46,504 nt of DNA from Steroidobacteraceae bacterium (GTDB lineage: Bacteria > Pseudomonadota > Gammaproteobacteria > Steroidobacterales > Steroidobacteraceae). Each line of letters starts with the position of its first letter. The stretch's first letter is position 1. The position numbers and the translations under genes were made by a program. The stretch covers positions 1 through 46,504 of the forward strand of contig JANWKL010000002.1 of the NCBI GenBank assembly GCA_025451375.1, read 5' to 3'. Under the pieces are notes generated by a model that worked only from the letters and a program-made list of their open reading frames with translations, made no database searches and was not told the DNA's origin. This document shows positions 1-46,504 of the stretch, piece by piece.

Positions 1-859
1 CCTCCTTGCCGATCACCTTGCAGATGTCCTTCCACACCGGCGCTTGCGCAATGAAATACAGGTAGGCGTTCGGATCGGTTTCCCAGCCCTTGCACTTGAT
101 GATCCAGCCCGGCTGTCCGCCGCCGGAAGCGTTGCCGGCGCGCGGCACCGCGCTCCCAAACTTGCCGTCCGGGTACTGCGGGTATTCCTTCATGATCTGC
201 GTGCGCGCCAGGCGCTGCTGATCGCGCAGCTTCACGCGGCACAGGTTCAGCACTCCGTCCTGCATGGCGGCGAGGACCTTCTGGCCGCGGCCGCTGCTCT
301 TGCGCTGGTAGAGCGCACAGACAATCCCGAGCGCCAGGTGCAGCCCGGTGCCGCTGTCGCCGATCTGCGCGCCGGTCACGAGCGGCGGTCCGTCGTCGAA
401 GCCGGTGGTCGAGGCGGAGCCGCCGGCACATTGCGCGACGTTCTCGTAGACCTTGCAGTCTTCGTAGGGTCCGGGACCGAAACCCTTGATCGAGGCGACG
501 ATCATCCTGGGATTGAGCTCCTGGATGCGCTCCCAGGTGAAGCCCATGCGATCCAGCGCGCCCGGGGCGAAGTTCTCGACCAGCACATCGCAATGCCTGA
601 CAAGGCGTTCGAGCACCGCTTTTCCACGGGCGGTCTTGGTGTCGAGGGTGATCGAGCGCTTGTTGTGGTTCAGCATGGTGAAGTACAGGCTGTCGACGTC
701 CGGGATATCGCGCAGCTGTTCGCGCGTGATGTCACCGGCTCCCGCGCGCTCCACCTTGATCACGTCGGCGCCGAACCACGCCAGCAGTTGCGTACAGGTC
801 GGACCTGACTGCACATGGGTGAAGTCGAGGATGCGGACGCCGTCCAGTGCTTGTCCCAT
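1..859 (-). CDS. frc: Formyl-CoA:oxalate CoA-transferase homologue (class III), C-terminus outside window
   Basis: The enzyme would move CoA from formyl-CoA to an acid such as oxalate, in the cytoplasm. About 286 residues are visible, and the frame is still open at base 1, so the C-terminal third lies to the left. The N-terminus reads [14 protein letters not shown]...[12 protein letters not shown], very like E. coli and Oxalobacter Frc. The catalytic aspartate of class III CoA-transferases is in IGDSGTG at about residue 168. The active-site glycine loop is [10 protein letters not shown], with Ser where Frc proteins I recall have Gly. The ATG at 857-859 has GGAG five bases upstream. It starts 15 bases after the ThDP enzyme stops, so the two are co-transcribed. 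The family call is firm. The natural acid could be oxalate or a 2-hydroxy acid, given the neighbour. Confidence 0.9.
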
Positions 860-874
860 AAGAGCTCCGGCGCG

Positions 875-2638
875 CTACTTGTACATGGTCTGGTTCTTGG
901 TCCCGGGCGCGTACTCGCGCGGGTCGACCCAGATGTTGATTACCGCCGAACGCTTCAGGCGCTGTACCGATTCACGCGCCCGTTGCAGGGCCGGCGCAAT
1001 CTGCGCAGGGTCACGCACCTCTTCGCCGTAACCGCCGAGCATTTCCGCGAACTTGCCGAACGGCACATCTCCGAGCAGATTGCCGACGTTGCCGCGCTCG
1101 GCGCCGTACTTGGCGATCTGACCGTAGCGGATCTGGTTCATTGCCGAGTTGTTGCCGATGACGGCGATGTAGGGCACGCCGAAGCGGTTCGCGGTCTCCA
1201 TGTCGAACGCAGTCATGCCGAAGGAGCCGTCACCGTAGTAACAGAGCACTTCCTTGCTGGGGTGAGCGAGGCCCGCGGCGATGGCGAAACCGGTGCCGAC
1301 GCCGAGTGAACCAAGCGCGCCGGGATCCATCCACTGGCCGGGCCGGCGCGGCCGGACCGCCTGCGCCGAGATGGTCACCACGTCACCGCCGTCGCCGATA
1401 TAGATGGTGTTGTCGGCGAGGAACTCGTTGAGCTCGTAGGCTACCCGGTAGGGATGAATCGGCTGGTTGTTCGACTTGAACAACGGCATGAGCTTTTCGG
1501 TCGCGACGGCTTCCGCTTCCGATAGTTTTTTCATCCACTGCCGGCGGGCCTGGCGCTTGTCCTGCTTCAGCCGCCCGCTGGCCGCCTGCAGCGCGGCTCC
1601 CAGGATGGCGCCGGGGTGGCCGACGAGGCCCAAGTCGATGTCACGATTCTTGCCAACCGTGCGGTAGTCCATGTCGACCTGCACGAGTTTCAGCTTGTTG
1701 CTGATGCGCCGTCCGTAGCCCATGCGGAAGTCGAACGGGGTGCCGACGATGAGGATGACATCGGCATCGGTAAACGCCTGGCCGCGGGTGCGGTCGAAGT
1801 GATGCGGGTCACCGGGAGGCAGCAGGCCGCGGCTGCCGCCGTTGAAGTAACCGGGGATGTCCAGGCCGCGCAGCAGCGCGATTGCCTCTTCGTGGCCGCG
1901 CGCCGACCAGACCTGCTGGCCGTAGAGGATGGCCGGGCGCTCGGAGTTGACGAGGAGGTCGGCGAGTTTGTCGATGTCGGCCGGATCGCCGAGCGAGCGC
2001 GTCGAGGCCCGGTAGTGGCCGGGCTTGGGCACGACGGCCTTGGTGACATCGACCTCGCGATCCAGAACGTCGCGCGGAATCTCCAGGTACGAAGGACCGG
2101 CGGCGCCGTTGAAAGCTTCGCGCGCCGCCATCGCGATCATGTCGGCGACCCGCTCGGTGCTCGGCACCGTGGCGGCAAACTTGGTAATGGGCGACATTAT
2201 GTCGACGTGCGGCAGGTCCTGCAGCGATCCCATCTTGTGTTGGGTCAGCGCGCCCTGGCCGCCGATGTGCAGCACCGGGCTCTCGGAGCGAAAGGCGGTC
2301 GCGATTCCGGTGACGGCGTTGGTGCAGCCCGGTCCGGCGGTCGTCACCACGCAACCGAGCTTGCCAGTCTGGCGGGCGTAACCGTCGGCGGCGTGCGCCG
2401 CGACCTGTTCGTGGCGCACATCGATAATGCGGATGCCCTCGTCTATGCAGCCGTCGTAGATATCGATGATGTGCCCGCCGCACAGCGTGAAGATGGTGTC
2501 GACCCCTTCGTTCTTCAGGGCCCTGGCGACCAGGTGTCCGCCGGACACCACGCCGGCATCGCGGCTCTTGCGCTGCAGGGTGTCTTCCGCGGTGGTCGTC
2601 GCCTTGCTGGCCGCGATCTTGGGCGCCGTCTCGAGCAT
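875..2638 (-). CDS. ThDP-dependent 2-hydroxyacyl-CoA lyase / oxalyl-CoA decarboxylase-like enzyme
   Basis: A thiamine-diphosphate enzyme of the acetolactate synthase/oxalyl-CoA decarboxylase/HACL superfamily, 587 residues with all three domains. The cofactor glutamate is in RHEQ (about residue 77), and the ThDP-Mg motif runs from GDGS (469-472) to NN (496-497). The Tyr-Glu pair known in Oxalobacter oxalyl-CoA decarboxylase (Tyr120-Glu121) is Leu-Gln here (GSLQDLP), as in human HACL1 (GAFQEFP). Segments such as VDGG/GDGGDVV and RWLDPGA/QWMDPGA resemble human ILVBL/HACL2. It may therefore split 2-hydroxyacyl-CoA into an aldehyde and formyl-CoA, or decarboxylate oxalyl-CoA. The open frame begins at an ATG ending at 2650, but GGAGG at 2644-2648 sits five bases before the ATG at 2636-2638, so I choose the latter. 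It lies between an OFA carrier and frc. Confidence 0.85.
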   Translation of the reverse strand: MLETAPKIAASKATTTAEDTLQRKSRDAGVVSGGHLVARALKNEGVDTIFTLCGGHIIDIYDGCIDEGIRIIDVRHEQVAAHAADGYARQTGKLGCVVTTAGPGCTNAVTGIATAFRSESPVLHIGGQGALTQHKMGSLQDLPHVDIMSPITKFAATVPSTERVADMIAMAAREAFNGAAGPSYLEIPRDVLDREVDVTKAVVPKPGHYRASTRSLGDPADIDKLADLLVNSERPAILYGQQVWSARGHEEAIALLRGLDIPGYFNGGSRGLLPPGDPHHFDRTRGQAFTDADVILIVGTPFDFRMGYGRRISNKLKLVQVDMDYRTVGKNRDIDLGLVGHPGAILGAALQAASGRLKQDKRQARRQWMKKLSEAEAVATEKLMPLFKSNNQPIHPYRVAYELNEFLADNTIYIGDGGDVVTISAQAVRPRRPGQWMDPGALGSLGVGTGFAIAAGLAHPSKEVLCYYGDGSFGMTAFDMETANRFGVPYIAVIGNNSAMNQIRYGQIAKYGAERGNVGNLLGDVPFGKFAEMLGGYGEEVRDPAQIAPALQRARESVQRLKRSAVINIWVDPREYAPGTKNQTMYK

Positions 2639-2748
2639 GCATGCCTCCATTCAGAACAAGTAGCGGCGAGGGTAGCCGGTCGTCGTAGTGCGCACCTCCC
2701 ACGCTCTTCCGGCGTCAGGCCGGAGGAGCGCAGGGGGCGAGCTCAGCG

Positions 2749-4050
2749 TCAGCGCGTCGCCAGCGTCGCGCCTGGAGCCACACTCACGGGCCGGCTGGTG
2801 TACGCGGCGCGCATCGGCTTCAGGACCACGATGGCCATCAGGGCCGCCAGGATGTTGAGAGTGGCGGCGGTGATGAATACCGCGTGCCAGTTTCCTTTCG
2901 CGGCGACCCACACACTGGCGACCGGCACCAGCAGCGCCGCCGTGCCCTTGGCGGTGTACATGAGTCCGGTGTTGGTGGTGGCGTACAGGGCCCCGAAAGT
3001 GTCCGTCACCGTCGCGGGGAAGAGGCTGTAGATCTCACCCCAGGCGAAGAACACCAGTCCGCTCAACAGGACGAACGACACGGGGTCTGTCCCAAAATTG
3101 GCCAGCGCGATAATGCCTACGCCCTCGAGCAGGAACGCGATCAGCATGGTCTGCTCGCGCCCGATCTTGTCGGACACCCAGCCGAAGAATGGCCGGCACA
3201 GACCGTTCAGGATGCGATCGAGGCTCAAGGCGAAGGTCAGCGCCGGCAGCGTTATACCGATGAGACTCACCGGGATGTCGGCCACCTTGAAGTCTTTGGC
3301 GATCGGCGCGAGCTGCGCGGTCGCCATCAGACCGCCCGCCGCCATCATGATGAACATGAGGTACATCACCCAAAAGACGGGGGTCTTGAGCATCTCCAGT
3401 GGCTTGGCCTGGTAGCGGCTCGCACCGGGGGCGATCTTGGGAGCCGCCGCCATGAAAGCCACTCCGGGAGCCATGATCAGAAAGCCGACCACCACGACCA
3501 CGATGCCCTGGAAGAGGCCAAAGGTGAGGAAGGTGTGCTCGTACCCTGAGCTCTTGATCATCTTGGCGATGGGGATGATGGTGGCCGCGGAACCTGCGCC
3601 AAAGCCCGCCGCAGTCAGACCCGCCGCAAGTCCGCGCCGCCCCGGGAACCACTTCACCGCATTGCCGATGCACGTGCCGTACACGGCGCCGGCGCCGATG
3701 CCGCCGATCACGGCCGCGAAATAGAACATCGAGAGGGAATCGGCGAAGGAATTGATCGTCCACGCGAGGCCGCAGAGCGCGCCACCGATGACGATCATCC
3801 ACTTTGGACCGAAGCGATCGACCAGGTAGCCCTCAGCGGGCACCAGCCAGGTCTCAAACAGAACGAATATTGTGAAGGTGACCTGGATGGCGGCCTTGCT
3901 CCAGTGGTACTTGGCGCCGATGGGCCCGACGAACAGGGTCCAGCCGTATTGCAGGTTGGCGACCATGATCATGCAGATCAGGCCGACGATGAGTTGCGCC
4001 CATGGGTTGGCGAGGATTGAGGTGTTTTGAGAATTCGAATCCGTGACCAT
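2749..4050 (-). CDS. OFA-family MFS transporter (oxalate/formate antiporter-like)
   Basis: A 12-helix inner-membrane carrier of the major facilitator superfamily, about 433 residues. The first helix pair (NPWAQLIVGLICMIMVANLQYGWTLF region), a WSKAAIQVTFTIFVLFE helix and the GAVYGTCIGNAVKWFPGRRGLA stretch are typical of the oxalate:formate antiporter (OFA) family. It probably imports the acid used by the next two genes, perhaps in exchange for formate. The frame opens at 4122, but the ATG at 4048-4050 (MVTDSNSQ) has a strong AAGGGGGAG five to six bases upstream and removes a non-hydrophobic leader, so I start there. The gap to the ThDP gene is 110 bases. A TTGACA promoter lies about 170 bases upstream. 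Family call firm, substrate inferred from neighbours. Confidence 0.88.
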   Translation of the reverse strand: MVTDSNSQNTSILANPWAQLIVGLICMIMVANLQYGWTLFVGPIGAKYHWSKAAIQVTFTIFVLFETWLVPAEGYLVDRFGPKWMIVIGGALCGLAWTINSFADSLSMFYFAAVIGGIGAGAVYGTCIGNAVKWFPGRRGLAAGLTAAGFGAGSAATIIPIAKMIKSSGYEHTFLTFGLFQGIVVVVVGFLIMAPGVAFMAAAPKIAPGASRYQAKPLEMLKTPVFWVMYLMFIMMAAGGLMATAQLAPIAKDFKVADIPVSLIGITLPALTFALSLDRILNGLCRPFFGWVSDKIGREQTMLIAFLLEGVGIIALANFGTDPVSFVLLSGLVFFAWGEIYSLFPATVTDTFGALYATTNTGLMYTAKGTAALLVPVASVWVAAKGNWHAVFITAATLNILAALMAIVVLKPMRAAYTSRPVSVAPGATLATR

Positions 4051-4217
4051 CGATGCTCCCCCTTCGACTAGGTTGAAGACGCCGTCGGCCGGCTGGCATG
4101 AAGTACTCGAGTCATGGCACACGCAGGCCGGGCATCGCAGCGAGCGGCGTCGGACGCCACCACCACGAATGCGACCCCTGGCTCGTGCATGAGGTTATGC
4201 ATTTTTAGTGAAGGCCG

Positions 4218-4247
4218 ACCATATTTGATATATCTCCAGCTTGTCAA
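4218..4247 (-). promoter_or_regulatory. Candidate sigma70 promoter of the transporter/lyase/frc operon
   Basis: On the minus strand a perfect -35 hexamer TTGACA (4242-4247) is followed by an 18-base spacer and TATGGT (4218-4223). The GATATATC operator half-copy lies inside the spacer, where a bound repressor would block polymerase. Transcription would start near 4211, leaving a leader of about 160 bases before the transporter ATG. Confidence 0.5.
4226..4234. promoter_or_regulatory. Candidate GntR operator, copy 1 (TGATATATC)
   Basis: TGATATATC shares its nine bases with the full palindrome at 4380-4388. It lies in the spacer of the candidate promoter for the minus-strand operon. GntR/FCD regulators commonly bind short AT-centred palindromes next to their own genes. 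Assignment to the adjacent GntR protein is inference. Confidence 0.45.
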
Positions 4248-4378
4248 CGTGAGCTAAAATTGGGCAGCCACCGCCGATCTCGGATAATTTGTGAAACAAA
4301 ATGTAAAAACGGAGGCTGAAGCCGGGCAGAACAACCCTGATGTGCACTGCAACAGGGCAATTTGCTGCGACTAGGTAT

Positions 4379-4390
4379 CTGATATATCAG
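4379..4390. promoter_or_regulatory. Candidate GntR operator, copy 2 (CTGATATATCAG)
   Basis: A perfect 12-base palindrome, CTGATATATCAG, 76 bases before the GntR start codon. TTGCTG at 4362-4367 could serve as a -35 element, which would put this palindrome over the -10 region of the gntR promoter and allow autorepression. Its centre is 154 bases from copy 1. Confidence 0.5.
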
Positions 4391-4466
4391 GGCTGCTGAC
4401 TATTGAGACCGAGGCAGTGCCTTAGGGCACCAGCCACCGCATCACAGGGAGATAATCGGAGTTCGA

Positions 4467-5171
4467 ATGAGCGTTTCGGTAAAACACAGCGCAGGCCACT
4501 TAGGCCTTGCTCCACTGACCTCGGTCAGCCTGTGCGATCAGGCGTACGCGAAGCTCAAGGACGCCATCGCCAACACCGACATCTACAACCAGCGCCAGGA
4601 GCTGCGCCTTGACGAGCGCGCCTTGATGCAGGCACTGGGGGTGAGCCGCACGCCAATCCGCGAAGCGTTGTCGATCCTCGAGCAGGAAGGTTTCGTCCGT
4701 ACCGTTCCACGCCGCGGTATTTTCATCATCCGCAAGTCCAAGCGTGAAATCATCGAAATGATCCAGATGTGGGCGGCGCTCGAGAGCATGTCAGCGCGAC
4801 TGGCGACGCTGCAGGCGCCGGACGCGGAGATCGGCAAGCTGCGTCACTTGTTCGATGAATTCCAGAACTCCCCGCCGGCGGAGCATATCCACGAATATTC
4901 GGACGCCAATATCGCGTTTCACCAGATGATCATCCGTCTGGGCGGCTCGCAGCTGATTGAGGACGCGACCGAGAACCTTTTCATCCACGTGCGCGCGATC
5001 CGTAAGGCGACCATCTCGCAGAACGATCGTTCCTCGCGCTCGATCATCGAGCACCTGAAAATCATCGAGGCGCTCGAGCGCCGTGATACCGAGCTCGCCG
5101 AGCGCCTCACCCGCCAGCACACCCTCGACCTCGCCGCGCACGTCGAGCGTTACTGCGACTTCCTCGACTAG
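4467..5171 (+). CDS. GntR-family transcriptional regulator, FCD subfamily
   Basis: A 234-residue cytoplasmic DNA-binding regulator. Residues about 20-85 form the winged helix (LDERALMQALGVSRTPIREAL, then the wing RTVPRRGIFI). Residues about 95-225 form the all-helical FCD effector domain. Its metal/ligand histidines and aspartate can be seen in DANIAFHQ, IIEHLKI and TRQHTLDLAAH. FCD regulators usually sense small carboxylates, which suits the divergent acid-transport/CoA operon. GGAG lies about eight bases before the ATG. The GATATATC palindromes upstream are the likely binding sites. Convergent with the LysR gene downstream, with a hairpin repeat between. Confidence 0.9.
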   Translation: MSVSVKHSAGHLGLAPLTSVSLCDQAYAKLKDAIANTDIYNQRQELRLDERALMQALGVSRTPIREALSILEQEGFVRTVPRRGIFIIRKSKREIIEMIQMWAALESMSARLATLQAPDAEIGKLRHLFDEFQNSPPAEHIHEYSDANIAFHQMIIRLGGSQLIEDATENLFIHVRAIRKATISQNDRSSRSIIEHLKIIEALERRDTELAERLTRQHTLDLAAHVERYCDFLD

Positions 5172-5172
5172 G

Positions 5173-5216
5173 CTATTGGCTGAAATCGCTTCGACGCGAT
5201 TTCAGCGGACAAGTAG
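5173..5216 (+). repeat. Covarying hairpin repeat, copy 1 (likely bidirectional terminator)
   Basis: An 11-base-pair perfect stem, GCTGAAATCGC (5179-5189) and GCGATTTCAGC (5196-5206), with a six-base loop. It is flanked by CTATTG on the left and GGACAAGTAG on the right. The outer flanks CTATT/AAGTAG can add a short second stem. The same element occurs in inverted orientation at 20574-20615. It begins two bases after the gntR stop codon and ends 17 bases before the convergent LysR gene's stop. There is no U-tract. Confidence 0.75.
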
Positions 5217-5232
5217 TTTCACTTCTGCCTGA

Positions 5233-6231
5233 TCAGCCGCGCCGCCCGCGGGCGCGCTTGCTGCGCGCGGCGGCGCGCAGCTGCGGCAGGGGCCCGGACG
5301 GGCCGAATTGCACCAGCCGTTCGATCAGCGGTGCGCCCTCGCGCAGCAGGAATTCCTTGAAGGCGGCGGCTACCGGCGGCAGCCGCTTGCTGCGGTTATG
5401 CACCAGGTACCAGTGCAGGCGTGCGGGGAAATCCTGCACGTCGAGCACCACGAGATTCCCCGCTCGCAGATCCAGCCCGATGGTGTGGGCGGAGAGAAAT
5501 GCGATGCCCATCCCCGCAACCACCGCCTGTTTGATGGTCTCGGTGCTGTGAATCTGCATCGCGATGTGCAGCTTCGGAAACTGGCGTCCGAAGACCTCGC
5601 GCATTGAATTCCAGGTATCCGAGCCCTGTTCACGCTGCACGAACGGCTCGCGGTTCAGCAGCGCGCGCGGTATCTGGCGCGTCCCGGCAAGCGGGTGATC
5701 TGGCGCGGCGACGATAACGTAGGGATGCGGTGCGAATGGTATGGCGACGACGTCCATGTCAGCGGGCGGGCGCACCATGACCGCAAGATCCGTGAGGTTG
5801 TCCGCCAGGTGGCGCAGCAGCTGCTCGCGGTTGTGCACCGTGAGATTGAAGGTGACCCCGGGATGGCTCGCTCCGAAATGCGCCAGCAGGCGCGGGAAGA
5901 AGTAGTCACCGGCGCTGATCACGGCGACGTTGAGCCGGCCGCCGGTTACGCCTTTGAGGTGCTCGAGCCCACTCTGCGCTTCCTGCAGCCGCTGCGTGAT
6001 GGCCTTGGCGCACTGGAGCATTTCCTCCCCGGCGGGCGTCAGGTAAGTCCGGCGGCCGATCCGCTCGAACAGCGGCAAGCCCACGCAGGCCGCCAGTTCC
6101 TTGATCTGGGTTGAAACCGCGGGCTGCGACAAGTGCAGCTCCTCGGCGGCGCGTGAGAAGTTCATATGGCGCGCCGCGGCGGCGAACACCCGCAATTGCC
6201 GCAGGGTCACGTTCCTCATGGCTGCCAGCAT
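5233..6231 (-). CDS. LysR-family transcriptional regulator (CbbR-like N-terminus)
   Basis: A 332-residue regulator. The winged helix (about residues 5-65) reads VTLRQLRVFAAAARHMNFSRAAEELHLSQPAVS, the typical LysR helix-turn-helix and closest in style to CbbR. Residues about 95-300 are the periplasmic-binding-protein-like effector domain. The last 30 residues are Arg/Ala-rich. No clear ribosome site precedes either possible start: M1 at 6231 or M5 (MRNVTLRQ) at 6219. The second fits the family's usual length better. It is divergent from the small-protein/panE gene set, with 107 bases between, and probably controls it. Effector unknown. Confidence 0.88.
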   Translation of the reverse strand: MLAAMRNVTLRQLRVFAAAARHMNFSRAAEELHLSQPAVSTQIKELAACVGLPLFERIGRRTYLTPAGEEMLQCAKAITQRLQEAQSGLEHLKGVTGGRLNVAVISAGDYFFPRLLAHFGASHPGVTFNLTVHNREQLLRHLADNLTDLAVMVRPPADMDVVAIPFAPHPYVIVAAPDHPLAGTRQIPRALLNREPFVQREQGSDTWNSMREVFGRQFPKLHIAMQIHSTETIKQAVVAGMGIAFLSAHTIGLDLRAGNLVVLDVQDFPARLHWYLVHNRSKRLPPVAAAFKEFLLREGAPLIERLVQFGPSGPLPQLRAAARSKRARGRRG

Positions 6232-6338
6232 AGCGCTCAGGAGGTATTAGAGAAAGCATATGGTCGCAATAGAAACCTTTAATTTTTCCTTTGGAACAGG
6301 CGAGCCTAAGCTGGTCACCGTCCCAACAGGAGGCCTTG

Positions 6339-6593
6339 ATGCCACACGTTGTCAACGATCCGCTTGCCGTGGAACTCGAGGCCTACAACCGCGCGTTCAG
6401 CGAGCTGGAACTGCCCTGGCGTTGGGATGCCGACACCTTCCGTGAGCTGCTGAACGCGGCGCACGACCGGGACTTCATCGGCGTGTACGTCGAGCGCACG
6501 CGGCCGCACCTGTTGCGGGTCTACGAGAAGGCTTTCCTGCGCAATCTGGTGCTGGAAGCCAAAGAACGCTGCATGCGGGATCGCGCCGCGTGA
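6339..6593 (+). CDS. Small protein of unknown function (84 aa)
   Basis: I do not recognise this family. The ATG at 6339 follows AGGAGG by six bases, a near-ideal ribosome site, so the gene is probably real. A longer frame from 6291 lacks one. The product is soluble, charged and probably helical, with WRWDADTFRELLNAAHDRDF and RPHLLRVYEKAFLRNLV segments. It has no signal peptide or cysteine motif. It stands first in the plus-strand run, divergent from LysR and 50 bases before the ketopantoate-reductase gene, so it may be an accessory to that pathway. Confidence 0.7.
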   Translation: MPHVVNDPLAVELEAYNRAFSELELPWRWDADTFRELLNAAHDRDFIGVYVERTRPHLLRVYEKAFLRNLVLEAKERCMRDRAA

Positions 6594-6643
6594 GCGCGCC
6601 CCGCGTCCGCGTCCTGAAGCGACGCTGACGCGGGAGCGAGGCC

Positions 6644-7648
6644 GTGAAAATCGCGGTTGTCGGCTGCGGCGCGATCGGTGGATACGTGGCGGCGCGACTC
6701 GCGCTCGCCGGCGAAAGCGTCACCTGCATGGTGCGCGGCGCGAATCTCGCGGCGCTGCGACGTGTGGGGATCACCCTGATCATGAGCGACGGCGCGCGGC
6801 ATATCGCGCGCGGGGTCGCGGCCACCGATGACTATGCGGCCGCCGGCGTGCAGGAGCTGGTGATCCTGGCGGTGAAGGCGCATCAGCTGCCCGCCGTCGC
6901 GCCCCACGTGCCACGCCTGTGCGATGCCCGCACGGTGGTGGTCACCATGCAGAACGGCATTCCCTATTGGTACTTCCACCGCCACGGCGGGGATCTCGCC
7001 GGCAGCATCGTGCGCAGCGTTGATCCGGAAGGGCGCATTGGCGAGCTGATTCCGCCGGCGAGTGTGATTGGCTGCGTCGTCTACCCGGCCGCGCAGTTGC
7101 TGGCCCCTGGTGTCGTCAGGCACATCGAGGGCGAGCGCTTTCCCGTAGGCGAGCTCGATGGCACGGGCAGTGAGCGAGTGCAGCGGGTGTCGCAGTGCCT
7201 CACGCGCGCCGGATTCAAGGCACCCGTCCTCGAGGACATTCGTGCCGAGATCTGGCTGAAGCTGTGGGGCAACCTTACCTTCAATCCCATCAGTGCACTC
7301 ACGCGCGCAACGCTCGCGGATATCTGCCAGTACCCGGCCACTCGCGGGCTTGCGGCCGCCATGATGAGCGAGGCGCAGACGATTGCCGAGAAGCTCGGCA
7401 TCGTGTTCCGTATCGGCCTCGACAAACGCATCGCCGGCGCCGAGAAAGTCGGCAGGCACAAGACCTCCATGCTGCAGGATGTGGAGGCCGGCCGCGCGCC
7501 GGAACTGGAGGCAGTGCTCGGTTCGGTCGCGGAACTTGGCCGGCTGACCCGCACGCACACCCCGCACATCGATACGGTATACGGGCTCACGCATCTGCTT
7601 GCGCGCACGCTCGCGCTGTCGGCGCAGGTGGTGTCACCCGTGCGATGA
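6644..7648 (+). CDS. 2-dehydropantoate 2-reductase family oxidoreductase (ApbA/PanE)
   Basis: An NADP-dependent reductase of the ketopantoate reductase family, 334 residues. The nucleotide-binding motif VVGCGAIGGYVAARL opens the protein. The catalytic lysine region is AEIWLKLWGNLTFNPISAL near residue 200. The C-terminal half contains the family motif GRHKTSMLQDVEAGRAPELE. The start is GTG with GGGAG/GAGG just upstream. True PanE works in pantothenate synthesis, but many paralogues in catabolic clusters act on other 2-oxo acids or lactones. Clustering with acyl-CoA synthetase and crotonase genes makes a catabolic role as likely as pantothenate. The next gene follows after 7 bases. Confidence 0.85.
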   Translation: MKIAVVGCGAIGGYVAARLALAGESVTCMVRGANLAALRRVGITLIMSDGARHIARGVAATDDYAAAGVQELVILAVKAHQLPAVAPHVPRLCDARTVVVTMQNGIPYWYFHRHGGDLAGSIVRSVDPEGRIGELIPPASVIGCVVYPAAQLLAPGVVRHIEGERFPVGELDGTGSERVQRVSQCLTRAGFKAPVLEDIRAEIWLKLWGNLTFNPISALTRATLADICQYPATRGLAAAMMSEAQTIAEKLGIVFRIGLDKRIAGAEKVGRHKTSMLQDVEAGRAPELEAVLGSVAELGRLTRTHTPHIDTVYGLTHLLARTLALSAQVVSPVR

Positions 7649-7655
7649 TCCGGTG

Positions 7656-8579
7656 ATGACGCTCGGTCCGACACCGGAAACCCGCATTCCATTGGGCAGC
7701 AGCGGCCTTGAAGTCGCGCCCCTGGGCTGGGGAATGTGGCGCCTGCCGGCTGCATCTGACGCGAGCCCCCGGGCGCGCGTGGAGGCGGTCCTGGAAATCG
7801 GCTGCACGCTGTTCGATACCGCGGATGTCTACGGCTACCACAAGGGCAGCGGTTTCGGCGCAGCGGAGCGCCTCCTCGGCGCGGTCTTTCGCGAAGCGCC
7901 CGCGCTGCGTGAGCGCATGGTGCTCGCCACCAAGGCGGGCATCGCACCACCCACACCCTATGACTCATCAGCGCAGTACCTGATCGAGGCCTGCGAGGCA
8001 TCACTCAGCCGGCTGGGTATCGAGCGCATCGATCTGCTGCAGATCCACCGCCCGGATCTGCTCGCACACCCGCAGGAAGTCGCGCAGGCCTTCGAGCGGC
8101 TGCGCCAGGCAGGCAAGATCCGCGCGGCCGGGGTGTCCAACTACGGCGCGGCGCAATTCGAGGCGCTGCGTCACTACCTGCCGTTTCCGCTCGCGACAGT
8201 GCAGAACGAGTTCTCGCCGCTGGCGATCGAGCCCCTGACGGATGCGACACTCGACACCGCCATGCGCGCCGGCACCGCAATGTTGGCGTGGTCACCGCTT
8301 GGTCAGGGACGGCTGGCGGTGCCTGCCGGCGAATCCACCGGGAATGCGCGCACCGATGCGGTCATTGCAGCGCTTGATGCCGTAGCCGTGCGCGCCGGCA
8401 CAGCGCGCGCGGCGGTGGCATATGCCTGGATCATGGCGCACCCGGCGCGGCCCGTGCCGCTGATCGGCAGCCAGAACCTCGCGCGGATCCGGGAAGCGCG
8501 CGGCGCCTACGCGGTGCATATGACGCGCCAGGAGTGGTACCGGATTCTCGTCGCCGCGCGCGGCGAGCGTATGCCCTAG
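7656..8579 (+). CDS. Aldo/keto reductase (YdhF-like)
   Basis: A 307-residue NADPH-dependent carbonyl reductase with a TIM barrel. The catalytic tetrad is visible: Asp and Tyr in FDTADVYGYH, Lys in LATKAGI and His in LQIHRPD. The C-terminal cofactor-binding stretch is PVPLIGSQNLARIREA. The ending MTRQEWYRI is close to E. coli YdhF. The frame opens at 7599 inside panE, but the conserved start of the fold (ETRIPLGSSGLEV) follows the ATG at 7656, seven bases after the panE stop, so I use that. Substrate unknown. Confidence 0.87.
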   Translation: MTLGPTPETRIPLGSSGLEVAPLGWGMWRLPAASDASPRARVEAVLEIGCTLFDTADVYGYHKGSGFGAAERLLGAVFREAPALRERMVLATKAGIAPPTPYDSSAQYLIEACEASLSRLGIERIDLLQIHRPDLLAHPQEVAQAFERLRQAGKIRAAGVSNYGAAQFEALRHYLPFPLATVQNEFSPLAIEPLTDATLDTAMRAGTAMLAWSPLGQGRLAVPAGESTGNARTDAVIAALDAVAVRAGTARAAVAYAWIMAHPARPVPLIGSQNLARIREARGAYAVHMTRQEWYRILVAARGERMP

Positions 8580-8596
8580 CACCGGCCGGCCGGTGC
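8579..8596. terminator. Perfect 18-base palindrome after the aldo/keto reductase
   Basis: GCACCGGCCGGCCGGTGC is perfectly self-complementary and starts at the last base of the reductase stop codon. As RNA it could fold into a seven-pair GC stem with a four-base loop. No U-tract follows. It may attenuate read-through or protect the upstream message, or simply reflect GC bias. Confidence 0.4.
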
Positions 8597-8639
8597 CTGA
8601 GGTGCCCCCGTCGCGTATGCTTTGCCCGGAGGGGGAACC

Positions 8640-10286
8640 ATGAGTATCTACGACCAGGATCTGGACAAGAACCCTGCTAACTTCGTAGCACTTTCGCCGA
8701 CGAGTTTCGTGGAAAGAAGCGCCGAGGTGTTTGGCGATCTGCCGGCGGTGGTGCACGGCGCACGACGCTACACCTGGGCTGAAACTCGCGGGCGCGCGGC
8801 ACGCCTGGCGGCGGCCCTGCGCGAACTCGGCGCCGGGCGCGGCACGACGGTCAGCGTGATGCTCGCCAATACCCCGGAGATGATCGAGGCGCACTACGCC
8901 GTGCCGGCGCTCAATGCGGTGCTGAACACCCTGAACACGCGTCTCGACGCGGCGCTGCTTGCCTGGCAGATGCAGCACTGCGAGACGGCGCTGCTCATCA
9001 CCGATCGCGAGTTCTCTGGCGTCATGAAGCAAGCGTTGCGCGTTCTGCGCGATGAGCACGGCCGCACGCCGCGGGTCATCGACGTCAGCGACAGCGAATA
9101 CAACGGTCCCGGCGAGCGGGTCGGGGAATTTGAATATGAAGCGCTGTTGGCGCAGCACGCACCCCTCGCGTTGCTGGCGGGGCCGCAGGATGAGTGGGAC
9201 GCGATTGCCGTGTCCTACACCTCGGGCACTACCGGCAACCCCAAGGGGGTGGTGACCCACCACCGCGGCGCCTATCTGAATGCGGTGAGCAACGCGGCGA
9301 CCTGGAACATGCCGCACTTCCCGAAATACCTGTGGACGCTGCCGCTGTTCCACTGCAACGGCTGGTGCTTTCCCTGGACCGTGGCCATGCTCGCAGGCAC
9401 CCATGTGTGCCTGCGCAAGGTGGAGCCCAAGGCCATGTTTGACGCCATGCGCGCGCACGGTGTGGATCACTACTGCGCCGCGCCCATCGTGCATAACATG
9501 CTGATCAACGCGGAAGCTGCGCTGCGCGCGGGCATCAGCCAGCGCGTGCGCGGCATGGTCGCGGGAGCCGCGCCGCCCGCAGCGATGATCGAGGGCATGA
9601 GTAACATCGGCTTCGAGCTCACGCATGCCTACGGGCTCACCGAGACCTACGGTCCGGCGGCGGTCGCCGCCCGGCGCGACAGCTGGGCGGGTGAGGATCT
9701 TGCCGAGCAGACGCGCTTGAATGGCCGGCAGGGCGTGCGTTATGTGCTGCAGGAGGGCATGACCGTAATCGATCCGGAAACCATGGCGACGGTCCCGGCC
9801 ACCGGTGAGGTGACCGGCGAGATCATGTTCCGCGGCAACATCGTGATGAAGGGCTATCTGAAAAACCCACAGGCGACGCAACAGGCCTTCGCGGGCGGCT
9901 GGTTCCACAGCGGGGATCTGGCGGTGCTCGAGCCGGATCACTACGTGAAGATCAAGGACCGCAGCAAGGACGTGATCATCTCCGGTGGTGAGAACATCAG
10001 TTCGCTTGAGGTCGAGGACGCGCTCTACCGGCATGCGGCGGTGATGGCCTGCGCGGTGGTGGCGCAACCGGATCCGAAGTGGGGCGAAACGCCGCTGGCG
10101 TACGTCGAGCTCAAGCCGGGCGCCACGATTACCGCGGCCGAGTTGATCCAGCATTGCCGGGGACGCCTCGCCGCCTACAAGGTGCCGCGTGAGGTGCGAT
10201 TCGAGGAGATTCCAAAGACCGCGACCGGCAAGATCCAGAAGTTCGTATTGCGCCAGCGGGCTCGCTCGGCCAGCGCCATCGAATAG
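8640..10286 (+). CDS. AMP-dependent acyl-CoA synthetase (medium-chain/short-chain type)
   Basis: Activates a carboxylic acid to its CoA thioester through an acyl-AMP. The 548-residue protein carries the ANL-superfamily motifs in order: YTSGTTGNPKGVV (P-loop), the YGLTETYG adenylate motif, GWFHSGDLAV, the hinge/C-domain DRSKDVIISGGENISSLEVE, and the catalytic lysine in PKTATGKIQK. It resembles the FadD3/acyl-CoA synthetase family annotated as fatty-acyl or malonyl/dicarboxyl CoA ligases. The frame opens at a TTG at 8622, but GGAGGGGG sits six bases before the ATG at 8640. Followed after 11 bases by the crotonase, so co-transcribed. Confidence 0.92.
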   Translation: MSIYDQDLDKNPANFVALSPTSFVERSAEVFGDLPAVVHGARRYTWAETRGRAARLAAALRELGAGRGTTVSVMLANTPEMIEAHYAVPALNAVLNTLNTRLDAALLAWQMQHCETALLITDREFSGVMKQALRVLRDEHGRTPRVIDVSDSEYNGPGERVGEFEYEALLAQHAPLALLAGPQDEWDAIAVSYTSGTTGNPKGVVTHHRGAYLNAVSNAATWNMPHFPKYLWTLPLFHCNGWCFPWTVAMLAGTHVCLRKVEPKAMFDAMRAHGVDHYCAAPIVHNMLINAEAALRAGISQRVRGMVAGAAPPAAMIEGMSNIGFELTHAYGLTETYGPAAVAARRDSWAGEDLAEQTRLNGRQGVRYVLQEGMTVIDPETMATVPATGEVTGEIMFRGNIVMKGYLKNPQATQQAFAGGWFHSGDLAVLEPDHYVKIKDRSKDVIISGGENISSLEVEDALYRHAAVMACAVVAQPDPKWGETPLAYVELKPGATITAAELIQHCRGRLAAYKVPREVRFEEIPKTATGKIQKFVLRQRARSASAIE

Positions 10287-10297
10287 AGGAGCCGACG

Positions 10298-11089
10298 ATG
10301 ACCGATACTGCGGAACCCCTGGTTACACGCGCGCGCGACCCGCGCGGAGTGGTGACTCTGACACTGAATCGCCCGCAGGCATTCAATGCGCTCTCGAGCG
10401 GCATGCTCGCCGCGTTGCAGGGCGAGTTGGACGTTCTGCAACAGGATGAGACGGTGCGTGTTGTGGTGCTGGCGGCCGCCGGCAAAGCCTTTTGTGCCGG
10501 GCATGACCTGAAGGAGATGCGCGCCCAGCCCGCACTGCAGTACTACCAGGAACTGTTCGCGCAATGTTCCCGCATGATGCTGAGCCTCACGCGTCTGCCG
10601 GTGCCGGTGATCGCGCGGGTGCACGGCATGGCCACCGCGGCGGGCTGCCAGCTGGTCGCGCAGTGCGATCTCGCCGTCGCCTCGAGCGCGGCGCGCTTTG
10701 CCGTCAGCGGCGTGAACCTCGGCCTGTTCTGCTCGACACCCGCGGTGCCCCTGGCACGTAACGTGGCGCGCAAGAACGCGTTCGAAATGCTGGTCACCGG
10801 CGAGTTCATCGATGCGGCAGAGGCGCGTGCCCGCGGGCTGGTCAACCGCGTTGCGGAACCGGCAGCCCTCGATGCGGAGATTGAAAAGCTGCTGGGCAGC
10901 ATTCTTGCCAAGCCGCGGGTCGCGATCGCCATGGGCAAGGAGTTGTTCTACCGCCAGGTGGAGCTCGGCCTCGAGGCCGCATACCAGGCGGCAGGACAAA
11001 CCATGGCCTGCAATATGATGGACGGCGCGGCGCTCGAGGGCGTGCAGGCCTTTATCGACAAGCGCGCCCCGCGCTGGGGCTTTTCTTAA
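10298..11089 (+). CDS. ECHDC3-type enoyl-CoA hydratase/isomerase superfamily protein
   Basis: A 263-residue crotonase-fold protein. The CoA-binding segment is AGKAFCAGHDLKEM and the oxyanion-hole segment is VHGMATAAGCQLVAQCDLAVASS. It matches mitochondrial ECHDC3 closely (AAGCQLVA..., FAVSGVNLGLFCSTPAVPLAR). The two catalytic glutamates of classical hydratases appear replaced: the first position is Gln (GCQL) and the second lies in VSGVNLG. Plain hydratase activity is therefore doubtful. GAGGAG precedes the ATG by seven bases. It is the last gene of the synthetase operon. Confidence 0.88.
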   Translation: MTDTAEPLVTRARDPRGVVTLTLNRPQAFNALSSGMLAALQGELDVLQQDETVRVVVLAAAGKAFCAGHDLKEMRAQPALQYYQELFAQCSRMMLSLTRLPVPVIARVHGMATAAGCQLVAQCDLAVASSAARFAVSGVNLGLFCSTPAVPLARNVARKNAFEMLVTGEFIDAAEARARGLVNRVAEPAALDAEIEKLLGSILAKPRVAIAMGKELFYRQVELGLEAAYQAAGQTMACNMMDGAALEGVQAFIDKRAPRWGFS

Positions 11090-11164
11090 CACCGGTTGGT
11101 CTGCCCGCGGCGGTGGCTCTTTCCTAGCATGCGCGTCTACGCATGACCTTAACGGGAGCCGCTG

Positions 11165-13030
11165 ATGAAACCGGGCCGTTACCTGCCGCGCCTGTTGCGG
11201 TGCGCCGTATTGACGTCCGTGATGCTGCCGACCGCATGGGCGTCAGACTCCGCGCCCGGAACCATTGTGGGCCTCGTCACCAACGCCACGAAGCTCGCCG
11301 TGCCGCACGCGACCGTGACGGCCGTAAGGTCGGACGGCGGTGCCATCCGCGCCACGGTGTCCGGCAGCGATGGCCTGTATGCGTTTGCGGATCTGCCCCC
11401 TGGCGCCTGGGCAGTAACGGTCGAGACTGACGGTTCCGCGCCGGTGACGACACCGGTCCTGACGGTCGTCGCCGGGAAGGCGACGCGCTATGACATCGTG
11501 ATGAATCTGACAGGCCCGCCGCCAGCGCCGCCGCCAGGCGTGGCGGGCTCGCCGGTCCTCGCCGCCGCAGCGCCCGCAGCGATTCCGGCATCGGTGCCCG
11601 AAGCACTGCAGGCGCCCGATGCCGCTCCCGCCGTCGATACCCAGACGCCGTTCGCCGTGGGCGATATCGGCTGGATGAACGGCAACACGCGGGAGAAGGT
11701 GCCAATATTCGACACTAGGTTCTTCACCCCCGAAATCCGTTTCGACAGCAACTACCTGCAGGACTTCAATCATCCCGTCGATCACACCATCGTCGGTTCC
11801 ACGGAGGAGTTTCGTTCCGGGGAGTTCCAGATCGAACAGGTGAGCTTCGGTGGCAACTTCCACTGGAACAACGTCCAGGCCCGTTTCCTGTCGATGATGG
11901 GACTATTTGCCGTCACGACTCCGCGCAACGATGCCAGCTCTGCCGTCGGGCAATGGGACCTGCAGGGGGCCTACAGGTATTTCTCGGAAGCCAACGCCGG
12001 TTACCACTTTGACGTCAATCACGGCCTCAACATCGATGCGGGAATCTTCGTGTCCTACATCGGGCTCTTCAGCTACTACAACTTCGATAACTGGACCTAC
12101 CAGCCCTCGTTCGTGTCATCCAACACGCCGTGGTTCTTCAACGGGCTGCGCGTGCAGTGGTTTCCGACCCAGACACTGAAGATCGAGCCGTGGCTCATCA
12201 ACGGCTGGCAGTCCTACGGCAAGTTCAACTCTCATCCGGGCTTCGGTGGCCAGATCCTGTGGATCCCGAATGACTCCTTCAAGCTGGTCTTCAATACCTA
12301 CAGCGTTGGCCAGGACAATCTCGCGAGCGGCAGCGGCGTGCCCAACAACGGTGGCAATCCGAACGCCGCGGTCGGCCTGCCTAACCCCGGCGCGCCGTAC
12401 GTGAACTACGCCCGCGTCACGCGCGTGCACGAGGACGACAGCCTGCTGTGGAAGTACTACGACGCTGGAGCTGACGGCGGCACCGGGATATCGAAAATGG
12501 CGATATCGGTCACGGCGGACATCGGCTGCGAGTACGGCGGCGGCGTCAGCTGTTCGCGCGGCCCAAACAAGGAAAGCTTCGTCGGTCTCATGGCCTATAA
12601 CCGCACCTGGTTCGACCACGACACCTATGCGGTGACCATCGGCGGCGGATTCATGAACAACCCGGGGCGGTACCTGGCGCTGTTGCCGCCGATCAACGGC
12701 GCGACCGCTGCCACCGGCTCACCGTACTTCACCGAGAATCCGGGACAGAAGCTCTATCAATGGGACATGCAGCTGAACTTCCAGTACATGCCCAAGGACT
12801 GGATCACGTGGTGGACGGAAGGGACTTTCCGTCATTCGGACGTGCCGTACTGGACCGGCACCGGTGGTGTAACACCACCCGCCGGCAACAATGGCGCGCC
12901 CGGATCGCAGGTGTGCAACAACAACACCAGTATTGGAGCGGATGCCTGCGCCAGCGAGGGTGGTGTGTGGTATCCGGATCTGCGCAAGCGCGAGGTCATC
13001 TGGGGCGCCGGCGTGATGGTGAAGTTCTAA
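11165..13030 (+). CDS. Outer-membrane beta-barrel protein with N-terminal carboxypeptidase-regulatory-like domain (BBP2-like porin)
   Basis: A 621-residue exported protein. It has a signal peptide with a likely cut after AWA (about residue 27). Residues about 32-112 form an Ig-like carboxypeptidase-regulatory fold (GTIVGLVTNATKLAVPHATV, GLYAFADLPPGAWAVTV). A Pro/Ala linker follows to about 150, then a barrel rich in alternating aromatic strands (SYIGLFSYYNFDNWTYQPSF). The chain ends VMVKF, the usual terminal Phe signal for barrel assembly. The barrel looks like the 'putative beta-barrel porin-2' family. Inference: a substrate channel whose N-terminal domain faces the periplasm. It stands alone, 75 bases after the crotonase. 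Confidence 0.75.
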   Translation: MKPGRYLPRLLRCAVLTSVMLPTAWASDSAPGTIVGLVTNATKLAVPHATVTAVRSDGGAIRATVSGSDGLYAFADLPPGAWAVTVETDGSAPVTTPVLTVVAGKATRYDIVMNLTGPPPAPPPGVAGSPVLAAAAPAAIPASVPEALQAPDAAPAVDTQTPFAVGDIGWMNGNTREKVPIFDTRFFTPEIRFDSNYLQDFNHPVDHTIVGSTEEFRSGEFQIEQVSFGGNFHWNNVQARFLSMMGLFAVTTPRNDASSAVGQWDLQGAYRYFSEANAGYHFDVNHGLNIDAGIFVSYIGLFSYYNFDNWTYQPSFVSSNTPWFFNGLRVQWFPTQTLKIEPWLINGWQSYGKFNSHPGFGGQILWIPNDSFKLVFNTYSVGQDNLASGSGVPNNGGNPNAAVGLPNPGAPYVNYARVTRVHEDDSLLWKYYDAGADGGTGISKMAISVTADIGCEYGGGVSCSRGPNKESFVGLMAYNRTWFDHDTYAVTIGGGFMNNPGRYLALLPPINGATAATGSPYFTENPGQKLYQWDMQLNFQYMPKDWITWWTEGTFRHSDVPYWTGTGGVTPPAGNNGAPGSQVCNNNTSIGADACASEGGVWYPDLRKREVIWGAGVMVKF

Positions 13031-13297
13031 AACGCCAGCTGGCGACCTGCCGGCCAAGATCCACGAGCTGCTCGCGCCGCGCGGCAGGCCCGGCCGCTCC
13101 ATGAGCCCGGAGCGGGCGTGCGCTGCCCAGAAGCCGGGAACGATTTGCGCAAGTCCCAGCCGATGATCACCGGCAACCCAGGGCACCGACGGCCAGGGCC
13201 ATACGGGCGGGATTGTCTTGCTTGTTGGGCGGCAGCGGTTACGCGCAACATAGCAAAGTGCGGCCGCAGTGGGCGAGCCGCGGGAGTACACCAAGCC
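13031..13297. other. Intergenic stretch before ohr
   Basis: 267 bases with no convincing gene on either strand. CGCCAGCTGGCG (13033-13044) is a perfect palindrome directly after the porin stop, with no loop and no T-tract. No regulator gene adjoins ohr here, and I found no clear MarR-type palindrome before its start. Confidence 0.4.
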
Positions 13298-13732
13298 ATG
13301 GCTATCAAAGTTCTGTTCACGGCTCATGCGACCTCAACCGGCGGCCGCAACGGCCACACCCAGGCAGATGACGGCCTCATCAGCGTGGACCTGTCCATCC
13401 CGAAAGAGATGGGCGGCCCGGGCAAGCCGAACACCTCGACGCCGGAGCACCTCTTCGCCGCCGGCTACGCCGCCTGTTTCGGCAGCGCCTGCGAGTTCGT
13501 GTCGCGCCAGATGAAAATCATCCCCAAGGCGATCACGGTGAAGTCCGCGGTCGGCATCGGCGAAGCGCCGGGTGGCGGGTTCGGTCTTACTGTTGAGCAC
13601 GATGTCGAAGTGCGCGGCGTGTCGCAGGCCGACGCGGAAAAAATTGTCGCCGCGGGCCACCAGGTGTGCCCGTATTCGCGGGCGATCAAAGGCAACGTGG
13701 ACGTCGCGATCAAGGTGACCGCGGTTCCTTAA
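13298..13732 (+). CDS. ohr: Organic hydroperoxide resistance protein Ohr (OsmC/Ohr family)
   Basis: A thiol peroxidase that reduces organic and fatty-acid hydroperoxides in the cytoplasm. It has 144 residues, the usual Ohr length. Both redox cysteines are at canonical positions: Cys60 in AAGYAACFGSACEF and Cys124 in HQVCPYSRA. The conserved Arg (GGRNG, residue 17) and Glu (STPEHL, residue 50) are present. An extra Cys65 follows the first. The start ATG at 13298 has GGGAG about ten bases upstream. The monooxygenase gene follows after 15 bases, so peroxide detoxification may be coupled to that oxygenase. Confidence 0.93.
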   Translation: MAIKVLFTAHATSTGGRNGHTQADDGLISVDLSIPKEMGGPGKPNTSTPEHLFAAGYAACFGSACEFVSRQMKIIPKAITVKSAVGIGEAPGGGFGLTVEHDVEVRGVSQADAEKIVAAGHQVCPYSRAIKGNVDVAIKVTAVP

Positions 13733-13747
13733 GGCAGCGTCGACGCC

Positions 13748-15274
13748 ATGACCCGGACCGAGGTGCTGATCGTTGGCGCCGGCCCCACGGGCCTGGTGCT
13801 GGCGCTGTGGCTCACGCGCCTCGGGGTCAAAGTCCGGATTGTCGACAAGACCGCCGAGCCCGGTACGACCTCCCGAGCCCTGGCGGTCCAGGTGCGCACC
13901 CTGGAGCTCTACCAACAGCTCGACCTTGCGGAGGCGGTGGTGGAGCGCGGCCAGAAGGTGCCGGCCGTCAACATGTGGGCGAGGGGTGAACGCGCCGCGC
14001 GGGTGAGTTTTGCAGTCGTGGGCGAGCAGCTCACTCCCTACTCGTTCTTCGAAATCTTTCCCCAGGACCAGCACGAGCAACTGCTGGTCGAACGGCTCGC
14101 AGCCCTCGGCGTGAGGGTGGAACGTCAGACCGAACTCAGCAGCTACCGCGAAGCGGGTGGGCGCATCGCCGCCCAACTGCGCACGTCGGCGGGCGTGCAA
14201 GAGGCCTGCGAGGCGAGCTACATAGCCGGCTGTGACGGCGCCCGGTCGATCGTCAGGGAGACCCTGGGCGTCGGCTTCCCGGGCGGGACCTACCGGCAGC
14301 TGTTTTATGTCGCGGACATCGACGGCGCGGGTCCCGCGGTCAATGGCGAGTTGCACGTCGATCTGGATGAAGCGGATTTTCTCGCCGTATTTCCACTGGC
14401 CGGGGCGGGGCGCGCGCGGCTGGTGGGAACGGTGCGCGACGAGCGCGCCGACCGCGCTGACACGCTGCGGTTCGAGGACGTCAGCGGCCGCGCGATCCAG
14501 AACCTCAAGCTCGAGGTCCACAAGGTCAACTGGTTTTCGACCTATCACGTGCATCATCGGGTGGCGGCGCAATTCGGCCAAGGCCGCGCGTTCCTCGTCG
14601 GGGATGCGGCGCATATCCACAGCCCGGTCGGCGGCCAGGGGATGAACACCGGGATCGGGGATGCGATTAATTTAGCCTGGAAGCTTGCGGCGGTGCTGGC
14701 GGGCCGTGCGCCAGAGTCCCTGCTGGCAACGTACGAGGTGGAGCGGATCGCCTTCGCGCGGCGGCTCGTGGCGACGACCGACCGGGCGTTTTCCTTTGTC
14801 ACCTCCGCCGGGCCGTTCGCCACCTGGGTGCGCACCCGGGTCGCGCCGCTCGTGATTTCCAGAGCGGTCGCGTTCAAGCCATTCCGGGAATTCCTGTTCC
14901 GCACCGTCTCGCAGGTGAACGTCAACTATCGCGGTATGCCGCTCAGTGCCGGTTCGGCGGGTCACGTTCATGGCGGCGACCGGCTGCCCTGGGTGCACGG
15001 TGGCAACCCCGACAATTTCGCGCCCCTGGCCGCGATGACCTGGCAGGTGCATGTGTACGGCAAGGCGAGCGACGCACTGACCAGCTGCTGTGCGGATCGC
15101 AACCTGCCCCTCCACGTCTTCCCGTGGAGCAATGCCTGCGGCGCCGCGGGACTCAAGCGCGACGCCCTGTATCTCTTGCGACCTGATACCTATGTGGCGC
15201 TCGTTGAGCCATCAGGAAAGGCGCAGGTGCTCGAACAGTACTTCACCGACCGTGGGATCAAGAGGACACCATGA
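13748..15274 (+). CDS. FAD-dependent aromatic hydroxylase-like monooxygenase (PheA/TfdB class)
   Basis: A class A flavoprotein monooxygenase of about 508 residues. The FAD dinucleotide fold is LIVGAGPTGLVLALWLTRLG at the N-terminus. The second conserved motif CDGARSIVRE lies near residue 160, and the third, FLVGDAAHIHSPVGGQGMNTGIGDA, near residue 285. A C-terminal thioredoxin-like domain follows. These enzymes use NAD(P)H and O2 to hydroxylate phenols or related rings. Its TGA overlaps the ATG of the amidase-like gene in an ATGA, so the two are translationally coupled. Substrate unknown. Confidence 0.88.
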   Translation: MTRTEVLIVGAGPTGLVLALWLTRLGVKVRIVDKTAEPGTTSRALAVQVRTLELYQQLDLAEAVVERGQKVPAVNMWARGERAARVSFAVVGEQLTPYSFFEIFPQDQHEQLLVERLAALGVRVERQTELSSYREAGGRIAAQLRTSAGVQEACEASYIAGCDGARSIVRETLGVGFPGGTYRQLFYVADIDGAGPAVNGELHVDLDEADFLAVFPLAGAGRARLVGTVRDERADRADTLRFEDVSGRAIQNLKLEVHKVNWFSTYHVHHRVAAQFGQGRAFLVGDAAHIHSPVGGQGMNTGIGDAINLAWKLAAVLAGRAPESLLATYEVERIAFARRLVATTDRAFSFVTSAGPFATWVRTRVAPLVISRAVAFKPFREFLFRTVSQVNVNYRGMPLSAGSAGHVHGGDRLPWVHGGNPDNFAPLAAMTWQVHVYGKASDALTSCCADRNLPLHVFPWSNACGAAGLKRDALYLLRPDTYVALVEPSGKAQVLEQYFTDRGIKRTP

Positions 15275-17085
15275 CCAGATCACGCCGTGTATTTCTATTG
15301 GGCTCCGCTGCAGTGCTGGGGTCGGCGGCCGTGGCGCGCGCGCAGGAAGCAGCCACGGGCACTCCTGCACCCAAGCCCGGCGATCTGCCCGCCGGCTCGC
15401 CACCCGCGTTCGGCACCGCGCCCGCGGTGGGGCCGCTTGTCAGCCCTGCAACTTTCACAGAAGCGCAAAAGCTCGTGCAGGTGGAGCTCACGGAATCCGA
15501 GCGCGCACAGGCGGCGGGGAACTGGCGCAACAGCATGGCGGCGCTCTATGAGCGGCGCACGGGGCCGCGCAAAGTTGCCCTGGAGCCGCCGCTCGCGCCG
15601 TATTCGCTCTGCAACCCGGTGCTTCCGGGGCATGGTGCGGTCCCGCAGCGTGATCGCTTCGTACGCACAGACCGTGACCCCGGTCCGCTGCCGGGCACCG
15701 ACTCTGCCATCGCGTTCGCGCCGTTATGGAAACTGTCCCGCTGGATCGAGACGCGCAAACTGACCTCCGGGCGGCTCACTCATATCTATATAGCGCGGAT
15801 CGAGCGGTTCGATCCAAAACTGCGCTGCGTGATCACCCTGACGCGGGATCTGGCGCTGGCGCAGGCGCAACGGGCCGACCAGGAAATTGCGGCCGGCCAC
15901 TATCGCGGGCCGTTGCACGGCATTCCCTGGGGAGGCAAGGATCTGCTCGATACCGCCGGCATCCCCACGACCTATGGTGCCGAACCGTTCAGGGAGCGCG
16001 TGCCTTTGAAAGACGCTGCGGTCGTGCGCCGCCTCCATGAGGCCGGTGCGGTGCTCCTCGCCAAGCTCAGTCTCGGCGCCCTGGCACTGAATGATGTCTG
16101 GTTCGGCGGACAGACCATGAATCCCTGGCTGCCGGAGGAAGGCGCCTCGGGCTCAAGCGCCGGTCCCGGCGCGGCGCTCGCGGCAGGGCTCGTGGGGTTC
16201 GCGATCGGCAGCGAGACCGAGGGCAGCATCGTGAGCCCGAGCATGCGCTGCGGCGTCACCGGACTGCGGCCGACATTCGGGCGCGTGCCGCGCAACGGGG
16301 CGATGACCTTGTGCTGGTCGCTGGACAAGCTCGGTCCCATGGCGCGCAGCGTCGAGGACACCATGCTCATTCTGCGGGTCATCAGCGGCCAAGACGAGGC
16401 GGATCTGTCGAGTGTGCCCAGCCACCTCGATTTCGATGCGGCCGCAGCCGTCACCGGTCTGCGCGTTGGCTACTTTCCGTCGTGGATGAACGAGGACCCT
16501 GCAACCGAAGTCGACCGCAAGGTTCTTGCGGAGTTGCCCAGGCTTGGACTAACACCGGTGGCGGTTTCGATTCCGGACTGGCCGTATGACTGTCTGAACG
16601 CCATTCTGTTCGCGGAGGCTGCAGCCGCGTTCGAGGATCTGACACTCAGCCGCAAAGTCGACGGCCTGAAGATGCAGACGCCGGACTCCTGGCCCAACAC
16701 CTTCCGGCAGTCGCGGTTCATATCGGCGGTCGACTTCGTGCAGGCTGACCGCATGCGCCGCGCCGTTGCCCTCAAGATGCAGGGGTTGCTGGCCCAGGTG
16801 GACCTGCTGTTGGTTCCCTCGCTGCGCGACGAAACACTCGTCATCGGCAATTTCACCGGCCTGCCGTCGCTGACCCTGCGCGCCGGCTTTGTGCATGTCA
16901 GCGAGGCGCGCAGTGACTGGGCGCCGGATCCGCAAGCGCCGCTGCCGACCTTCAAGCCGCCGCGGCGCGTGCCGCATGGCGTTACGCTGCTCGGGCGCCT
17001 CTTCGATGAGGGGACCCTCGCGCGCGTGGGACTTGCCCTTGAGCACAGCCTCAATGTGGGCGCCGAGCAACCCCCGGGATTTTAG
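15271..17085 (+). CDS. Tat-exported amidase-signature family protein
   Basis: A 604-residue protein beginning MTRSRRVFLLGSAAV, a twin-arginine signal with a cut near ARA, so it folds in the cytoplasm and acts in the periplasm. The amidase-signature triad is present: Lys in GGKDLLDTAGIP (about 223), the cis-Ser in GASGSSAGPG (about 295), and the nucleophilic Ser in ETEGSI (about 319). The 24-residue spacing of the serines is canonical. About 100 extra residues lie between the signal and the amidase domain. It could hydrolyse an amide or ester. ATGA overlap with the monooxygenase gene suggests a shared pathway. Confidence 0.87.
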   Translation: MTRSRRVFLLGSAAVLGSAAVARAQEAATGTPAPKPGDLPAGSPPAFGTAPAVGPLVSPATFTEAQKLVQVELTESERAQAAGNWRNSMAALYERRTGPRKVALEPPLAPYSLCNPVLPGHGAVPQRDRFVRTDRDPGPLPGTDSAIAFAPLWKLSRWIETRKLTSGRLTHIYIARIERFDPKLRCVITLTRDLALAQAQRADQEIAAGHYRGPLHGIPWGGKDLLDTAGIPTTYGAEPFRERVPLKDAAVVRRLHEAGAVLLAKLSLGALALNDVWFGGQTMNPWLPEEGASGSSAGPGAALAAGLVGFAIGSETEGSIVSPSMRCGVTGLRPTFGRVPRNGAMTLCWSLDKLGPMARSVEDTMLILRVISGQDEADLSSVPSHLDFDAAAAVTGLRVGYFPSWMNEDPATEVDRKVLAELPRLGLTPVAVSIPDWPYDCLNAILFAEAAAAFEDLTLSRKVDGLKMQTPDSWPNTFRQSRFISAVDFVQADRMRRAVALKMQGLLAQVDLLLVPSLRDETLVIGNFTGLPSLTLRAGFVHVSEARSDWAPDPQAPLPTFKPPRRVPHGVTLLGRLFDEGTLARVGLALEHSLNVGAEQPPGF

Positions 17086-17156
17086 GCACCCGCTGCGGGT
17101 ATCATCCTCCGCATGCAGGACCATGCGAACCGCAACCAGGGAAGTCGGGTGTCTTC

Positions 17157-18755
17157 ATGTGGCTTCATGCACGGCGGACGGTTGTGATCGCCGCCCTGGT
17201 TTTGGGTTCGCTGCTGCTGGCGCCCAATCCTGGCGGCGGACCTGACTCGTCCAGAAAGGCGAAGGCGCATAACGCCCAGGTTCATGAGGCGCCCCTGCAG
17301 CCCGGGCCGTTCGGATTCGCCGACGTGCGCCGCCTGGCGCAGGAGCGTGCCGGACATGACTTCCGCCCGCCCCCGGATACCCTGCCCGCGGAACTGGCGA
17401 AGCTGAGCTACGACCAGTACCGGGATATCCGCTTCCGCCCCGAAAGCGCGCTGTGGCGCGGCCAGGCTCTGTTTGAGGTGCAATTCTTTCATCGCGGTGC
17501 CAGCAGCAAGCAGCGCGTCAATATCTTCGAGGTGACGGACGAGGGCGTGCGGCCGCTCACCTACAACCGCGCGTCCTTTGCCTTCGGCCATCTGTTGAAG
17601 CCCCCGCGGGTGCCGGCAGACCTGGGGTTCGCGGGCTTCCGGGTGCACTACCCGCTGCAAAGCGCGGCCTACAAGGACGAGCTGATCACCTTCCTCGGCG
17701 CTTCCTACTTCCGCGTGCTGGGGCGTAACCAGTATTACGGCCTGTCGGCTCGCGGTCTCGCCATCGATACCGGCGCGCCGAGTGGCGAGGAATTTCCAAC
17801 CTTCACGGATTTCTGGCTGCTGCGTCCGGGGCCGCACGATCGCACCCTTACGGTCTTCGCGCTGCTCGATAGCAAAAGCGTCGCCGGCGCCTACCAGTTC
17901 CAGATCCGCCCGGGCGCCACCACCCAGGTTGAGGTGCACAGCGCGCTGTACCCGCGCCGCGCCATTGCCAAGCTCGGCGTGGCGCCCCTCACGTCCATGT
18001 TCTTCTACGGCGAGGACGGCGGCCGGCACTTCGACGACTATCGTCCGCAGGTACACGACAGCGACGGCCTGATGACCCAGACGGGTCACGGCCAGTGGAT
18101 CTGGCGCCCGCTCACCAATCCGCGCGAGCTGCGTGTCAATCGCTTCATCGATGACAACCCGCGCGGCTTCGGTCTCATCCAGCGCGAGCGCGCCTTCGTG
18201 CACTACGAAGACGTTGAAGCGCACTACGAAGCGCGGCCGAGCTACTGGGTCGAGCCGCTCGAGAACTGGGGCAGGGGCGGGGTGGAGCTGGTCGAAATCC
18301 CGAGCGATGAGGAGATCCACGACAACATCGTTGCCTACTGGGTGCCGCAGCAGGCGGTGACCGCGGGCAAGCCGCTGTACTTCGCGTACCTGTTGTCGGC
18401 ATTCGCCCAGGCGTCGCACTGGCCTCCCGGTGGCCGTGTGGTCGCGACGCGCAGCGGCAACCCGTCGGTGGGCGATAACAAAGGTCATTTCGGACCCGGC
18501 GCCCGCCGCATCCTGGTTGATTTTGCGGGCGGCGAGCTCGACGGTCTGGATCGCAGCCAACCCGTTCTCGCGCAGACCACGGCCGCCAACGGCCAGGTCG
18601 AGGCGCTGACCGTGCAGCGGGTGCCGGAGAGCGGCGCCTGGCGAGTCGCGTTCGTCGCCACGCCGAAGACCAGGAAACCCGTGGACCTGCAATGCTACCT
18701 GACGCTGCACGGCGAGGTGCTGACGGAGACCTGGGTATACCAGTGGACACCGTGA
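17157..18755 (+). CDS. opgG: Periplasmic glucan biosynthesis protein OpgG/OpgD (MdoG family)
   Basis: Needed for osmoregulated periplasmic glucan, a beta-1,2-linked glucose polymer. Family members act in the periplasm on the nascent chain, and some are beta-1,2-glucanases. The 532-residue product has an N-terminal hydrophobic signal (RRTVVIAALVLGSLLLA). The MdoG beta-sandwich follows, with hallmark stretches GFADVRRLAQERAG, LSYDQYRDIRFRP, MFFYGEDGGRHFDDYRP and YEDVEAHYEARPSYWVEP. Its stop overlaps the probable GTG start of opgH (GTGA), giving strict coupling to the synthase. Family assignment is secure; OpgG versus OpgD is not resolved. Confidence 0.93.
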   Translation: MWLHARRTVVIAALVLGSLLLAPNPGGGPDSSRKAKAHNAQVHEAPLQPGPFGFADVRRLAQERAGHDFRPPPDTLPAELAKLSYDQYRDIRFRPESALWRGQALFEVQFFHRGASSKQRVNIFEVTDEGVRPLTYNRASFAFGHLLKPPRVPADLGFAGFRVHYPLQSAAYKDELITFLGASYFRVLGRNQYYGLSARGLAIDTGAPSGEEFPTFTDFWLLRPGPHDRTLTVFALLDSKSVAGAYQFQIRPGATTQVEVHSALYPRRAIAKLGVAPLTSMFFYGEDGGRHFDDYRPQVHDSDGLMTQTGHGQWIWRPLTNPRELRVNRFIDDNPRGFGLIQRERAFVHYEDVEAHYEARPSYWVEPLENWGRGGVELVEIPSDEEIHDNIVAYWVPQQAVTAGKPLYFAYLLSAFAQASHWPPGGRVVATRSGNPSVGDNKGHFGPGARRILVDFAGGELDGLDRSQPVLAQTTAANGQVEALTVQRVPESGAWRVAFVATPKTRKPVDLQCYLTLHGEVLTETWVYQWTP

Positions 18756-20551
18756 GCCGCGGCTGGTCGCCGCCGCGCGCACGCTGGCGTGTGCGGCTGC
18801 GACGAGCGCTGTTTTTCGGCCTGACTCTGGCGCTCGGGCTGTGCGCCACTGCGCTGCTGCTGGATGTCCTGCACGTCAACGGCCTGAGTGTTGTTGAGTT
18901 CGTCGGCCTTTTGTTGTTCTTCGGGCTGTTTGCCTGGATCGCCGGCGCGCTGTGGACCGCGATCGCCGGATTCATCATCCGGCTTGTCGGTGGCGATCCG
19001 GCAGGACTTGATGCCTCGGAAGTGGATGGGCGCGCGCTGCGCACGCGCGTCGCCATCACCATGCCGGTCTACAACGAGGACACGGCACGGGTTGAGTCGG
19101 GCCTTACAGCGATCTGGGTGTCGCTGCAGCAGTACCCCGAGCAGCAGGCGTTCGATCTTTACATCCTGTCCGACACCACCGATGCGGACATTGCCGCCGC
19201 CGAGGAGGCGATGTGGCAGCGGTTCGTCACCCGCCATAGTGCGGCCGGGCGGGCTTTTTACCGACGCCGCACTGATCGCAGCGAGCACAAGGCGGGGAAT
19301 ATCGGCGAGTTTGTCCGGACCTTCGGTCCGCAGTACGAATGCATGATCGTGCTCGATGCGGACAGCGTGATGAGCGGCGCGGCGCTGGTAACGCTCGCGC
19401 GGTTGATGGAGGCGCATCCGGAGATCGGCATCCTGCAATCGCTGCCGCTGCCGGCGGGGCGCGAGACGCTGTTCGGCCGCTTCATCCAGTTCGGCTCGCG
19501 GCTGCAAAGCCCGATGCTCACCAGCGGGCTCGCATTCTGGCAGCTCGGAGAGAGCAACTACTGGGGGCACAATGCCATCATCCGCGTGCGACCGTTTGCG
19601 CGTTACTGCGGCTTGCCGCACCTGAAGGGCGGCCCGCCCTTTGGCGGCACGATCCTCAGTCACGACTTCGTCGAAGCGGCCTTCATGCGCCGCGCCGGCT
19701 ATGAGGTTCGCCAACTCCCGGAACTCATGGGCAGCTGGGAGGAAGTGCCTGCCAACATTCTCGACTACGCCGCGCGCGACCGGCGCTGGACGGCGGGCAA
19801 CCTGCAGCACACGCGCGTCATGGGCTTTCCGGGACTGCACCCACTCAGCCGGGTGCACCTCTTGACCGGGATCGTCTCCTACGTCAGCTCACCGATGTGG
19901 CTGGCACTGCTGCTTTTGAGCTCGATCCTCAGTGTCATCGCCAGCGGCAAGAAGCCGCAGTATTTCCTTTCCGGGCTGCACAGCCTGCCGCACTGGCCGC
20001 AGTTTCGCACCGGCGAGACCGCGGCGCTCCTGTGGCTGACGCTGGCGGTGCTGCTGCTGCCAAAAGTCCTCGGCGCCATCCTCGCGATCCGCGACCGCGA
20101 TTTGCGCCGTCAGTTCGGCGGCGCGGGGCGGCTGTGGGCGAGCCTCTTCGCCGAGCAGCTCTTCAGCATGCTGCTCGCCCCGACCATGATGATGTTTCAC
20201 TCGACGTTCGTGATCCAGGCGCTGCTGGGCAAGCGGGTGTCCTGGAATGCGCAGGCACGCAGTGACCGCGGCGTTACGCTGAGTGAGGCGTTCAGCCGGC
20301 AGAAATGGCAGCTGGCGTTCGGGGTCGTGTGGGGCGCGGTTATGCTGCGCTACGCGCCGCAATTTTTCTGGTGGTTGTCGCCGGTGCTCGCGGGCCTCTT
20401 GTGCGGGGTATGGCTTACCGCCTGGACCAGCCGGGCCGACGTCGGCCAGCGCGCACGGCGCTGGGGATTGTTCCTGATCCCCGAAGAGACCGAGCCGCCA
20501 CCGGAGCTCGTGATGGCCACCGCTCCGGAGAGAATTGAAGCGGCCAGATAG
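18752..20551 (+). CDS. opgH: Glucan glucosyltransferase OpgH (MdoH family, short form)
   Basis: Inner-membrane glycosyltransferase family 2 enzyme that polymerises UDP-glucose into the glucan backbone. Two helices near residues 15-70 precede the cytoplasmic GT2 domain. Its acidic motifs are MPVYNED, LDADS and SHDFVEA, followed by the product-binding DRRWTAGN. Several C-terminal helices follow. About 600 residues is far shorter than E. coli MdoH (847), mainly because the long N-terminal cytoplasmic extension is missing. Possible starts are GTG at 18752 (GTGA overlap, chosen), GTG at 18743 and ATG at 18692. It is followed by a hairpin repeat and the convergent otsA. Confidence 0.9.
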   Translation: MSRGWSPPRARWRVRLRRALFFGLTLALGLCATALLLDVLHVNGLSVVEFVGLLLFFGLFAWIAGALWTAIAGFIIRLVGGDPAGLDASEVDGRALRTRVAITMPVYNEDTARVESGLTAIWVSLQQYPEQQAFDLYILSDTTDADIAAAEEAMWQRFVTRHSAAGRAFYRRRTDRSEHKAGNIGEFVRTFGPQYECMIVLDADSVMSGAALVTLARLMEAHPEIGILQSLPLPAGRETLFGRFIQFGSRLQSPMLTSGLAFWQLGESNYWGHNAIIRVRPFARYCGLPHLKGGPPFGGTILSHDFVEAAFMRRAGYEVRQLPELMGSWEEVPANILDYAARDRRWTAGNLQHTRVMGFPGLHPLSRVHLLTGIVSYVSSPMWLALLLLSSILSVIASGKKPQYFLSGLHSLPHWPQFRTGETAALLWLTLAVLLLPKVLGAILAIRDRDLRRQFGGAGRLWASLFAEQLFSMLLAPTMMMFHSTFVIQALLGKRVSWNAQARSDRGVTLSEAFSRQKWQLAFGVVWGAVMLRYAPQFFWWLSPVLAGLLCGVWLTAWTSRADVGQRARRWGLFLIPEETEPPPELVMATAPERIEAAR

Positions 20552-20573
20552 GCGAGTTACCGCGGAAACGGAG

Positions 20574-20615
20574 CTACTGTCCGCCGAAATTGCTTCCTGC
20601 AATTTCGGCCAATAG
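20574..20615 (-). repeat. Covarying hairpin repeat, copy 2 (likely bidirectional terminator)
   Basis: Stem GCCGAAATTGC (20583-20593) and GCAATTTCGGC (20599-20609), 11 perfect pairs with a five-base loop. Read on the minus strand it is the same element as at 5173-5216: CTATTG flank, stem, GGACAGTAG flank. Two stem pairs differ between the copies and both are compensated (T-A to C-G and C-G to T-A). It sits between the ends of opgH and the convergent otsA, overlapping neither. Confidence 0.75.
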
Positions 20616-20616
20616 T

Positions 20617-22035
20617 TCAATGCGCCTGCCGCGCCGCGTACTCGAGGCGCGCCTGCTCAGGTGCTCCGCCCAGGTTCGCCACAAAACGCGAGCGCCAGGC
20701 GCGAATATCGTTTTCGCGCAGCGCCGCCAGCAGCTTCGCATGCCGGGCGCGGCGCTCATCGAGCGGCATGTCGAGCGCCTGCTTGAGCGCGCGCGCGATG
20801 CCACGCCGGTCGTAGGGATTGACGATCAGCGCATCCGCCATTTCGTTGGCGGCTCCGGCGCGATCGGACAACACCAGCACGCCGGGATTGGCCGGATCCT
20901 GGGCAGCGATGAATTCCTTGGCGACGAGATTCATGCCATCGCGCAGCGGTGTCACCAGGCACACCTGCGCGACGCGCAGGAATCCGAGCAGTGTCGCGTG
21001 CGAGAAACTGCGATTGAGGTAACGGATGGGTGTCCAGTCAACCTCCGCGAAGCGTCCGTTGGTGCTGCCGGCGCTTTGTTCCAGCGCGCGGCGCATGCGG
21101 GCGTAGGCCTTGACGTTCTGGCGTCCGAGCGGGGCGATCTGCAGGTAGGTCACCTTGCCCCGATGCTGCGGACATTCCTCGAGGAATTGCTCATAGGCGC
21201 CGAAGCGTTCCAGGAGCCCCTTGCTGTAATCCAGGCGGTCCACGCCGATGATCAGCCGCCGGCCGACAAGACCCTTGGTCATGTCGCGCACGTGGCCGGA
21301 GGCGACGGTCTTCGCGGCAGAACGGGCGGTGGCCTCAAGATCCACGCCGACCGGGTACACACCGGTGCGCACCAGGCGCTCCGCGGTCCTCACAACGGCG
21401 CCGGCACTGACGCGATCCGCGCCGTATACGGCGCGCACGGCTCCCAGGAATGCCTGCCGGTCGGTCTCGGTCTGGAAGCCGAGGAGGTCGTAGGCGAGCA
21501 GCGCCTCGAGAATTTCACGGTGCACCGGCAGGGCGCGCAGCACCTCGAAAGTCGGGAAGGGAATGTGCAGGAAAAACCCGATGGGCGTGCGCACGTCCTG
21601 CGCACGCAGGCGCGCGCCGAGCGCAATCAGGTGATAGTCGTGGACCCAGATGAGATCGTCGGGCGCCAGGAGCGGCGACAGCTCGCGCGCAAACAGGGCA
21701 TTCACCGCCAGCCAGGCGTCGTAGTGCTCGTCCTGATAGCGGAAATTATCCACAAAATAATGGAACAACGGCCACAGCGTGCCGTTGGCGAAGCCGTCGT
21801 AGTAGGGCTCATGGAGCGCCGCCGGAATGCTGATGGTCACGAAGCTGTTACCGTCGCGCACCGCGCTCTCCGGCGGTGGTTGCCGCGTGTCGGCCGGGTG
21901 CGTCTCGCCGCCCCAGCCAAACCACAGTCCGCCCGCCTCGCGCATCGCCCCGAGCAGAGCCACCGCGAGTCCGCCCGCGGCGGCAGCGCCTTTCGGTGCC
22001 GCCACCCGGTTCGAGACGATGACGACGCGGCTCAA
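20617..22035 (-). CDS. otsA: Trehalose-6-phosphate synthase OtsA (GT20)
   Basis: Transfers glucose from UDP-glucose to glucose-6-phosphate to make trehalose-6-phosphate in the cytoplasm. At 472 residues it matches OtsA length. The N-terminal loop SNRVAAPKG...[11 protein letters not shown] and [10 protein letters not shown], the WVHDYH motif and the phosphate-binding [11 protein letters not shown] are all OtsA hallmarks. The start appears to be TTG, overlapping the stop of the GH15 gene as TTGA, with GGGAGG six to eight bases upstream inside that gene. This weak start may lower OtsA output relative to the upstream genes. Third gene of otsB-GH15-otsA. Confidence 0.95.
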
Positions 22036-23858
22036 ACTTCATCCTCCCAGCGACGGCTGAGCCGGCCCGCGGTGGTGATGATTCCCACCATGCTGTAGCT
22101 CTGGGGAAAATTTCCCCACAGCGCGCCGCTCGTGGGATCGACATGTTCGGAAAGCAACCCCACGCAGTTACGCACCGCCAGGAGCTTGCCGAACAGTGCG
22201 CGCGCCTCCTCCAGCCGCCCGGTGCCCGCCAGCGCGTTGGCCCACCAGAACGAACAGACGGTAAACGCGTTGGTGGTGTCGCCGAAGTCATCCGGGTGCC
22301 GATAGCGCAGTAGGAAATCGCCGACGCGCAATTCGCTTTCGATAGCCGCCAGCGTGGCGGTAAAGCGCGGATCGCGCCACTCGAGTATGCCGAGTTCGGG
22401 CAGCAGCAGCAGACTCGCATCAACCACCTCGTCATCGAAGCTTGCTGACAGGGTGCCCCGCTGGTCATTCCACGCGCGCTTGAGAATCTCGGTCCGCATA
22501 CTGTCGGCGCGCTCGCGCCAGTATCCCGATCGCTCGGGCTGCTGCAGCCGCAGCCCGATGCGCGCCAGGCGATCGCAGGCGGCCCAGCACATGGCGGCCG
22601 AGAAGGTGTGGCGGTGCTCGGTGCCGCGGAATTCCCAGATACCGGCGTCCGGCTTGTCAAACAGCGGCACCGCGCGCTCGCCGAGTGCTTCGAGCCTGCG
22701 GTACTGGTCAATGTCACCGGGGTGATCGAGGCGCTCATCGAAGAAAGTCTGCGTGGACGCGAGGATCACCGAACCGTAGACATCGTGCTGACGTTGCCGG
22801 TAGGCGAGGTTACCAACGCGCACCGGCCCCATGCCCTCGACCCCGGTGAGCGTCGCCACCGAGCGTTCGCTCAAGTCGGCCTCGCCGGTGATGCCATAGA
22901 CCGGCTGCAGCGGAGTTTCGCCCTGGCGCGTGACGACATCATCCAGGTAGCGCAGGAATGCCTCCATTGCACCGGTGGCGCCCAGGCGGTTGAGCGCCTG
23001 CACGGTGAAGTAGGCGTCGCGTAACCAACAATACCGATAGTCCCAGTTGCGCCCGCTGCCGGCGCTCTCCGGAATCGACGTGGTCGGAGCTGCCAGGACG
23101 GAGCCGTTGTCGTCGTAGGTGCACAGCTGCAGCGTGATGGCGGCGCGGATGGTTTCCGCCTGCCATTCGAAAGGGATCGCAAGTCCCCGTACCCACTCCC
23201 CCCAGTAGCGGGTGGTGGCGCGCAGACTTTCATCCGCGACCTCGTGGGCGGGAACCGTCAGCGTCTCATCGTCGTGCAGCACCAGATCGATAGGGCGCTC
23301 GAGTACGAATTCGCGCTCTTCGGCGATATAGGAAACCGGTGAATCGGTGGTGATTCGCAGCGGGTGGTCGGTATCGATGAAGCGCACATGGTGGCTGCCG
23401 AGCTGCGCGCTGAGCGCCTTGGCGCCGTAGTCAGCCGTCGGCCGCACCTTGATTTGCACGGTCGGGCGCCCACTGACCGGCTCGATCCGCCGCACCAGCA
23501 TTGCCGGCCGGTAGAGTCGTCCGTGCCGTACATAGCGCGGACACCAGGTGATGATGCGGATGGCGTTACCGCGGGCATCGCGCGCAATGGATTCCAGGAT
23601 CGCGGTGTTGCGCCGGTAATGAAGCTCGCACGCCGTCTGCCCCACGACCGAGATCTCGAACACCCCGGAGCTGCGCGGCTGTGACGGCGGTGACAGGAGG
23701 CCGCAGAAAATCGGATTGCCATCCGGGCGCGGCCAGCAGCACCACGGCACGCTGCCGTCGGCGCGCACCAGCGCGGTGATCTGGCCGTTGCCGACCACTC
23801 CCACATCTGCAAGCGTGGCCGAGCGGGACGTTCCCGCAGATTTATCCGGATTGTCCAT
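22032..23858 (-). CDS. Glycoside hydrolase family 15 protein (glucoamylase/trehalase-like)
   Basis: A 608-residue cytoplasmic protein without a signal peptide. The N-terminal beta-sandwich (DVGVVGNGQITALVRADGSVPW) is followed by the (alpha/alpha)6 barrel. The barrel carries GRNWDYRYCWLRDA near residue 270 and, near the C-terminus, SEHVDPTSGALWGNFPQSYS, which should carry a catalytic glutamate. GH15 enzymes hydrolyse alpha-glucosides, and bacterial members in trehalose operons can be trehalases. Its place between otsB and otsA suggests trehalose turnover or a maltooligosaccharide feed. The frame opens at 23993, but the ATG at 23858 lies five bases after the otsB stop, with GGAG just upstream. 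Confidence 0.88.
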   Translation of the reverse strand: MDNPDKSAGTSRSATLADVGVVGNGQITALVRADGSVPWCCWPRPDGNPIFCGLLSPPSQPRSSGVFEISVVGQTACELHYRRNTAILESIARDARGNAIRIITWCPRYVRHGRLYRPAMLVRRIEPVSGRPTVQIKVRPTADYGAKALSAQLGSHHVRFIDTDHPLRITTDSPVSYIAEEREFVLERPIDLVLHDDETLTVPAHEVADESLRATTRYWGEWVRGLAIPFEWQAETIRAAITLQLCTYDDNGSVLAAPTTSIPESAGSGRNWDYRYCWLRDAYFTVQALNRLGATGAMEAFLRYLDDVVTRQGETPLQPVYGITGEADLSERSVATLTGVEGMGPVRVGNLAYRQRQHDVYGSVILASTQTFFDERLDHPGDIDQYRRLEALGERAVPLFDKPDAGIWEFRGTEHRHTFSAAMCWAACDRLARIGLRLQQPERSGYWRERADSMRTEILKRAWNDQRGTLSASFDDEVVDASLLLLPELGILEWRDPRFTATLAAIESELRVGDFLLRYRHPDDFGDTTNAFTVCSFWWANALAGTGRLEEARALFGKLLAVRNCVGLLSEHVDPTSGALWGNFPQSYSMVGIITTAGRLSRRWEDEV

Positions 23859-23863
23859 TGCAA

Positions 23864-24652
23864 TTACTCCGCGGCGTCGAGAAGCGCGCGCAGCCAGGCC
23901 CGTACTTCCCTGACGGATCCAAGGTGCGTTCGCGCGCTGGTAGGAGGCGCGACGTCCACCGCCACCGAAATCCCGCCCGCGGCGTTCACCCATTTGAACG
24001 CCGGCTCATCCGTAAGATCGTCTCCAACATACAAGGGTTCGCGACCCTTGAATGGTTCTTCGAGCATAAATTCCGCGATAGCGGTGGCCTTGCTCGCCGT
24101 GCCCGGGGTCAGCTCGACCACCATGCGCCCGCGCTGCGCCCGCAGCCCGCTACCCGGGCGGGCGGCGATGGCGGTCACGCTGGCGACTACCTCGCCTTCC
24201 AGGTCAGGTGCCTGCCGGTAGTGCAGCGCCAGCGCGAGACCCTTGTCCTCGATTACCAGGCGCGGTTCCCGCGTGACCCACTGTGCCATGAGATGCCGGG
24301 ACTCCTGCAGTAACGCAAGGTTCGGCGGTTCGCGCTGCACCAGGCGTCCCCTGATGTCCCGGCGCTCAAAGCCATGCAGGCCGGACAACGGTAATCGCAA
24401 CGGCTTCAACAGCGTGTCGAGGGTGGCGATGCTGCGGCCGCTCACCACGACAAGTGCACCGCCTGTGCGTCGCATGAGCGCGCCCAGCAGCTCGAGGAGT
24501 CCGGGTTCGACGCGAACGGCGTCGGGGCGGGGAGCCAGTTCAAGCAGCGTGCCGTCAAGATCCAGGAAGACCGCGCAGCCGTGCAGGCGCAGCACCTGCG
24601 GCGGCCGGGCAGCCGCAAGGACCGGGCCCCCAGCATGCATCGCTGCTTCCAT
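23864..24652 (-). CDS. otsB: Trehalose-6-phosphate phosphatase OtsB (HAD superfamily)
   Basis: Removes phosphate from trehalose-6-phosphate. The HAD nucleophile motif FLDLDGTLLELAP is near residue 30. VVVSGR is motif II, and YVGDDLTDEPAF is the C-terminal metal-binding motif. The product has about 262 residues, normal for OtsB. The frame can be read from a TTG at 24673; I prefer the ATG at 24652 (MEAAMHAGG), though an ATG four codons later is also possible. First gene of the minus-strand trehalose operon. It is divergent from scoA, with about 120 bases between that must hold both promoters. Confidence 0.94.
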   Translation of the reverse strand: MEAAMHAGGPVLAAARPPQVLRLHGCAVFLDLDGTLLELAPRPDAVRVEPGLLELLGALMRRTGGALVVVSGRSIATLDTLLKPLRLPLSGLHGFERRDIRGRLVQREPPNLALLQESRHLMAQWVTREPRLVIEDKGLALALHYRQAPDLEGEVVASVTAIAARPGSGLRAQRGRMVVELTPGTASKATAIAEFMLEEPFKGREPLYVGDDLTDEPAFKWVNAAGGISVAVDVAPPTSARTHLGSVREVRAWLRALLDAAE

Positions 24653-24771
24653 CGCCACGCCGCATTGTACCAAACGCGGCTTGCGCCAGCGTGGCGCGGG
24701 CGCGGTGCGGATTTTGCGGTTACGCGTAGACTGCTATCCTTCCGGCTGCACGGTGAGTAATCGGGGGCGCG

Positions 24772-25482
24772 GTGAGAAAACTTTATCCCAACGCAGCTGC
24801 GGCCCTGGCCGGTCTCATTGAAGACGGGCAGACGCTGGCGGTCGGTGGTTTCGGGCTGTGCGGCATTCCCGAAGCGCTGATCGCGGCAGTGCGCGACAGC
24901 GGCAAGAAGGGACTGACTGTCATTTCCAACAACGCCGGTGTAGATGGTTTCGGACTCGGCCAGCTGCTCGCGACGCGCCAGGTCCGCAAGATGATCTCCA
25001 GCTACGTGGGCGAGAACAAGGAATTCGAGCGGCAGTACCTCGCCGGCGAGCTGGAGTTGGAATTCACGCCGCAGGGGACACTTGCCGAGAAACTGCGGGC
25101 GGGCGGCGCCGGTATTCCCGCGTTCTTCACCCGCACCGGCTACGGCACGCTGGTCGCGGAGGGCAAGGAGACGCGGCAATTTCCGGCCGCCGACGGCAGC
25201 AACCACTGGTATGTACTCGAACGCTCGCTGCGCGCGGACGTGGCGCTGGTGAAGGCCTGGAAGGCCGACGCGGCGGGCAATCTCGTGTATCGCAAGACCG
25301 CTCGCAACTTCAACCCCAACGTCGCGACCGCCGCCCGGGTGTGCGTTGCGGAGGTCGAGCAGCTGGTCGAAAACGGCGCGCTTGATCCGGAGAGCATTCA
25401 TACGCCCGGCATTTACGTGAAGCGCCTGGTCGTGAATGCGCACCCCGAGAAGCGCATCGAACAACGCACCGTGAGGCAATGA
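24772..25482 (+). CDS. scoA: 3-oxoacid CoA-transferase, subunit A (succinyl-CoA dependent)
   Basis: One half of a class I CoA-transferase that moves CoA from succinyl-CoA to a 3-oxo acid. At 236 residues it closely follows Bacillus Sco[59 protein letters not shown]. The start is GTG. Its TGA overlaps the ATG of subunit B as ATGA. The substrate could be acetoacetate or, because the third gene looks like a 3-oxoadipyl-CoA thiolase, 3-oxoadipate (PcaI role). Confidence 0.93.
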
Positions 25483-26132
25483 CCGTGGCCTGGACACGAG
25501 ACGACATGGCGCGGCGCGCCGCGCAGGAACTCAAGGACGGCTACTACGTCAACCTCGGCATCGGGCTGCCGACACTGGTGGCGAACTTCATTCCGCCCGG
25601 AATCGACGTGTGGCTGCAGTCGGAAAACGGGCTGCTCGGCATCGGGCCCTTCCCGAGCGCGGATGAGGTGGACCCGGATCTCATCAATGCCGGCAAGCAG
25701 ACCGTCACGCTCCTGCCGGGGAGCGCCTTCTTCAGCAGCGCTGACAGTTTCGCGATGATCCGTGGCGGTCATATCAACCTGTCGATCCTGGGCGCCATGC
25801 AGGTCACCGATTCGGGCGACATTGCCAACTGGATGATCCCCGGCAAGATGGTGAAGGGCATGGGCGGGGCCATGGACCTGGTCGCAGGGGTTGCGCGCGT
25901 GGTGGTGCTCATGGAGCACACCGCCAAGGGCGGTGAGCACAAGATCCTGAAAAAATGCACGCTGCCGCTCACCGGGGTGGGCTGCGTCAACCGGATCATC
26001 ACCGAGCTCGGCGTGTTCGATGTCACTGCCGAGGGGCTGCGGGCAACCGAGCTCGCGCCCGGTGTGCTCCTCGAGGAAGTGCGACACAAGACCGGCTGTC
26101 CGGTGGCAGCGGGCGTTGCGGGGATGACATGA
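25479..26132 (+). CDS. scoB: 3-oxoacid CoA-transferase, subunit B
   Basis: Carries the catalytic glutamate of the transferase in SENGLLGIG (about residue 49), which forms the glutamyl-CoA intermediate. At 217 residues it is the usual subunit B length. Other conserved parts are [46 protein letters not shown] and [14 protein letters not shown] overlaps at both ends tie it to subunit A and to the thiolase, so the three genes form one translational unit. Confidence 0.94.
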
Positions 26133-27331
26133 CCGAGGCGTATCTGTGCGACGGCCTGCGCACGCCTTTTGGCCGCTATGGCGGCTCGCTGTCTGGCGTG
26201 CGGACCGATGATCTGGCGGCGCTGCCGATCAAGGCCCTCGTGGCGCGTCATGGCGATGTCGATTGGACCGCACTCGACGATGTGATCTATGGCTGCGCGA
26301 ACCAGGCGGGCGAGGACAATCGCAATGTCGCCCGCATGGCGGTGTTGCTCTCAGGCTTGCCGGTGTCCGTGGGTGGGGTGACCGTGAATCGCCTGTGCGC
26401 CTCGAGTCTCGAGGCCGTGGGACAGGCGGCGCGGGCCATTCGCTGCGGCGAAGCTGAACTCATCGTCGCCGGTGGCGTGGAGAGCATGAGCCGCGCGCCC
26501 TTTGTCATGGGCAAAGCCGAGAGTGCGTTCGCGCGCACCGCCAAAATGGAGGATACGACCATTGGCTGGCGCTTCATCAATCCTGAGATCCAGCGCCGCT
26601 ACGGCATCGACAGCATGCCGGAGACCGCCGAGAACGTGGCGGCGGAGTTCAACGTGAGCCGTGCTGACCAGGACGCGTTTGCCCTGCGCAGTCAGCAGCG
26701 CTGGACTCACGCGCACGCGGAGGGGTTCTTCAAGGGCGAGATTTGCCCGGTATCACTGCCGCAGAAGAAAGGCGACCCGGTCAACTTCGACACCGACGAG
26801 CACCCGCGTGCGACCACGCTCGAAGCGCTGTCAAAGCTCAAGCCGGTGGTCCGCTCGGGCGGCAGCATTACCGCCGGCAATGCCTCGGGCATCAACGACG
26901 GCTCGTGCGCGCTGCTCCTTGCGAGTGAGGCGTGTGCAAAACGCCAGGGATTGCGGCCGCGCGCCCGCATACTCGGCTACGCCGTGGCCGGGATTGCGCC
27001 GCGCATCATGGGCGTAGGACCTGCGCCTGCCAGCCAGAAGTTGCTTGAGCGTCTTGACTTGACGATTCAGCAGATGGACGTGGTGGAGCTGAACGAGGCT
27101 TTCGCGGCGCAGGCGCTCGCCGTGCTGCGCGAGCTCGAGCTGGCGGACGATGTACCGCAGGTGAACCCGAATGGGGGCGCGATTGCCATTGGTCACCCGC
27201 TCGGCGCTTCGGGCGCGCGCCTGGTACTCACCGCGCTCGCGCAACTTGAACGGATCAAGGGACGCTATGCCCTGTGTACCTTGTGTATCGGCGTGGGGCA
27301 GGGCGCGGCGCTGGTGATGGAGCGCGTGTAG
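26129..27331 (+). CDS. Acetyl-CoA acyltransferase (3-oxoadipyl-CoA thiolase-like)
   Basis: A 400-residue thiolase that would cleave a 3-oxoacyl-CoA with CoA. The nucleophilic Cys is in [11 protein letters not shown] (about residue 90). His is in [17 protein letters not shown], and the second Cys is in [10 protein letters not shown]. Features typical of PcaF/PaaJ thiolases are [18 protein letters not shown] and [17 protein letters not shown]. Together with ScoAB this would complete 3-oxoadipate to succinyl-CoA plus acetyl-CoA, the end of the beta-ketoadipate pathway. Acetoacetate use is the alternative. The real start is the ATG at 26129 overlapping the scoB stop. Confidence 0.93.
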
Positions 27332-27444
27332 GGCGGTCCGGAAAAGCAGGTGCCTGTGTGCGGCACCTCACGATTACGCACTCAGGCCGGTTCTGTGCGG
27401 CATACGGCGTTGACGCCGGGCGCCGGCGGCCCGATATTCGCCAA

Positions 27445-28938
27445 ATGGCGACAGTCGTTCACAGGACGTGGCGCAGCATATTGGCCGCAGTCGTGGCCTC
27501 GGGGGCCTTGTCATTCGCGGGCGCAGCTTTGTGTGATGCGGCGACGCCCGAGCCACGGCTAGGCGCGGCAATTCACGGTCCTCACGAGATGCCCTTTGAT
27601 CCGTTCCTGGACGACCTGGAGCAGCGCACCTTCCGGTACTTCTGGGACACCGCGAACCCGAAGAACGGTCTCGTCCCGGATCGTTATCCGAACCCCCCAT
27701 TCGCCAGTATTGCCGCAGTGGGCTTCGGGCTCACCGCCTATCCCATCGGCGTTGAGCGCGGCTACATTTCGCGCGCGGCGGCGCGCGAGCGCGTGCTCAC
27801 GACCTTGCGCTTTTTCGTCAGCGCAGCCAACGAACACGGGTTCTTCTACCACTTCATGGATATGCGCAGCGGTGCGCGCGCCAGCGACAGCGAGGTCTCA
27901 ACCGTCGACACCGCGCTGTTGCTGGCGGGGATGATTTTCTGCCAGAGCTACTTTGACACCCAGGATCCGCACGATGTCGAGATCCGCAGACTCACCGATG
28001 AGATTTATCGGCGGGTGGACTGGACCTGGGCCCAGCCGCGGGCGCCGGCGGTGGCGCTGGCGTGGACGCCGGAGGCCGGCTTCTCCCGCGGCGACTGGCG
28101 CGGCTACAACGAGGCCATGCTGGTGTACCTGCTGGCGCTGGGTTCACCCACGCACGCGGTGGATCAGCAGGCCTGGACCTCGTGGACCAGCACCTACGAC
28201 CAGCATTGGGGCACGGTCTATGACCAGACGTACCTGAGCTTCGCGCCGCTTTTCGGCAATCAGTACACGCATGTGTGGGTGGATTTTCGCGGCATCCGCG
28301 ACGCCTACATGCGTGCACACGATCTCGACTACTTCGAGAACAGCCGCCGTGCAACCTACACGCAGCGCCGCTACGCCATCGCCAATCCGCGGCACTGGCG
28401 TGCCTACGGCAAGAATGTCTGGGGTATGAGCGCCTCCGATGGTCCGGGCCCCGTGCGTGAACGTGAGGCGGATGCGCGCGACTTTATGACCTATGCTGCG
28501 CGCGGCGTTGGCCTGGGCAGCATCGTCGATGACGGCACCATCGCACCGACCGCCGCCATCAGTTCACTGCCTTTCGCACCTGAAATTGTTCTGCCCGCGA
28601 CGCTTGAGATGTACCATCGCTTTGGTGCCTCCATCTATTCGGTATATGGATTTCTGGATGCCTTCAACGCGAGCTACCGCAGCCCGTCGGGCAAGCAGCC
28701 GGGCGTGGCCGACGCCGGCTGGGTTGATCCGGACTATGTCGGCATCGATGAGGGCCCGATCCTCGCCATGATCGAAAACTATCGCAGCGACCTGGTATGG
28801 CGCGTCATGCGTCGCAGTCCCTACCTGCAACAGGGGCTCGAGCGCGCGGGGTTCACCGGCGGCTGGCTCGCGCAGCTGGACGATCCCGAGCGACCAGCTG
28901 CGACCGGCCCGGTCCCGCGGCAAAGCGCGCACCGGTAG
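27445..28938 (+). CDS. Exported GH144-like glycosidase (glucoamylase-like fold, possible beta-1,2-glucanase)
   Basis: A 497-residue secreted (alpha/alpha)6-barrel protein. A signal peptide covers about residues 1-34 (RSILAAVVASGALSFAGAALCDA). The domain begins PFLDDLEQRTFRYFWD and continues ASIAAVGFGLTAYPIGVERG, FYHFMDM, WRGYNEAMLVYLLALGSP, WGMSASDGP and FAPEIVLPATLEMYHRF. This is the 'putative glucoamylase' Pfam domain, which includes the GH144 endo-beta-1,2-glucanases. Given opgG/opgH nearby, periplasmic beta-1,2-glucan is a plausible substrate; that link is inference. Start chosen at the ATG at 27445, where the signal peptide begins. GH39-like gene 14 bases downstream. Confidence 0.82.
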   Translation: MATVVHRTWRSILAAVVASGALSFAGAALCDAATPEPRLGAAIHGPHEMPFDPFLDDLEQRTFRYFWDTANPKNGLVPDRYPNPPFASIAAVGFGLTAYPIGVERGYISRAAARERVLTTLRFFVSAANEHGFFYHFMDMRSGARASDSEVSTVDTALLLAGMIFCQSYFDTQDPHDVEIRRLTDEIYRRVDWTWAQPRAPAVALAWTPEAGFSRGDWRGYNEAMLVYLLALGSPTHAVDQQAWTSWTSTYDQHWGTVYDQTYLSFAPLFGNQYTHVWVDFRGIRDAYMRAHDLDYFENSRRATYTQRRYAIANPRHWRAYGKNVWGMSASDGPGPVREREADARDFMTYAARGVGLGSIVDDGTIAPTAAISSLPFAPEIVLPATLEMYHRFGASIYSVYGFLDAFNASYRSPSGKQPGVADAGWVDPDYVGIDEGPILAMIENYRSDLVWRVMRRSPYLQQGLERAGFTGGWLAQLDDPERPAATGPVPRQSAHR

Positions 28939-28952
28939 AGAGCTGCAGCAGC

Positions 28953-30473
28953 GTGCGTTCGATACTCATCCACGCAATCGCGTCGCTGACTCTCGCATTC
29001 ACCGCAACACCGCTCCCCGCGCAGGTCGCGCAGGTCATCACGGTCGATGCCGCGGCGCCCGCACGGCCATTTGCGCATTTCTGGGAACACATGCTCGGAT
29101 CGGGGCGCGCGGTGTTGAGCCTGCGTGAGAGTTATCGCGACGACCTGCGAGCGGTTCGCGGCGTCACGGCGCTCGGTTACGTCCGCTTTCACGGCATCCT
29201 CGACGACGACATGGGGGTTTACAGCGAAGGGCGGCGGGGCAAGCCGATCTACAACTTCTCCTACGTGGACCAGGTGTACGACGGCCTCCTGGCCAACGGT
29301 GTACGGCCGTTTGTCGAACTGAGCTTTATGCCGAGCCGGCTCGCGCAGCGCAATGTCCGGCACAGCTTCTGGTATCACCCGGTGGTTTCACCGCCCAAGG
29401 ACTACCGCCGCTGGGACGCGCTGATCACCGCCCTCGCCAGGCACCTGGTGCAGCGCTACGGGATCGAAGAGGTGAGCCGCTGGTACTTCGAGGTGTGGAA
29501 CGAGCCGAACCTGGATTTCTGGGCGGGCAAGCCGAAGCAAGAGACCTACTGGACGCTATACGACCACACCGCCAGGAGTCTGAAGGCCGTGGACGCGCGG
29601 CTACGGGTTGGCGGTCCGGCAACGGCGCAGGCCGCATGGGTCGCGGCTTTTATCCGTCACTGCCAGGAACACGGGGTCCCCGTCGATTTTGTGTCGAGCC
29701 ACGTGTATGGGGATGATTCCAAGAAAGATATCTTTGGTACCACCGGTCAAATATCGCGCCAGTACATGGTGTGCAGCGCGGTCGCCAAGGTACACGCGGA
29801 AATCCAGGCGTCGCCGCAGCCATCGTTGCCCCTGATCTGGACTGAATTCAACGCGAGCTTCAGTAACCACTCGGAAGTGACCGACGCGGCGTTCATGGGG
29901 CCGTGGCTGGCGGAAACGGTGCGTCAGTGCGATGGGCTCGTACAGGACATGTCGTACTGGACTTTCTCGGACGTGTTCGAGGAGCAGGGCGTCGTAAAGA
30001 CGCCGTTTTACGGCGGCTTTGGCCTCATGGCTGTTGGTGGGATTCCCAAGCCCGCGTTCAATGCCTTCGCGCTGCTGCACCAGCTTGGCGAGCAGCGCCT
30101 CGAGAGCGATGCTGACCAGGCACTGCTGACGCGCCGCGCTGATGGCGCACTGGTCATTGCGCTGTGGAACTACCAGGACGTTGAGGCCACCACCGCGCCG
30201 AGAAAGGTGACGCTGCAGCTACGGGGGATCACTGCAGCTACCGCGAGCATTCAGCAGGTGGACCCCGACCACGGCGATGCCCTGGTGGAATACGAGAAGA
30301 TCGGCTCCCCCGGCTATCCCACCGCGGCTCAACTTACGCAGTTGCGTGCGGCCGCGGCGCTGCCGCCGCCGCTGGTACGGCACCTCGATGCCGGCGGCCT
30401 GCAGCTGGAGATCCCACCGGATGGCCTGATGCTCGTGACCATTGGTGGTGCGGGGTCAGCGGGCGCCAGGTAG
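28953..30473 (+). CDS. Exported GH39-like glycosidase (beta-xylosidase family)
   Basis: A 506-residue secreted TIM-barrel hydrolase. The acid/base glutamate is in EVWNEPN (about 184) and the nucleophile in LIWTEFN (about 298), the GH39 pattern. The start HFWEHMLGSGRA also matches family members. A C-terminal beta-sandwich ends the chain. A short signal peptide ends near PLPAQ. The frame is open from 28797, within the GH144 gene, but the signal peptide begins at the GTG at 28953. GH39 includes beta-xylosidases, iduronidases and other exo-enzymes, so substrate cannot be read. Pairing with the GH144-like enzyme suggests stepwise breakdown of one glycan. Confidence 0.83.
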   Translation: MRSILIHAIASLTLAFTATPLPAQVAQVITVDAAAPARPFAHFWEHMLGSGRAVLSLRESYRDDLRAVRGVTALGYVRFHGILDDDMGVYSEGRRGKPIYNFSYVDQVYDGLLANGVRPFVELSFMPSRLAQRNVRHSFWYHPVVSPPKDYRRWDALITALARHLVQRYGIEEVSRWYFEVWNEPNLDFWAGKPKQETYWTLYDHTARSLKAVDARLRVGGPATAQAAWVAAFIRHCQEHGVPVDFVSSHVYGDDSKKDIFGTTGQISRQYMVCSAVAKVHAEIQASPQPSLPLIWTEFNASFSNHSEVTDAAFMGPWLAETVRQCDGLVQDMSYWTFSDVFEEQGVVKTPFYGGFGLMAVGGIPKPAFNAFALLHQLGEQRLESDADQALLTRRADGALVIALWNYQDVEATTAPRKVTLQLRGITAATASIQQVDPDHGDALVEYEKIGSPGYPTAAQLTQLRAAAALPPPLVRHLDAGGLQLEIPPDGLMLVTIGGAGSAGAR

Positions 30474-30564
30474 TGGTGCCGTGCTCACTCGCGGCTCGCG
30501 TTTGCGCGCTGGCACTCATCGCGGTGGTCCACAGCAGGGCAACGCTGGTTGAGTAGAAGTTCAT
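30474..30564 (-). pseudogene. Stub of an exported protein (start signals only)
   Basis: On the minus strand AGGAGG (30569-30574) lies four bases before an ATG (30562-30564). A signal-peptide-like start follows: MNFYSTSVALLWTTAMSASAQ. After about 30 codons the frame runs into the antisense of the GH39 gene's end and shows no recognisable domain. It looks like the 5' end of a lost gene that was divergent from the LysR gene. The alternative is a short secreted peptide of up to 76 residues. Confidence 0.4.
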
Positions 30565-30638
30565 GGGTCCTCCTGGGCTGACGGGCAATTTCGCTCATAC
30601 GCACCCAGGCCGACAAACGATTTGTTGATGCCTCTGGG

Positions 30639-30653
30639 ATAACTTAAACTTAT
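30639..30653. promoter_or_regulatory. Candidate LysR box (ATAA-N7-TTAT)
   Basis: An imperfectly palindromic T-N11-A site, ATAACTTAAACTTAT, just before the LysR start codon in a local AT-rich patch. LysR proteins of the GcvA type commonly bind such a site between themselves and a divergent target. Here the divergent target appears truncated. Confidence 0.4.
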
Positions 30654-30656
30654 GCG

Positions 30657-31541
30657 ATGCCGGCACGCCGCCCCCCGTCGCTCCTTGCGCTGCGCGCCTT
30701 TGAGGCAGCCGCTCGCCGCCTGAGCTTCACGGCCGCGGCGCACGAGCTCAACGTGTCGCAGGCGGCAGTCAGCCGGCACGTTCGATCCCTGGAAGCGGAC
30801 ATCGGCCGAGAGTTGTTTCGCCGGCTGCATCGGCACGTCGAGCTCACCGCGGCCGGGCAGCGCCTCGCGTCCGAGCTGAATGTGGCCTTTCTGGGCATTC
30901 GCCGGGCGGTTGAAATCGCGCGCCGGAGCAGCGTCCGGCGATTGAAGCTCACGGTTGAGCCGGCCTTCGCGTCGCGCTGGCTGGTGCCACGGCTCGGCAG
31001 CTTCGCCGCCGCCCATCCGCAGATCGAGCTGGATCTGGAGACTTCCGATGAATTGCGGGTGCTGGGGCGCGATGCGGACATCGCGATCCGGTACGTCGCG
31101 GCGGGCGCGCGCAGCAAGCGGCCAGGTGGCCGACGACTCCTGTCAATCGAGGCCGCGCCGGTGATTTGCGCCGCGGGCTCGCGTCCGGCCGAATTGCGGG
31201 CCGACTCGGCGGTCCTGGGTCACCGGCTGCTGCACGACGACGACGGCCGGGCGTGGCGCAGCTGGTTTGTCGCGGCAAACCTCGCCGGCTTTGAGGGCGC
31301 CCGGCATCAGTATTTCAGCGACTACTCACTCGCCATTGCGGCAGCGCTGCAGGGGCAGGGTGCGCTGCTCGGCGCGGCCGCTTTCATCCAGCCCGAACTT
31401 CGCAGCGGCCGGCTGGTAGAGCTCGGTCGCACGCGCGTGTCCTTCGGCTCGTACTGGCTGCTCGAGTCACGCGAGCGTTCGACCGCGACGCTGCGCGCGG
31501 CGTTTTCCCGCTGGATCGACGGCGAGATCAGGAAGTCTTGA
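30657..31541 (+). CDS. LysR-family transcriptional regulator (GcvA-like)
   Basis: A 294-residue regulator. The start RRPPSLLALRAFEAAARRLSFTAAAHELNVSQAAVSRHV is typical of the GcvA/AmpR branch. The effector-domain stretches VEPAFASRWLVPRLGSF and IAIRYVAAG are also GcvA-like. The C-terminus ends in a short helix. The ATG at 30657 has no strong ribosome site and abuts a LysR-box-like palindrome, consistent with autoregulation at the start codon. It overlaps the convergent beta-helix gene by 14 bases. Its former target may be the divergent stub. Confidence 0.9.
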   Translation: MPARRPPSLLALRAFEAAARRLSFTAAAHELNVSQAAVSRHVRSLEADIGRELFRRLHRHVELTAAGQRLASELNVAFLGIRRAVEIARRSSVRRLKLTVEPAFASRWLVPRLGSFAAAHPQIELDLETSDELRVLGRDADIAIRYVAAGARSKRPGGRRLLSIEAAPVICAAGSRPAELRADSAVLGHRLLHDDDGRAWRSWFVAANLAGFEGARHQYFSDYSLAIAAALQGQGALLGAAAFIQPELRSGRLVELGRTRVSFGSYWLLESRERSTATLRAAFSRWIDGEIRKS

Positions 31542-32820
31542 GTGGGCCTGCTGCCGCCACGCCACCGTCGATGCTGAGTTTGCCGATCGAGCCTTCGAGT
31601 TCCAAAGGCGAGATGCCCTTGCCGTGAGTCGTGACGCCGCCCCTGATGTCGATCGCGCGTGCGGAACTGCCGGGTTTCAAGCTCAGGCCAATAGCCGACA
31701 GCGACACGACGACACCCTTCACCAGTGAATCGCCGGTGCCGCCAAACGTCTCGATACCCCGGCGCACCTCGAGCGTGCCGATCGGCTGGCTGATCTGGAT
31801 ACCGACGGCGCCATCGGCGTGCGTCGTGATGCGGTCGAAGATGCCGCGATTGACCGTCCCGGTGTAGACGTTGAATGCGCGGGCGCCCTGTCCGAAAGTT
31901 TCAATCGGCGCCTGCATCTCAAGCTCATTCACGGTGCCGAAATTGACGAAGCCGATGCCGCTCGGTCCGTAGGAAGTGATTTTGTCCTCGGCGATCCACC
32001 GGTCCACGGATCCCCAGTTGTCCAGCACCATGTCATTGACGCCATAGGTCGTGACCGGCCCGCGGTTGCGCACGACATCTACAAAAGCGTTGAAGACGGT
32101 AAACACCCCGCCGGTGATCGCATCCGGCGTGCCGGGCGCAATCCCGCCGTCGCTGTAGATTGCGCCGGTTTCCAGCAGCGATACAGACAGTCGGCCACCT
32201 TCGAAGCCCGCGCCGCTGACGAAGATGCCGCTGCCGCGCACCGGGGAGACGGCGCGGCCGGCGTTAAGTCCCACGAGTCGGGCCGAGATCGTGACGCCCG
32301 CGTCAGCCTGCATGTTCCAGAGCGTGAAAGCACCCTGCAGCACATGTACGCCGTAACCCTGCGGCCGGTCCGTCTGCGCGCGCGCATCCGCGGCCGTCAC
32401 ATCCAGTCCGTCCACCTCGACGTGACCGCTGCGCACCTTGTCGCGGGCCAGGATCTGCACCTGGCCTGTGGTGGTAACGCCAGCGAGCTGCATGCGCCCG
32501 AGGCTGCTCACGCTCGTGTCATTGAAGATCGCGCGTTTTTCAGGCTTGGTGTGCAGCGAGATGCTGCGCACCAGGTTGTCGGAACTAAGCTGCAATCCGT
32601 CGCCGCCGGCGAAGACAATCGCTGCCTGCGCATCCGCGCCGCTGAGCGTCTGCCCGGGAGCAAGGCGCACGGTGGGTGCGCCGGTGAGATTTCCGCGTAC
32701 CGTAATTTTCTGTACATCGGCGTCCTTGCTGGCGGCGACCAGCTCAGCTGCGGTGGCGACGACTCGTTCCTGAATTTCCACGCGCTCATCCTCATGTGGG
32801 TGTGTCAGACGTCCAAGCAT
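31528..32820 (-). CDS. Beta-helix-like repeat protein of unknown function
   Basis: I cannot assign a function. The 430-residue product is glycine-rich with no signal peptide and few charged clusters. Short strands separated by turns recur: GGVFTVFNAFVDVVRNRGPVTTYG, PIETFGQGARAF, RITTHADGAVGIQIS, GIETFGGTGDSLVKG and GGVTTHGKG. The spacing and repeated T-(F/H/Y)-G turns suggest a right-handed parallel beta-helix. It starts 12 bases after vapC on the same strand. The ATG at 32820 has no ribosome site; a GTG at 32781 follows GAGGATGAG and may be the true start. Convergent overlap with LysR. Confidence 0.7.
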   Translation of the reverse strand: MLGRLTHPHEDERVEIQERVVATAAELVAASKDADVQKITVRGNLTGAPTVRLAPGQTLSGADAQAAIVFAGGDGLQLSSDNLVRSISLHTKPEKRAIFNDTSVSSLGRMQLAGVTTTGQVQILARDKVRSGHVEVDGLDVTAADARAQTDRPQGYGVHVLQGAFTLWNMQADAGVTISARLVGLNAGRAVSPVRGSGIFVSGAGFEGGRLSVSLLETGAIYSDGGIAPGTPDAITGGVFTVFNAFVDVVRNRGPVTTYGVNDMVLDNWGSVDRWIAEDKITSYGPSGIGFVNFGTVNELEMQAPIETFGQGARAFNVYTGTVNRGIFDRITTHADGAVGIQISQPIGTLEVRRGIETFGGTGDSLVKGVVVSLSAIGLSLKPGSSARAIDIRGGVTTHGKGISPLELEGSIGKLSIDGGVAAAGPLKTS

Positions 32821-32832
32821 GCATACAACGCG

Positions 32833-33237
32833 TCAGGATTCCCACACCCGCAAGGCGCTATGGGTCGCGATGCGCTGGAAGTCATGATCGTCGGAGAGCA
32901 TCACCAGATTGTGTCGGATGCACATTTGCGCCAGGACTGCGTCGATCGTGCCGACCTGAACGCCATGGCGGCGACAAATGTTGCGCAGGGTAGCGGCTTC
33001 GACGTGATCGACCCGATCGGGCATGAGGAGGGGAAGCGACGAGAATCGTTGCAGAATCTGCGCGCGCGCTTTGGGTCCGGTAAAACCCTGCAGGAGTTCC
33101 TGGAGCACCAAGCCGGTCGTCACGAGTAACTCGCCGCTCTCAATCGCCTTGAGCAGCGCGGCAACCTGCGGACTGGAGGGGGGGCGGTCGCGCCGCAGAG
33201 CCAGTGACCAGACGCTAGTATCAACAAAGAGACTCAA
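32833..33237 (-). CDS. vapC: VapC-type toxin (PIN-domain ribonuclease)
   Basis: A 134-residue PIN-domain RNase, the toxin of a type II toxin-antitoxin pair. The acidic metal-binding residues are present: Asp6 in MSLFVDTSVW, Glu47 in LVLQELLQG, Asp99 in GTIDAVLA, and the Asp cluster in MLSDDHDF (116-119). VapC toxins cut tRNA or rRNA when not held by VapB. It overlaps the end of vapB by four bases, so toxin translation depends on the antitoxin. Confidence 0.92.
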   Translation of the reverse strand: MSLFVDTSVWSLALRRDRPPSSPQVAALLKAIESGELLVTTGLVLQELLQGFTGPKARAQILQRFSSLPLLMPDRVDHVEAATLRNICRRHGVQVGTIDAVLAQMCIRHNLVMLSDDHDFQRIATHSALRVWES

Positions 33238-33434
33238 CTGCGTGAGCGCTCCGCCTTGTAGTCATAGCCTGGATCCCATTCAAGCTTTCCCATGAGGTCA
33301 AGCAAGCCCCTTTGCTTACGGCGGGCAATGAACTCCTGAAGAGCCTTGGTTACGGCCGCTCTCTTGGTCCGCTCACCACTAACCTCTAGCGCGCGCTCGA
33401 TAAGCCCCGGATCGATAGACAGATTGGTAGCCAT
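33234..33434 (-). CDS. vapB: VapB-type antitoxin
   Basis: A 66-residue antitoxin: MATNLSIDPGLIERALEVSG then KRAAVTKALQEFIARR, the DNA-binding half of the VapB family. The C-terminal tail GKLEWDPGYDYKAERS would wrap the toxin. GGAGGA lies just before the ATG at 33432-33434. The frame is open to 33473 but lacks another good start. It binds VapC and probably represses the operon through the inverted repeat at its start. Confidence 0.9.
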   Translation of the reverse strand: MATNLSIDPGLIERALEVSGERTKRAAVTKALQEFIARRKQRGLLDLMGKLEWDPGYDYKAERSRS

Positions 33435-33451
33435 GTGTGATCCTCCACACA
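33434..33451. promoter_or_regulatory. Inverted repeat over the vapB start (candidate VapBC operator)
   Basis: TGTGTG (33434-33439) and CACACA (33446-33451) form a perfect six-base inverted repeat with a six-base spacer that holds the vapB ribosome site. VapBC complexes usually autorepress from such repeats. It could also hide the ribosome site in an mRNA hairpin. Confidence 0.5.
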
Positions 33452-33487
33452 CTAATCTACACATACGTGGCACAGTTCGCCAGTTGC

Positions 33488-34411
33488 TCAGGCGCTCATC
33501 TCAACCGTGAACCCCGCGGCACGCCACGCTTCGATTCCGCCCAGCAGCGGCCTGACCCTGGTGAAGCCGGCCTGCCTGAGTTTCAACGCCACCTTCGCGG
33601 CGGACACCTCGTTCGGGCAGGCGCAATAGACCACGACCTCAAGCGCCGGTTGTGAGCGCAGGGTGTCAAGATGCTCATCCGCCGTACGCGCCCCCGGAAT
33701 CCGGCCACCGATCAACTGCGCGCCCGGCAGGCGCGCGTCGATGATGGCGAGCGGCTCGCCGCTGGCGATCATCGCGTGCAGTTCGTGCACGGAGACGCGC
33801 GCCATCCGCAGCTCGCGCAGCAACAGCCAGCGACGCAGGATCTTGATCGCGATGAACACGGCGAGCGCAGCCAACACCAGCTCCGCGCCCTTGCGCCCCA
33901 GATCCCCGAGCGTTGCCGTGACGTCGCCGATGGCGTTGTGGAAGAGCACCCCGAGCAGTAGCGGCACCCCGGCCCAGAACACGGCGCCGCCGGCGTCGAA
34001 GGCGAGGAACGCGGGAATGGGGGCGCGCTGCACGCCGGCGAGTGCGGTCGCCACCGCGCCGAGGCCTGGAATGAACTTCGCCACCAGCAATGAACGCAGG
34101 CCGGCGCGCGCAAAGATATTCTCGGTCTGGCGCACGCAGCTGTCCGGGGAAATCGACACCTTGCACAAGAGGCGCAACGCGCGGTTGCCGAGCTTGGCGC
34201 CGGCTACGTACCAGGCCACATCGGCCACGACGGCGGCGACGACAGCCGTGATCAGGAGCCCGCCCAGGCTTGCGCCCCCCTGGTAGGCGAGTGCGCCCGC
34301 CAGCAGCATGAGCGGGTAGCACGGCACCGGTACGCCGAGCTGATCGAGCAGCACCGCTATCCCCACGGAGGCGTAGGGATAGCGGTGGATCCACTCAAGG
34401 AGATGGTTCAT
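33488..34411 (-). CDS. DedA-family membrane protein fused to a rhodanese domain
   Basis: A 307-residue fusion. Residues about 1-195 are a DedA (SNARE-associated) membrane domain with YPLMLLAGALAYQGG, the family's AKFIPGLGAVATALAG re-entrant region, and several helices. Residues about 205-305 are a cytoplasmic rhodanese fold. The fold contains IIDARLPGAQLIGGRIPGA and the active-site cysteine in VVYCACPNEVSA. DedA proteins act in lipid translocation and proton-motive-force upkeep, while rhodaneses carry sulfur. The joint role is unknown. No adjacent gene is obviously linked. Confidence 0.88.
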   Translation of the reverse strand: MNHLLEWIHRYPYASVGIAVLLDQLGVPVPCYPLMLLAGALAYQGGASLGGLLITAVVAAVVADVAWYVAGAKLGNRALRLLCKVSISPDSCVRQTENIFARAGLRSLLVAKFIPGLGAVATALAGVQRAPIPAFLAFDAGGAVFWAGVPLLLGVLFHNAIGDVTATLGDLGRKGAELVLAALAVFIAIKILRRWLLLRELRMARVSVHELHAMIASGEPLAIIDARLPGAQLIGGRIPGARTADEHLDTLRSQPALEVVVYCACPNEVSAAKVALKLRQAGFTRVRPLLGGIEAWRAAGFTVEMSA

Positions 34412-34516
34412 CGGTCTGTCAGGTCAGTTGGGGCTGGTTGCCGCTGTTGCAACCGCGCTCGGTCTGCGGCCACTCTTAGAATGAAACCAACCAGGCGTAT
34501 GAGCAAATTCATGAGG

Positions 34517-35773
34517 CTAGCTCGCCGGAGGGGCCGGCGGTAGCAGCTCCTTCAGCGGCCGCGATTCGTCGGCGAGCCGGGCCGGATCTACCCGCAGGCG
34601 CTCGGCGACCAGTTTCTTCGCCACCATGAATTCCTGCGGGCGGCTGACCGAGTCCACCGCCAGCAGCACTCCGTCCTTGAGGTAGAACGCGAGGAAGTTG
34701 CGATTCGCGGGCGCGCCGCGCAGCACCGCGGTGTCGTAGCCGCGATTCAGTCCCACCATCTGCAGCTTCAGGTCGTACTGGTCTGACCAGAACCAGGGGA
34801 CCGCGTGGTAAGGCTTGCGCACCCCGACCAGCAGCGCCGCCGCGCTGCGCGCCTGCTCGAGCGCGCTGGGCACCGACTCCAGACGCAGGCGCCGGCCGGC
34901 ATAAACACTCTCGTGGCTGGTGCAGTCGCCGATCGCGAGGATGTCAGGATCGGAGGTCTGGCCGTATTCATCAACCGCGATGCCGTCATCGATGAGGAGT
35001 CCCGCCTCGGCAGCAAGCTCGGTGTTCGGAATCAGCCCGATGCCGACAATCACCACATCGGCCGGAATTACGACGCCGTCGCCGGCCAGCACGGCGGTGA
35101 CGCTTCCGGCCGCGTCGAACTCAAATCCCGTCAAGGCCGTGTTCACCCGGATCCTGACCCCGGCGGCCTCGTGCACCTGAGTGTAGAAGGCGGAGACTTC
35201 CGGCGCCGTGACTCGCTGCAATACCCGCGGCAGCGCTTCGATCAGCGTGACATCGATAGCTTTTTTCCGCGCTACCGCTGCGACCTCGAGCCCGATGTAG
35301 CCGCCCCCGATGATCACCAGCTTATTACCGGCCCTGAATTGGTCGCGCATGCCTTCGGCGTGATCGATGGTGCGAAGGTAGTGCAGGTTGGGGGCGCGGT
35401 TGATGCGGGGGTCCGGCAGGCTCAACTGCCGCGGGCGGCCACCGGTGGCGAGTACCAGTTTCCCGTAGCCGAGCGTGCGGCTGTCCGCCAGCGTCACGGT
35501 CCTGGCGATGCGGTCGATCGAGGTGACGCGGACACCGGGGATGAATTCAATGTTGGCGTTCTGGTAGGTCGCCAGGGACTTCACGTGCAGGCGTTCACGC
35601 GGCATTTCGCCGGCGAGAAAGGCCTTCGACAGGGGCGGGCGCTGATACGGTGCGTGAGCTTCCTCGCCGACCAGCGTGATCGCGCCGGCGTAGCCGTTCA
35701 TGCGCAGCGCAATGGCCATCTCGCCTGCGGCGTGGCCGGCGCCGACGATGAGCACGGAATCCACGGCCGCCAC
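34517..35773 (-). CDS. NAD(P)H-dependent ferredoxin reductase (putidaredoxin-reductase type)
   Basis: A 418-residue FAD enzyme passing electrons from NAD(P)H to the adjacent ferredoxin. The FAD motif is LIVGAGHAAGEMAIAL. The NAD motif is VIIGGGYIGLEVAAVARK near residue 150, and the second FAD motif is LAIGDCTSHE near residue 280. Family relatives serve P450s (CamA, rhodocoxin reductase) and dioxygenases. The longer open frame to 35929 lies inside the ferredoxin gene; the fold starts at the GTG at 35773 (VAAVDSVLIVGAG), two bases after the ferredoxin stop. No ribosome site is visible there, so coupling is likely. Confidence 0.9.
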   Translation of the reverse strand: MAAVDSVLIVGAGHAAGEMAIALRMNGYAGAITLVGEEAHAPYQRPPLSKAFLAGEMPRERLHVKSLATYQNANIEFIPGVRVTSIDRIARTVTLADSRTLGYGKLVLATGGRPRQLSLPDPRINRAPNLHYLRTIDHAEGMRDQFRAGNKLVIIGGGYIGLEVAAVARKKAIDVTLIEALPRVLQRVTAPEVSAFYTQVHEAAGVRIRVNTALTGFEFDAAGSVTAVLAGDGVVIPADVVIVGIGLIPNTELAAEAGLLIDDGIAVDEYGQTSDPDILAIGDCTSHESVYAGRRLRLESVPSALEQARSAAALLVGVRKPYHAVPWFWSDQYDLKLQMVGLNRGYDTAVLRGAPANRNFLAFYLKDGVLLAVDSVSRPQEFMVAKKLVAERLRVDPARLADESRPLKELLPPAPPAS

Positions 35774-35775
35774 GT

Positions 35776-36096
35776 TCAGTATTGCGACGCGGGGATGTGC
35801 AACGTCAGGCCGTCCAGCTCCTCGGTTACGTTGATCTGACACGACAGACGGCTGCCCGGCCGCACGTCCGGCACGCCATCCAGCATCTGCCGCTCCGCAT
35901 CGTTGGCGGGTCCTGTGCGTGCCATCCATTCCGGGTCGACGTAGGTATGGCAGGTGGCGCAGTTGCAGCAGCCCCCGCAGTCTCCGGCGATGCCGGGGAC
36001 CATGTTGTCGACCGCGCCTTGCATCGCGGTCGTACCGCCAGGCATCTCAACCTCGTAACGTCGGCCGCTCTGCTCGATGTAGGTGACTTTGGGCAT
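35776..36096 (-). CDS. [2Fe-2S] ferredoxin (putidaredoxin/adrenodoxin type)
   Basis: A 106-residue electron carrier. The cluster ligands follow C-x5-C-x2-C...C: DCGGCCNCATCH, with the last Cys in SRLSCQI. Two adjacent cysteines (GGCCN) put an extra thiol inside the usual C-x5-C loop. The fold start MPKVTYIEQSGRRYEVE and end LTLHIPASQY are typical. I start at the ATG at 36096; an upstream extension to 36198 adds Arg-rich sequence with no homology. Its partner reductase follows at once. Such pairs feed a P450, but none is present in this window. Confidence 0.92.
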   Translation of the reverse strand: MPKVTYIEQSGRRYEVEMPGGTTAMQGAVDNMVPGIAGDCGGCCNCATCHTYVDPEWMARTGPANDAERQMLDGVPDVRPGSRLSCQINVTEELDGLTLHIPASQY

Positions 36097-36183
36097 GCTT
36101 GCTGCAGTCAACGCGCACGCTCTAGTGTACAGGGTCGACATCCGGCGCAATCGTCGATCCCCCGCCCTGTTCAGGAGAATTCG

Positions 36184-36444
36184 ATGGGCCCGTTGCAAGG
36201 TTTTACCGTTATTGAACTGGCGGGCCTCGGCCCTTGCCCCATGGCCGGCACGTTGCTGGCCGACATGGGTGCCGAGGTTATCCGCGTCGAGCGCCGCGCC
36301 CAGTTGTCCCCGAACCAGGGTGGGCGTGGGAGGTTCGGTCCACCGCCGGTCGCCGGGTATGCATCATCCGCCACCTGCATAACCAGGTTACCGCTATGGA
36401 ATCAGATGTTTATGCTGGCGATGCGGTGTCCTGAGCCGATGTAA
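36184..36444 (+). pseudogene. Truncated class III CoA-transferase / alpha-methylacyl-CoA racemase fragment
   Basis: AGGAGA lies before the ATG at 36184. The first 38 codons are a clean family N-terminus: MGPLQGFTVIELAGLGPCP, then MAGTLLADMGAEVIRVER. Family homology stops near 36297. What follows is unrelated sequence that hits a stop at 36444, about 86 codons in all against the 350-400 usual for the family. No other part of such a gene follows. It is a remnant left by a deletion, between the ferredoxin pair and a crotonase gene. Confidence 0.75.
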
Positions 36445-36479
36445 CGTAGCCTACTGTGCAGCAATGGAGACTGGCGTCT

Positions 36480-37262
36480 ATGACCTATACGCGCATTACC
36501 TACGAGATTCAGAATGACGTGGCGGTGTTGCGGCTGAACGATCCGCCATCGCTGAACGCTGCATCGCTTGAGATGGCCGATGAGTTGCTGCACGCCGTGG
36601 ATCGGGCGCAACACGAATCGCGAGCGCTGCTCATCGGTAGTGTCGGGCGCGCGTTTTGTTCGGGCGCCAATCTCACGGCTGGGCGCCTTGACCCTGACGA
36701 TCCGCAACGCGACCTGGGCGCGCCGCTCGAAACCCACTTCAACCCCCTCATTCTGCGGCTGCGCGACAGCAAAGTGCCGGTCGTGACAGCGGTGCGCGGC
36801 GCGGCGGCTGGCGTAGGCGCATCAATCGCCTTGTGTGCCGATATCATCGTGGCGGGAGAGAGCGCTTATTTCTATCAGGCGTTCCGTCACGTTGGGCTGG
36901 TGCCCGATGCCGGAGCAGCTTATCTGCTCTCGCGTGCAGTCGGGCGCGTACGCGCCATGGAGTTGATGCTGCTTGGTGAAAAACTGCCGGCCGCCAAGGC
37001 GCTTGCGTGGGGCCTGATCACGCGTGTGGTTGCGGATGCCGAGTTGGACGCCAGTGCGCTCGGGATAGCGGAGCAGCTGGCGCACGGTCCACTCGCCCTG
37101 GGGATGATTCGTCGCGGCGCCTGGTCAGCGCTCGACCTGGATCTGGAGCGCGAACTCGCACACGAGCGCGAGCAGCAATGCGCCGCCGGGCGTACGGCCG
37201 ATTTTGTGGAAGGAGTAACTGCGTTCCGGGAAAAGCGCACTGCCAGATTCAAGGGCGCCTGA
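36480..37262 (+). CDS. Enoyl-CoA hydratase/isomerase family protein (PaaG-like)
   Basis: A 260-residue crotonase-fold enzyme. The CoA/oxyanion segments are VGRAFCSGANLTAG and VRGAAAGVGASIALCADIIV. The downstream motif FRHVGLVPDAGAAYLLSRAVG holds an Asp, as in the ring isomerase PaaG and delta3-delta2 enoyl-CoA isomerases, rather than the second Glu of hydratases. Isomerase activity is therefore more likely. The frame can be read from a GTG at 36456, but the ATG at 36480 matches the family start. It sits directly downstream of the CoA-transferase remnant, probably once in the same operon. Confidence 0.88.
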   Translation: MTYTRITYEIQNDVAVLRLNDPPSLNAASLEMADELLHAVDRAQHESRALLIGSVGRAFCSGANLTAGRLDPDDPQRDLGAPLETHFNPLILRLRDSKVPVVTAVRGAAAGVGASIALCADIIVAGESAYFYQAFRHVGLVPDAGAAYLLSRAVGRVRAMELMLLGEKLPAAKALAWGLITRVVADAELDASALGIAEQLAHGPLALGMIRRGAWSALDLDLERELAHEREQQCAAGRTADFVEGVTAFREKRTARFKGA

Positions 37263-37323
37263 GGCGCTCAGGTAACTCAACAGTGGCGTCCGCTAACACA
37301 GTTCGATTTCACAGGGGGCAAGC

Positions 37324-37623
37324 ATGTCAGCAGATGGCAACTGGAAAGTGACGATCAAGGCGCCGATGGGTGCGATGGCAACGCGGCTAACCATCAAGAG
37401 TAAGGGCGGCGTGTTCACGGGCACCCAGTCCGGCCAGGGGCAGAGCGCCGAAGTGACTGACGGGAAGATCGACGGTGATGCAATAACCTGGTCAAACAAT
37501 GTAACGACGCCGCTGAAAATAACGCTGGAGTACTCCGGCGTTCTGAGTGGCGACGAGATGTCGGGCAAGGTCAAGGCAGGGCTCATGGGCACATTTCCGT
37601 TTACCGGAATTCGCGAGGACTGA
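37324..37623 (+). CDS. Small conserved-looking protein of unknown function (99 aa)
   Basis: I do not recognise a named domain. The product is beta-rich, with alternating short strands: NWKVTIKAPMG, MATRLTIKSKGGVFTGTQSG, LKITLEYSGVLSGDEMSGKV and MGTFPFTG. It has no signal peptide. Proteins of this style occur beside crotonase and steroid/terpenoid catabolic genes. CAGGGGGC lies four bases before the ATG, so it is probably translated. It follows the PaaG-like gene after 61 bases and converges on the SDR gene. Confidence 0.75.
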   Translation: MSADGNWKVTIKAPMGAMATRLTIKSKGGVFTGTQSGQGQSAEVTDGKIDGDAITWSNNVTTPLKITLEYSGVLSGDEMSGKVKAGLMGTFPFTGIRED

Positions 37624-37707
37624 AGCGTCGACCGGTGCGCCAAGGGCTGCTGACGGCAGGACGGCTCAGCGGCAGCCGCGCGGCCGGCCCTTCATCGACG
37701 CCGGAGG

Positions 37708-38415
37708 TCACACGCGCCCTGTCACTGGCAACAGTGCGCCGGTTACGGCAGAGGACTCATCCGAGGCCAGGAACAGGATGACGCTGGCAAGCGCCTCGGG
37801 AGTGACCCATTTGCTGAAGTCGGCCTGGGGCATTTCCGCACGGTTAGCCGGCGTATCGAGGATCGATGGCAGCACGGCATTCACTGTGATTCCAAGCGCC
37901 TTCACTTCCTCAGCGAGACTCTCGGTCAGGCGATGAACCCCCGCCTTTGAGGTGGCGTACGGTCCCATTCCGGCGCCGGCTTTTATTGCGGCGTTGGCAC
38001 CTATATTGATGATTCGTCCGCCGCCGCTCTTGCGCATGTGGGTCAGCGCCGCGCGCGAGGCGTTGACCGCCGTCTTGACGTTGATTGCGTAGAGCAGATC
38101 CCAGGTCTGTGAATCCCCGTCCGCAACGGTCTGCCAGCGAAAGGCGCCCGCGATGTTGACCAGCACGTCCAGGCCGTGCAGGCCATCGTGCGCGGCATTG
38201 ATCGCTTTCGTGGCGTCCGCCGCGAGGCTTAAGTCCACTCCGCCCAGCGGCACGGCGTCCGGCCCACAGGCTTCCAGCAGGCCCGGCGGTGGCTGGGTAG
38301 CGTGGTCGATCAATGCGACGCGGGCGCCCGCGGCAACCGCGGCGCGCGCGGTCGCCGATCCCAAGGCGCCGTAGGCGCCGGTGATGACGATCGCCTTACG
38401 AGCAAGACTGGCCAT
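37708..38415 (-). CDS. Short-chain dehydrogenase/reductase with altered catalytic serine
   Basis: A 235-residue Rossmann-fold oxidoreductase. The cofactor loop is TGAYGALGSATARA, and Asp in ALIDHA suggests NAD(H) preference. LVNIAGAF is the NAG-type motif. The catalytic Tyr-x3-Lys is PYATSKAG. The residue 13 positions before the Tyr, normally Ser, is Ala (NIGANAA). Activity may be reduced or rely on another residue, as in the dihydropteridine-reductase branch. AAGGGA precedes the ATG by six bases. Substrate unknown. Convergent with the small 99-residue gene. Confidence 0.87.
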   Translation of the reverse strand: MASLARKAIVITGAYGALGSATARAAVAAGARVALIDHATQPPPGLLEACGPDAVPLGGVDLSLAADATKAINAAHDGLHGLDVLVNIAGAFRWQTVADGDSQTWDLLYAINVKTAVNASRAALTHMRKSGGGRIINIGANAAIKAGAGMGPYATSKAGVHRLTESLAEEVKALGITVNAVLPSILDTPANRAEMPQADFSKWVTPEALASVILFLASDESSAVTGALLPVTGRV

Positions 38416-38848
38416 ATATTCCCTTTGCGGAGCCGGGGAAGGCTCATCGCCACATCATAAGGCTTGAGCAGCGGAGCGCAGCTCATCCATTCTGTACGGA
38501 GCGTGCCGGCGTGCGCAGGCGTCGGATTTGCAGAACCACAGCAGCGATGGCTGCCTGCTACTTCACGAACGCCGTCACACCGGCGACGACGGCCAGGAGG
38601 CTGATCACGGTGTGAAACACGCCAAACGCGGTCAGGCCCATGATCAGCAGCTCTCTGTAAGGTTCATCAGCCCCACCAGGGCGCCGCGCGCCATCTATGT
38701 ATATATAAGGAGTAGGAGTCCAGGGCAGCCGGGCGCAGTGCGCGCCAGGGATGTATATAGAGTACGTGAGCAAGCTGCATTCGAGGGGGACGACAATGCC
38801 AGGCGCGCTATCCGACGATCGTAGGACTCACTTCGCCGTGAAGAACGA
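38416..38848. other. Intergenic stretch with a decayed gene and AT-rich repeats
   Basis: 433 bases without an intact gene. It holds a minus-strand membrane-protein stub (38558-38641). It also holds two copies of ATGTATATA, at 38697-38705 and 38751-38759, 54 bases apart, in otherwise GC-rich DNA. The first copy leads into TATATAAGGAGTAGGAGT. These may be part of the promoter of the methyltransferase gene or left from a rearrangement. Confidence 0.45.
38558..38641 (-). pseudogene. Stub of a membrane protein (one helix)
   Basis: From the ATG at 38639-38641 the minus strand reads MGLTAFGVFHTVISLLAVV, then AGVTAFVK and a stop: a single transmembrane helix of 27 residues. The helix looks like the first segment of a multi-helix membrane protein, cut right after it. 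The longer frame from 38773 adds non-homologous sequence. It could instead be a real one-helix peptide. Confidence 0.35.
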
Positions 38849-40030
38849 TTGAACGCAGCACCGAATTCTGGCGTCAGCGTGCCGCCCGTCGTTCACTGGG
38901 CCGAAGACGGCGAGGCGTGTTCGGCGCCCTGGCGCTCGGAGAGCGGCGCGCCGCCGCCCAAGCGCGTGGTGCTCGCCGATGACCGCACGACGGCCGACGA
39001 TGCCTACGGCCTCGTGTGCCAGGGCACGGCGCTACTGTGGCGTGGCGATTTTCAGAACGCGCGCCAGATGCTGGTTGCGCTGGCGAGCCGCGCCGACCGT
39101 CAGGCACGCAAGTCGAGGAAGCGGGCGGCAGGCGCGGCACCTGCATCGCCTGCGGAGACTTTCCACCTGTACCGTCAGTCCCGTTCACAGCGCGCGCGTA
39201 TCTTGGGAGCGCTGCTGGTGCCGCTGGATGCGGACTATGGAATTCCGCTACGGCGCGCGCCCGACATCAGGCAAGCCTGCACGGAAGCCTTTGGTCCGAC
39301 AGAGGGGCCCTCAATCACGCCGTTGCGGGCGTTGCTGGGGGTGATCGGTGCCCACCAATGGCGCATCAAAGGAATTGAGATCCCCGCGATCAGTGGCCGC
39401 ATTCATCCGTACTATGGTGTGTTCACGCCGATTCGCAGTGAATACGTCGATCTCGTCGCATCGGCGCCGTTGCCGGCCCTCACGGCATCGTCCAGCGTCG
39501 CGTTCGACATCGGCACCGGGACGGGGGTCCTGGCGGCCGTGCTCGCGCGCCGCGGGATCATGCGGGTAGTCGCCACCGAACAGGACCCGCGGGCGCTCGC
39601 CTGCGCGCGGGAGAATCTGGAGCGTCTCGGGCTGGCGGCGCACGTAGATGTGGTCGAGGCGGATCTGTTTCCCACCGGCCGTGCCGCGCTGGTGGTTTGC
39701 AACCCGCCCTGGATTCCTGCGCGACCGAGCTCACCTATCGAGCGCGGCATCTACGATCCGGAGAGTCAGATGCTATTTGGGTTCCTGCGCGCCCTGCCTG
39801 CGCATCTGCAGCCAGGGGGCGAGGGCTGGCTCATTCTGTCGGATCTCGCCGAGCACCTGGGATTGCGTCCAAGGTCAGAGCTGCTGGCTGCAATCGAGTC
39901 CGCGGGGTTGCAGGTGATGGAACGCATGGAGGTGCGGCCAAAGCATCCCCGCGTGTCCGACGAGAGCGATCCGCTGCACGCGGCGCGGGCGGCCGAGGTG
40001 ACATCGCTGTGGCGTCTGGTAACGCGCTGA
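38849..40030 (+). CDS. Class I SAM-dependent methyltransferase (HemK/RlmG-like NPPW motif)
   Basis: A 393-residue protein. Residues about 1-195 are an N-terminal domain with little I can name. The Rossmann methyltransferase domain (about 215-345) has the SAM motif FDIGTGTGVLAAVLARRG. Its catalytic NPPW is in VVCNPPWIPARPSS, the (N/D)PP(Y/F/W) type that methylates amide or base nitrogen. PYYGVFTPIRSEYVDLV before it resembles PrmC/RlmG-type enzymes. The only in-frame start upstream of good coding sequence is TTG at 38849; GTG at 38879 is the alternative. Target unknown. Confidence 0.8.
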   Translation: MNAAPNSGVSVPPVVHWAEDGEACSAPWRSESGAPPPKRVVLADDRTTADDAYGLVCQGTALLWRGDFQNARQMLVALASRADRQARKSRKRAAGAAPASPAETFHLYRQSRSQRARILGALLVPLDADYGIPLRRAPDIRQACTEAFGPTEGPSITPLRALLGVIGAHQWRIKGIEIPAISGRIHPYYGVFTPIRSEYVDLVASAPLPALTASSSVAFDIGTGTGVLAAVLARRGIMRVVATEQDPRALACARENLERLGLAAHVDVVEADLFPTGRAALVVCNPPWIPARPSSPIERGIYDPESQMLFGFLRALPAHLQPGGEGWLILSDLAEHLGLRPRSELLAAIESAGLQVMERMEVRPKHPRVSDESDPLHAARAAEVTSLWRLVTR

Positions 40031-40065
40031 ATCTCACCACCGGCAGCGGTCCGGGCCGGTCGTCG

Positions 40066-40686
40066 CTAGGCTTCACGACGTGCCTGGAACCGTCGCGCCT
40101 TCATGCGGTTTCCGCAGACCTGCATATTGCACCAGCGACGCGTGTGATTCTTGCTGGTGTCCAGAAAGAGCCAGCGGCACGATTCCGCCCCGCAGGCGCG
40201 GATAAAAAGCATCGCTTCTGACAACATGAGCTGCGAGGCGGCGCGTGACAGCATCCATACCGGGAGCGCTGCGTTCGTTTCAGCGCGGCCCCAGTCCCAC
40301 GCGGGTCCGGATCGCTCCCACTTCAGTTCCTGGTGCGCGCTCATACCGCGGAAGTACCGCTCGAGAGTCCTGACGGCCGCCGGCGGAGGCGGGCGCCCTT
40401 CCACGCCGCCGTATAGTGCGGCAGCCAGGGCCTCGCGTAACTCGTGCGCAGAGCGCAGCGTCCGGGCCGCGGCGCGCGGGTTCACCGCGTCCGCCAGCCG
40501 GCGCGCCTGCCCGGTGTCGAGGAGCCGCGTCTGCCTGGTGAACCTCAACAGATCGGCATAGTCCGCCAGTAACTCGCGCGGTCCGCCTTCGCGGAAGCGG
40601 TTATCGAGCGAGTTGACGAAATCCAGAGCTGGGTGACCGCCGCATAGATCGTAAGGCGGCCGTGCCTCGAGGGCTTGGGGCATCAC
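40066..40686 (-). CDS. ABATE/CGNR zinc-finger transcriptional regulator
   Basis: A 206-residue protein. The N-terminal ABATE domain begins LCGGHPALDFVNSLDNR. The C-terminal CGNR zinc finger is CGAESCRWLFLDTSKNHTRRWCNMQVCGNR, with four cysteines and the motif that names the family. Such proteins are taken to be DNA-binding stress or ligand regulators. It is divergent from an EamA exporter, with 60 bases between that contain an inverted repeat, so it probably controls that exporter and itself. The first two codons are both ATG. Confidence 0.92.
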   Translation of the reverse strand: MMPQALEARPPYDLCGGHPALDFVNSLDNRFREGGPRELLADYADLLRFTRQTRLLDTGQARRLADAVNPRAAARTLRSAHELREALAAALYGGVEGRPPPPAAVRTLERYFRGMSAHQELKWERSGPAWDWGRAETNAALPVWMLSRAASQLMLSEAMLFIRACGAESCRWLFLDTSKNHTRRWCNMQVCGNRMKARRFQARREA

Positions 40687-40687
40687 G

Positions 40688-40719
40688 CCTGTAACCTCTA
40701 AAGAGAGATTTACAGGTTA
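40688..40719. promoter_or_regulatory. Inverted repeat between CGNR regulator and EamA exporter
   Basis: CCTGTAA (40688-40694) and TTACAGG (40710-40716) form a perfect seven-base inverted repeat with a 15-base spacer. An overlapping pair TAACCT/AGGTTA extends it to 40719. It lies one base upstream of the CGNR start codon and about 30 bases before the exporter start, in a local AT-rich patch. Likely operator for the CGNR protein. Confidence 0.5.
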
Positions 40720-40746
40720 TAGTAAACCCTTCCATTCTAACCGTCT

Positions 40747-41691
40747 ATGTCGGCGTCAGGGGTTATGGGTCGATTGCTTGCGGCGCCGCGCCGGCGCGTG
40801 GACGTGCGGGTACTGCTGGCCTTCGCGGCGATCTACTTGCTGTGGGGAGCGACATTTCTTGCGATACGCATCGCCGTATTGCAGATCCCGCCGTTTTTTA
40901 CCGCGGGGCTGCGGTTTTTCATCGCTGGTGTAGTGCTCTATACGTTCATGCGCCTGCGCGGACAGCCTGGTCCTACCGCGGCGCAGTGGCGCGGCATCGC
41001 GGTGACAGCCGTGTGCATGTTTGTCGCGACCTATGGGGCGCTGTTCTGGGCGGAGCAATACGTGCCATCCGGGGTGACCTCCGTGATTGAAGCAACGCTG
41101 CCCCTGATGACCATTGTCTTCGAGGTTTTTATCTTCCGTCAGCAACCGTTTCGCTGGCGGATGCTGGCTTCCGTGGCGCTGGGTTTTTGCGGCGTCGCGT
41201 GGCTGCTGATCCGGAATGACCAGCAGCCCCTCCCGGTGCTGCCGTGTCTTGCGATCCTCGCGGGCGGCGTGGCCTGGTCGTTGGGGGCGGTACTGACGCG
41301 TTCCATGGCCCGCCCGCAGTCGCTGCCGCTCACCGCCGGGGCGCAGATGATGCTCGGTGGCGCCGTGCTGCTGGTGCTGTCGCAACTCACTGGCGAACTG
41401 CAGCCGTTTCCCCAGGTCTCGCTGCACGCGGCGCTGGCATTGCTGTATCTGATCGTCGGCGGCTCGCTGCTTGGTTTCACGGCCTACGCCTGGCTGCTGG
41501 TTCGCATGCCGGCGACCCGCGTCGCGAGCCACGCCTATGTGAATCCGCTGGTCGCTGTCGCCCTGGGTTATTTTGTGGCGGGTGAGGTGTTTACCACCCG
41601 CATGGCGCTCGCTGCGGTGCTCGTCGTGGCGAGCGTGTTCCTGATTCTCAAGAGCCCGCAGGCCGCCGCAGAAGCGCCGGCGATATCATGA
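40747..41691 (+). CDS. EamA-family (DMT superfamily) metabolite exporter
   Basis: A ten-helix inner-membrane transporter of 314 residues with two EamA repeats (about 20-155 and 165-305). Landmarks are YLLWGATFLAIRIAV, the ATYGALFWAEQYVPSGVTSVI helix pair, and in the second half ASHAYVNPLVAVALGYFVAGE. YedA-like. The substrate may be an amino acid or a toxic metabolite. The start may be the ATG at 40747 or at 40765, the latter with AGGGG close upstream. Probably regulated by the divergent CGNR protein. Overlaps the convergent DUF1275 gene by six bases. Confidence 0.9.
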   Translation: MSASGVMGRLLAAPRRRVDVRVLLAFAAIYLLWGATFLAIRIAVLQIPPFFTAGLRFFIAGVVLYTFMRLRGQPGPTAAQWRGIAVTAVCMFVATYGALFWAEQYVPSGVTSVIEATLPLMTIVFEVFIFRQQPFRWRMLASVALGFCGVAWLLIRNDQQPLPVLPCLAILAGGVAWSLGAVLTRSMARPQSLPLTAGAQMMLGGAVLLVLSQLTGELQPFPQVSLHAALALLYLIVGGSLLGFTAYAWLLVRMPATRVASHAYVNPLVAVALGYFVAGEVFTTRMALAAVLVVASVFLILKSPQAAAEAPAIS

Positions 41692-42387
41692 CTCGCTCCG
41701 TCGCAGCAGCAGCCCACCGATGATGACCATGGGGAGCACTACGCACCAGAATCCGGCCACCCGGTACAGCAGCGCCCCGGCGACCGCGCCCGCGGCAAAG
41801 CCGATCACTGGCGGTCCGAACTTCGCGAGTCGGGCGCGCGCGCCCGAGCGCAGTTGCGCGTCCCCCGAGAGACGGTAGTCCACGCAGTCCAGCACGACCT
41901 GGGTGACGTTGCCGGTCATGACCGTGGTGGGTGACAGGCTTGCGAATACCGTGCGGGCGGCGGCGTTCTGCACACCCATGGCGCTAACCGCCAGCATCCC
42001 GGTAAGTACGGCCATCGGTGCATCGGCGGTAACGATGGGAGCCGACGCCAGCCCTGCCACGAGGAACAGGCCGAGAAACACGAGCTCTATGGCGAGCACG
42101 TGCCGCTCAACCCGCTCGTCACCGGCAAAGTGCAGGACGTACAGGCGGGTTCCTGCGACCGCGAGTATGAAAACGGGCAATGCCAGAAGTTTCGCCACGA
42201 CGCCCGCATGAGGCAGCACCAGCGAGGCTCCGAGTACGACAAAGTTGCCGGTGACGTGGGCCGAGAACAGGAAGAACAGAGCAACGAACCCGCAGGTGTC
42301 AACGAAGCCCGCCACGAACGCGAGCGCGATGGGAAGCGTGTGTCCGGGTGGCGGCGTGGTGGCGGGCAAGCTGTGGAGTCTGCACAA
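41686..42387 (-). CDS. DUF1275 (YoaK-like) membrane protein
   Basis: A 233-residue integral membrane protein with six or so helices. Family landmarks are FVAGFVDTCGFVALFFLFSAHVTGNFVVLG near the N-terminus, MGVQNAA, and SLSPTTVMTGNVTQVVLD. The function of DUF1275 proteins is not established. The only start I find is TTG (MCRLHSL) with no obvious ribosome site, so the exact N-terminus is uncertain. It lies 33 bases after the HupE-like gene on the same strand and could be its last co-transcribed member. Confidence 0.87.
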   Translation of the reverse strand: MCRLHSLPATTPPPGHTLPIALAFVAGFVDTCGFVALFFLFSAHVTGNFVVLGASLVLPHAGVVAKLLALPVFILAVAGTRLYVLHFAGDERVERHVLAIELVFLGLFLVAGLASAPIVTADAPMAVLTGMLAVSAMGVQNAAARTVFASLSPTTVMTGNVTQVVLDCVDYRLSGDAQLRSGARARLAKFGPPVIGFAAGAVAGALLYRVAGFWCVVLPMVIIGGLLLRRSES

Positions 42388-42420
42388 CCGGATCGGGCTC
42401 GCGCAAGGGCAGGGCAGCTG

Positions 42421-43533
42421 CTACCCCGCAGCGCGCTGGATAAACCACACGAGCGCAAGTCCGGCGATCCCAGTGGATCCCCAGGGCATCAGGGCGCCCT
42501 GGTAAAAGCGTGTTGAGCGCAGCAGGTAGGCTACCGGCATGACGGCCAGCACCACCGCCAGCTGACCGGCTTCCACGCCGAGGTTGAAGGCGACGAGTGA
42601 CACCAGCCGTGCTCCCTGCGGCAAGCCCATTTCCGAGAGCACCGCCGCAAAGCCGAAGCCGTGCAGGAGGCCGAAGGCAAAGGCGATGCGCCAGCGCGCC
42701 TCGGTCACCAGTGGGAAGACGTTGTTCAGGGCCGCGACAACGATTGAGGCAGCAATGACCGACTCGGTCAGCCGACTGGGCAAACGGATGATGTCGAAGG
42801 CCGCCAGCGACAGGGTAATCGAGTGCGCCAGCGTGAAAGCTGTTACCACCTTGAGGATGTTGAGCAACGCGGGCGCGGCCTGCGATACCGCCTGCCAGCG
42901 ATGGTTGCGACGGACCAGAACCGCCGGCAGCAGCAGCGACAGCAGGAACAGCAGGTGATCGATCCCGCTCCAGATGTGCCAGATCCCGGCCTGCAGATAC
43001 TCGACGAAGGCGTACCAGACCGACGGGTGGCGCAGATCAAAGCTCTGCAGGGCGCGTGACCCACCGAGCACGGCTGTCTGGGCGACACCCTGGGCACTCA
43101 GAGTCAGGAGCCCGCGGTGCGAGGGGTCTTCCGGGTCGAGGAGGCGGTAGTCGATGGTCAGGGCCCGGACCGTTGCGGGACAAACAGCGGTGAACGGCTG
43201 CCACAGGTAATTGCCGTCGATGCGTTCGTTGATCTGCACTGTACCGAAACTCAGCTCACAGCGGCCTTCGGTTTGCGACAGTTGCAGGTGCTGGCGCAGG
43301 TACAGCACGAGGGCGCCCTGCGCGGCGCGTACTTCGCCCCAGGTGACTTTGCCGTCGTGATCGGCGTCGAGGCCCACCGCGATTTCGGCGTCCCGCACGG
43401 CGAGTTCCAGCGCACCGTCCACCTGCGCGCCCTTGACCTGCATGCTGAGGAAGCTGTTACTTGCCACGTGCGCCTGCGCAGTCATCGCCGCGCAAGCCAG
43501 CACCAAGGCGAGAGCGCCACTACGCGTCTTCAT
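42421..43533 (-). CDS. HupE/UreJ-like membrane protein with periplasmic domain
   Basis: A 370-residue protein. A signal peptide (about 1-21) is followed by a periplasmic domain of about 150 residues containing an EF-hand-like loop, GLDADHDGKVTWGE, which may bind calcium. From about residue 175 come seven or so helices of the HupE/UreJ_2 family (IWSGIDHLLFLLSLLLPA, TAFTLAHSITLSLAAF, FGLLHGFGFAAVLSE, FNLGVEAGQLAVVL), with conserved His and Glu in the membrane. Relatives carry nickel or other metals. The start ATG overlaps the TPR gene stop as ATGA. Fourth gene of the DUF4331 operon. Confidence 0.87.
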   Translation of the reverse strand: MKTRSGALALVLACAAMTAQAHVASNSFLSMQVKGAQVDGALELAVRDAEIAVGLDADHDGKVTWGEVRAAQGALVLYLRQHLQLSQTEGRCELSFGTVQINERIDGNYLWQPFTAVCPATVRALTIDYRLLDPEDPSHRGLLTLSAQGVAQTAVLGGSRALQSFDLRHPSVWYAFVEYLQAGIWHIWSGIDHLLFLLSLLLPAVLVRRNHRWQAVSQAAPALLNILKVVTAFTLAHSITLSLAAFDIIRLPSRLTESVIAASIVVAALNNVFPLVTEARWRIAFAFGLLHGFGFAAVLSEMGLPQGARLVSLVAFNLGVEAGQLAVVLAVMPVAYLLRSTRFYQGALMPWGSTGIAGLALVWFIQRAAG

Positions 43534-44681
43534 GAGCGTGTGCCTGCGGCCGCGGTCAGACGCACATCGCTCAAGCTCTGCGCGCGCGCAAACTGCAGCG
43601 CCGGCTGCGCCTGCTGCGGAGAACCCGCGGCGCGGGCGGCATTCACGAGCACCAGCGCGTCATCCGGTTCGCGTTGCACGGCCCAGTTGGCGAGTGCGAC
43701 GGCAAGTGCCTCCCGCGGACGCTTCTGCACTTCCAGTAAGAACCGCGCCTGCTCGCGGCGGTGCACCGGTTCGCCGCGCTCGGCTTCAGCGGCGAACGCG
43801 GCCTGCAACTGCTCGCTGCTGCGTGCGAGGCCTGGATCGTTGCGCTGCTCTTGCGCGATTGCCAGGCGCAGCAACAGAGGTTCGATGCTCTCTTTGTCCT
43901 TGAGCAGCACGAGTACCTCGGCGCTTCTATGCTGGCGTAACAGCAGGTCGGCATAAGCCGCCCTGACGTAGAAATCATTGGGACTGAGGTGCAGGTCTTC
44001 GCGAAACCAGCGCTCGGCATCCGCATCCCGTCCAAGGCGCACGGCCATTTCACCCAGTTCGGCGTCACGCCAGACTTTTTCGCCGTCGAGCATGCCCTGG
44101 GTGGATAGGTCGGAGAGGCGCGCGTACGCCGTCTCAAGCTGACCCGTCAGACCCTTGATGCCCTGTTCGCAAATCAGACTCAACGACGGGTCGGCCCAAC
44201 GCGAGAACTGCTCGCAGGCGCTGGCCGCCTCCGGGTAGCGCCCCAGCACCCGCAATACGGTGGCACGCGTGAGCCATGCCTGAGCGTCGTTGGGGCGTGC
44301 TGCCAGTGAGCGATCAAGCGTGGTGAGTGCAGCGTCAAATTCGTGGCGGCTCTGTTGCAGTGTCGCCTGCAGCACGAGCGCAGCCGGTACCGGTGCGGAC
44401 TGGGCAACCCAGGGAGCCAACACACCTTGCGCATAACCCAGAAAGCGCAGATCCCCCGTCGCGCGTGCCTGGCCGATGTAGAACTGCGCCAGCGGCACGG
44501 CCACATCCAGCCGGCCGCGTGCCAGCTGCTGAGCGGATACCTGCGCGTGGCGCGCACCTGCCGGCAGCTCGGCCAGCACCTGGGCATCGCTGGCCGGCAC
44601 AAAAGGCCGGGCGGCGAGCGGCGTGCTGAACACGCCGCCCGCCGCCACGATCATCAACGCGCGCCTGATCCACGCGCGCAT
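43530..44681 (-). CDS. Exported TPR-repeat protein
   Basis: A 383-residue protein with a signal peptide (RRALMIVAAGGVFSTPLAA). Helical TPR pairs follow, for example EFDAALTTLDRSLAARPNDAQAWLTRATVLRVLGRYPEA and the DAERWFREDLHLSPNDFYVRAAYADLLLR unit. Likely a periplasmic protein-protein scaffold. It begins two bases after the lipoprotein stop and overlaps the HupE-like gene, so it is a strict operon member. No catalytic motif seen. Confidence 0.85.
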   Translation of the reverse strand: MRAWIRRALMIVAAGGVFSTPLAARPFVPASDAQVLAELPAGARHAQVSAQQLARGRLDVAVPLAQFYIGQARATGDLRFLGYAQGVLAPWVAQSAPVPAALVLQATLQQSRHEFDAALTTLDRSLAARPNDAQAWLTRATVLRVLGRYPEAASACEQFSRWADPSLSLICEQGIKGLTGQLETAYARLSDLSTQGMLDGEKVWRDAELGEMAVRLGRDADAERWFREDLHLSPNDFYVRAAYADLLLRQHRSAEVLVLLKDKESIEPLLLRLAIAQEQRNDPGLARSSEQLQAAFAAEAERGEPVHRREQARFLLEVQKRPREALAVALANWAVQREPDDALVLVNAARAAGSPQQAQPALQFARAQSLSDVRLTAAAGTRS

Positions 44682-44683
44682 AC

Positions 44684-44932
44684 CTAGATGACTACCATCG
44701 GATCGGAAGTGTCATCGTCCGCTCCGGCCACCTGCAATGCGCCGCCATCCACTGGCAACGGGTCGCTGCTTTCCGAGGAGGTTTTGGCCATCGCCAGTAC
44801 CTGCGCGGTGTTCAGCGGCTGCGCCGTGGTTGGCAGGCCCGCGTACGGATTGCCGTTGCTGCCGCCACAACTGGCCAGCAGCACACTTCCTGCGAGCACG
44901 GTCAGCGTTCCGCTGAGGAGTTTGAGGTTCAT
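44684..44932 (-). CDS. Small lipoprotein (82 aa)
   Basis: MNLKLLSGTLTVLAGSVLLASCGG is a classical lipoprotein signal with the lipobox LLAS-C, so the mature part (about 60 residues) is lipid-anchored. The rest is Ser/Asp-rich and low in structure (SSESSDPLPVDGG...DDDTSDPMVV). Two ATGs are adjacent. AAGGAG lies six bases before the second (44932) and three before the first (44935), so I choose the second. The ribosome site overlaps the DUF4331 stop. I know no function. Confidence 0.75.
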   Translation of the reverse strand: MNLKLLSGTLTVLAGSVLLASCGGSNGNPYAGLPTTAQPLNTAQVLAMAKTSSESSDPLPVDGGALQVAGADDDTSDPMVVI

Positions 44933-44943
44933 CATGCGCTCCT

Positions 44944-46504
44944 TCAGTTCGTGGCGCTGTTAGGGGAGCCGGCGATCGGCGTCATGAGATACGGAAACAC
45001 CTGCAGGTAGTTGGCCGGATTTGGCTCCGCTCCGTCGGTGTAGTGCAGCTGCCGTGACCCATCCGAGGCCGGGTCCGGGTCCTTGGAGCTGCCGTCGAAG
45101 GGCGAGAGCAACACGCCCATCGCAGCCCGCAGCGCGATGTCGACGACATCGTCGATCGGACGCCGGCCGTTGGGGAAGCCAGCCACGTCGCCACCGATCA
45201 CACCCAGATCGTTCTGGGCGCCTATGGCGGTCACCGGTGTGCTGGTGTTCAGTCGCAGCATTTCCGACGCCTTGACGTTGGCGGGCTGATTCAGGCCCGG
45301 CACGCCCGTGAGGAACACTTCGACCAGGTCAGCGCGCGGATACACATTCGGAGCCTTGACCCCCGCACCGCCAAACAGTGCCTGCAGCAGCACCGGCAGT
45401 GAAGGATTGGTGACGTAGTCGGCAAACTGCCCGTCATCCTTCGGCCGCGAGCCGTTGAAGCGGTCCTTGTCGGGTAGCCCGATCACCACTTCGTTCACCA
45501 GCGGTGCGCCAAGTCGCGACACCTGTACCCAGGCGCCGCCGGCCACCAGAGGACCAGTTGGGTTGGATTTGGCACCCACGCTGGCGACGCTCTTGTCGCT
45601 CTCCGGATCCGGATTGAACACGCGCGCCTGCCGCAGGCTGGCCGTGGTCCATGCGCCTATTACCTTCTCGGAGCCGGCGGTGAGACACGCGATTGGGATT
45701 TCCAGCGCCAGAGAAGTGACGTTCTTGTCGGCGAGACTGTTGGGCTCGGCGTTGCGCGCGTTCACACCAGCGGGCGCGAGTTCCTCGACCGGGTACTTGA
45801 TGTTCACCAGATCGAACGTCTCGCCCAGGTTGACGACGAAACCATCCATGCGCTGGCCCACGAACACCCTGCCCGGTGCGTTGCAACCGGGGATCGTGAT
45901 CGTGTGAATGAAGCTGTTGGCATAGCTGGCGTAGTTGGGAATCGACTTGGCGCCGATATTGTCGAGCGGCTTGGCAAAGCTCGCGCTCCCCGTGCTGGCA
46001 TCGACGATGGGCTGCGCCTGGCCGTGGCGCCGGTCACCGCTCACCAGGGTGAGGCTGTAGGTTTCGATGACGTTCTGCGCGCTGATGTCGGTCGTGGTCA
46101 CCGGCCCGATATTCGTCAGCGGTACCGGTATCGCCTTGCCGCCGGCATTGACCGTCAGCCCCGCGCGCGTGTCCTTGAACCGGAACTGATACGTCAGGTG
46201 TTCGCTGCCGTCACCGACGTTGTCAACGTGGATCTCGTAAAGCGCCTGCGTATCCATGAAAAAGTAGTTCGGTCCGCCGTAGGCATCCTGCAACGGCTGG
46301 TAGTTGGCGATCAGGGTCACGTAGCCGGAACGGCCGGCTTCGTAGCTGCGGAACATGTAGAAATCACTGCCATCGACCTTGGGGTGGGTCGTGATAAAGG
46401 GCGCTTCGCGGTGGCTCGAAGCCTGTGATGGCAGCGTGGCCACCAGCGGCAGGGCGACAGCCGCAGCCAAAGCGAACGATTTCAAAGCCCTGGCGCGATG
46501 CGCC
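44944..46504 (-). CDS. DUF4331 exported protein, 5' end probably outside window
   Basis: About 520 visible residues. After the hydrophobic core of a signal peptide (FALAAAVALPLVATLPSQA) comes ASSHREAPFITTHPKVDGSDFYMF, the family hallmark, with GYVTLIANYQPLQDAYGGPNYF and a C-terminal GRRPIDDVVDIALRAAMG motif. The only in-window start is a TTG at 46485, but the frame stays open to the window edge with a positively charged stretch (AHRARALK) suited to the signal's N-region, so the true start is probably to the right. DUF4331 proteins are widespread and uncharacterised. First visible gene of the operon. Confidence 0.88.
   Translation of the reverse strand, partial: AHRARALKSFALAAAVALPLVATLPSQASSHREAPFITTHPKVDGSDFYMFRSYEAGRSGYVTLIANYQPLQDAYGGPNYFFMDTQALYEIHVDNVGDGSEHLTYQFRFKDTRAGLTVNAGGKAIPVPLTNIGPVTTTDISAQNVIETYSLTLVSGDRRHGQAQPIVDASTGSASFAKPLDNIGAKSIPNYASYANSFIHTITIPGCNAPGRVFVGQRMDGFVVNLGETFDLVNIKYPVEELAPAGVNARNAEPNSLADKNVTSLALEIPIACLTAGSEKVIGAWTTASLRQARVFNPDPESDKSVASVGAKSNPTGPLVAGGAWVQVSRLGAPLVNEVVIGLPDKDRFNGSRPKDDGQFADYVTNPSLPVLLQALFGGAGVKAPNVYPRADLVEVFLTGVPGLNQPANVKASEMLRLNTSTPVTAIGAQNDLGVIGGDVAGFPNGRRPIDDVVDIALRAAMGVLLSPFDGSSKDPDPASDGSRQLHYTDGAEPNPANYLQVFPYLMTPIAGSPNSATN

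Follow-up and report, generated by a model that had tools for sequence, protein, structure and literature searches.

We identified an operon at the start of the window, a 46,504-nucleotide stretch of DNA from a soil bacterium of the Steroidobacteraceae, which genomic evidence and published phenotypes lead us to regard as a likely oxalate operon whose ThDP enzyme, of HACL/ILVBL-like ancestry, replaces the canonical oxalyl-CoA decarboxylase (Oxc). This ThDP enzyme is probably an overlooked second kind of oxalyl-CoA decarboxylase, because the pair of ThDP gene and frc occurs in oxalate degraders whose genomes yielded no canonical oxc. The window corresponds to an entire contig of a draft genome with a size of 2.66 Mb and a completeness of 93.5%. 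No earlier description of this enzyme type was among the matches listed in a search of the open-licence literature.

The operon, its carrier and its CoA-transferase

The operon occupies positions 1–4050 on the minus strand and reads, in order, OFA carrier, ThDP enzyme and frc, with gaps of 98 bp between the first two genes and 15 bp between the last two (Table 1). The remaining part of frc was searched for in the organism's own genome and not found, and neither a canonical Oxc nor an OxdC was found there. An Rfam search of the window gave no match. The divergent GntR/FCD regulator probably controls the operon, and by analogy to the published ApbA2 of C. necator (PMC7486775), the PanE-type reductase is a possible oxalyl-CoA reductase. 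Homologues of the acyl-CoA synthetase and enoyl-CoA hydratase genes near the operon are both present in another locus (L015).

Table 1. Features of the operon and of the genes beside it in the window.
Feature	Position	Strand	Basis or remark
frc, formyl-CoA:oxalate CoA-transferase, 5' 286 codons, cut by contig end	2-859	-	TIGR03253
ThDP enzyme, 591 aa, proposed non-canonical oxalyl-CoA decarboxylase	875-2650	-	TPP_enzyme N/M/C domains, TIGR03254 score, orthologous group
NNSAMNQIRYGQ motif of ThDP enzyme, residues 500-511	1118-1153	-	
Leu143-Gln144 of ThDP enzyme, aligned to Oxc Tyr120-Glu121	2219-2224	-	
OFA-family oxalate/formate antiporter gene, ATG start; in-frame upstream GTG at 4122 also open	2749-4050	-	TIGR04259
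GntR/FCD regulator, divergent to operon	4467-5171	+	GntR + FCD domains
LysR regulator; 100-aa ORF that recurs in related loci	5233-6593		best model for LysR CbbR, 268 bits (cut-off 450); no Pfam match for ORF
PanE/ApbA-type reductase	6644-7648	+	NF005089, 452 bits (cut-off 223)
Acyl-CoA synthetase and enoyl-CoA hydratase	8622-11089		PRK08162 and PRK08139, both above model cut-offs

The original prediction described the carrier and the CoA-transferase as resembling oxalate genes, and both indeed scored above curated oxalate models: the carrier reached 604.4 bits against the oxalate/formate antiporter model TIGR04259 (cut-off 335), and Frc, despite its truncation, reached 533.2 bits against TIGR03253 (cut-off 504.2). 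Over 286 residues, Frc shares 68% identity with its E. coli counterpart, and it keeps Asp169 and Gln48. The best PDB relative of the carrier is OxlT (8hpj, 238 bits), and the carrier retains Arg at OxlT position 272 and Lys at position 355. We take these four residues to be functionally important.

A second frc, 85–92% identical to that of the window, lies in seven canonical oxc loci of the P. graminis genus (L153, 15488–19117, as well as L152, L154, L155, L156, L169 and L170), with FAH nearby in six and PanE in five. The window-type frc is therefore not exclusive to loci of the new ThDP enzyme.

The ThDP enzyme compared with Oxc and with lyases

Judged by sequence identity, the ThDP enzyme and its orthologues form a tight group. 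Scanning genome contigs returned 303 relatives, 80 of which were kept at 81–95% identity; these came mostly from records titled Gamma-, Beta- or Alphaproteobacteria, with one titled Acidobacteria, and the closest orthologues outside the own genome come from draft assemblies with Gammaproteobacteria or Proteobacteria in their titles. Among plasmid records we found 18 matches, eight at 64–86% identity (from Cupriavidus metallidurans, Caballeronia, Phyllobacterium, Streptomyces and Nonomuraea), ten at 30–35% and none between.

Against the Oxc model TIGR03254, the ThDP enzyme scored 220.1 bits, below the cut-off of 739.4, and among the best 25 of 51 models it passed the cut-off of none. The two top models among these 25 were PRK05858 'acetolactate synthase' (NF004516), at 443.3 bits with a cut-off of 587, and the actinobacterial HACL model NF058623, at 354.9 bits with a cut-off of 600. 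The rank of PRK05858 as top NCBIfam model among the 25 would suit an acetolactate synthase with frc as a chance neighbor, but the score stays below that model's cut-off, the linkage to frc spans Proteobacteria to Streptomyces, an Arg that contacts CoA is kept, and the own genome encodes a further ThDP enzyme, which groups with E. coli IlvB and Gcl. We consider this explanation highly improbable.

The enzyme had been said to lack the Tyr-Glu pair of Oxc, and this was confirmed across the group: the position of Oxc Tyr120-Glu121 is Leu-Gln in 86/86 distinct orthologues, whereas it is Tyr-Glu in 55/55 distinct canonical Oxc rows (100 orthologue and 74 Oxc hits before removal of rows shorter than 500 aa or identical over the last 400 residues). 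At Oxc Tyr483 all 86 orthologues have Asn; at Ser553 they have Asn (70), Ala (14), Arg (1) or a gap (1); and at Arg555, where E. coli Oxc itself has His, 85 of the 86 have Thr. All five Oxc residues compared are replaced, three of them identically throughout the 86. The window enzyme, about 25% identical to canonical Oxc, thus differs from it in the substrate-side residues. These replacements, together with the fact that the nearest solved relatives are lyases, count against reading the enzyme as a replacement Oxc. The Tyr, Glu and Tyr residues are not indispensable, since one canonical Oxc with Ala at Y126, E127 or Y485 is reported to retain about 10% activity (PMC7190790).

We rejected the Leu-Gln pair as a mark of HACLs. 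Phe-Gln or Leu-Gln also occurs in the 2-hydroxyisobutyryl-CoA lyase AcHACL of actinobacteria, in three other HACL/HACS chains and in E. coli IlvB, Gcl and PoxB, so the pair means 'not canonical Oxc' rather than 'HACL'. A phylogeny, proposed earlier as a check on whether the enzyme clusters with Oxc, instead placed the two in separate clades, each supported at 100/100, in a tree of 39 rows that included 20 orthologues and eight Oxc rows. The clustering named beforehand as a refutation of the original prediction was thus not observed. In the same tree AcHACL was the nearest neighbour of the group, with weak support (87/73) and long branches. AcHACL (7pt1), 35% identical to the ThDP enzyme, was also its best solved relative both by sequence and by fold, the first Oxc appearing only at rank 34 in a fold comparison for which the query model was weak. 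The resemblance to HACL/ILVBL lyases that was first noted from the sequence is therefore right, because AcHACL is the best relative by both measures and the Oxc clade stands apart. We drew no pocket argument from the structure model because of its low pLDDT (mean 65.4, and below 50 at residues 501–529 and 421–451).

The likeness to AcHACL lies in the fold and in Gln128, Leu127, His44 and Thr88, which are retained in 86/86 orthologues, together with the CoA-contact residue Arg273, also kept in 86/86. Gln128 does not discriminate lyases, since IlvB, Gcl and PoxB have Gln at this position as well; Arg273 is absent from these three enzymes, and its conservation in the alignment would count for the replacement-Oxc reading. 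A further CoA contact, Ser274, is found in 60 of the 86. The differences are that AcHACL Gln41 is Cys in the group, that the CoA contacts Gln255, Arg362 and Arg417 are not kept, and that the motif NNS(A/S)MNQIRYGQ (Ala in 80 and Ser in six at its fourth place), present in 86/86 orthologues, puts Asn at Oxc Tyr483, Gln at AcHACL Ile492 and Ile at AcHACL Glu493 in every one of them. The AcHACL row in the alignment is the E493A chain, the native Glu493 being taken from PMC8760513.

Human HACL2 (ILVBL) bears on this comparison as well. It is a eukaryotic enzyme and is not known from any such operon. According to Table 1 of PMC13327070, it shares with the ThDP enzyme an Ile in place of Glu493 and a Gln in the position of Gln128.

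The original prediction went further and proposed that the ThDP enzyme might be a short-chain 2-hydroxyacyl-CoA lyase; Frc would then hand the CoA of formyl-CoA to the 2-hydroxy acid of the next round, and acid would be exchanged for formate by the OFA carrier. The kinship with HACLs, the four retained AcHACL residues, the weakly supported sister position in the tree and the shared Ile of HACL2 are in its favor; the change of Glu493 to Ile and of Ile492 to Gln, the oxalate-specific appearance of Frc and the carrier, and the growth on oxalate of four carriers that yielded no canonical oxc (see below), which a lyase would leave unexplained, speak against it, and we judge it unlikely. A formyl-CoA-recycling cycle through Frc, as predicted, also fits our observations. 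As the substrate, oxalate is better supported than 2-hydroxy acids because Frc and the carrier are of oxalate type, canonical oxc is avoided across genomes, and the four carriers in which it was not found are published as oxalate degraders.

Gene neighborhoods of the orthologous group

The frc gene lies directly downstream of the ThDP gene in 76 of the 80 loci; two contigs end before this point, and two loci (L048 and L088) have no frc there. A homologue of the GntR regulator is present in 67/80. On the strength of this synteny we rejected a chance neighborhood of the ThDP gene and frc. In L048 (3.1–7.4 kb), an ADP-forming ligase directly follows the ThDP gene and might make oxalyl-CoA with ATP instead of Frc.

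In 54 wide loci, comprising 6 kb on both sides of the gene, we counted Frc in 53, GntR in 47, OFA in 44, FAH in 42, an ADP-forming ligase in 31, SucC in 17 and PanE in 16. Equally wide canonical oxc loci (n = 19, from the Paraburkholderia genus plus one Caballeronia) had Frc in 19, OFA in 16, GntR in nine, FAH in six and PanE in five, and the ADP-forming ligase and SucC were scored in 0/19. In Cupriavidus, 20 oxc loci were examined with short flanks, and in 10 of them oxc has an FAH gene next to it. The window operon is laid out like the canonical Oxc-Frc-OxlT operon, which likewise joins genes for an antiporter, a ThDP enzyme and Frc, and some canonical oxc loci also have FAH, PanE and GntR homologues nearby, as the ThDP-enzyme loci do; these shared accessory genes favor the replacement of Oxc. 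The PanE genes of L018, L043 and the canonical oxc locus L153 also pass NF005089. Published counterparts are the P. phytofirmans oxalate operon, Bphyt_6739-6741 (PMC3886118), and the frc-oxc genes with apbA2 of C. necator, whose oxc is presumed to be of the canonical type (PMC7486775).

One Phyllobacterium plasmid (NZ_CP088274.1; L111, 5098–18083) has two sucCD pairs, an ADP-forming ligase, oxlT, frc and a BhcR-type regulator around the ThDP gene, a gene set that hints at a link to glyoxylate use.

Such accessory genes raise the question of whether oxalate could be used without decarboxylation of oxalyl-CoA, with ligases making oxalyl-CoA, PanE reducing it to glyoxylate and the ThDP enzyme catalyzing another step, for example carboligation. 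The frequencies of the ADP-forming ligase, SucC and PanE in the wide loci and the BhcR gene that adjoins the Phyllobacterium cluster would agree with this route. Set against them are the near-constant presence of Frc, which needs a source of formyl-CoA, the absence of the ligase and of PanE from many loci, and the report that C. necator lacking frc-oxc and retaining apbA2 does not grow on oxalate, in a deletion that takes frc as well (PMC7486775). We regard this route as quite improbable, and the replacement of Oxc by the ThDP enzyme remains the reading we prefer.

Genome distribution, oxalate phenotypes and a proposed cycle

Genomes tend to carry either the ThDP gene or canonical oxc. In the P. 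graminis genus (Paraburkholderia; 117 of 144 genomes drawn), canonical oxc was above cut-off in 86 genomes and the ThDP gene was present in 31, with 11 genomes having both, 75 oxc only, 20 the ThDP gene only and 11 neither (Fisher p 1.1e-7). In the Cupriavidus genus (60 genomes), one had both, 41 oxc only, 13 the ThDP gene only and five neither (Fisher p 2.1e-8); the oxc count here comprises 40 above cut-off plus G264, where it lies in two pieces in two frames (C2:233048-234708), and G267, where it is split over contig ends, and the 14 ThDP genes include one partial match. These counts come from scoring only the best 10–22 candidates per genome, some of them drafts that can miss genes, and kinship among genomes inflates the p-values, so that the same pattern of avoidance in two genera is the stronger point. 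Among 33 genome records chosen as carriers of the ThDP gene, canonical oxc was found in two (G010 and G079 are the same by coordinates). Over both samples (177 genomes), the 12 with both genes and the 16 with neither count against a replacement Oxc, as do the loss of Gln255, Arg362 and Arg417 and the two loci without frc.

The ThDP gene is present in P. graminis C4D1M, P. kururiensis LMG19447/KP23, P. phenoliruptrix LMG22037 and P. tuberum LMG21444 (L066, L040, L071 and L067), and these four genomes, which are also counted among the 117, gave no canonical oxc (0/4) and no OxdC bicupin (0/4). We take B. graminis LMG18924 and P. graminis C4D1M to be the same strain. All four agree with published phenotypes: B. 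graminis LMG18924, B. kururiensis LMG19447, B. phenoliruptrix LMG22037 and B. tuberum LMG21444 are listed as oxalate-positive in Table 1 of PMC3886118, as are P. graminis C4D1M, P. kururiensis KP23 and P. tuberum LMG21444 in Table 2 of PMC13184526. Caballeronia grimmiae R27 carries the ThDP gene as well, and canonical oxc was not found in it. It is presumably the same strain as LMG27580 and would then be a fifth oxalate-positive carrier. LMG27580 is recorded as oxalate-positive in PMC13184526, which also (2026) uses several oxalotrophic Burkholderia s.l. strains without oxc as an argument for Oxc-free routes.

P. phytofirmans PsJN was considered as a counter-example and rejected. The genome taken as PsJN was assigned by one published oxc primer, which matches exactly in 1/144 genomes and there inside canonical oxc; the second published primer had no match within the short oxc locus, and the last residues of oxc fit it. 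This genome carries canonical oxc and not the ThDP gene. An oxc mutant of PsJN is reported not to grow on oxalate (PMC3886118), which together with this gene content favors the replacement reading.

Another oxalate enzyme could explain the growth of the carriers, which counts against a replacement Oxc. Our search for other oxalate enzymes covered the OxdC bicupin, which we rejected as the source of oxalate growth after finding it in 0/7 genomes searched (C. grimmiae excluded); a different cupin has been proposed as an oxalate oxidase in P. terrae (PMC5986945).

From these observations we infer which reaction the ThDP enzyme catalyzes, on which substrate, and what the accessory genes do. Frc uses formyl-CoA and oxalate, and its constant partner should therefore return formyl-CoA; where canonical oxc is lacking, the ThDP gene is the candidate. 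In the proposed cycle, the antiporter would import oxalate, Frc would transfer CoA from formyl-CoA to oxalate to yield oxalyl-CoA and formate, and the ThDP enzyme would decarboxylate oxalyl-CoA to the formyl-CoA used in the next turn, with formate exported through the antiporter or oxidized. In relatives, the ADP-forming acyl-CoA ligase beside frc, SucCD-like ligases and the PanE-type reductase could prime the cycle or divert oxalyl-CoA to glyoxylate, and the ligase beside frc might alternatively harvest formyl-CoA. Oxc and HACL are described as sharing a formyl-CoA-ThDP carbanion, and the decarboxylation step of Oxc as needing no proton transfer (PMC8760513), so a lyase-type scaffold could serve decarboxylation. 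Possible contacts for the oxalyl carboxylate are Gln at AcHACL position 492 and Asn at Oxc position 483.

A broader scenario, possible in our view but doubtful, is that Oxc arose twice. The group, found in Proteobacteria and Actinobacteria, would have come from AcHACL/HACL2-like stock with a different oxalate pocket formed by this Gln and Asn, which would explain oxalotrophs without oxc, and neighboring ADP-forming ligases would harvest formyl-CoA as ATP, so that substrate-level phosphorylation would add to the energy gained through antiport.

Oxalotrophy is usually scored in genomes by oxc and frc. If the group is a second Oxc, a class of enzyme has escaped gene surveys that rely on the Oxc family model, the formyl-CoA enzyme with its different pocket would be available to enzyme engineers, and oxalotrophs that lack oxc may carry out the same reactions through an enzyme so far overlooked.
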